Shown: piece by piece, positions 1 to 33,926 of the stretch
Layout of the letters: each line of letters begins with the position of its first letter
Numbering within the stretch: position 1 is the first letter of the stretch
Virus record (IMG/VR): IMGVR_UViG_3300010148_000051
Location: 1 to 33,926 of that record
DNA from: a virus
Reading direction: 5' to 3' (one strand)
Length of the DNA: 33,926 nt
Made by a program: the position numbers and the translations under genes
The notes under the pieces: generated by a model
Told to the model about the DNA's origin: nothing
Seen by the model: the letters and a program-made list of their open reading frames with translations, nothing else
Databases searched by the model: none

Positions 1-215
1 GTCCTATTGCGTTGAGTTGTTTTGATTTTTACAACTGTCCTGTTGTTTTGCTCCTCTTGGATAGATGGCTCGGAGCGGCCACCCGATTAAGCCGCTAGGG
101 CTTCTTCGAAATACAAATTGTTGTTTGCGTTTATAAAAATTTGAACGATTAAGGCTGATTCACGCCTGCATGCACTCTCCCCTTGATTCTAACCCGTCGA
201 AGCCATTGCGAGCCC
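1..215 (-). ncRNA. ssrA: tmRNA (transfer-messenger RNA), 5' part; 3' part lies beyond the window
   Basis: tmRNA rescues stalled ribosomes and tags the unfinished protein for proteolysis. Read on the minus strand from 215, the RNA starts GGGCUCG (the 5' half of the tRNA-like acceptor stem), followed by the family signature GGCUUCGACGGG and then GUGCAUGC. The resume codon GCA is at 128-126 and the tag frame ends in UAA at 89-87. The stop lies in a short hairpin (AAGCC/GGCUU), as in helix 5 of known tmRNAs. Next comes an H-type pseudoknot: GGGUGGC (84-78) pairs with GCCAUCU (69-63) and GCUCC (76-72) pairs with GGAGC (54-50). This order matches the one-piece bacterial tmRNA architecture. The acceptor 3' half and T-arm are outside the window. 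A strong promoter ends about seven bases upstream. That this is a phage copy is inferred from the adjacent phage genes. Confidence 0.92.
87..128 (-). CDS. tmRNA proteolysis-tag reading frame
   Basis: This is the mRNA-like segment of the tmRNA. From resume codon GCA it reads ANNNLYFEEALAA and then UAA. The terminal ALAA is the same as in the E. coli tag (ANDENYALAA), whose last residues are recognised by ClpXP. The middle differs from the enterobacterial tag and carries three Asn and two Glu. There is no start codon because translation resumes here on a stalled ribosome. Confidence 0.85.
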   Translation of the reverse strand, partial: ANNNLYFEEALAA

Positions 216-228
216 TTATTATAATTAT

Positions 229-257
229 AATATAACACGATTATATTGAGTTGTCAA
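229..257 (-). promoter_or_regulatory. Strong sigma70-type promoter of the tmRNA gene
   Basis: On the minus strand TTGACA (257-252) is followed by 17 bases and TATATT (234-229). Transcription is expected to start near 222, just before the tmRNA 5' end at 215. A 7-base inverted repeat (AATATAA/TTATATT) spans the -10 box and spacer. It is one of six near-identical promoters in this window. Confidence 0.85.
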
Positions 258-264
258 GTTTTAT

Positions 265-861
265 TTACCACTCAATATATATGTGCTTCATAAACCGCTT
301 CATTAGTTTGTCTTTATCTTCATCTCTCTCGCAGTTATGGAAAAGCCAAGCATACGTTGATTTCTTGCTGTTTATTTCTATCCCAATGAGTGAAATTTCT
401 TTATTCAACAATGCGTTCATTGTTTCATAATCTTCTAGTTCTAGGTCGTATTTCTCTGCTATATCAAACAACTCAGCCCATGAATTATTATCAATAGCAT
501 TCTTCGCTGCTTTAAATACACCTTCAAATTCATCAAAGCGAGGGTCATCAGGTGATAATTTGTCAGGATGAAACTTTCTGGCTATCTGTCTGAATAGTTT
601 TTTTGAATCGTAAGTTTCTTCTACTCTAGCCTTGGATATTTTTTTGATTAAAGGAGAAGGAGAAAAAATATTTTTTATTCTTTCTTGGTGTTTCTCATTT
701 AGTTTCTCTATTGCTATCCTTTTTTTGTTTATATATTTATTTTTATATTCTTCGAATTCTTGATTAGTTTCCCTTATAACTTCAGAGACATATTCAAGTT
801 CGTAGAACTCAGACCTGTATTTGTTTAATAATTTTTTGAATATTAATCTAAATTTCTTCAT
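265..861 (-). CDS. J-domain (DnaJ-like) protein
   Basis: J-domain proteins recruit Hsp70 (DnaK) to substrates and stimulate its ATPase. The 198-residue protein has a charged, coiled-coil-like N-terminal third (residues 15-65). A J-domain-like segment follows: helix II LFRQIARKFHPDK with the diagnostic HPD at 98-100, then an acidic loop and the helix III region. Typical J domains sit at the N-terminus; here it is central and the Gly/Phe and Cys-rich parts of DnaJ are absent, so it resembles a small specialised J protein. The ATG overlaps the last codons of the upstream NTP-transferase-like gene (ATGAAGAAATT), suggesting translational coupling. The tmRNA promoter starts directly after the stop codon. 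The substrate is unknown. Confidence 0.7.
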   Translation of the reverse strand: MKKFRLIFKKLLNKYRSEFYELEYVSEVIRETNQEFEEYKNKYINKKRIAIEKLNEKHQERIKNIFSPSPLIKKISKARVEETYDSKKLFRQIARKFHPDKLSPDDPRFDEFEGVFKAAKNAIDNNSWAELFDIAEKYDLELEDYETMNALLNKEISLIGIEINSKKSTYAWLFHNCERDEDKDKLMKRFMKHIYIEW

Positions 862-1762
862 CTTGCTCTAAGTAGTTTCTTGCAATCGGTTTGAACTTTT
901 GTCTCGTAAGAATCGTCTTTGTAGGGCGTTTTATGTCTTTATCAAAATTAGCATAAATAAACTTCTTATATTCACCCCAAGAAGAGACGTTATAGAAATT
1001 ATCTACTTGTAATTGATTAGCCAGAGCCAGATCAAAAGGTTGAAATACTTTTTCGATTGGAAAGAACCTAGCAGACCATCTGTCTTCAATCGGAAGTGCA
1101 TCATGCTCTCGCCAGTCTGATCCGGGCTTGAACCGTCCGGTGCCAGTCCTAATAACTTTGCGAAACTCTATGAACTCTTCCTTGGCAAAAGTAAAAGAAG
1201 TATATAAACCATCTTTGAAAGTTTTGCCGTCAGAAGATATATAAAAGTTTCTAGAAGAAGATATTTTTTTTCTGTGTTCTCTAAGTTGCCACGCCGGGAA
1301 GTATCCATAAGGGAAACTGACGTAATATTTATTTGGCACTATCCACCTAGACAATTCATCAGCTATTTTGAATATAGACAAAGATCCGTGTATGACTGAC
1401 CAAGACAAGCAATCTCTTTTGTCTCTATCTTTGGGGTGTATAGGTACATAATATATTGGTATATATCTAATCTTTTGGTCTGGTCTTCTCTCGTGTCTCC
1501 TGTGGGCGTACACGGGGTCTTTGACAAAGTCACCCAGCTTTTTCTTGATCAGAGGAGATATATCATCATTGCAAATAATCCATATAGTATCGCACCCTGC
1601 ATAGGCACACTCCACTACCGCTGCTTCAAGCAAAGAATAATCAGGTGCGATTGGCATTAGACAATCTGGCCATGGTTGTTCAAAATCTAAAGGCTGGCCT
1701 GCAATAGGCACAATTCCTGCTAAGTGGAAGTATGTTGTATCATTTTCTCTAGTAACTTCCAT
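848..1762 (-). CDS. Nucleotidyltransferase-like protein (GT-A / NTP-transferase fold)
   Basis: The N-terminus (about residues 13-90) has the layout of sugar-1-phosphate nucleotidyltransferases and MobA-like enzymes. LAGIVPIAGQPL replaces the usual Gly-rich NTP loop, PWPDCLMPI matches the 'K-P-L-lPI' strand, SLLEAAVVECAYAGCD matches the helix after the loop, and IWIICNDD matches the following strand. Such enzymes activate a sugar or similar group with NTP. The classical GxGTRxxP loop is not intact, so activity and substrate are uncertain. It is 304 residues long. ATG at 1762 follows AGAGG with good spacing and overlaps the upstream gene by about 43 bases. The C-terminal half (residues 150-304) is unrecognised. 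Confidence 0.55.
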   Translation of the reverse strand: MEVTRENDTTYFHLAGIVPIAGQPLDFEQPWPDCLMPIAPDYSLLEAAVVECAYAGCDTIWIICNDDISPLIKKKLGDFVKDPVYAHRRHERRPDQKIRYIPIYYVPIHPKDRDKRDCLSWSVIHGSLSIFKIADELSRWIVPNKYYVSFPYGYFPAWQLREHRKKISSSRNFYISSDGKTFKDGLYTSFTFAKEEFIEFRKVIRTGTGRFKPGSDWREHDALPIEDRWSARFFPIEKVFQPFDLALANQLQVDNFYNVSSWGEYKKFIYANFDKDIKRPTKTILTRQKFKPIARNYLEQDEEI

Positions 1763-2517
1763 GTATAACCTCTTTCTTGTTTCATATCATAGACTTCTTG
1801 AAAAGAGAAATCTGGCACATAATATGGGATCACCACTCTTTTATCCAACTCTATTACTGGTTTTCTATACTTCGCTAAACCCTTCGAGTTATACCCAACT
1901 ACACTCCCATTTATACCTTTGTCCTTCAACATTCTCAGTATTTTTAGTCTGGAGTATATTGTTGAAAACTCGGTGTCTTTTAGTTGTTCGTCATTCAAAT
2001 AAGATATGCCAACTATGTCCTTCACGTTTGATGTAACGCTTTCTCTCTCCGAGGGATAAAAGCGTACGCATTTAACAAACTCATCATCGATATCTTTTAT
2101 TTCATCTACAGGATGGTTTCCACCAACTTTCCAATTATAAAAATCATACACATAGTTCCACCCTGTTTCTCTAGAATCAAACTCATTTATTTTATTGTAA
2201 GAAATGTTTATTTTTTTATTATAATTTGTTGTGATCGATAAATTTTTATTTTCTTTACGGTAACTCGCAACATTGTTAGGAAAAAGCAAAATTCCGGACA
2301 TGCTCAACAAAAAACAAAGTCTGTCCCATACCTGCAATGGTGTTGGGTTGTCAACACCAAGCCATGAAAAGTCATAGTCTTTATACTGAACATCTAAATT
2401 GAAGGGCGGAATTGGCGATATCAGAACACAAGGTGTTTCTGTTCGAAATGAGTGCAACAAGCACGTAATTGTTTTTCCAATATTGATAGTGTCATAATGT
2501 AACTCTATGTTTTCCAC
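1720..2517 (-). CDS. Hypothetical protein
   Basis: This 265-residue protein is not recognised. It starts with GTG at 2517, preceded by AGAGG five bases upstream. It has no signal peptide or clear membrane span. It is rich in aromatic residues, with clusters such as WNYVYDFYNW (about 142-151), and has a hydrophobic stretch LCFLLSMSGILLFP (about 87-100) that looks like a buried helix/strand. It overlaps the NTP-transferase-like gene downstream and follows the 221-residue unknown after a few bases, so it belongs to the same cotranscribed unit. A role beside the NTP-transferase-like protein is possible, but only from position. Confidence 0.6.
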   Translation of the reverse strand: MENIELHYDTINIGKTITCLLHSFRTETPCVLISPIPPFNLDVQYKDYDFSWLGVDNPTPLQVWDRLCFLLSMSGILLFPNNVASYRKENKNLSITTNYNKKINISYNKINEFDSRETGWNYVYDFYNWKVGGNHPVDEIKDIDDEFVKCVRFYPSERESVTSNVKDIVGISYLNDEQLKDTEFSTIYSRLKILRMLKDKGINGSVVGYNSKGLAKYRKPVIELDKRVVIPYYVPDFSFQEVYDMKQERGYTWKLLEKMIQHTST

Positions 2518-2525
2518 TTATACCT

Positions 2526-3191
2526 CTAGTCTCTCTCGCCAAACTGCCTCATCATTTTCAGCATTTCTTCCGGCGATAATGGAGTATTTCTCTCCTTTCT
2601 TTTTTCTGGTTCGGGCTTGGGAGGCTCTAATATTATGCTGTACCCAGCACCCTTCAAAATGGGCACAACGTACCTTTGTAGACCTTCTCGTGTTGTCATA
2701 TATGCATCATCAACTGGTTGGCCATTTATAAAGCCTGAGCTGACTGCTAACTCTACAGGATATAACGGATTAGATCTATCTCCGGAAACAGTAGTAACTA
2801 CAGTCTGAAACAGACCATTCTTCAGTATACTTAGTTCAACATCGGAGCACTTATCTTGCAGTAGGCTCAGTTTTTTAGTTATCAGATAGCCGCACATTTT
2901 TTCGTCGCCGACGCCATGCTTTTCATTATCAGACCAATATAGTGAGATACCAATAGACGCGCCGGATATTACTTTGTTCATTTTCTTCGGATCATGAAAA
3001 AATTTATTTTCTGAATTATTTTTTATTTGGATCATATATTCTTGAAAATTTTTATCTGAATGTAGAGACTTGTATTCTTCGGTCCAAGAGTCATATGCGC
3101 CAAAGAAGATGTCTCTAACTTTGTCAAGAATATCATCAATTTCTTTATTCTCTTTTAGAAAAGATTTCCACTTACTTGTTGCTTTCTTCAT
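2526..3191 (-). CDS. Hypothetical protein
   Basis: This 221-residue protein has no recognised domain. The N-terminal 60 residues are highly charged and helical. The middle contains SGASIGISLYWSDNEKHG (about 76-93), which looks like a beta hairpin. The C-terminus carries a Pro/Lys/Glu-rich linker (PPKPEPEKRKERN) before a short helix LSPEEMLKMMRQFG, a pattern of proteins that dock a partner through a tail helix. The ATG at 3191 overlaps the upstream gene's end by about 20 bases. It lies in the dense accessory operon between thyX and the NTP-transferase-like gene. Confidence 0.6.
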   Translation of the reverse strand: MKKATSKWKSFLKENKEIDDILDKVRDIFFGAYDSWTEEYKSLHSDKNFQEYMIQIKNNSENKFFHDPKKMNKVISGASIGISLYWSDNEKHGVGDEKMCGYLITKKLSLLQDKCSDVELSILKNGLFQTVVTTVSGDRSNPLYPVELAVSSGFINGQPVDDAYMTTREGLQRYVVPILKGAGYSIILEPPKPEPEKRKERNTPLSPEEMLKMMRQFGERD

Positions 3192-3414
3192 CTATCGTCA
3201 CTCTTTTAAAAAATTTAATTGGCACTTCTCTAAATAGTATTCCATTTATTAAAATATCGTAAGCGTCGTACTCAAGAGGATCTGGTTTGTCTCCGTATCT
3301 ACTCTCAAATAGTTTATATGGGCCTTTCATTATAATACCATTTTCTCCACCTATTTCTTTGAATAAAATTTTCCCCCGCTTATTTAAAAAGAACAGATCA
3401 CCCTTCTTACGCAC
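3172..3414 (-). CDS. Small hypothetical protein, possible SH3-like fold
   Basis: This 80-residue protein starts with GTG at 3414, overlapping the end of thyX by eight bases (AGAGTGCGTAA), with AGGAAA upstream. It is basic and beta-strand rich: alternating short strands with turns (FFLNKRGK, GIIMKGPYKLF, DAYDILINGILFREVP). The size and pattern resemble the 68-residue protein at 14626-14832, which has a similar layout ending in an acidic tail. That comparison is by eye only. It is a likely cotranscribed accessory gene of unknown function. Confidence 0.6.
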   Translation of the reverse strand: MRKKGDLFFLNKRGKILFKEIGGENGIIMKGPYKLFESRYGDKPDPLEYDAYDILINGILFREVPIKFFKRVTIDEESNK

Positions 3415-4120
3415 TCTTTAGTTTCCTATAGGCCCACACTGATGAAGGCCATAGATCTGAAGCTATTTCTAGGCAAGCCACTGCGACGTCTTGTATTTCC
3501 TGCTGGGCACCGTCGTGAGTTCTCAAATCTATAAACTTGAGTAGGTTGTTCAGATTGACTGTGCCGTAATACTCTGTGTACATACTTTGCGGCAACACCA
3601 TTCTTGCTTGTTCTCTGCAGACTCCTGCTGACATCAACTGTTCGAACAACTCCAAAGACCTTTTCGCATGCTGCTTCATAGAATCGGAACAAGTTAATCC
3701 AAATTCAGGATCAGACAAATCTGGGTAAAGAATTGGATTTATTTCGTCGTTGTTTGAAGATTGTCTGTTTGACTTATGCTGTGTTCTGAATGTATTTGGG
3801 CAATGAAAAGTAAGATCTTTATCTGTATATCTACGGGAAATTTCGTTATAACTCCATGTCCTATGGCGATGGTGTTGAGAGCGCACAAATAAAGGAACAA
3901 CAAACTTAAAGGTAACCACATTGTGCTCGAACGTACTCGTGTGCCTATGTTTGACAAGATAGTTAATAAGTTTTTTATCTCGAGCATCTAGTTCCTCCTT
4001 TTCTACTCCAAATGAAACACGGGCACTGTTCACAATTGTGAGATCAGAGCCCATATGATCGACGTACTGAACCTTGCCTATATCGTCTCCGTATAGGTCG
4101 ATTGTTTTTTCATACAACAT
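3407..4120 (-). CDS. thyX: Flavin-dependent thymidylate synthase ThyX
   Basis: ThyX makes dTMP from dUMP using FAD, NADPH and methylene-tetrahydrofolate. The family signature RHRxxS is intact as RHRTWS (85-90) and continues YNEISRRY (91-98), which binds FAD and dUMP. The conserved STFEH (62-66) precedes it. The later helix QARMVLPQSMYTEYYGTVNLNNLLKF matches the substrate-binding region, and LRTHDGAQQEIQ is the usual C-terminal motif (family RxxxxAQxEI). At 237 residues it has the normal length. ATG at 4120 lies two bases after the upstream stop with GAGG eight bases before. With the class II ribonucleotide reductase it would supply deoxynucleotides for phage DNA synthesis. Confidence 0.95.
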   Translation of the reverse strand: MLYEKTIDLYGDDIGKVQYVDHMGSDLTIVNSARVSFGVEKEELDARDKKLINYLVKHRHTSTFEHNVVTFKFVVPLFVRSQHHRHRTWSYNEISRRYTDKDLTFHCPNTFRTQHKSNRQSSNNDEINPILYPDLSDPEFGLTCSDSMKQHAKRSLELFEQLMSAGVCREQARMVLPQSMYTEYYGTVNLNNLLKFIDLRTHDGAQQEIQDVAVACLEIASDLWPSSVWAYRKLKSA

Positions 4121-4121
4121 T

Positions 4122-4724
4122 TCAGTCCTCGTCTGGGTATAATTCTAATCCAAACTTTTTACCAGATGTTGGATCATAAGATACGTTGTCATCAATGTCC
4201 TTTAGTTCTTTATCTGTGATAACAAAGCCTGTCTCCTTTGAGCCCGGTGCTTTTCTGAAGCCTTGATCGTTATCATAGTCAATCTCATACATTGTAAAAG
4301 CCATGAAATTTTCACCCGGCTTGATTGCAATTCTTCGTCCAAAAACAAAGCCCCATTGTTTAAATTCTCTATTTAATTGGTCCATTTGATCTTCAGACAC
4401 ATTCAGTATGACTCGAGACTTCTCTGTAAGTCCACTGAAGATACCTCCGATAGCCATTGACTTTATACCTAAACTGTCCAGTCTTGTTTTTAATTTCTTA
4501 TCCAAGAAAACATTTAAACGTGGGTCTGGTGCTGTTGCCATCGGATTTTGTCCAGACATAATTCCAACAGTTTTAATGTCAGAATCCCCTTGAAGAATGC
4601 CCATGAGTTTATTGTACTTGGGTTCCCTATCCTCGCTAATTGTTGGGGTCTCGAGCAACACAGATTTGTTTCGGCCTTCGGTTATAACTTCTTTTATCAG
4701 TTTTATCAATTGTTCTTTATTCAT
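4122..4724 (-). CDS. DUF3293-like protein
   Basis: The protein is 200 residues when started at ATG 4724, which has GGGAGA eight bases upstream; the longer frame from 4739 lacks a comparable site. The N-terminus is a helical lead with many Lys and Glu. The pattern VGIMSGQNPMA (about 53-63), an Asn-containing helix LNVFLDKKLKTRLDSLG, then EKSRVILNVSEDQMDQLNREFKQWGFVFG resembles DUF3293 proteins, which have a TAxNP-type motif, an EkS strand and an 'l...fgQ.af' helix. The biochemical function of that family is unknown. It is encoded between the GroES-like gene (overlapping start/stop) and thyX, so it is cotranscribed with both. Confidence 0.55.
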   Translation of the reverse strand: MNKEQLIKLIKEVITEGRNKSVLLETPTISEDREPKYNKLMGILQGDSDIKTVGIMSGQNPMATAPDPRLNVFLDKKLKTRLDSLGIKSMAIGGIFSGLTEKSRVILNVSEDQMDQLNREFKQWGFVFGRRIAIKPGENFMAFTMYEIDYDNDQGFRKAPGSKETGFVITDKELKDIDDNVSYDPTSGKKFGLELYPDED

Positions 4725-4992
4725 CTCGTATTCTCCCATACACGTAATTTTCCAATACTAGGTAATTAGTTTCTCCTCGGGCTTTTACTTCCTGCATCAT
4801 TCTTCTTTCAACAACAATTGTATCCCCAACACCTATTTCTTGTGTACAATCTGCCGAGATGTCTAGGACATCACATAATACATGTGGGGTCTGCGGTTGT
4901 TTATAATCATCGGGTAAAACGATCATAGATTTTTCTTTTTTTTCTTCTATAGGTAAAATTAAAATATGACGATTTTTTGGCTCAAAATGCAT
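4717..4992 (-). CDS. GroES-like co-chaperonin (T4 gp31 / GroES fold)
   Basis: Co-chaperonins cap the host GroEL cage, and several phages bring their own (T4 gp31) to fold capsid proteins. This 91-residue protein has the size and strand order of GroES: an opening strand RHILILPIEEK, then a mobile-loop-like segment ending in IVLPDDYK, the strand HVLCDVLDIS, the conserved GVGDTIVV (GroES 'kvGD.Vif'), and a closing strand YLVLENYVYGRI (GroES 'eevliiseediLAi'). The mobile loop is short. Overall identity to GroES looks low, so the call rests on pattern. It is the first gene after a strong promoter (5026-5054) and has a consensus ribosome site GGAGG. Confidence 0.65.
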   Translation of the reverse strand: MHFEPKNRHILILPIEEKKEKSMIVLPDDYKQPQTPHVLCDVLDISADCTQEIGVGDTIVVERRMMQEVKARGETNYLVLENYVYGRIRDE

Positions 4993-5014
4993 TTTTCCTC
5001 CGTTAAAAAATAAA

Positions 5015-5044
5015 CCTTATAGTATAATATAACACACTATAAGG
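5015..5044. repeat. Inverted repeat over the -10 region of the GroES-like promoter
   Basis: CCTTATAGT (5015-5023) and ACTATAAGG (5036-5044) are perfect 9-base inverted arms around a 12-base centre that contains the -10 box. In minus-strand RNA the hairpin is followed by UUUAUUUUUU, so it could be an operator, or a terminator of the upstream reductase unit overlapping the promoter. Confidence 0.5.
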
Positions 5045-5054
5045 CTCTTGTCAA
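5026..5054 (-). promoter_or_regulatory. Strong sigma70-type promoter of the GroES-like/thyX operon
   Basis: TTGACA (5054-5049), a 17-base spacer and TATATT (5031-5026) on the minus strand. The expected start is near 5019, giving a 27-base leader with GGAGG before the ATG at 4992. It probably drives the accessory run down to the J-domain gene. Confidence 0.85.
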
Positions 5055-5057
5055 TGA

Positions 5058-5246
5058 TTAATTGTGAGAATTTTTCTTTTCTTGAATTTCAACACGCAAC
5101 TCTTTCAATTCTTTGATCGCTGCTAGTGCTGCTTTTCTGGCTCTTGGTGCGGCTGCTTTATATCCATAAGTACCAGACTCCACTTTGTCAACATCAACCA
5201 TCGCTGATTTCAGTTCTTCAATAATAATTTGTAAACGTTCTCTCAT
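5058..5246 (-). CDS. Histone H1-like (Hc1-type) small basic protein
   Basis: The protein is 62 residues, helical and basic. The central segment SGTYGYKAAAPRARKA (about 24-39) matches the family pattern 'e.G..kAA..RaRk' of Hc1-type bacterial and phage histone H1-like proteins, with a heptad-like helix before and after. Chlamydial Hc1 binds DNA through a longer Lys-rich tail; here the tail is only about ten residues, so DNA binding is uncertain. The ATG at 5246 has AGGAG upstream. It follows the ribonucleotide reductase gene by nine bases and is probably in the same transcript; the next promoter begins right after its stop. Confidence 0.5.
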   Translation of the reverse strand: MRERLQIIIEELKSAMVDVDKVESGTYGYKAAAPRARKAALAAIKELKELRVEIQEKKNSHN

Positions 5247-5255
5247 TATATTCTC

Positions 5256-7109
5256 CTAAAAGATTTCACAAGATCCACCTGCGCAGGCTAATTCACCTGA
5301 CAGATTTGTATCATCTTGTTCTTCTATAATTAGATCCAAATTTATTCTTTTCACATATTGCAAAAGACTTTCATACTCCTCTTTTGTGCAATCCTCGAAC
5401 GGTGCCTGAACATAAGTGTGATCAGAAAATGGCAAAACTGATAATCCATTGTAAGACTTTCTATTCAACCACATCCACTCTCCAACGCATTTCCACTCAG
5501 TTTGTTTGATTGTAACAGTAGCAGAAACATTGTGAGTATTATGGCCTGTTTGGTGCCCTCCTTGAATCCAAGTGTCACTAATATGCTTCACTCTCTTGAG
5601 GAGATCTAGTGCGCTTTCATGGCGTGTTATGGCACTCTTTGGTGCCATCTGAGGAACGCTTATGATCGCTGTATCGTGCGGTCGAAATTTATCATCTTCA
5701 ATCAATTGAGGTATATTATTAAGCAGATAAGTATATATTGCTTCATTCTTTCCTACGCGTATTCTGCGTAGATAATAGTCGTTATGCCACGCATGAATAC
5801 CAGAAGATGTACCAAGCGTCAAAGAGGTTGTCCCCGCTGGTTTAACGCAAGTGGTACGAGCAGCAGGCCTAATGCCGATTTGCATTGCAACTCGCCTATT
5901 TTCACTCTTTACCAACAAAGACGCTTTGTTTAGATCTAAACTTAGAATACCGCCCGAAGCAATACCCGTCATAGAAACACCAATAAGGGCATCCTTTTCC
6001 GTATTTCTTTGCCAGATAGGCCTTAGGTAGTGAAAGTCCGTGTATGAAGCCTGAAGGGTGCCTATAAACGTTGCTGCTCGTACTCTGTCTTCAAGGTCTT
6101 GCTGATCACTAACATCTGAAACATTTACTTCTGTGAGATTACAAAATTGATATGGCCTCAGTCCTATTTCGCAGCAGGGATTAGTCCCCCAATCTTTGTC
6201 GTTGGAAAAATAGAAACCCGGTTCTCCAGAACCAGACTCCTTAACTCTATCCCATATAGACATAAAAGTATTACGGTCAATACGATGCCGCATAAGGACA
6301 ACAGAATTGTTAGCTCTTCCGCGTTGAGGGTTAAGTTCCCACCAGTCACCTGCTTTCGCTGCGAGCATCTCTTCGTCGTCAGCGCTGAATAAAGAGATAA
6401 GAGCAGCGCGGCGAATACCCCCAGCCAAAACTGCATCCGCAATATGACAGATGATATCATGAACCTCAATGGGAGAAAGTTGGTCTCCGTTTTCTTTTTC
6501 ATTTAACATTCCTTCTATTTTTACTAGACACTCTCTAAGTGGCTGTGGACCGGGGGCTTTACCGCCGGATGTAACAAGTCTTGCACCTTTTGGGCGAATA
6601 TCAGAAAAATCAAAGCGCAATTTTGATGTGCCTTTGAAGTAAGACGCTACAAGTGCTTTTACAGCATCAGCCCATCCTTCAATGGAATCACCTATCAAGA
6701 AACGACGGCTCCTGTTGGATGGCTTTCTGATCTCTGGTAGTTTTTCTACATGGTGGTTTTGTACAGAAAAACCTACACCAGTACCACCCAACAATAAGAA
6801 CATGATCTCAGAGAAAACATGGTAATTATCAACAGGACAGTAAGCACAATTGAATATCCTGTTAGGAGAAACCTCTATTGGTTTACCACCAAACTGCATA
6901 GAGCGCATTGACGGCAAAACCTTTTTGTCATATACGAACCTGTATGCATTTTGTATCTCCTGTTTCATTTTTGGGAATTTTTTAATGTGCATATCCATAT
7001 TTCTGGTCACTAATTCTTGCCAGTTTTCTCTTCTATTCTCGTCCTCTATATACCTAGCATACTTCATATGTACGGTAACGTCGGACAAAATTTTATTCTC
7101 TAAATTCAT
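5256..7109 (-). CDS. nrdJ: Adenosylcobalamin-dependent (class II) ribonucleotide reductase
   Basis: This enzyme reduces ribonucleotides to deoxyribonucleotides using coenzyme B12 to make a thiyl radical. The key residues fit the monomeric Lactobacillus leichmannii type. C88 (FNCAYC) and C323 (QFCNL) form the active-site pair. C312 in NPCCE is the radical cysteine, 11 residues before C323 as in the family, and E314 is the conserved acid. The C-terminal pair C609/C614 (CAGGSC) shuttles electrons. The finger-loop region with GGTGVGFSVQ is present. At 617 residues it is shorter than the L. leichmannii enzyme (739). No intein interrupts the frame. ATG at 7109 has AGGAG. It depends on host cobalamin, a link to B12-containing hosts. 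Confidence 0.92.
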   Translation of the reverse strand: MNLENKILSDVTVHMKYARYIEDENRRENWQELVTRNMDMHIKKFPKMKQEIQNAYRFVYDKKVLPSMRSMQFGGKPIEVSPNRIFNCAYCPVDNYHVFSEIMFLLLGGTGVGFSVQNHHVEKLPEIRKPSNRSRRFLIGDSIEGWADAVKALVASYFKGTSKLRFDFSDIRPKGARLVTSGGKAPGPQPLRECLVKIEGMLNEKENGDQLSPIEVHDIICHIADAVLAGGIRRAALISLFSADDEEMLAAKAGDWWELNPQRGRANNSVVLMRHRIDRNTFMSIWDRVKESGSGEPGFYFSNDKDWGTNPCCEIGLRPYQFCNLTEVNVSDVSDQQDLEDRVRAATFIGTLQASYTDFHYLRPIWQRNTEKDALIGVSMTGIASGGILSLDLNKASLLVKSENRRVAMQIGIRPAARTTCVKPAGTTSLTLGTSSGIHAWHNDYYLRRIRVGKNEAIYTYLLNNIPQLIEDDKFRPHDTAIISVPQMAPKSAITRHESALDLLKRVKHISDTWIQGGHQTGHNTHNVSATVTIKQTEWKCVGEWMWLNRKSYNGLSVLPFSDHTYVQAPFEDCTKEEYESLLQYVKRINLDLIIEEQDDTNLSGELACAGGSCEIF

Positions 7110-7118
7110 TTACTTCTC

Positions 7119-8471
7119 CTATTTTGCGCTTAATTCATTATATTTTTGCCTCAAGATGCTTAGTGCGTCTTTAGTTGTTGGCATTTCGGCTTCACTATCG
7201 TTCCTATCTAAAACTTTTATTGTTACATCAGACCAATCAACAAAGCAAGGGAAAACTAGCCCATCAGGCCCATTTCTATTTTTTGCAACAAATATTCTTC
7301 CTTTGTTTGCTTGCTTGTCTTGGACAGTTCTGGATAAAGAAAAGATAAAATCTGCTACAAAACATTTGTTAAATGCCTCCGATATAGATTCCATCGTTAT
7401 TACCTCTGCATTTAGTCCACTTCTGTTTGTTTGTGAAGCTGTCCATACTGGTATCTCATAAATTTGTGCCAACGCTCTTAGACCCTCATAGGTCTCCTCC
7501 AATTCATGTCTCTTTTCTTTACCATTCCTGTCTGGTCTAAGTAGATCGGCATAATCAACTAATAGCATATCAGGGCTTATACCTCTCTTTTTTAGTTTTT
7601 CAATATGATTTTTGATAGTCTGCACTGAGGCAGACTTGGTTGGGTACTCCTTTATTATCAAGGTACCCTCGACATCTTGAATCGATTCGAGAACCTCTTC
7701 TTTTCTCTGCCTTAGATCATTTAGGGGTATGCCCGTTAGATTAGAATCAAAACGGCCACCGACTACAGTATCCTTCAATTCTAAAGTGTAATAAACTACT
7801 GTTTTTCCTTGTCTGAGTGCTTGGGCGGCGAGGTGGACAAGAACCATTGACTTTCCAGCACCAGTAGGAGCAATAACAACTCCAAGTTCATTTTTACCTA
7901 AACCTCCTTTTATTATTTCATCCATCCGAGGCCAGCCAGTTGAGATAGGGGATCGATTTATGACATCAAAACGCGCTAATGCATCTCTGTGGTATTCATG
8001 ACCAAAGTTGTTGTCAGTTCCTAACTTGAGAGCCTCTTGAATAACCTTTTCAATTTCGTCAAACGATGAAGATTTGATTAGTTTAATAGATTTCATCATC
8101 GCTCCTTTCAAAACTTGCTTCCGGCAAAAATCAAGAGACTTATCTTTTACAAATGAAGCCTCTTTGACACCATCGGACTTAATAATCCTAGCAAAAAAAT
8201 TCCTGACTTGAATCGCAGCGGCATCATCGTAATGATTCAATTCAGTTCTCAATAAAGCCTCCATAACTTCATAGTTTGGATGTGTATTATATTTAGATCT
8301 GTATTTCATTAATGTTTCAGTAAATATCTGCAGATACTTGAGTTCAAAAAATTCTATCTGCAGAACTTCCGATATCTGGTCGAAGAATGGTCTATCCTCC
8401 AGCATGATTTGGCACATATTTTCTTGAAATTTTTTACCAAATCTTATAAATGTTTCGTTTTCTATTTTCAT
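7119..8471 (-). CDS. DnaB-type replicative DNA helicase (T4 gp41-like)
   Basis: This hexameric SF4 helicase would unwind DNA at the phage fork. It has 450 residues. The N-terminal helical domain (about 1-150) precedes the RecA-like motor. Walker A is APTGAGKS (201-208). The H1a-like motif YYTLEL (227-232) carries the catalytic Glu. Walker B is LLVDYADL (303-310). The H3 glutamine lies in TASQTNR (344-350). The C-terminal strands KGRIFVAKNRNG match the arginine-finger region. A clear ribosome site GGAGG precedes ATG 8471. A weaker promoter (8492-8520) lies upstream. No primase domain is present, and no separate primase was recognised in the window. Confidence 0.9.
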   Translation of the reverse strand: MKIENETFIRFGKKFQENMCQIMLEDRPFFDQISEVLQIEFFELKYLQIFTETLMKYRSKYNTHPNYEVMEALLRTELNHYDDAAAIQVRNFFARIIKSDGVKEASFVKDKSLDFCRKQVLKGAMMKSIKLIKSSSFDEIEKVIQEALKLGTDNNFGHEYHRDALARFDVINRSPISTGWPRMDEIIKGGLGKNELGVVIAPTGAGKSMVLVHLAAQALRQGKTVVYYTLELKDTVVGGRFDSNLTGIPLNDLRQRKEEVLESIQDVEGTLIIKEYPTKSASVQTIKNHIEKLKKRGISPDMLLVDYADLLRPDRNGKEKRHELEETYEGLRALAQIYEIPVWTASQTNRSGLNAEVITMESISEAFNKCFVADFIFSLSRTVQDKQANKGRIFVAKNRNGPDGLVFPCFVDWSDVTIKVLDRNDSEAEMPTTKDALSILRQKYNELSAK

Positions 8472-8491
8472 TTGTCCTCCAATGTAAAATA

Positions 8492-8520
8492 ATTATATCT
8501 TCTTTTCACGAAAAAAACAA
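8492..8520 (-). promoter_or_regulatory. Probable sigma70-type promoter of the helicase gene
   Basis: Minus strand TTGTTT (8520-8515), a 17-base spacer and TATAAT (8497-8492). The -10 box is consensus but the -35 box matches only TTG, so it is weaker than the TTGACA sites. The 5' leader would be about 15 bases and contains the GGAGG site. Confidence 0.5.
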
Positions 8521-8528
8521 GTATAATA

Positions 8529-9479
8529 TTATCTTTTTATATTATTTAAAATTCTGGTCATTTTATCAAAGTTGATATACGAGCAATCATCCTCAAATAA
8601 CAATTTAATAAAATTTAGTTTCGAAAAATCAGGTTCAAACTGCAATATTGCGTTATCAATGATTATTCTGTTTATCGGCCTAATGTTTGGTGTGTAAAGT
8701 TGCATAATCTTATAATTGTTCTTTATTAGATCATTAGACTTGATAATGTTCTCATGTAATTTAAGCTTTTTTCCTTGCATTGTACAATTTGCAATAATCT
8801 CTTGGCAAGTAGATTCCTTTTCATTAGCCAAGAATGGAAACCTTTTAGCAACTGTCTTGAGCCCAACACCAGACACTCCCGGTAAGTTATCGCTTGGGTC
8901 TCCAGCAATGGCACGAGCAAGGGCAAAATTGTTAGGGTGTATTTTGAACTCGTCAATAATACTTTGTTTTGAAACCAACTTATCTTGGATAGGTCTATAG
9001 ATATATGTCTTGTTATCACAGAGTTGATAAAAGTCTTTATCGGAAGAAACAATGATCTTATCCCACCCTGCGTAATAAGGGTGCCGTGCTCCATAAGCGA
9101 TAACATCATCGGCCTCAATATAGTCAATAACGATTTGTATAACTGGTAATTCATTTAGATACTCCACTAATCTATAAAGTTGATGTGCTTTGTTTTGTTT
9201 TTGCTGCTCAGGTGTAAGATCGTATAATCTACGATTGAACCTTATGGGCCCTCTCCCCTCTTTATAATTTTTGTTTAGTGATTTTTTTCGTTGAGACCCT
9301 TCGTTCCCGTCCCATGCAATTATTACCTCCTCGGGTTCAAACTTCTTGACAACTTTTTGAAGTGACTTTAGAAAGCCTATGCAACCACCAATTGGTCTCC
9401 CTTTTTTATCAAGTGTCGGATTCACTATATAACTTCGAATGAACATGTTTAGTCCATCAATCAATAATACTCTTTTCAT
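8529..9479 (-). CDS. 5'-3' exonuclease (Pol I N-terminal domain / T4 RNase H type, FEN superfamily)
   Basis: The 316-residue nuclease would remove RNA primers and 5' flaps. The acidic metal ligands are visible: D8 in LLIDGLN; AWDG (about 54-57) followed by the basic clamp SQRKKSLNKNYKEGRG; EADD (about 123-126); and SSDKDFYQL (about 145-153). The helix-three-turn-helix DNA-binding motif is GDPSDNLPGVSGVGLKTVAKRF. In bacterial Pol I this domain is fused to the polymerase; here the polymerase is a separate gene at 14823-16022. The ATG overlaps the stop of the upstream 55-residue gene (ATGA), so translation is coupled. The expected role is Okazaki fragment processing alongside the helicase and polymerase. 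Confidence 0.9.
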   Translation of the reverse strand: MKRVLLIDGLNMFIRSYIVNPTLDKKGRPIGGCIGFLKSLQKVVKKFEPEEVIIAWDGNEGSQRKKSLNKNYKEGRGPIRFNRRLYDLTPEQQKQNKAHQLYRLVEYLNELPVIQIVIDYIEADDVIAYGARHPYYAGWDKIIVSSDKDFYQLCDNKTYIYRPIQDKLVSKQSIIDEFKIHPNNFALARAIAGDPSDNLPGVSGVGLKTVAKRFPFLANEKESTCQEIIANCTMQGKKLKLHENIIKSNDLIKNNYKIMQLYTPNIRPINRIIIDNAILQFEPDFSKLNFIKLLFEDDCSYINFDKMTRILNNIKR

Positions 9480-9643
9480 TTGTCCTCCACGACTTCATAA
9501 GTATATAATTTTTTAGGAAAATGTAGTTCAATATGGAAGTTACCCGAAAGAACTATAAACTTTGTTTCAGTTTCCTTTTTTAATAACCCAGTTGCTTTAT
9601 TGGTGCCGGATGACTCCTTACTCCAATATAGTATTTTTTTCAT
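9476..9643 (-). CDS. Small hypothetical protein (55 residues)
   Basis: A short gene reading MKKILYWSKESSGTNK... and ending ...YEVVEDK. AGAGGG lies six bases before the ATG at 9643, and its TGA overlaps the exonuclease ATG (ATGA), both typical of a real gene. It sits directly after a strong promoter (9665-9693), so it is the first gene of the exonuclease unit. The composition is mixed, with a central beta-like stretch TKFIVLSGNFHIELHF. No family is recognised. It may also serve as a leader whose translation couples that of the exonuclease. Confidence 0.65.
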   Translation of the reverse strand: MKKILYWSKESSGTNKATGLLKKETETKFIVLSGNFHIELHFPKKLYTYEVVEDK

Positions 9644-9664
9644 ATTGCCCTCTATTATGTTAAT

Positions 9665-9693
9665 AATATAACCTGTATTATAACGCTTGTCAA
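9665..9693 (-). promoter_or_regulatory. Strong sigma70-type promoter of the exonuclease unit
   Basis: TTGACA (9693-9688), a 17-base spacer and TATATT (9670-9665) on the minus strand. It lies immediately after the recA terminator, so a new transcription unit begins here. The leader to the 55-residue gene is about 15 bases. Confidence 0.85.
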
Positions 9694-9703
9694 ATAAATA
9701 AAG

Positions 9704-9735
9704 AAAAAACCTCCATGCTCAAAAGAGCATGGAGG
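9704..9735 (-). terminator. Intrinsic terminator after recA
   Basis: A perfect 11-base stem (CCTCCATGCTC / GAGCATGGAGG) with a 4-base loop, followed on the minus strand by TTTTTT and a T-rich stretch. It begins about 20 bases after the recA stop codon and precedes the next promoter. It is the clearest terminator in the window. Confidence 0.95.
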
Positions 9736-9756
9736 CATATGCTTCAACAACGTCGT

Positions 9757-10878
9757 TTATTTTTCTTTGTCGACTTCAAAGTTCTTACCTTCGGTATCGA
9801 ACTTCTTAATTATCTCTTCATCCATAATTTCAAAAACTAGGGATTTGAACTTCTGATCACTTAGTTTATCAACCCATTGAGAAGATCGGAACTTGTGCTC
9901 CTTACCTTTAGCATCAGTAAGGTAGTACCAACCGCCCCCAACCCGAAAACGGTCTGATTGAGATAACCGCAAGGCTTCAAGCCACGATTCTTCATCTTGA
10001 ATTCGTGCCTCTCCGCCCCACAGGATTTTGAACCCACAAGTTCTCCCTTCCGTTCCAAAGCGAGATTTTTCAATCTTAACTTTGACCTCAGATCCAACCC
10101 GAAGACCAGAATCATCAGTAACATACCCTGCCTTAGCCTTTCGCTTTGTTAACCAAATACGTTGGGAGCAGAAATACTCAATCGCCTTACCACCCGGAGC
10201 AACAAACGGGGTTGTCATTGCTTCGGCAACGTTACTAGTGATGTTAGTTTTTAGTTGATTAACCAAGATCAATGTACACTGCTGATTGGCAAGAGGGATT
10301 GTTAGTTTTGGAAAAGCCTTTGCAAAAATGCGAGGCTTGACTGCCATGGTAGATTGAGGATTGAAATCAGATTCAATTTCCTTTTCAGAAGAGGTAGCAG
10401 CAACACTATCCCAAATGAATAAGAAATTGGTCTCAGGATACTCTCCCATCAAATCTTCAATTGTCTCGAGAACTTTTTCCACAGAAAGAGCTTGAATGTA
10501 GAGTAGCGAGTCTACATCAATTCCCGCAGTCGTGAGAAACTGTGGATCGATAGCACTTTCAGCATCGAAGTAGACCACAGTGTGGCCCATCTTCTGAGCG
10601 TTGGCGGCTATCTGAACAGCCATAAAAGATTTACCGGCTGATGAAAGTCCAGCAATCTCAGTGATCTTCCCAACAGGGATGCCACCATACCTTCCTCTAC
10701 ACGTTATAGAGTCAAGCCATCTAGATCCAGTAGGGATCCAAGTCTTTACTTCCGTAGGGTTATCCTGACGGAGGTCGTGTGCAATGTCAATTCCAACTTG
10801 TTTGTTAACAAACTTTTTCATTGCACTAATATCAATTTTTCCCGGTTTTGATTTACTCATCTTAATTACTTTGCCCAA
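9757..10878 (-). CDS. RecA/UvsX-like recombinase
   Basis: This strand-exchange ATPase drives recombination-dependent replication and repair. It has 373 residues. Walker A is GLSSAGKS (77-84). The catalytic Glu lies in YFDAES (E107). Walker B is LFIWD (153-157). The sensor motif NQLKTN follows the strand LILV, and disordered DNA-binding loops lie around 160-215. The size and divergence resemble phage UvsX/RecA rather than host RecA. The start is taken as TTG 10878, because AGGAGG lies five bases upstream; the first ATG (10860) is too far from it. An ACTATTTATT-like motif lies 48 bases upstream, and a strong terminator follows. It would act with the SSB encoded upstream. Confidence 0.92.
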   Translation of the reverse strand: MGKVIKMSKSKPGKIDISAMKKFVNKQVGIDIAHDLRQDNPTEVKTWIPTGSRWLDSITCRGRYGGIPVGKITEIAGLSSAGKSFMAVQIAANAQKMGHTVVYFDAESAIDPQFLTTAGIDVDSLLYIQALSVEKVLETIEDLMGEYPETNFLFIWDSVAATSSEKEIESDFNPQSTMAVKPRIFAKAFPKLTIPLANQQCTLILVNQLKTNITSNVAEAMTTPFVAPGGKAIEYFCSQRIWLTKRKAKAGYVTDDSGLRVGSEVKVKIEKSRFGTEGRTCGFKILWGGEARIQDEESWLEALRLSQSDRFRVGGGWYYLTDAKGKEHKFRSSQWVDKLSDQKFKSLVFEIMDEEIIKKFDTEGKNFEVDKEK

Positions 10879-10926
10879 TTAGGCCTCCTTTTGTTTGACT
10901 ATTCTTATTTCTTTATTTTCTACTTC

Positions 10927-10936
10927 TATAAATAGC
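10927..10936 (-). promoter_or_regulatory. Candidate late-type promoter motif upstream of recA
   Basis: On the minus strand GCTATTTATA, matching 8 of 10 bases of the ACTATTTATT motif seen before tail genes. The opposite strand reads TATAAATA, the T4 late promoter sequence, so orientation is ambiguous. It is 48 bases before the TTG start. Confidence 0.3.
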
Positions 10937-10960
10937 GAGGCATCTATAAACCCATGCCTC
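10937..10960 (-). repeat. Hairpin between the DUF262 gene and recA
   Basis: GAGGCAT and ATGCCTC are perfect 7-base inverted arms with a 10-base centre. There is no T-run after it on the minus strand, so it is a weak terminator candidate. It may instead be an operator or an RNA processing or stability element. The 120-base gap holding it has no gene. Confidence 0.45.
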
Positions 10961-10998
10961 CCTGCGGTTTCTAATCTTCTCAAGGTACTTCGATTAGT

Positions 10999-12186
10999 TT
11001 ATTTTGCTGCTGTCGAGGACTCATCCTTTACAGAAACATTTTCTAGAGGTTGAGAAAATAATTCTCTTAGCCTCTTCTTTCTTTCACTCCACTTCAGTGG
11101 TTCGCCGGCCCAGTGCCAATAATACCAACTATCAGAGGGTTCATCCATTGGTGACAGTGTATTTAAAGATTTTTTGTAGAGATCATGATCTTTACCTTGC
11201 GCTGTTTTTGACTGTGCTATCAGGTCTTTTTCTAAAACATATATCTCTTTGTATGCTTCAGCGTAATTGTTGATCTGAAAGTTTTTATCATAAACTTCTG
11301 CTGCGAGAAAGACTGTTGCCCACCATTGTCTTTGCGGTATTTTTCCCTTACCAACGTGAACAATCTGTTGATCACAGAGGTCTCTAACAATTGTCATAAT
11401 AGACTTGAAACGATCTCTGACTTCTTGACGATATTCATTTACGCTATTACCTTCGCAACCTAATTTGTAAAATGAATCCATACTCTTCTTGTTTGGACTA
11501 TAGTTTTTATCTGGGTGGGTTGCCATAAAGGCTTTGAGTAAAAGTTCAGTATCCAAAGAACGATCGATGCCCGATTGACGAAGTCCGGAGATTTTAATCC
11601 AAACATCTTTAGTGATTGCATGCTCAGATAGTTCTCTTATAAACCTCGAAATCTTTGTAGGGTATGCATTTCTTTTCTCTTGATCATTGAGAGCATCGCC
11701 ATCATTGATGTTGATAAAAAAGTCTTTCAACTCGTCACGTAGCAAATCTTCCATAACTTTGATTTCAACAACATAGTCGTTGAACTTATCTTGAAGTCTT
11801 TGTGGTAATCCACTAAAATACTTGTTATCGATATCTAATCTTTTTCCATCTGCATCTATGAATTTACCAGATACTGTTATTTCGTCATTAAAGAATTTCA
11901 TCAATGCTGTTGATCTCTGCAAGCCATCGAGCGAGATCCAACTAAATCCTTTACTCTGAATTCCTTTATAATAGTTTTCGCTGCTTTCGTCTAAGCAAGA
12001 AGTGGACATATATATACCAGATTCTACATCTGATACAACAATTGGGTATGGAGTCCTGTTTTTGTTTACTGATAGAATAAATTTTCTTATCTTATCATCA
12101 GACCAACAAACTCTTCTCTGAAATGATCTGTCTACGTGTATTTTATCAAAAATATAATTAATAAATTTTGGTGTTTTAATTTTCAT
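10999..12186 (-). CDS. DUF262 domain protein (GmrS/ParB-like NTPase fold)
   Basis: The 395-residue protein starts at ATG 12186 (AAGGAGA upstream); the longer frame from 12222 lacks that site. The N-terminal region has the DUF262 pattern: FQRRVCWSDDKIRKFILSV (a 'Q R ... W' entry and helix), PYPIVVSD, then DGLQRSTAL (about 93-101), equivalent to the DGQQR nucleotide-binding motif of GmrS-type proteins. EKRNAYPTKISRF follows at the usual distance. Related proteins are NTP-dependent components of type IV restriction of modified DNA, but the family is broad. The HNH nuclease domain (DUF1524) found in GmrD is absent. In a phage this could block or mimic a host defence protein, or act in DNA metabolism; its place between ssb and recA favours the latter. 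Confidence 0.7.
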   Translation of the reverse strand: MKIKTPKFINYIFDKIHVDRSFQRRVCWSDDKIRKFILSVNKNRTPYPIVVSDVESGIYMSTSCLDESSENYYKGIQSKGFSWISLDGLQRSTALMKFFNDEITVSGKFIDADGKRLDIDNKYFSGLPQRLQDKFNDYVVEIKVMEDLLRDELKDFFININDGDALNDQEKRNAYPTKISRFIRELSEHAITKDVWIKISGLRQSGIDRSLDTELLLKAFMATHPDKNYSPNKKSMDSFYKLGCEGNSVNEYRQEVRDRFKSIMTIVRDLCDQQIVHVGKGKIPQRQWWATVFLAAEVYDKNFQINNYAEAYKEIYVLEKDLIAQSKTAQGKDHDLYKKSLNTLSPMDEPSDSWYYWHWAGEPLKWSERKKRLRELFSQPLENVSVKDESSTAAK

Positions 12187-12221
12187 TGTATTCTCCTTAA
12201 TAATTTTGAAAATCACATTCA

Positions 12222-12317
12222 TTACATAATCTGGATTATGAATAAATTTAGAGAATCTTTAGCCGGCTTGACCCGTTTCCGCTCACGCCAACGAGGAGGC
12301 AGATATTTTGTGAGCAT
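12222..12317 (-). CDS. Possible very small basic protein (31 residues)
   Basis: A short frame starting MLTKYLPPRWRERKRVK and ending in TAA that overlaps an ATG (TAATG). AAGGA lies eight bases before this ATG. An ATG three codons further upstream is inside the stem of a GCCATCC/GGATGGC hairpin. Net charge is strongly positive. No homologue is recognised. It may be a real leader peptide for the DUF262 gene, or chance; the short length gives little statistical support. Confidence 0.3.
   Translation of the reverse strand: MLTKYLPPRWRERKRVKPAKDSLNLFIIQIM
12225..12240. repeat. Perfect inverted repeat upstream of the DUF262 gene
   Basis: CATAATC-TG-GATTATG, 7-base perfect arms with a 2-base centre, 39 bases before the DUF262 ATG. 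The compact two-fold symmetry is that of a dimeric repressor operator. The 158-base gap 12223-12380 otherwise holds only the possible small frame and one GCCATCC/GGATGGC hairpin (about 12322-12351). Confidence 0.35.
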
Positions 12318-12380
12318 AAGTGCCATCCTTTTTTAACCAAGGGCGGATGGCGGTCCCTACAACAAGGAGGAGGACTACGG

Positions 12381-13148
12381 TCAATCGTTATTCATGAATT
12401 TATCAAAGGCCTCGTCGACTCCAGTTTTATTGGAAGAATATTTGGTAGTCTCACTTGATTTTTTTTCAGAGGACGTGTCGGAGGACAAATAATCATCAAG
12501 CAAAACTTGAATATCTTCTGTTGTTTTTCTTTCAAATAAAGATCCAATATCTGGGACTGATTCAAGCAACTTGGCGCAATCACCAATTGCTTCGTCACAC
12601 AGCACACTTGGGCGTCGACGAGGTTTTAGGGTAGTCTTAGGGAAAGACCCCGGAGTTCCCGGTACGTCATAGTTGAGAACAATATCAGTGCCTACATCAG
12701 GATCAGTGATATCACCATAGTCAGGGTCGAGGACATAACCCAGCAAGGTTTCGTACGCGGTCTTTCCATAAGACCAAATCTTTACTCCCTCAGTTTCCTT
12801 GCCACGAACGACAATTGGTGAATAGTAACGCTTACGAACAAAAAGTTTCTTTGCCTCTGTTTTCAGAGTTGCGTCATCATTCTCTACACCCTCTTTCCAT
12901 AATTGCGATGCAAAGTTACAAATTGGGCAGTCTTCACCGTGATTCCGTTTTGGGCACATAATACCGGGGTTTTTGCCTACATTATAGTGAAAGTGAAACT
13001 CCTTGAACGGATCTCCATCTTCTGTAGGGAGGATACGAATGGTTTGATCTCCTTGAGTTGGTCGCCATTTCGTATTATTAGTTTGACCTTTGTTGCCAGT
13101 TTTAGATGCGTTTAGTTTGGCTCGCATCGCTTCAATATCTATAGCCAT
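12381..13148 (-). CDS. Single-stranded DNA-binding protein (T4 gp32-like)
   Basis: It coats single-stranded DNA during replication and recombination. With the start at ATG 13148 (AGGAGA eight bases upstream) it has 255 residues; the longer frame from 13202 lacks a ribosome site. The N-terminal region is basic (RAKLNASKTGNKG, the cooperativity-type segment). An OB-like core contains a zinc site pattern: FHFHYN, then CPKRNHGEDCPIC (about 70-82), equivalent to the His/Cys cluster of gp32. The C-terminus is Ser/Lys-rich and ends in an acidic GVDEAFDKFMNND tail, the usual partner-binding tail. A strong promoter and a 90-base leader precede it, so it should be expressed abundantly. Confidence 0.88.
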   Translation of the reverse strand: MAIDIEAMRAKLNASKTGNKGQTNNTKWRPTQGDQTIRILPTEDGDPFKEFHFHYNVGKNPGIMCPKRNHGEDCPICNFASQLWKEGVENDDATLKTEAKKLFVRKRYYSPIVVRGKETEGVKIWSYGKTAYETLLGYVLDPDYGDITDPDVGTDIVLNYDVPGTPGSFPKTTLKPRRRPSVLCDEAIGDCAKLLESVPDIGSLFERKTTEDIQVLLDDYLSSDTSSEKKSSETTKYSSNKTGVDEAFDKFMNND

Positions 13149-13218
13149 AGTAGTTCTCCTGTTATTATTGCTATTTTTTAAGGTAAGCAGGGTTTTGACC
13201 ATACTTCCAGTTTACTTT

Positions 13219-13237
13219 GAGTTGCATAAATCAACTC
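13219..13237 (-). promoter_or_regulatory. 5' leader hairpin of the SSB transcript
   Basis: GAGTTG (13219-13224) and CAACTC (13232-13237) form a 6-base stem with a 7-base loop within the first bases of the transcript predicted from the SSB promoter. A hairpin at the 5' end can stabilise an mRNA or bind the gene product (T4 gp32 represses its own mRNA through a leader structure). Which of these applies is not known. Confidence 0.4.
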
Positions 13238-13245
13238 ACACTTAT

Positions 13246-13274
13246 AATATAACACGTATTTTGAACCGTGTCAA
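13246..13274 (-). promoter_or_regulatory. Strong sigma70-type promoter of the SSB gene
   Basis: TTGACA (13274-13269), a 17-base spacer and TATATT (13251-13246) on the minus strand. The expected start is near 13239, leaving a 90-base leader before ATG 13148. The shared context CGTGTTATATTAT is identical to that at the next promoter. Confidence 0.88.
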
Positions 13275-13328
13275 GTAAAAGGTGAACATTTTTTTATGGA
13301 AAATGAACAAAAACCATCAGGGCAGTGC

Positions 13329-13583
13329 TTAAATTGAAATAGTTACACTGCTCACTGTAGAGGACAAACTTCCAACCATAGTATTGTAATTAAAAGTTCT
13401 ATATTGTTTACGATCAACATCCCAAACGGTTTCATAACCTTGTTGTAGATTTCGAGTTGTTTTAAATCTACTAGTGATAGAGGATGGGAAATCAGATACT
13501 TTGATAAATCTCATTTGGCGCTGAAATCCTGTTTTGTTTGTGAAAGTTCCAGTATAGACTGTGAATTGTTGTGTGATGTTCAT
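13329..13583 (-). CDS. SH3 beta-barrel fold-containing protein (DUF2693/WYL_2-like)
   Basis: This 84-residue protein matches by eye a small phage family in which a strand 'F.K.dG..R.Mr' is followed by a C-terminal 'V.D.....wRsF....' motif. Here these are FTNKTGFQRQMRF (about 14-26) and VWDVDRKQYRTFNYNTMVGSL (about 53-73). The fold is predicted to be an SH3-like barrel; the function is unknown, possibly nucleic acid or protein binding. It has its own strong promoter (13620-13648) and an excellent ribosome site (TAGGAGGTAATATG), so it is probably an abundant early protein. Confidence 0.6.
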   Translation of the reverse strand: MNITQQFTVYTGTFTNKTGFQRQMRFIKVSDFPSSITSRFKTTRNLQQGYETVWDVDRKQYRTFNYNTMVGSLSSTVSSVTISI

Positions 13584-13619
13584 ATTACCTCCTAATTTTT
13601 GATTTTATTGAACATATAT

Positions 13620-13648
13620 AATATAACACGTTATATAAAGCGTGTCAA
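13620..13648 (-). promoter_or_regulatory. Strong sigma70-type promoter of the SH3-barrel gene
   Basis: TTGACA (13648-13643), a 17-base spacer and TATATT (13625-13620) on the minus strand. A TATAAC-AC-GTTATA inverted repeat lies over the -10/spacer junction. The expected leader is about 30 bases. Confidence 0.88.
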
Positions 13649-13656
13649 ATTTTTTG

Positions 13657-13734
13657 TTAAAGTTTTTCGTTAATATACATCCACAGCCAAGTGAATGCAA
13701 AAACGAAAATAACTGTCGCAAATATTAATTCCAT
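13657..13734 (-). CDS. Very small single-span membrane peptide (25 residues)
   Basis: The frame reads MELIFATVIFVFAFTWLWM followed by YINEKL and TAA. One hydrophobic helix (residues 3-20) fills most of the peptide, with a short charged end. Its ATG overlaps the stop of the lipoprotein-like gene (TAATG), so translation would depend on coupling; no independent ribosome site is evident. It may be a membrane-active or regulatory peptide, for example lysis-related or an antiholin-like factor. It is too short for homology and is only moderately supported. Confidence 0.45.
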   Translation of the reverse strand: MELIFATVIFVFAFTWLWMYINEKL

Positions 13735-13823
13735 TACTCATTCTCTGTAATAGATGTATCTGCTGCTGAATCGGTTTCTTTTTCGCCACAACCGATCAAA
13801 AGTGTCATTAATAATGGTAGCAT
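13734..13823 (-). CDS. Minute lipoprotein-like peptide (29 residues)
   Basis: The frame starts MLPLLMTLLIGCGEKETDS and ends ...SITENE. A short hydrophobic leader ends in a lipobox-like LLIGC, so signal peptidase II could cleave before Cys12 and leave a 18-residue, acidic lipid-anchored peptide. The leader lacks the usual N-terminal Lys/Arg, which lowers confidence. AGGAG lies six bases before the ATG, and the ATG overlaps the stop of the tubulin-like gene (TAATG). A strong promoter sits inside that upstream gene (14000-14028). Rz1-like outer spanins and superinfection-exclusion lipoproteins are the usual small phage lipoproteins; neither can be assigned. Confidence 0.55.
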   Translation of the reverse strand: MLPLLMTLLIGCGEKETDSAADTSITENE

Positions 13824-14632
13824 TATAACTCCTGTATGAAATGCGTGTAATGTTTAGAGTAATAATAACTCTCTTGTTCATCTGTTGCCCAGATGGCAAA
13901 CGAAGATAGTCTTTCAAGTTTGTTATTTTCCTTCATCATACCTTTTATGTTTGGGAGGATAGTAACATCATTTGCTAGATCTTCTTCATTTATATTTATA
14001 ATATAACTTGTTTCAGTTATGTTGTCAAGAGAAAAGAGTAACTTTTCTTCTTTTTCTTCTAAAAGACCCCACCCTATAGTGCATATTTTACTTATCTTTT
14101 TTATATCTTTTCTAGAGTCGAAATCTGGTTCGACGTTAGAACAGTAATTCAGAGTGTGAATAAGTGAATATACATAATGGTTCAATTTTTTATAATATTC
14201 CAGTACTGTTCCGTGACCAACCTGATCTATTACTAGTTTATTATCAATAATGAGTAATTCATCGATCATACCAGATCTTGCATACTCTTGCAATACATTA
14301 AAATGAACCCTATTCCTTTTTATCTCAATGGCAGATGCATATTCAAGATCAGGATACATATAAATAACTTGCATTTTGACGTGAGATAAGCCCTCTAGAA
14401 CTCTTAGGGTTGCTCCAGATACCTTACCACTACCACAAACAAATAGAATGCCCTCAGAGGCAGATTTGATGGCTTTCTTGCGTGGTCTATAATCAATTGA
14501 GTCATATTCTTCTACAGAATTTTTCTTCTTTATTCCTTTGCCGGCATCTAATAACTCCACATGATATTGTTCATGTTGCTTGAATAATTTTGCTATCTTA
14601 CAGCCAGCGGAACCAAGTCCAACTATTAACAC
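13823..14632 (-). CDS. Tubulin/FtsZ-like GTPase family protein
   Basis: The 269-residue protein follows the tubulin superfamily order. T1-type loop: MLIVGLGSAGCK (GLGSAGC at 5-11). T4-type loop: LFVCGSGKVSGATLRVLE (66-74 in place of GGGTGTG). The segment YPDLEYASAIEIKRNRVHFNVLQE has the guanine-contacting Asn (N112), and LLIIDNKL resembles FtsZ 'IvIpNdkL' and tubulin 'IDNeAL' (N131). The T7-type acidic loop is EPDFDSRKD (D170, D172, D176). IGWGLLEEKEE (186-196) parallels FtsZ 'mGsGxAxGe.Ra'. It is shorter than FtsZ, and the glycine-rich loop is altered, so GTP hydrolysis is not assured. Phage tubulins such as PhuZ position DNA inside the host. GTG start at 14632 has GGAGG. The alignment is by eye only. 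Confidence 0.65.
   Translation of the reverse strand: MLIVGLGSAGCKIAKLFKQHEQYHVELLDAGKGIKKKNSVEEYDSIDYRPRKKAIKSASEGILFVCGSGKVSGATLRVLEGLSHVKMQVIYMYPDLEYASAIEIKRNRVHFNVLQEYARSGMIDELLIIDNKLVIDQVGHGTVLEYYKKLNHYVYSLIHTLNYCSNVEPDFDSRKDIKKISKICTIGWGLLEEKEEKLLFSLDNITETSYIININEEDLANDVTILPNIKGMMKENNKLERLSSFAIWATDEQESYYYSKHYTHFIQEL
14000..14028 (-). promoter_or_regulatory. Strong sigma70-type promoter embedded in the tubulin-like gene
   Basis: TTGACA (14028-14023), a 17-base spacer and TATATT (14005-14000) on the minus strand, inside codons for LDNITETSYIIN. The match in both boxes, spacing and GTTATATTAT context equals the intergenic promoters. It would let the lipoprotein-like and one-helix peptides be expressed without the tubulin-like protein. 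Confidence 0.7.
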
Positions 14633-14832
14633 GTTTCCTCCATTTTTTCGAATTCATCATCAAATAAATAGTATAATCTTCGATTTACAATAACGCCGTA
14701 GATTGGTCTTTCTAAGAATTTGCCTTTCAGATCCATCACAAAACCTAAGTCACCTTCAGATAAAACCTTACCTACTTTTGTATTTTTTATTTTGGGTTTC
14801 ACTACTACCAAATCTCCAAGTTTCAACTCCAT
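14626..14832 (-). CDS. Small hypothetical protein, SH3/KOW-like strand pattern
   Basis: The protein is 68 residues. The start LKLGDLVVVKPK followed by GKVLSEGDLGFVMDL and YGVIVNRRLYYLFDDEFEKME is the strand-turn pattern of small SH3-like or KOW-type barrels: a 'GD.V.v' strand, a Gly turn, then closing strands and an acidic tail. No named family is certain. ATG 14832 has GGAG at good distance and overlaps the end of the polymerase gene by a few bases. It overlaps the tubulin-like gene by seven bases, so all three form one operon. A candidate late motif lies within its 3' end. Confidence 0.55.
   Translation of the reverse strand: MELKLGDLVVVKPKIKNTKVGKVLSEGDLGFVMDLKGKFLERPIYGVIVNRRLYYLFDDEFEKMEETC
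14663..14672 (-). promoter_or_regulatory. Candidate late promoter motif before the tubulin-like gene
   Basis: On the minus strand ACTATTTATT, identical to the motifs before the tail tube and tape measure genes, 30 bases before the GTG at 14632. It lies within the coding sequence of the 68-residue protein. Confidence 0.4.
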
Positions 14833-16022
14833 TTGAACTCCTCAAGTTCTCCTAGATTACGTCCTATTTTACATCCGGTGACAAATTTTCCTAATTTGGT
14901 ATCCTCAAATATCTGTTTTATTTGCGGAATAAGATGGCGATCATTCCGATGAAGATCGATAATAACACAATCGTGTATAGTAAAGGCGACATAACTTTTC
15001 CTATCCCTTAGGTATCTGTGGACTTTGTTGACTCTGTCGAGGCAATTATCGGAGGAAGCGGATTGTAAGAGGTAGTTGAGCGCGTGAAATCGATCACAAC
15101 TTGTCCTTCTACCAAACGGTGTCCGTATTTCCTTTTGTTCTTCGCAATAATGCTTTTCGACGAGAACGTCTTTGCTATAGAATTCAGAATCGATAGTTTT
15201 ATTTTCCGAATTATAGAGCCATGCGAAAAACTTTTGTTTTGCTTCTGCTCTACTAAGATCTTCTTTGAAGATGTTTTTAATGTTCCACTCATGTATATCC
15301 TCCTGTGGTTGTTCTTGTCCCATTAGGGAAATCATTGTTCTTATCTCTGCTGCGTTATAATCCAATTCAATAAAGCAGTCCCATTTTGGCTCGACGACAT
15401 CTTTTATTTCGTTCTTCAAGTTCATGATAGGAAAACTACCTTCCTTGGTAGATAATCGACCGGTTACCGCACCAAACAGATCATATTTTATTACTGGGTC
15501 AGGGTTTGACTGCATCCAGCGTAACAAACTTTTTGCTTTGGCATCGAATTTTGCATGATTATATAATTTATGCATATTGATATTTACTTTATTTTCAACA
15601 ACCTCTTGTATGGTAATATAAGTGTCCAATAGAAAATTATAATTCCTTGGTCTTTCATAGTTATCAAATACCCATTCACATATTTCATTTTTTATCTGAA
15701 AATAATGTTTTAGTTGCTTTTCTGGTACAAGATCAAAAAAACATACATCGTCAAAGTTTATTTTTGATGTCATAAACGATTTGTAATGACCCTTTATTTT
15801 TTTTTCATGTGCAAGGTATCGATGCTTCAAATGTTCTGGGCAAGCATCTGCAATAGTTTTACCACCAGACCAAATATAACCGTAGCGCAAAGGCTTGTCA
15901 CCAAGAATGTCAGAGTGGCCCCAAGTACCATCAATATTTTTAGGTATCTTCTCATAAATAAAATCTCCATTTGCATAAACTCCAACACAATCTCGCTTGT
16001 CATCTAATATCTGAAAAATCAT
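14823..16022 (-). CDS. Compact family A DNA polymerase (Pol I polymerase domain only)
   Basis: This is the likely phage replicative polymerase. It has 399 residues, far shorter than Pol I (928) or T7 polymerase (704). Motifs in order: TGRLSTKEGSFPIMNLK (187-203); motif A IELDYNAAEIR (D221 is the catalytic metal ligand); motif B/O-helix R258-AEAKQKFFAWLY-270 (K262 for the incoming nucleotide, Y270 at the usual YG position); TPFGRR and LNYLLQSASSD; motif C FTIHDCVIIDL (H350, D351). In motif C the Glu usual after Asp is Cys352. No 5'-3' or 3'-5' exonuclease domain is present: the 5' nuclease is at 8529-9479 and no proofreading nuclease was found in the window. ATG 16022 has GGAGG. Confidence 0.88.
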   Translation of the reverse strand: MIFQILDDKRDCVGVYANGDFIYEKIPKNIDGTWGHSDILGDKPLRYGYIWSGGKTIADACPEHLKHRYLAHEKKIKGHYKSFMTSKINFDDVCFFDLVPEKQLKHYFQIKNEICEWVFDNYERPRNYNFLLDTYITIQEVVENKVNINMHKLYNHAKFDAKAKSLLRWMQSNPDPVIKYDLFGAVTGRLSTKEGSFPIMNLKNEIKDVVEPKWDCFIELDYNAAEIRTMISLMGQEQPQEDIHEWNIKNIFKEDLSRAEAKQKFFAWLYNSENKTIDSEFYSKDVLVEKHYCEEQKEIRTPFGRRTSCDRFHALNYLLQSASSDNCLDRVNKVHRYLRDRKSYVAFTIHDCVIIDLHRNDRHLIPQIKQIFEDTKLGKFVTGCKIGRNLGELEEFKWS

Positions 16023-16052
16023 GTGTCCTCCAATCTTTTCATCATCTTATAT

Positions 16053-16081
16053 AAGATAACATGTTCACTCCTCACTGTCAA
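16053..16081 (-). promoter_or_regulatory. Probable sigma70-type promoter of the polymerase operon
   Basis: Minus strand TTGACA (16081-16076), a 17-base spacer and TATCTT (16058-16053). The -35 box lies in the last codons of the upstream structural gene. The -10 box deviates from the other promoters (TATCTT for TATATT). It separates the structural and replication modules. Confidence 0.6.
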
Positions 16082-17267
16082 GTTGTTTTTTGTACTTTTC
16101 TGTGTGATATGTTAGTGTACCATCGTTGTAGTAATATTTTGATTTGAATTGCGCTTCAATGTAATTTAGCATTTTTGCTTCTGATGTTTTTAGTATCCTT
16201 ATTGCATTTTTGAACATGTTTTTTATTTGTGTTTCTTGGAATGGCCTGTTCTCTTCTATGTTCCTCACATGCATGTATAAATTTAATATTTTATTATAAT
16301 ATATATTAATATTATTTATACCTTCTTTATATGTTGTTTCAGTTGAAAATTTATTACCACATGTTTTATGATTTATATTGAAAGGATATTGAGCAGTATA
16401 ATTTTCATATCCCTCTATTAATAAATTTGTAAAGTGTAACAGATCTTCATTGATAGTTTTTATAAATTGTGTAGAAAAAATTGAACTAACAGTTGACAAG
16501 CCGAATTTTTTTCTGTATAATAGTGTAATAGGACTTGAGACATCTGAGATTAGGACTCCCGGGTGCCTCTTGTTTACCGAAAAGCCGTAGTTTTTCGCTA
16601 TATTTAGATAATAATTGAACGCAGGACTGTTGATCATTAGTGTTTCTTTCGGTCTATCATCATCAAAACTCAAGCCACTAATATCAATAGCCAGACCGGA
16701 GGAAAAAATGGACCCTTGACTTGATCTCATATAACCTGAAAAAGTAATAGGAAATACATGGGTCATATTATTCATGTATTCGTGAAAAGCGATCAAGTAG
16801 TTATCAAAATTTTTGATAGTACTATCCTTGCCCAATAAAAAATTATCATTATAAGTTGTGATAAGATTTTCCGCATATCTAAAATAATTTCTTTTTGGAG
16901 ATTCATATCCTCTTTTCGCAACCAGCATAGATAAAATAGGGTCATCCGTGGGTATCAATGAGGATCTACAGGCTTGTACAAAATGTTGTTCCATCTCTGA
17001 ATATTGTTGTGAAACATAATTCATCACTAAAATTGTATCACTTTGACTATTAGAGGAACTAAGTGGCACAATAAATTCTTCATTAGGATAAATTGGGTTG
17101 TGTTGTATGTTTACTTTGCCGTAAAGCGTTTTTTCTGCAAAATTGAAATCGACAACTTGCTTTGGATCTTTATCATTTTCTTTTGGAAAAGCATTAAGTT
17201 CATATCTGGCTCTTTCGAAACCAAGTCTAGCAGCAGACGATATTCTGTTGTTTCCATTGAATGCCAT
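16065..17267 (-). CDS. Hypothetical protein, probably baseplate/tail associated
   Basis: This 400-residue protein is not recognised. It starts with ATG 17267 (GAGGAA upstream), two bases after the hub stop, so it is the last gene of the tail transcript. The sequence is mixed alpha/beta with no membrane span. Ser/Thr-rich strands occupy the middle (SGYMRSSQGSIFSSGLAIDISG, written in two parts: SGYMRSSQGSIF and SSGLAIDISG). The last 120 residues are helical and Asn/Lys/Tyr-rich. Position directly after the large hub suggests a baseplate component or tail fibre attachment factor. It has no recognisable glycan hydrolase motif. Confidence 0.55.
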   Translation of the reverse strand: MAFNGNNRISSAARLGFERARYELNAFPKENDKDPKQVVDFNFAEKTLYGKVNIQHNPIYPNEEFIVPLSSSNSQSDTILVMNYVSQQYSEMEQHFVQACRSSLIPTDDPILSMLVAKRGYESPKRNYFRYAENLITTYNDNFLLGKDSTIKNFDNYLIAFHEYMNNMTHVFPITFSGYMRSSQGSIFSSGLAIDISGLSFDDDRPKETLMINSPAFNYYLNIAKNYGFSVNKRHPGVLISDVSSPITLLYRKKFGLSTVSSIFSTQFIKTINEDLLHFTNLLIEGYENYTAQYPFNINHKTCGNKFSTETTYKEGINNINIYYNKILNLYMHVRNIEENRPFQETQIKNMFKNAIRILKTSEAKMLNYIEAQFKSKYYYNDGTLTYHTEKYKKQLDSEE

Positions 17268-17269
17268 TG

Positions 17270-20200
17270 TTATTGTTCCTCGGTATTATCTGATTCGCCC
17301 GGACCACCTTCTTCAAGCTCCTCATCATCTAATTTTCCATAATCTTCATCCTGAAATCTGTCTAAATATTCGTCTTCTGTGGCTGCAAATCCTTCACTAC
17401 CAGACAAATCCTCAGCGCTTCCTATGAATTTAGAAGGTGGAGAATAAATTTTTATTTCTAAGGCTTTACCATTAATGTCTTGTATGGTATCAATTTTAGC
17501 AATAACCTTTCCATTTATGTCTTTATAAAATAGTATCCTTTGTTCTGTACCATCACTAAGCGGTGTGGATCCCATGTCCTTAATAGATGAAAAGGTTATA
17601 AACACTGGGAAGTTGGTGCGGCGATCGAACACATTCCCGTTTGCATCTTTGTCTAGAAACACCATTAGATCATATGATGTTTTGCCATCGCCTTCCAATT
17701 TATCAAAGATAACTCCATACTCCGCTTTTTCTACTGATTCTTTCTTTTTCTCTTTGGGGGTTTTCTTTTTCTTAGGTGGATCCTGTAGTGATGGAGAGTT
17801 TTGAATGGGCGGTGGAGGCGCTGGCATTTGTGCTTGAGGCTCTGTCCCTTGCGATAATGTTGGAGGTGGTATTTGAACTTTCTTTATCAACCCTTGACAA
17901 TAATTGACACTCTCAGTAGTTTGGGTTGCTCTTTTGACTGTTTGGTCTTCTAAAGACTTTTCTTCTTTATTATTTTTCTTTTTACCGGAGCCTCTTCCGT
18001 TCTCTAAGGTTCTATCTTCGCCATCCCCAGTATAATATAATTGCGCCTCAATAGTTGTGGTAAAATTAGAAGGTGTCAATGAAGTCTTCACTGATATAAT
18101 CGTGTGATATCCTCCAAGGCCTAATATGTTAGCAATAGATCTTGACGCCCCGCCGGTAGTGGGTGATCCAAGAGCGGTACCGCCAATACCATATGGGTTT
18201 ACGTATACTTCCATACCCGGAAAAAACAATGTATTTCCAAACATTTCAATTGTTGCTTTGTAAACATTTGATAGTTGCAACAGACCATTGACTCCTTGCC
18301 TAAAGAACCTCGCCTCACGAACATACTGCATATCTGTTTTGGAAAACTTTACAGTCTTAACAATTCCTTTGTTGGAACCAATATTTATATGATATCTTCC
18401 GTTGTCAACGTCTTCTGAATAGTTACCAACACCATCTTTTGTGAGCGTTGATCCCTGTGTGCAAACCAAGAGGTAATTTTGGAAATTATTTATCTTATTT
18501 CCTTTGCTACTGTCCAATTCACCAGAAGTACTATCGCCTTTTAGTGGAAAAACAGTAGTACTGTTACCAGATCTGTAATCAACAACATCAATAACAGTGT
18601 TTCCGCTTTTCAAGTTAGACTCTGCGACTGGCTCTAATGGATCATTACCTTCGCTGTCATAAGCACAGACTTGTGAAGTCATAAATCTAAGTTTTTTGTC
18701 TACATTTCTATTGACACACCCTTCCAACATTGATGTTTGGAGCAAATTATTACATAAGTTCCTAATGAAGTATAAAATTGGAAAAGATTTTCTAGTTTCA
18801 CCTTGAGAAATAACTTGATCCGTAAACCATTTGCCAAAATAATCTAGTGAAATAGGGATATGTGCTATATTTATCCCATATACAGTTGGTTTACCAGCAA
18901 CTAATGGTTCGAAGTCAAAACTGCCGAGTACAAATTTTATGTTTTCGGCTGTCTGCACAAGTGTTTGTTTACCATTATCGTCTGAGGTGTACATATTATC
19001 AAGGATTGTGTGTAATAAATCTCCAAAAAAGAAAAATTGTACTGTTGTATCCTCGATGTCGTTGTAATTGTAATTATCGTCCTTGAAGGGGACCTCTGAG
19101 TCCAATATGTGCTTCACAACACCAGTAGGAGGATTGCCGTTGGAAACAGTATCAAGTTGGTCTTCTTGTTTTGCACTGGAATCCTTCGGTGGTCTACCAA
19201 CAGGGTCTTTTAGAATACATTGTGAAAATGCTCCAAAGTCTCTGAATTCCTTGGCATCATCTGAGTCTACTGTTTTTATGTATATTCTGTTTCTATTATA
19301 AAGCCTTGTAACAATTGATCTCAAGCTGTTTTTTCTTAGTTCTTCTTGTTCACCAGCCACTGATGCTTTATATTCTCTTACTTGATCTGCTGTACATTTT
19401 TCACTTGACAACATCTCATTTAGTTCACTTTCACTTTGTTTTTGTTGTTCTAGTAATTCTCTTGTTGTTAGGGCATCGAACCTCAGGGATTTCAGTAAAG
19501 ACTCAGTATATGCCCTATAGGAAATAGTGACGGTTACTGTTCCATCGATATCAATATTGAAGTCATGGTCTACCATACACAGAAAAAAAGATTTATTAGT
19601 TCTCAATATGGCAGATTTCAGATCCTCATCGGGATCGTCAAATATTTCACTTATGTTTTCCGGATAATAATAGCCAACTTCCGCCCTTATTCTGTAGAAA
19701 GAAGGGTCATAGTGATTATCACTCACAATATTTAGGTTATTTACTCTGCCGTCTTTTGCATCATTGACAGGCTGTATGACCAAATCAACGAAACGATATT
19801 TTTTTCCATTAGCACCAACTCTCTCCCTGATAAAATCAGCAAATGATTGAAAATAAAGTTTCAATGTGGCTTTTATGTCATTCCTAGATTCTGCTGGGTT
19901 TGTACCATTGAATTCAAACGAGAACTCCTTTAGTCCACACCCTTCTCCTTTGTCAAATTGTGCAGCAAAAAAACTATCTGGAATTGTCACCCCATTAGTT
20001 CCGGGCTGAGGTCTTGAGTAATCTTTCTTCCTATCAACATCTGTGTGTTGAGGGAAAATAAACTCTGTTTCTTGTAGATCTCCATCACTGTTTGTTTTAT
20101 TATGAACCTTGTACAACCTTATTTTCGGTCGTAGATAACTCATCACTCTTGGAGGCAACTCGAAAAACACTTTACCGTCAGATGGGGATATCAAATTTGT

Positions 20201-21994
20201 TATAAGTCTATCTTGGTTTTTACTACATTCCAACATGTGAAATCTTCCATCGAAAGGCAATGTCTTACTGTACCTTCTCTTTATTTCGGCATCAAATCCT
20301 CTGCTCAATTGGCCCATATTCAACAACAAAGCACATTGTTTGAAGAATTTTTGTCTTTTTTCAATGTCCTCCTTGGTTCCCATCGCTTGTATTTCTGGGT
20401 CTTTTGGTAACTGTGGTACTTCAAATGATTCTGCTGCCGCTTTGTTTGCCGCTTCAATGTCCTCAGGGATATCACCAAGGAAGACATCCTCTTTATCTTT
20501 ATATTTTTCTTGTTTTGAAAGTTTTACTAATTCTTTGAATTTTGTGATTCTTCTTCTTATTTCTTGGTCATAAAGTACTCTGCCATAAATGTCTCTAAGA
20601 AAATTTGGGTCGAATACATTCCAGAATACTTCACCAACTGTTTTTGGGTTGGGTTCTGATTGTTCTCTCAACACCCTGACAAAAAACATGGTATAGGTTG
20701 CATTAAATCTTTTTTTGACAGCAGTTCCAGCACCGACTTCTTTTCCAAAACTGCTTCCCCAAACGAAATTACCAACAATTCTATTGTATGCAGTCCAGTA
20801 ACTTTCGTCAGGCTCTTTGTTATATTTGAAAGGATATTTTGTGATATCACCACCAGAAAATTTACTATAGTTTTTCATTTTTTCTAGTAATGCAGCGTCT
20901 GCTTCTGTCGGGTATTGGAAGTTTAGCCTGTATATATCTCGTATCGGAGATTCTATTGTTCTAATGTCTGCTCCAGCCTCAGCAGCATTTTGGTTTCCGT
21001 TTTTAGCAGTATCGCTATAGTCTGCCCTGATCTCTTTTACATTGATCCCGGGAGGATCTTGGCCCTGATCATACCAATTGTCATCAATGACATAGTATTG
21101 CTCTCCGTCTTTACTCAAGGGACTAGTAGGAAATGAGTCTGTAAGATTACTATAATCTATTGCTATTGCCACATTATTTATTGAATTACCGGATGTTACC
21201 CAAGGAATATTTTTTACCGTGCTATCTCGATCTGCCCCTCCGGCTATATTCAACATTATTTCTATTTCATTTGTGATTTCTTCTCGTGCTTTTTTGAGTG
21301 TATATATTGTGCTTATAGCACCAGCCGAAGCCGATGATAGATAAGAAGTTCCTAAAGTTGTCAGATCAACTCCGCCAAGTGTCGCCGCGATAATAATGTC
21401 ATTTGCCATTTCATGAAACAAGAAGTGTCCTGAATATGCTTTTTGTGAGTTAGTTAGTGTATAAGTTGGAAACTCGGTGAAATTATCAACTGGTCTTGAA
21501 TTGTCCGGTGTGAATGGATAAAGAAATATATCAATTTGTTCTTTTTTGTTTCCCTTCGCGGCAGCATCTAAAAGGCCACCAACAAAACTTTTCTCCACTT
21601 CAGATAGAGGCTTGTTTTTCTTGAGATTCGCTACTACATGTTTAAGCAGTTTTGAATAAACCTCTTTCATTATGTCATGCCAACTACCGGTGTCACCAGC
21701 GGTTCCGCCGAAAATATTGAATTCTGCACCGCCAGAACTATCTGGGGTCCTGACATAATTATCGAATTTATAAAATTGAACCCAAGCACTACCGGCCAAG
21801 AAACTGTCTAGTTTATCTTTGAATAACGGCCATTCGTCTTCTCGTTTATGTTTATTCCATTGTTTTGTACCGTATCTGTTTTCTAAAATCACAATTGCTT
21901 TTTCAGCAAATCTTTTTCTAGGAAAAGATCCCACATCTTTTACATTGCCTAAGTTTTTTATATAACTTTCTATTTCATCTGAGGGATATGACAT
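17270..21994 (-). CDS. Very large baseplate hub-like protein (1574 residues)
   Basis: The predicted hub sits at the tail tip beneath the tube. The N-terminal 550 residues are unassigned, with many helices. From about 570 on, strands resemble gp27/gpD-type hub domains. Late segments such as FFPGMEVYVNPYGIGG and LGLGGYHTIISVK followed by LTPSNFTTTIEAQLYYTGDG (about 1300-1370) match the 'G.yyv..v.h.i..g.f.t.l.a' closing strands of hub proteins. A Pro/Gln-rich linker and a Lys-rich stretch (KKKKTPKEKKKE) follow, then a C-terminal domain of about 130 residues (AEYGVIFDKLEGDGK...) and an acidic tail. T4 gp27 has 391 residues, so this is a multi-domain version. Its ATG overlaps the LysM-gene stop (TAATG). 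Confidence 0.6.
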   Translation of the reverse strand: MSYPSDEIESYIKNLGNVKDVGSFPRKRFAEKAIVILENRYGTKQWNKHKREDEWPLFKDKLDSFLAGSAWVQFYKFDNYVRTPDSSGGAEFNIFGGTAGDTGSWHDIMKEVYSKLLKHVVANLKKNKPLSEVEKSFVGGLLDAAAKGNKKEQIDIFLYPFTPDNSRPVDNFTEFPTYTLTNSQKAYSGHFLFHEMANDIIIAATLGGVDLTTLGTSYLSSASAGAISTIYTLKKAREEITNEIEIMLNIAGGADRDSTVKNIPWVTSGNSINNVAIAIDYSNLTDSFPTSPLSKDGEQYYVIDDNWYDQGQDPPGINVKEIRADYSDTAKNGNQNAAEAGADIRTIESPIRDIYRLNFQYPTEADAALLEKMKNYSKFSGGDITKYPFKYNKEPDESYWTAYNRIVGNFVWGSSFGKEVGAGTAVKKRFNATYTMFFVRVLREQSEPNPKTVGEVFWNVFDPNFLRDIYGRVLYDQEIRRRITKFKELVKLSKQEKYKDKEDVFLGDIPEDIEAANKAAAESFEVPQLPKDPEIQAMGTKEDIEKRQKFFKQCALLLNMGQLSRGFDAEIKRRYSKTLPFDGRFHMLECSKNQDRLITNLISPSDGKVFFELPPRVMSYLRPKIRLYKVHNKTNSDGDLQETEFIFPQHTDVDRKKDYSRPQPGTNGVTIPDSFFAAQFDKGEGCGLKEFSFEFNGTNPAESRNDIKATLKLYFQSFADFIRERVGANGKKYRFVDLVIQPVNDAKDGRVNNLNIVSDNHYDPSFYRIRAEVGYYYPENISEIFDDPDEDLKSAILRTNKSFFLCMVDHDFNIDIDGTVTVTISYRAYTESLLKSLRFDALTTRELLEQQKQSESELNEMLSSEKCTADQVREYKASVAGEQEELRKNSLRSIVTRLYNRNRIYIKTVDSDDAKEFRDFGAFSQCILKDPVGRPPKDSSAKQEDQLDTVSNGNPPTGVVKHILDSEVPFKDDNYNYNDIEDTTVQFFFFGDLLHTILDNMYTSDDNGKQTLVQTAENIKFVLGSFDFEPLVAGKPTVYGINIAHIPISLDYFGKWFTDQVISQGETRKSFPILYFIRNLCNNLLQTSMLEGCVNRNVDKKLRFMTSQVCAYDSEGNDPLEPVAESNLKSGNTVIDVVDYRSGNSTTVFPLKGDSTSGELDSSKGNKINNFQNYLLVCTQGSTLTKDGVGNYSEDVDNGRYHINIGSNKGIVKTVKFSKTDMQYVREARFFRQGVNGLLQLSNVYKATIEMFGNTLFFPGMEVYVNPYGIGGTALGSPTTGGASRSIANILGLGGYHTIISVKTSLTPSNFTTTIEAQLYYTGDGEDRTLENGRGSGKKKNNKEEKSLEDQTVKRATQTTESVNYCQGLIKKVQIPPPTLSQGTEPQAQMPAPPPPIQNSPSLQDPPKKKKTPKEKKKESVEKAEYGVIFDKLEGDGKTSYDLMVFLDKDANGNVFDRRTNFPVFITFSSIKDMGSTPLSDGTEQRILFYKDINGKVIAKIDTIQDINGKALEIKIYSPPSKFIGSAEDLSGSEGFAATEDEYLDRFQDEDYGKLDDEELEEGGPGESDNTEEQ

Positions 21995-22326
21995 TATTCA
22001 AAGACCCCGAGAACTACAGATAATTCAATTGGAATTTTTATGACGTCTCCCGGGCTTAGATGACCTTCAGTAGGTTTTCTATTGAACTGAGCGATAACCC
22101 ACCACATTTTTGGATCACCGTAATGTTTAGATGCTAATCGCCAAAACTGATCTCCTTGGTTCCATGTATAGTCAACGGTCTGTATTCGTTTGAGGTCTTC
22201 TTCAAGTGGAAAACTGAATACTGGCGTGATGAACTGTACAATTTCTTGTACACCTCTGTCATCTTTTACTTCTTTGTACATTTCGGCATCGTTCAGCCCT
22301 TTTGTTCTTGAGTTATATCTTGACAT
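21994..22326 (-). CDS. LysM-like baseplate protein (T4 gp53-type)
   Basis: The protein is 110 residues. The C-terminal half has the LysM-type fold pattern: VDYTWNQGDQFWRLASKHYGDPKMWW (about 52-77, quoted as YTWNQGDQFWRLASKHYGD), then VIAQFNRKP and LSPGDVIKIPIE. The 'GD..W.lA..yyGdp..WWvIa..N' signature is shared by T4 gp53 and P2-type tail proteins, which bind the hub or wedge rather than peptidoglycan. The N-terminal 45 residues form a linker. ATG 22326 has GGAGG, and the stop overlaps the hub start. Its position between the tube-initiator-like protein and the hub fits a central baseplate role. Confidence 0.75.
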   Translation of the reverse strand: MSRYNSRTKGLNDAEMYKEVKDDRGVQEIVQFITPVFSFPLEEDLKRIQTVDYTWNQGDQFWRLASKHYGDPKMWWVIAQFNRKPTEGHLSPGDVIKIPIELSVVLGVFE

Positions 22327-22329
22327 ATT

Positions 22330-22932
22330 TTATCCTCCAAATGGGAATTTAGCAGAATTAGAAAAACTACCTTCGGGCGTTGTTCCCAAATCGTGTTCAT
22401 GAAGAACACCAAATTGTATATCCAATTGAAACACTTTGGGATGCAATTTATCTGAGTCAACAAACATCCCCATTTCTAGGTCCGGGTTGAAGGATAAAGA
22501 TGTGATGTATCCCAACAGCCCTTTGTTTGAATTTTGAGTAGAATCAGATATTAGATTGGCAAACTTTAGTCTTATGAGAGGCGGCTTTGTTATTACTAGT
22601 GCGTTAGTTGAGACACTTTCTGACCCACTTTTGCCATATTCTGGGTAAAGCATTTGTGCTAAGGCACTAAAATTGTCCATATTTTTGCTGGATTCTGCTG
22701 CATTGGCTCCCGGAACATTGAAACCTAAAGACAGATTTCTTGTGGTTCCTCTAAATGTTGCGATAGGATCGTTTCTTCCGTACACCGTTTCGGTGCTCCA
22801 TTCTGATGAGAAAGTTTGATTGAAAGATGATAAAAATGCAAGAAAAGAAACTGAATCATTAGACAATAATGACGTGAAAGTCAAGTTTGATAGTTCATTG
22901 TTTGCTTGTCCATATTTGCCAAGATATGACAT
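22330..22932 (-). CDS. Baseplate/tail-tube junction protein (T4 gp48/gp54-like position)
   Basis: The protein is 200 residues. It has the strand pattern of tail-tube-related proteins: FNQTFSSEWSTETVYGRNDP (residues 37-56, the loop between two strands), then ATFRGTTRNLSLGFNVPG, a helix with MLYPEY, KPPLIRLKF, GYITSLSFNPDLEMGMF, and PKVFQLDIQFGVLHEH. A 'g..dp...f.gt.R.i.l.f.vp' strand set is common in marine myovirus proteins placed after the tape measure, where T4 has gp48 and gp54 that start tube assembly. The exact T4 equivalent is inferred from position. ATG 22932 has AAGGAG. Confidence 0.5.
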   Translation of the reverse strand: MSYLGKYGQANNELSNLTFTSLLSNDSVSFLAFLSSFNQTFSSEWSTETVYGRNDPIATFRGTTRNLSLGFNVPGANAAESSKNMDNFSALAQMLYPEYGKSGSESVSTNALVITKPPLIRLKFANLISDSTQNSNKGLLGYITSLSFNPDLEMGMFVDSDKLHPKVFQLDIQFGVLHEHDLGTTPEGSFSNSAKFPFGG

Positions 22933-22943
22933 GTAAAGTCTCC

Positions 22944-25280
22944 TTACTGTGTTGCTGCGTCTTCTGCTATGTCTCTAATGACACCTTCTATCTTTTCACC
23001 ACCAATCTCCAAAACTAACTTCATACCACTAAATATATTTTCCACATTATTGGTTATGCTAGTTCCGGATGCTGTTACAACGTTGCCTGTCATAGAGTCC
23101 TTCGCAGTTCCTGTACTAATTAGGGCTATGTTCTCAATTGTGGATCTGGCTCTTAGCATTATATCGGTGCCTTTGCCCAATGTTGCTATGTCCTCGACCA
23201 TCTTTTTTACGTTCTCGGATACTTTAGTGAAATCAACGTCTGCGAGTCTTGCTAGAGAACCTGCGGAGTTTGCGTATGCCTGAGCAGTTCTTGCCTCTGC
23301 CTCTGCTGTTCTCACGGACATCTCTTCCCACTCTGCGAAGGCAGAAACAACTAAGGAAACGGCAGCTACGACTCCACCGATCGCTAATACCAGTCCAGCT
23401 ATAGGAAGTATTACAGAAGCAACCCCAGTGCCAACAGATAGGATACCAGCACCTAGTGCTGTGAATCCCGCAGCGCCAGCACCTGCTGCTGTACCTCCTG
23501 CACCAGCAGCAGCACCGAGAGTGGCTATGCTGGAAGCAGCAGACAAACCAGCCAGTGCAACTGGTGCTAGTGCCATTGCGAAAAGCCCTAAGGCTCCACC
23601 AAAGACAATAAAATTACCTACGCTTTCTTTCATTTCGGTATCCATTCCATTAAAAAATTCTACTAGTTTTCCAGCAAAACCGCCTAGTGTTTCTAACATA
23701 GGCTGCACCGACATGACAATCTCTGTTGCTAACAGTTTGAACTGTTGCATTACTGGTACTGTTGCTTGGATCGCATCTTCAAATTTCTTTTGGACATCAG
23801 CGCTCTTTTTCATTTCTTGCTGGTTTCTTCTGTAATCTCCAATATTCATCCCAAAAATTCTTTGGGCCTCGTTCATATCATCAATACCAGCGGCAGCGGC
23901 AATCGCTTGTTGTTCAAACTTGCTCAGGTCTTTGAAAGCAACGCCTTGTGCTTGAACAGACTCTATCAGCGTCTCGATCCTCTCATCTTCTGACATCATA
24001 AGCATTTGTGTTGTAGACAACTGGGTACCTAAGAGAGCATTCATTTTCGCTGCTCCTTCTGCTGCCCCTTGGAATGTGTCAAATTTCTTTGCGATACCCA
24101 TCAGAGTGCCGGTTTCAACACCAGCAGCCTTAGCGGCTGCGGCAAGGTTAGTAAAGATGTCAATAGATCTATTTCCGTAAACGGCTAGTGTTGGTAGCGC
24201 GGCATTGAAATCTTTGGTCATTCTAGCAGAAGAAATACCCAGTTGTGCTCCCATCGTTGCCAATTGTTTTTGAACGTCCTGTGCTTGTTCTGCTGTCATT
24301 CCTAGGTTTAGGTTCAAAAACTGAAACGTATCGGATGCTGTTTTCCCATCTACTCCTATTTTATCAAGTTGAGCAGTGGTTGCAACGAGTCCTACTTGAG
24401 CGTCTTTGTTCATTTTAGCAAAGTTAGAAGTATTTTCAGCCAAACTAGCGGTTGCTTTACCGGCGTCTGCCATTGATACATTTAATAAGTTCGTTTCCCG
24501 TTGGGCTTCAAACATCGCATCGGAAAATTCATACCCAGCACCAGTTGCTTTAGCAAGTTGCGCTCGAGCATCATCGAAATCCTTCATAAGTTTTATTGAA
24601 TTTTGTATAACCGTTCCGATCAGGTTTTGTAGATTGAAAATACTATTGAAATCTTGTATGAATTGTTTTCTGGCTGCGCTTCCTTCTCTACCAGATTGCG
24701 TTAGTGCTTTTGTAACAGATAAAGTTGAGGCTAAAAATGAGTCTTGGAAATCGGTGGCTAGACCTAGCGACCCAGCCATTTTACTCAGCATTTTTTGATT
24801 TGTTTTACTATATTTTACTCTCGCTTCTTCTAATGATTTTAGTTCTCGAAATCTTTCTACTTGTTTTTTCAAATCACCGTTCATATCAGAAAGTGATAGG
24901 TTTTCCTCATCAAGCAGGGCGTTCATATCCATTTGTTGGCCTGCTTTGACGTCCATCGCTTCCCTTAGTTCTTCATTTTGGGAGAGTATACCCTCTAAAG
25001 CCGCTAGTTCGTTTTCTCTCGCTGCGTTTGCGTTTCCTAAAAGAGACGCAGTTTCTGCTAGTAGAGTGTTATACTTTGCTTGTTGCAGTATTTTTCTTTC
25101 ATTGGCAGCAATAGCGGCCTCTCTACGTGCTTTATCTTCTGGTTTCTCTTCGCCTTCTGGTGCAGACAAATCAGTTTGTTTTCCTTTTTTTCCACCCTTA
25201 CCGGAACCAAGATTGTCAACTTTTTTTGACAATTCTTTGATTGCGGCAATCAGTTCCTTATCAGCCTCAGATAGTGCCAT
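22944..25280 (-). CDS. Tail tape measure protein
   Basis: The tape measure sets tail length and is ejected ahead of the DNA. Evidence: it is the longest gene between tube and hub, 778 residues; N-terminal charged coiled-coil helices (about 1-190); repeated helical Ala/Thr/Gln-rich segments to about 540; then a long Ala/Gly hydrophobic stretch of about 100 residues (roughly 550-650) with several membrane-like helices, typical of tape measures that enter the host membrane. At about 0.15 nm per residue it would match a tail near 115 nm, if the usual scaling holds. ATG 25280 has AGGAAGG upstream, and a candidate late promoter motif ends 23 bases before it. Confidence 0.85.
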   Translation of the reverse strand: MALSEADKELIAAIKELSKKVDNLGSGKGGKKGKQTDLSAPEGEEKPEDKARREAAIAANERKILQQAKYNTLLAETASLLGNANAARENELAALEGILSQNEELREAMDVKAGQQMDMNALLDEENLSLSDMNGDLKKQVERFRELKSLEEARVKYSKTNQKMLSKMAGSLGLATDFQDSFLASTLSVTKALTQSGREGSAARKQFIQDFNSIFNLQNLIGTVIQNSIKLMKDFDDARAQLAKATGAGYEFSDAMFEAQRETNLLNVSMADAGKATASLAENTSNFAKMNKDAQVGLVATTAQLDKIGVDGKTASDTFQFLNLNLGMTAEQAQDVQKQLATMGAQLGISSARMTKDFNAALPTLAVYGNRSIDIFTNLAAAAKAAGVETGTLMGIAKKFDTFQGAAEGAAKMNALLGTQLSTTQMLMMSEDERIETLIESVQAQGVAFKDLSKFEQQAIAAAAGIDDMNEAQRIFGMNIGDYRRNQQEMKKSADVQKKFEDAIQATVPVMQQFKLLATEIVMSVQPMLETLGGFAGKLVEFFNGMDTEMKESVGNFIVFGGALGLFAMALAPVALAGLSAASSIATLGAAAGAGGTAAGAGAAGFTALGAGILSVGTGVASVILPIAGLVLAIGGVVAAVSLVVSAFAEWEEMSVRTAEAEARTAQAYANSAGSLARLADVDFTKVSENVKKMVEDIATLGKGTDIMLRARSTIENIALISTGTAKDSMTGNVVTASGTSITNNVENIFSGMKLVLEIGGEKIEGVIRDIAEDAATQ

Positions 25281-25303
25281 AATATATTCCTTCCTCTATC
25301 AAA

Positions 25304-25313
25304 AATAAATAGT
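25304..25313 (-). promoter_or_regulatory. Candidate late promoter motif of the tape measure gene
   Basis: ACTATTTATT on the minus strand, 23 bases before the ATG, in a 67-base intergenic gap that also holds a CTTCCGGAAG palindrome (25335-25344). It is identical in all ten bases to the sites at 27445 and 14663. Confidence 0.5.
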
Positions 25314-25347
25314 AGTTAGATAAAAATGCAATTACTTCCGGAAGACT

Positions 25348-25515
25348 CTACCGTTTCTTTTGGGACTTTTTGAACTCTTTTGCTTCATCATCATATTGTT
25401 TTTGAAGTCTTTTGACAAACCAGTCTCGTAAACCAACAGGTAAATTGTAAGCCTCCATGAAACTCCACCCACCAAAGTGTTTTAGTAGAAAAAACTGCTC
25501 ATAAACTGCTTCCAT
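25348..25515 (-). CDS. Small tail assembly protein (T4 gp51 position)
   Basis: Read from ATG 25515 this is a 55-residue, helical, basic-ended protein (MEAVYEQFFLLKHFGGWSFM... ending KKSQKKR). The frame is open further upstream to 25614, overlapping the gp26-like gene by about 95 bases in the +1 frame. The ATG lies four bases after the gp26-like stop but has no clear ribosome site, so it depends on coupling or on frameshifting at a T7 run (25540-25534). Two overlapping genes between tail tube and tape measure are the usual arrangement of tail assembly chaperones. T4 has gp26 and gp51 here. The product's role is inferred from position only. Confidence 0.5.
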   Translation of the reverse strand: MEAVYEQFFLLKHFGGWSFMEAYNLPVGLRDWFVKRLQKQYDDEAKEFKKSQKKR

Positions 25516-25519
25516 ATAT

Positions 25520-26359
25520 TTATCTGTCAGGCCAAAAAAAGTCCGTTCCAAATGGAACGTCAACCTCCTCTTCGTACCCACAGGATCTACATTTGAAATT
25601 TTCTCTAATCTCAATGTTTGGTGTAACCGCTTTTATACACATTTTAAAATGCCTAGAGTCTATAACTGGCATTTGGTCCACATATTGGTCTATAACTTCT
25701 CGATTATCATGACCCTCAACAGACAAAATAAGTCTTTTAAATTGATTAGTTAGAAAATTTTCTTCATCAGTACTCTTCATATTTCTAATAAATTCTGATA
25801 ATATCATTTCGTCTTCACCGTTCATCAGCCTAAAGTGAACCTCAAAACTGGTCAGTGGCATTTTTGTTTTGTAAATACCACCTGACACCTTTTGTATCAC
25901 CTCTTCGTTCAGTGCGGCTAGATTTCCAACTATTTTTGGACCCCTAAGGTCAAACACTAGAGAGGTCTTCTTGGTGCACTGAGGGCACTTCAATACGGTT
26001 TCGTAGTCAAAGCCATACCCGCTTGCTCGAGCGGACACTAAAATAGCATTCTTGTCCCCTATAAGCAATGTTTTGGTATCAATAGACTTATCGATTATTA
26101 TATTTTCTAAAAATCTCTCTAGAGCAATACCTTTCTTGAGTAAGGTTCTTGATGAAAGGATATCTTCGTCTTTTGCTGTCATAAAACGAATTTCAATTGT
26201 GTCTTCGTTGTGTAAAGGATGTCCTTCTGGATATCCCAAACCACTAGAAGGTAGTTCAACAAATTCTGTTGGGGCAACAAAGTTCAAAGGATTGAACTGG
26301 GCTGGAGTATCAGAGTGTTCTGGTTTGTGCCCACCCAGCCTATCTTTATTTCTACTCAA
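25520..26359 (-). CDS. T4 gp26-like baseplate/tail assembly protein with zinc ribbon
   Basis: The protein is 279 residues. The sequence runs LPSSGLGYPEGHPL (37-50), IEIRFMTAKDEDILSSRTLLKKG (56-78 in two parts), then ILVSARASGYGFDYE (106-120) and KCPQC (C125, C128), matching the T4 baseplate protein family of gp26 ('lPS.g.pYp......i..mt..DEdil.s..l...G....r...yG..Y....kCp.C'). A second Cys pair, C257 and C260 (CRSCG), completes a zinc-ribbon-like set near the C-terminus. TTG 26359 is taken as start because AGAGG lies seven bases before and no ATG fits. In T4 this class acts in hub assembly. A T7 run near the 3' end may allow frameshifting into the next frame. Confidence 0.65.
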   Translation of the reverse strand: MSRNKDRLGGHKPEHSDTPAQFNPLNFVAPTEFVELPSSGLGYPEGHPLHNEDTIEIRFMTAKDEDILSSRTLLKKGIALERFLENIIIDKSIDTKTLLIGDKNAILVSARASGYGFDYETVLKCPQCTKKTSLVFDLRGPKIVGNLAALNEEVIQKVSGGIYKTKMPLTSFEVHFRLMNGEDEMILSEFIRNMKSTDEENFLTNQFKRLILSVEGHDNREVIDQYVDQMPVIDSRHFKMCIKAVTPNIEIRENFKCRSCGYEEEVDVPFGTDFFWPDR

Positions 26360-26368
26360 ATTTCACCT

Positions 26369-26866
26369 CTATTTCGTTTGTTTTGCATAATCATAGGCGA
26401 TAATCATTGTTATTTCTACCAAATCATCGTCTGAATACGCCAAAGATCCATAATTTACGGATTTTATCATAGTGTTGAACAATTCCCACTCTTCAACTGC
26501 TGCACCGGAACTGTCTAATTGTTGAATCGTCATCACCGTTGCATCAGATCCGTCAAAATTGCTCTTTTTGACACCAGAGATGCCTTCATCTGGTGTTTTA
26601 TAGTCATTAGCTTGAATAAACCCTTGCAACTGTTTTACTTTGGAATCTCCGATGTCGGCCATAACTATGTTTATGTCATTCCAAGTCAATATGCCGGGAT
26701 ATTCAAACTTTTGGTTTATAATCGTGTATTGAGTGGTACTCACTTCAAAAGATGGTTTATCCAAAGACTTAACCCAGTACCAGTCGCCGCCATTTTCATT
26801 GTTACCCAATAGTTTGAATCTAAATTTACGAGTCGGCTCAGCCGTGTTTTCTTTCCAGAAAGCCAT
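26369..26866 (-). CDS. Tail tube protein, second paralogue (T4 gp19-like)
   Basis: The protein is 165 residues. It begins MAFWKENTAEPTRKFRF, the same first eight residues as the neighbouring tube gene, and shares the internal strand pattern 'yw.k.v.kP.f.v...qY.i....fe.PG..tW.di...l.D'. It ends YGSLAYSDDDLVEITMII, parallel to LGSYDYSSDDLRELSV in the other gene. The fold is expected to be the beta-barrel of gp19-type tube proteins. It may be a minor tube, tube terminator or adaptor subunit rather than the main tube. ATG 26866 has GAGG and lies two bases after the first tube gene's upstream region of stop; both are cotranscribed. Confidence 0.8.
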   Translation of the reverse strand: MAFWKENTAEPTRKFRFKLLGNNENGGDWYWVKSLDKPSFEVSTTQYTIINQKFEYPGILTWNDINIVMADIGDSKVKQLQGFIQANDYKTPDEGISGVKKSNFDGSDATVMTIQQLDSSGAAVEEWELFNTMIKSVNYGSLAYSDDDLVEITMIIAYDYAKQTK

Positions 26867-26876
26867 TTATGCCTCA

Positions 26877-27425
26877 TTAAGTTGCAGGTGGGAAATAAGT
26901 TTGCCCATCAACTTCACAAGTAGCCCAGTCATATTTCAAAGTAACACTTAGTTCTCTCAAGTCGTCGGATGAGTAATCATAAGATCCTAGGTTTGCACCA
27001 AGAATGAAGCAATTATTCAATGTCCAAGTTTCTATGATCCCGCCATCTTCGTTCAAAGCAGTAATAACACAGTTTACTTGAGCCGCCTTTATTTTTCCAA
27101 TTGTAGCAGGGTTGTCGGTTTCACCTTTGATTAGGTAACCAGATTTTTCTAACATGTCGTTAATAATACTAACGGCATCAGGGTCACTTGGATCAACTAG
27201 TGTCATTTCTACATCTTCCCAAGTTGTTCTACCGGGAAAATGATACTTGTTATCCAGATAATCATGCTCTACTGAGTTGACTGAAAAATTTGGGATAGCA
27301 ACTGTTTTAGCCCACCAAAATGCTTGAGAAGGTGAAATACTACCACCATCACTAACTCTTCCAAATTGAACTTGAAAGCGATATTGTCTTTTTGGCGATA
27401 CTGTGTTTTCTTTCCAAAATGCCAT
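26877..27425 (-). CDS. Tail tube protein (T4 gp19-like)
   Basis: This is the probable major tube subunit, 182 residues. The N-terminal MAFWKENT precedes the gp19-type strand pattern: RFQVQFGR, WWAKTVAIPNFSV, NKYHFPGRTTWEDVEMTLVD, and a C-terminal strand pair ending LRELSVTLKYDWATCE. Subunits stack as hexameric rings inside the sheath. It follows the sheath gene directly (T4 order 18-19). GGAGA precedes ATG 27425, and an exact ACTATTTATT motif 19 bases upstream may give it extra late transcription, as expected for a protein needed in many copies. Confidence 0.85.
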   Translation of the reverse strand: MAFWKENTVSPKRQYRFQVQFGRVSDGGSISPSQAFWWAKTVAIPNFSVNSVEHDYLDNKYHFPGRTTWEDVEMTLVDPSDPDAVSIINDMLEKSGYLIKGETDNPATIGKIKAAQVNCVITALNEDGGIIETWTLNNCFILGANLGSYDYSSDDLRELSVTLKYDWATCEVDGQTYFPPAT

Positions 27426-27444
27426 GTTATTGATCTCCTGTTAT

Positions 27445-27454
27445 AATAAATAGT
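27445..27454 (-). promoter_or_regulatory. Candidate late promoter motif of the tail tube gene
   Basis: ACTATTTATT on the minus strand, 19 bases before the ATG at 27425 and just after the sheath stop. It matches exactly the sites at 25304 and 14663, and the tube needs many copies. Confidence 0.5.
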
Positions 27455-27460
27455 GGCTTA

Positions 27461-30301
27461 CTAAAATTCGACTCCAGATCTTGTAATGATGAAGTCAATT
27501 GCGATAAACTCAATAGATCTTGCAGGTTTTACAAAAATCTTAGCGTATAGAATGTTTCGATCAATTAGATCAGGTGTTGTGGTGGTTTCATCGAGAACCA
27601 ATTTGTACTCAGTGATACCTAGGTCTGCTTGGACAGAAGCAAGAACTTGATTTGCTTGAGCCTTGAAGCGGTTCCAAGTAACTTGGACGTTCTGATCAAA
27701 CAAGATCGTATCGGCAATAATTCCAATTTGTCTTTTCAGATAAATCATCAATCTACGAACGTTGATTCTGTCCAAAGCAGACGCGTCTTGTTGTAGGGTC
27801 TTTTGTCCAAATATAACAGTGTCACCTGTTGAAGGGAACTTAGCGATTGGGTTCACACTTAGTTCGTACAAGGTATCTCTGTCTGCTTTTGTTAGGTGTA
27901 AACTAGTACCGATAACAGCAGGGCCCGAGGTACCACCTAGTCTCGCCAAACCACCGCGATTGAACCCCGCTGGGGCAAACCAAGGCTGTGACAAGTTATC
28001 GGATTTTGCAATTGCACCAATTGCGGCAACAGAAGGAGGAGCCTCTAAGATAGTGTTACCATCGTTTAGGGTGTCTCTCATTCTGACATTTGGGAAATAC
28101 GTAGCAGCATAGGAACTATCGATCTGTCTTGTTAATAGTGTCCCTTTCAATGTTGAGATGGACGCTACTTGAGCAGAAGATTCAGTTTCCCATGTGTCTC
28201 TGGCTATACCATCGACATCCATAACGGCTAAACAATCACCTCTGTCTTGTGCTATGCCGATCATTTTATCACCAAGCGAACCATTGATAATACCCGGCAT
28301 AGACATCAATTCACAAGTGATATTCTCTTTGTACCTAACCATTTCAAGTGCCTGATCGATTGTGTTATAAGCATACCCATCAGTTGTTCCATCAGTGATT
28401 CTTGTGTCACTAAAAGGATTAGCATAACGAATATCTACACCATCAGCACCACCGAAGAAAGGAGCAGCGAATTGCTTGATTCCTAAATCTAGAGCACCTG
28501 ATGCGCCAAGATGATAGTTTATACTATCTCCACTGTCAAAAGATCCTGACTCAAAGAAATATGTTGTGGCACCCACTGAGGATGATTTGATATCGTCTAA
28601 AGAGAAGACCTGAGCAGAACTCGAGAGTGCATCACTTTCTTCTAAGTGCATTGTGAAATTCTTTCTTTTTCTTGCAATGTCTGCAAAACTACCATCATGA
28701 TGACGCCTGTTTGCTAAAGCATGTCGCAACCCATACATCGCTGTGGCGCCATAATCAGAGCCAACATTGGTACCCGTGGTTGTTAAACCAAACACAGGCC
28801 AATCAAAAGATGCTGTGTAGCCGGCAGGGATCCCATCAAGAAAAACACCTTCTTGATTTCCTTTCATCAATGAATTTCCACCATCAATCCAATCAAATTC
28901 AGTAACAGCTGATGCCACATCCGCCATTCCTCCTTTCACTGTAGGAATAGAATCGGCGTCTTTCTTTTGCCCTGCCCATCCGAATGGGGTGTCAAGCTTG
29001 TTGGCATCAGATGATACCTCAACCCGAACGTACCCAGATATATTAGGATATTGCCCAGATTGAGTAAACTTTCCTAAAGTTTGGTTCCAAGTTTCAGAAA
29101 AGTCACCTATGCGTTTTGATATAAAGTTTGAACTATTAGGGTTCAAATTTACTCCAGTATAAGATTCAACGACGTAATCACGATCAATGGTTACCGCTCT
29201 CCTCACGATCTCTAAAGTAAAAGAAGCGTTAGGGTTTAGACCTGAGCCTGTTTTTATATCTTTGATAACACAGTAAAAATCTTTTTGAAATTCTTCACCG
29301 CTATTCAAGGCAATCAATCTAAATAATTTCTTTTGTTCAGTATTTACTCCTAGTTTCGGACCAATAAACCAACCTGATTTGGCCTCGACTAAGTCCTGCT
29401 CAAAATCATCAGCGGCAATGTTATCAGATCCATCAAGACCTAGAATCCATGCATAAACTTTACCAGTCTCGCTATTCGTAACTTTGCTTTTTAGGTCAAC
29501 ATCAAAAGTCTCTCCTAGGAAATATTTTTTGTTTGTACTAACAGTCTTGTTATAGTTTTTATCATTCTTTATTTTTGTTGGATCAGTGTTTAGGACGTTT
29601 CTAATATAATTCGCAGAAGACTCGTTGAAGTTTACATTTGCATATTCAACACTACTACTTCCACCATTCACAACTAGTGTAAGACCATAATCATTAGCGT
29701 TAGTCATAACAGCGGTACTCGTAAGTCCGTTTGCATGTTTTAGTTTTGCCGGTTGATTAGACCCGCTTGGTACCGTACCGCTCAGTGCAATTTGTGCTCC
29801 ATTTGTGTAAAATATTGCCGCAAGAGATGCATTAGCCTGAAAGGGGGTGTTTGCAGAGGTACTGGTATCTTCGTTACCACCTGAAGCAGCCAAGAAGAGA
29901 CCGAATGCCGCTTTTGTCCCGCTTATACTACCAGCACTATAGGTGGTTCCCATTTTCCAACCTGCAAGATTGGTATTGTCTTTTCCCAAGCCAAGTAATC
30001 GAATATATTTTACAGGACCAACACCGGCGGCTAAGTATGCTTGAGCAGCATAAGCAGCGTAGTTTGGAGCAGCAGTGTTACCTTGTCTCCAAGGGTCACT
30101 TTGACGGACGCCATCGATTGGTCTTCCAAAGACATCAATAAAGTCACTAAGGTTTTTTATTTTCACCGGCTTCATAGCGGGGCCAGTTCTGGCACGACCA
30201 ATCAAAATAATACCATCCGCTTCTTGTGCTGGTGGCAATTGGGATTGATCAATCTCTCTTAGTTGAACTCCCGGTGAAACAAAGTCAAATTTAGCAGGCA
30301 T
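27461..30301 (-). CDS. Tail sheath protein (T4 gp18-like, enlarged)
   Basis: The contractile sheath subunit has 946 residues, longer than T4 gp18 (659), so extra surface domains are inserted. The N-terminal core is typical: FVSPGVQLREIDQSQLPP (about 6-23) followed by GIILIGRARTGPAMKPVKI and the FIDVFG strand, forming the linker arm and first core strand. The C-terminal core is RINVRRLMIYLKRQIG, then WNRFKAQANQVL (the 'tw..i...v+..L' helix) and AKIFVKPARSIEFIAIDFIITRSGV, the closing strands. The middle (about 110-560) is Ser/Gly/Asn-rich and variable, as in other sheaths. ATG 30301 has AAGGAG, and a candidate late motif lies 29 bases upstream. Confidence 0.88.
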   Translation of the reverse strand: MPAKFDFVSPGVQLREIDQSQLPPAQEADGIILIGRARTGPAMKPVKIKNLSDFIDVFGRPIDGVRQSDPWRQGNTAAPNYAAYAAQAYLAAGVGPVKYIRLLGLGKDNTNLAGWKMGTTYSAGSISGTKAAFGLFLAASGGNEDTSTSANTPFQANASLAAIFYTNGAQIALSGTVPSGSNQPAKLKHANGLTSTAVMTNANDYGLTLVVNGGSSSVEYANVNFNESSANYIRNVLNTDPTKIKNDKNYNKTVSTNKKYFLGETFDVDLKSKVTNSETGKVYAWILGLDGSDNIAADDFEQDLVEAKSGWFIGPKLGVNTEQKKLFRLIALNSGEEFQKDFYCVIKDIKTGSGLNPNASFTLEIVRRAVTIDRDYVVESYTGVNLNPNSSNFISKRIGDFSETWNQTLGKFTQSGQYPNISGYVRVEVSSDANKLDTPFGWAGQKKDADSIPTVKGGMADVASAVTEFDWIDGGNSLMKGNQEGVFLDGIPAGYTASFDWPVFGLTTTGTNVGSDYGATAMYGLRHALANRRHHDGSFADIARKRKNFTMHLEESDALSSSAQVFSLDDIKSSSVGATTYFFESGSFDSGDSINYHLGASGALDLGIKQFAAPFFGGADGVDIRYANPFSDTRITDGTTDGYAYNTIDQALEMVRYKENITCELMSMPGIINGSLGDKMIGIAQDRGDCLAVMDVDGIARDTWETESSAQVASISTLKGTLLTRQIDSSYAATYFPNVRMRDTLNDGNTILEAPPSVAAIGAIAKSDNLSQPWFAPAGFNRGGLARLGGTSGPAVIGTSLHLTKADRDTLYELSVNPIAKFPSTGDTVIFGQKTLQQDASALDRINVRRLMIYLKRQIGIIADTILFDQNVQVTWNRFKAQANQVLASVQADLGITEYKLVLDETTTTPDLIDRNILYAKIFVKPARSIEFIAIDFIITRSGVEF

Positions 30302-30330
30302 CTAGTATACTCCTTCAATACATTATTCCT

Positions 30331-30340
30331 TTTAAATAGT
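30331..30340 (-). promoter_or_regulatory. Candidate late promoter motif of the tail sheath gene
   Basis: ACTATTTAAA on the minus strand, matching 8 of 10 bases of ACTATTTATT, 29 bases before the sheath ATG in the 91-base gap after the gp15-like gene. The gap holds no other gene or clear terminator. Confidence 0.42.
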
Positions 30341-30392
30341 TAGGAAATTACCGAAAGACAAAAATCTATTTGCTTTATTTTTTTACCAAACT

Positions 30393-31349
30393 TTACTCGT
30401 CAATAGAATACCAAGCATCAGATGTCTTCTTTCTGGAGCCGCCTAAGTCAAATTCATCCTCAGGTCTTGTCTCGGTCTCTGTTTCGGTAGTTTCTTGTTC
30501 GGATGTATCGTATGTTTGTTGCTCATTTGAAGCCGGTGGGGTATTTGAAGAAACGGTATTTAGACCAACCGCCACATTACGACCTATAACACGCTCTCTA
30601 GATACTACTATATCAACTGCATTTTGTTTTCTGATAACAGCAGGGGCATCATCAAAAGTAGTTATATAACCAAGAACTTTTATTTGAACTTTACAGGTGA
30701 ACATTCTCTCATCGGAACCTAGGGTATTTATATTGTTCTGGACAGAGTAGTCAGATTGAATAAACGCCTCATACTCATAGCCATCATGTCCGATTATAGC
30801 AACATTCTTTTCATCAATAACGAAAGCAGGCAGGATTTGATTCATTTGTTGCTGGTATTCAGTCCTTAGGTTTATTTCATACATACAAGTGACATATGTT
30901 GGCTTAGGTATCAATATGGTTTCGTATACTATCTTTCTATTTGTAGATGGGCCTGTTTCATCACCTAGGGTCGGTCTTTTGTTCTGGTCTGCATTGGCGA
31001 AATTTCTTGTTTTTTCTTGTTTGATTATTTTTGTAATCGCAACTCTACTTCCATCTATAGCAGAATCTGGCGGGTAATAAGATCTATAAGAGCCTCTAAA
31101 GTCGGTGTCTCGAGACATACTAGTTCGGCTTACGGTCATTAGTGGTAATTTTAGCTTTCCTACGCTATCTCTCAAGTCTTTATTGTTTTTTATTTGATAA
31201 GATCTTTCGGCTCCTAACCATATAACAGGAACCTTACTGTAGCCTTGGTTTGTATTTGAATATATATTCAGGGTTTCGTCTACAAATCTCTTGACTGCCA
31301 TATCAATTGTTTCAAATGTTGAGGCAGAACCTAATATTTTACTCGGCAT
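30393..31349 (-). CDS. Tail completion and sheath stabiliser protein (T4 gp15-like)
   Basis: T4 gp15 caps the tail tube and sheath before the head joins. This 318-residue protein shares its layout: VPVIWLGAERSYQI (gp15 has 'vPityask'), LKLPLMTVSRTSM, RKIVYETILIPKPTYVTCMYEINL (as IPKPTYVTCMYEINL), EYQQQMNQILPAFV (gp15 'Ed..qi.eqilpyF'), then MFTCKVQIKVLGYI ('wslt.evng'), and a long Ser/Thr/Glu-rich tail (QQTYDTSEQETTETETET). The C-terminal tail of about 50 residues is disordered and acidic. It overlaps the upstream gene by 11 bases. Position between neck proteins and sheath agrees with the T4 arrangement. Confidence 0.75.
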   Translation of the reverse strand: MPSKILGSASTFETIDMAVKRFVDETLNIYSNTNQGYSKVPVIWLGAERSYQIKNNKDLRDSVGKLKLPLMTVSRTSMSRDTDFRGSYRSYYPPDSAIDGSRVAITKIIKQEKTRNFANADQNKRPTLGDETGPSTNRKIVYETILIPKPTYVTCMYEINLRTEYQQQMNQILPAFVIDEKNVAIIGHDGYEYEAFIQSDYSVQNNINTLGSDERMFTCKVQIKVLGYITTFDDAPAVIRKQNAVDIVVSRERVIGRNVAVGLNTVSSNTPPASNEQQTYDTSEQETTETETETRPEDEFDLGGSRKKTSDAWYSIDE

Positions 31350-31824
31350 TGAATAGTCCCTCTCTTGCTCTTATGCATTCCGCTTGTATTTCAAAGCGAG
31401 ATTCTGGTTGGCCGAATAATAACTTCGGCTCAATCAGTTTTACGATTTCATAAAATATATCACCAAACCTTACAAAGTCTCCTTCCCTTACAAAAAGGTT
31501 TTGGTCTTCGGTCAACCTTCGCTTGTGAAAATTTATTTTTATCTTGGTTGCTTTATCTATTGCAAAATTGTCCATATCAGAAGTCTCAACACCTTGGTAT
31601 TCTACCAAAGCAAAAACCCTGACAGGGTGTAAAAAAGTTTTTTCTATGGCTTCTCCGTACAGAGGGTGATAATCTGTATGGTCGATGTCGATTGGGAAGT
31701 ATAGAACTTGTTGACCAACAACGCGCTCTATTATTTCGTCATTGACTTGTTTTACTAAATCCTTTTCTTTTTCTCCAAGAAACATTGGAGGTGGTGGCTG
31801 GGTTGGTCTTGTCCATTTACTCAT
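31339..31824 (-). CDS. Neck protein (T4 gp14-like)
   Basis: The protein is 161 residues. It follows T4 gp14 in outline: QQVLYFPIDIDHTD ('cyYvpRe'), PLYGEAIEKTFL ('ifGEdl..kF'), VRVFALVEYQGVET, KATKIKINFHKRRL ('deitlsInp'), FVREGDFVRFGDIFYEIVKLIEP ('kEGDliyfp....FeI.wvEp'), then ESRFEIQAECIR. gp14 has 256 residues, so this version lacks the long C-terminus. It would form the neck collar with the gp13-like protein. ATG 31824 is five bases after the upstream stop with GGGG before it. Assignment is by eye, with order and length as support. Confidence 0.5.
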   Translation of the reverse strand: MSKWTRPTQPPPPMFLGEKEKDLVKQVNDEIIERVVGQQVLYFPIDIDHTDYHPLYGEAIEKTFLHPVRVFALVEYQGVETSDMDNFAIDKATKIKINFHKRRLTEDQNLFVREGDFVRFGDIFYEIVKLIEPKLLFGQPESRFEIQAECIRAREGLFNAE

Positions 31825-31828
31825 TTAT

Positions 31829-33076
31829 TTACCCCACGTATATCTTGAGAGGCGCTTTGGCAACAATCGCGTCTGTGTTTTCTACAAATGCTTTATCTGT
31901 TTCTGCTAATTTTGCATACAACATTTCATCAAGTTGCTTGTTCAATTCTTCCCTTAGTGTAGTTTGTTCGGTAGCCGCTTGGCCAAGTAAGTCGGATGCG
32001 TTCAACGAAACATTATCGCCGGGAATAGGTATTGATCCTCCAAATTTTCCTCGAATCTGCCCTAGAGTTTCTTTTGACAAAGCCAAAGCAAATTTTCTGA
32101 TCCACTGCTGCCCCATTGAATTGATGCTGTCAAATGGTAAGTTCTCAAATGGCATATTGTTCACATTATTTACACCGTTTAGCCCAGAGTCATAAGATCC
32201 ACTGGTATAGGCATTATTATCTTCAATGCTGAACCTGAACCAAAATTTGTTTGGTGTAGCTCCACTGTCAGGGGTGGGATATAATCTAAGTTTATTGTCA
32301 TTTATCTCATAAGAATAGTGAGAAGTTCTAGTATACAAGTGATCTTCATACTGTATCGCCTGCATCTTATTTTGCCACACGGGAATTATATTGAAACTTG
32401 AATCATCAGCATATTGTCCATACGTGTGATAATCGCCAACAACATTCAAACCACCATAATATCCGTAAAATCTCCACATTTGTCTAGGGGTAACATAATA
32501 TACCTGTCTGATTTTTATTCTTTTATCGCCGACAAGGCCTTCATATGGCACACCACCAGCCACAGCAGATGCGCTTACAATATGTTGTAAATCATAATCT
32601 TGCTGTCCGGTAACAGAATCAAAAGAAGCAGAATAGAGAGGCTCGGTTCCACCAACAAGGGCTTCTGATGAAAATTTGTCCGCTACCCTGAAAGCATAAT
32701 CAAAAACAAACTTAGGATATTTTGTTGATTTATCATCTGTACCGCTTATGTTTCCTTTATGATCAAACGAGCCCGTAGCGGATCCTAAGGCACTCCCTAG
32801 GGCGTTTCTCGCTTGATGGAGGTTCACGATATAGGAATACTCTAGCACGGCCTCCTCGTAGTGATTATAGACGTTGTCTGCTGTCAATTCAATATCTAAT
32901 ACATCACCCCCTAATCTTTTATATGTGTAAGCAACCTGTGCTGAAGCACCAGATAAAAATGTATCGGTTGAATAAAAACCAATAGCCAATGAATCAGAAA
33001 CATCAGACTCTGATCCAGTCGATGGGAGAACAATAGCAGATGTATTTGAACTCGGTGTTAGACTGGGAAACGACAT
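31829..33076 (-). CDS. Neck protein (T4 gp13-like)
   Basis: The protein is 415 residues. Signals of the gp13 type are: YNHYEEAVLEYSYIVN (about 69-84), a middle rich in Tyr/Gly strands (WRFYGYYGGL), FENLPFDSINSMGQQWIRKFALALSKETLGQIRGKFG (as WIRKFALALSKETLGQIRGK), then the SIPIPGDNVSLNASDLLGQA segment and an amphipathic helix ATEQTTLREELNKQLDEML. T4 gp13 has the same 'a..k..lG..r.kf...piPGg.v.lng..l...a..e...lreel' end. It seals the portal after packaging. GGAGGG precedes ATG 33076. A hairpin and T-rich stretch lie upstream. Confidence 0.65.
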   Translation of the reverse strand: MSFPSLTPSSNTSAIVLPSTGSESDVSDSLAIGFYSTDTFLSGASAQVAYTYKRLGGDVLDIELTADNVYNHYEEAVLEYSYIVNLHQARNALGSALGSATGSFDHKGNISGTDDKSTKYPKFVFDYAFRVADKFSSEALVGGTEPLYSASFDSVTGQQDYDLQHIVSASAVAGGVPYEGLVGDKRIKIRQVYYVTPRQMWRFYGYYGGLNVVGDYHTYGQYADDSSFNIIPVWQNKMQAIQYEDHLYTRTSHYSYEINDNKLRLYPTPDSGATPNKFWFRFSIEDNNAYTSGSYDSGLNGVNNVNNMPFENLPFDSINSMGQQWIRKFALALSKETLGQIRGKFGGSIPIPGDNVSLNASDLLGQAATEQTTLREELNKQLDEMLYAKLAETDKAFVENTDAIVAKAPLKIYVG

Positions 33077-33116
33077 AGAAAACCCTCCGCTAACTCTAAT
33101 TAGTTGTCATTAATAG

Positions 33117-33148
33117 AAAACCTCCGATGCAATTTATACACCGGAGGT
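33117..33148 (-). terminator. Probable terminator after the Lys-rich protein gene
   Basis: ACCTCCG and CGGAGGT form a 7-base stem with a 15-base loop, followed on the minus strand by TTTTCTATT. The U-run is short, so it may only attenuate. It separates the decoration/Lys-rich unit from the neck genes in the 91-base gap 33077-33167. Confidence 0.55.
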
Positions 33149-33167
33149 AGAGTAACACACTCACACA

Positions 33168-33488
33168 TTATTTCTTGGAGGAGATATTTGATTTAGTTGT
33201 TTTTTTTGCTTTCATCGTTGTTTTACGAGGAGCGCGTTTTTTCGTTGTTTTCTTTACCTGAGCCTTTGGTGCCTCTTTCTTGACTTCAACCGGTTCGGCT
33301 TCTGTCTCAAATTTTGGCTCCTCGAGAACAACTGGTTCTTCTACAGCCGGCTCAGGAATTTTAGTTTTTAATTCTTCAATTTTTTGTGAATTACTCACAA
33401 CAGGAGTAGGCTCTGGGAGAACATTTTGTTCCCCTAGGAGCCTTTCCCTCTGCATGAGTATCTTTCTTCTTTTTGCTTTACGACCCAT
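33168..33488 (-). CDS. Lys/Ala/Pro-rich basic protein, histone H1-like composition
   Basis: The protein is 106 residues with low complexity. The N-terminus is basic (MGRKAKRRKILMQRERLL). The middle alternates Pro/Glu/Val acidic repeats (PEPAVEEPVVLEEPKFETEA). The last third is Lys/Thr-rich (KKTTKKRAPRKTTMKAKKTT). The Lys-rich tail looks like histone H1 or nucleoid-type DNA-binding tails; a virion DNA-packaging or capsid-associated role is possible since it lies next to a decoration-like gene. There is no enzyme motif. AGAGG precedes ATG 33488. Low complexity makes any similarity unreliable. Confidence 0.6.
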   Translation of the reverse strand: MGRKAKRRKILMQRERLLGEQNVLPEPTPVVSNSQKIEELKTKIPEPAVEEPVVLEEPKFETEAEPVEVKKEAPKAQVKKTTKKRAPRKTTMKAKKTTKSNISSKK

Positions 33489-33498
33489 TAGTTACCTC

Positions 33499-33926
33499 TT
33501 ATGCAAACAATGCTCTTGATGCAGCGTTGGCAACCACAACTGTTCCAGTAACAATCCAAAAAGTTCCGTCACAGAAACACTCAATAACAGTCCCTTCCTC
33601 AACAGCGTGAGAAGAATCACCCATTTTGATGTGAGTTGCAGCAGAACCATCAGAAACAGCGTTGTTTCTCAATTGCCATGCGGAGCCACCACTATTGTCT
33701 TTGGCAATTGAAGCAACTGCCCCTTTCATTTTGGCTCCTACAGCATTGATTCTAAATGCTGTAGCGGCTGTAATGGCATCTACAAGAATGAACTTGAAGT
33801 AAGCACCATCTTGAACGGCTGGTAATGTAACTGTAGCGGCAGCAGAAACTAGATACAATTCTCCGGTTTCAGCGCTTGCGATTGTTTTGTCACCGGTAAT
33901 TTGTTCTACTCTTTGACGACTTGCGA
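33499..33926 (-). CDS. Head decoration-like protein, partial (5' end beyond the window)
   Basis: The frame is open to the right edge, so the start is outside the window; a TTG at 33858 is inside the gene and is not needed. The visible 141 residues include ITGDKTIASAETGELYLVSA, then VTLPAVQDGAYFKFILVDAI, FRINAVGAKMKGAV and EGTVIECFCDGTFWIVTGTV. This 'lt.ad.G.......a..vtLP...G..y.f.......' pattern is found in capsid decoration proteins and in tips of phage fibres. The position before the Lys-rich protein and neck genes favours head decoration. It is Ala/Val-rich and lacks Trp-rich lectin motifs. Identity is tentative. Confidence 0.5.
   Translation of the reverse strand, partial: ASRQRVEQITGDKTIASAETGELYLVSAAATVTLPAVQDGAYFKFILVDAITAATAFRINAVGAKMKGAVASIAKDNSGGSAWQLRNNAVSDGSAATHIKMGDSSHAVEEGTVIECFCDGTFWIVTGTVVVANAASRALFA

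Follow-up and report, generated by a model that had tools for sequence, protein, structure and literature searches.

Genes for tmRNA (ssrA) are known in phages but uncommon, as the first-pass annotation of the locus described here had remarked: a 2021 survey that covered 18,146 phage genomes reported them in 402, a share given there as 2.3% (PMC9004378). According to the same survey, 2.5% of the one-piece forms are marine, while 50 of the 53 two-piece forms are marine or aquatic (PMC9004378). As to the reason why phages carry ssrA, the papers offer suggestions only. Early-phase degradation of host proteins has been suggested as a role of phage tmRNA (PMC9004378), and the growth of lambda-immP22 in E. 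coli needs tmRNA, according to work cited in a passage of PMC12656738. An exact-phrase literature search on the function of phage-encoded tmRNA returned nothing. The mycobacteriophages Bxz1 and Wildcat, Bacillus phage G, the Streptomyces BE phages, and the Stenotrophomonas phage Marzo likewise have a tmRNA with a tag and a tRNA-like domain (PMC4131195; PMC8928761; PMC13191466).

The locus analyzed here lies at the left end of a virus record of 33,926 bases, the whole of which is called the window below. Its tmRNA and those of its relatives carry tags starting with ANNN and lie in a neighborhood of genes for ribonucleotide reductase (RNR), ThyX, and a J-like protein, unlike the one-piece tmRNAs of Bxz1, Wildcat, phage G, the BE phages, and Marzo. 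Among deposited phages, the best blastn match, found in mycobacteriophages, covers only 23% of the gene. With so limited a match, the tmRNAs of the window's group form a separate sequence group of a kind already known in phages.

OM43 phage Melnitz and the pelagimyophages share with the window an ssrA gene in a T4-like phage, its location near thyX, and a proposed role in maintaining or redirecting translation (PMC9004378). The tmRNA of Melnitz is permuted and two-piece and has a glutamine riboswitch (PMC9004378), whereas that of the window is one-piece, and gathering-level Rfam scans detected no riboswitch in the window or in the scanned tmRNA loci. Huge phages also bear a ribosome rescue RNA, but together with SmpB (PMC7162821), of which we found no instance in 19 related phage records. 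The nearest isolate by RNR is Microcystis phage Mel-JY01 (PP395634), with identities of 64% for RNR, 40% for the helicase, and 38% for the tail sheath; it shares with the window a similar recombinase-polymerase-helicase-RNR gene order, and no tmRNA is annotated within the 30-kb stretch that was viewed. Since its RNR is only 64% identical, Mel-JY01 is too distant for host assignment.

The tmRNA gene at the end of the window

The left end of the window is a real, phage-owned tmRNA gene, most of which is present. As the first-pass annotation had proposed, positions 215 to 1 on the minus strand represent the 5' two-thirds of a one-piece tmRNA, with the contig end cutting the gene. The features of the window are given here with their coordinates and strand; L150 is a relative in which the gene is complete.

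1..14, minus: 5' strand of the following pseudoknot, CAACGC...GGAC, interrupted by the contig end and completed in L150
1..215, minus: tmRNA (ssrA), 5' 215 nt of about 333, by RF00023 match and identity with L150
31..46, minus: hairpin ACAAC..GUUGU (helix 9), 3' of pseudoknot 1
50..83, minus: pseudoknot 1 (H-type), GGUGGC/GCCAUC (83-78 with 69-64) and GCUCC/GGAGC (76-72 with 54-50)
87..128, minus: tag reading frame GCA..UAA, peptide ANNNLYFEEALAA; identical tag in eight relatives according to ARAGORN
209..215, minus: acceptor stem 5' half GGGCUCG; partner CGAGUCC outside the window, seen in L150
229..257, minus: promoter TTGACA-N17-TATATT, exact; transcript predicted to begin a few bases upstream of the tmRNA 5' end
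265..861, minus: 198-aa J-like protein, HPD motif, upstream neighbor; Pfam DnaJ E 0.0064
3407..4120, minus: ThyX thymidylate synthase, syntenic block
4717..4992, minus: GroES-like co-chaperonin, syntenic block
5256..7109, minus: ribonucleotide reductase (RNR), anchor of the syntenic block
27461..30301, minus: tail sheath, marks a contractile-tailed phage

The Infernal search with RF00023 that had been proposed for this locus was run under permissive settings as a 600-base search, and the window matched positions 1-267 of the 374 positions of the model, 3' truncated, with 30.9 bits and an E value of 1e-10. With the last third of the gene absent, a value short of the 47-bit gathering score is to be expected; complete relatives score 80-116 bits, and L150 reaches 98.4 bits over the full model. 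The incompleteness of the gene also explains why ARAGORN made no tmRNA call on the window; it identified a one-piece tmRNA, with a tag identical to that of the window, in L097, L102, L103, L108, L149, L150, L153, and L157. The signature previously described as GGCUUCGACGGG was found as TTCGACGG, starting from 201, and the H-type pseudoknot was recovered at 83 to 50. The tag with its ALAA end was found as well: from 128 to 87 on the minus strand, the codons GCA AAC AAC AAU UUG UAU UUC GAA GAA GCC CUA GCG GCU UAA encode ANNNLYFEEALAA, an open frame with a small hydrophobic degron end followed by UAA. Pseudoknot 1 sits after the tag stop, and both of its stems (helices 7 and 8) covary in 23 relatives. 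The hairpin in which the stop codon had been placed gains no support as a conserved element, since the consensus fold of 23 copies gives no hairpin enclosing the stop.

The missing third is visible in L150, a stretch of a 35,469-base contig. Along the 215 nt present in the window, L150 shows 99.1% identity, and it has both the tag ANNNLYFEEALAA and the promoter as in the window. Beyond the cut point, L150 continues with the second pseudoknot, the T-arm, CGAGUCC as the 3' half of the acceptor, and a CCA that is encoded in the gene, its sequence running on to ...GCGGACAGGGGUUCGAUUCCCCUCGAGUCCACCA. Its acceptor GGGCUCG/CGAGUCC forms seven pairs, including G3-U70, which is the alanine identity pair read by AlaRS; in the window, G3 lies inside and position 70 outside. 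The acceptor 3' half had been predicted as CGAGCCC; the CGAGUCC of the sister gene departs from this by a single substitution, toward a chargeable RNA. An intact gene is expected to show the T-arm and ...CGAGUCCACCA beyond position 1 of the window, where the window's own 3' third could still carry a mutation. The first-pass annotation had considered a remnant in case these parts were lacking; the gene of the 99.1% identical L150 is complete through CCA, by which a remnant is largely refuted.

Conservation of structure and tag among relatives

Public viral contigs were scanned with a 5' tmRNA signature, which gave 15 stretches, and with a 3' signature, which gave 24, many contigs being in common. 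With RF00023, 27 distinct virus records score above the gathering threshold. Some of the relatives were retrieved through their tmRNA; in many RNR relatives, most of which are fragments, no tmRNA was seen.

The alignment comprises 23 full-length copies, and the structure, named on L150 with the addition of the consensus long helix, has 65 pairs. Across the 23 copies, 90.9% of the cells of this structure are paired, and 37 pairs have changed on both sides. The covariation score is 0.359, compared with 0.143 +/- 0.008 in shuffles (0 of 500 as high) and at most 0.089 in slid controls; related sequences may beat shuffles without any structure, but the slid controls, which keep the relatedness, score far lower. 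The acceptor stem and the T-stem are 100% paired in the 23 copies, the long helix and stem 1 of pseudoknot 1 are 99-100% paired, and covariation is seen in pseudoknot 1 as well as in the T-stem. For the later pseudoknot (helices 10 and 11), only 59-66% of the cells are paired, in a region where the relatives vary in length and are poorly aligned. The pairs G1-C72, G2-C71, and G3-U70 are invariant in 23 of 23 copies.

Within the tag, the three Asn codons show changes between AAC and AAU only (24 rows, window included), which has the appearance of selection on the peptide. On these sequence grounds, the gene is deemed intact in the sister phages and selected for its structure, its alanine identity, and its tag. 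The tags of the relatives end in ALAA, RLAA, AIAA, or AVAA: RLAA replaces ALAA in L043, L081, L096, L099, L105, L106, and L154, and AIAA or AVAA replaces it in L155 and L158.

Promoter of the tmRNA gene

As far as its sequence tells, the tmRNA of the window is served by a strong promoter of its own, which is of the sigma-70 type and one of six identical ones. The motif TTGACA-N17-TATATT occurs on the minus strand at 257 to 229 and at 5054, 9693, 13274, 13648, and 14028, the five other matches mentioned in the first-pass annotation being five further exact copies on the same strand. It is absent from the plus strand of the window and from 300 first-order simulated sequences. Five of the six promoters are intergenic by the gene calls, and the one at 14028 falls within an ORF, the GTG start of which may be set too early. 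A strong terminator-like hairpin (12 pairs, then a T-run) is located at 9709-9736 on the minus strand, just before the promoter at 9693.

The promoter of the tmRNA is kept in L150, L095, L149, L153, L157, and L043. In L097, L102, L103, and L108, no such promoter is found directly upstream of the tmRNA; instead, an ORF no longer than 64 codons and ending ...GSEKASTE reads 27 nt into the tmRNA before it stops at an internal UAG. The acceptor of these four genes is GGGUCCG/CGGAUCC, compensated on the 3' side and with G3-U70 kept. The earlier suggestion that the promoter belongs to the phage's own regulation is consistent with the six identical copies and with the site kept in six relatives, but it does not extend to the whole family, as these four genes illustrate.

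Genomic context

In addition to the tail sheath, the window encodes tubes, a baseplate, a tape-measure-like protein, a polymerase, SSB, UvsX, and a DnaB-like helicase; the lineage is one of large, T4-like, contractile-tailed phages. The order RNR-GroES-ThyX-unknown genes-J-like-tmRNA is recognizable, whole or in part, in ten other virus contigs, in two of which a member of the block is missing or off the fragment. In G019 (184,889 bases), the tmRNA is about 23 kb from RNR. Where present, RNR is 73-90% identical across the syntenic contigs. The reading of the tmRNA as phage owned is thereby sustained, with phage genes alongside it and ten contigs in which the tmRNA follows the RNR-ThyX-J-like block. 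Flanking host genes would have pointed to host DNA according to the first-pass annotation; the other genes of the window are phage genes.

The upstream neighbor had been described as a J-domain gene. Its HPD motif is invariant in ten orthologues, in favor of this assignment, but the call is a weak one, as the Pfam DnaJ match, with an E value of 0.0064, remains below the cut-off. The ten orthologues of this J-like protein are only 32-45% identical, and the neighboring genes reach up to about 90%.

We detected no phage integrase in 23 related records and no SspB in the phage records. Two exact tmRNA signature patterns are absent from 84,980 species genomes (exact matches only), and blastn of window positions 1-5300 against phage records gave no match. 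The phage neighbors, the synteny, the lack of an integrase, and the lack of an exact genome match together indicate that the gene belongs to the phage lineage. The lack of integrase, SmpB, and SspB further indicates that the gene is no attachment-site trophy and does not form a self-contained system, and the tmRNA should use the SmpB of the host.

Proposed role and alternative explanations

Taken as a whole, the locus is, in our view very probably, the ssrA gene of a T4-like phage lineage, encoding a one-piece tmRNA which would operate in ribosome rescue via host factors. Host RNA polymerase would transcribe the tmRNA, probably in a program shared with the other genes bearing TTGACA-N17-TATATT, and RNase P together with 3' nucleases would trim the transcript. 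Host AlaRS would charge the tmRNA via G3-U70, and host SmpB would bring it, once charged, to stalled ribosomes; the broken messages on which these stall would in many cases arise as host DNA and mRNA degrade. The ribosome would switch to the ANNNLYFEEALAA frame and be released at UAA, and the ALAA end would direct the tagged fragment to degradation by host ClpXP-type proteases. The likely gain for the phage would be a larger number of free ribosomes while the infection runs, and a further gain might be a supply of tmRNA that is independent of the survival of the host ssrA gene.

Redirected proteolysis could instead be the main use of this tmRNA, with a tag whose ANNN start evades a host adaptor or alters protein stability, and with amino acids being recycled or host regulators being removed. 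The tags are conserved as peptides yet vary at their ends (ALAA, RLAA, AIAA, and AVAA), a possible sign of selection on the protease signal, and a recycling role has been suggested for the tmRNA of phage Melnitz (PMC9004378). However, no phage SspB adaptor was found, and ribosome release alone accounts for the conserved tRNA-like part and for G3-U70; we regard this alternative as conceivable but rather unlikely. We are doubtful, too, that the tag has been retuned, with its constant ANNN start and variable ALAA, RLAA, AIAA, or AVAA end, into a phage-controlled proteolysis switch beyond ribosome rescue, and we give this little credence.

The other alternatives concern the nature of the gene itself. 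A fragment or decoy titrating SmpB, comparable to the tmRNA of mycobacteriophage DS6A with its tRNA-like domain only, would be in line with a window that holds the 5' part only, and such a tRNA-like-only phage form is known (PMC4131195). However, the window has the opposite part, with the tag and pseudoknot 1, and its close relatives have the whole gene, in which the tag frame is open and synonymously constrained. A remnant or decoy, to which we attach a very low probability, was rejected in view of the complete L150 and the compensatory change over 23 copies. A host origin, be it host DNA or a host ssrA taken from an integration site, is comparably improbable. It would be compatible with ssrA being a common attachment site in bacteria (PMC9004378), but phage genes adjoin the tmRNA, its locus is the same in ten phage contigs, and neither an integrase (23 records) nor an exact match to either of the two patterns (84,980 genomes) was found; the phage neighbors, the synteny, and the lack of an integrase ruled it out. 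The sole above-threshold Rfam match in the window is RF04321, which, with 54.7 bits at 87-286 on the minus strand, is over the gathering score and would make the gene a two-piece, circularly permuted tmRNA, like most marine phage tmRNAs. Yet the stretch aligned to the T-arm and acceptor of RF04321 is the promoter, with many non-pairs, in 11 relatives with a complete one-piece gene the same model also matches the 5' half, and ARAGORN calls the relatives one-piece. The RF04321 match is deemed a misassignment since its T-arm stretch is the promoter and 11 one-piece genes match too. The permuted form was rejected, as no T-arm or CCA end is present upstream of 215, and its probability is in our estimate almost nil. 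Since one-piece phage tmRNAs can exceed the gathering score of RF04321, such genes could be mislabeled by annotation pipelines.

With the one-piece ssrA of a phage lineage as the preferred reading, the tmRNA is passed on in one-piece form, in most cases at a constant locus, within a coherent group of uncultivated large phages. Two-piece forms dominate among marine and aquatic phages in the published survey, a picture that this group would widen if the contigs are aquatic. The tag variants and the sister group with the small ORF provide material for testing why phages carry ssrA.

tRNA genes are located close to the tmRNA in several relatives. A tRNA-Gly (GCC) lies directly 3' of the tmRNA in four of them (L150:3774-3847, L097:546-617, L102:8764-8835, and L103:1794-1865), and a tRNA-Ala (TGC) is found near it in three (L095:2481-2556, L101:4041-4116, and L157:4492-4567). 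The contig of the window breaks within the tmRNA, beside a region where the gene content of the relatives differs, and a conserved RNA next to a variable region may cause assembly breaks.
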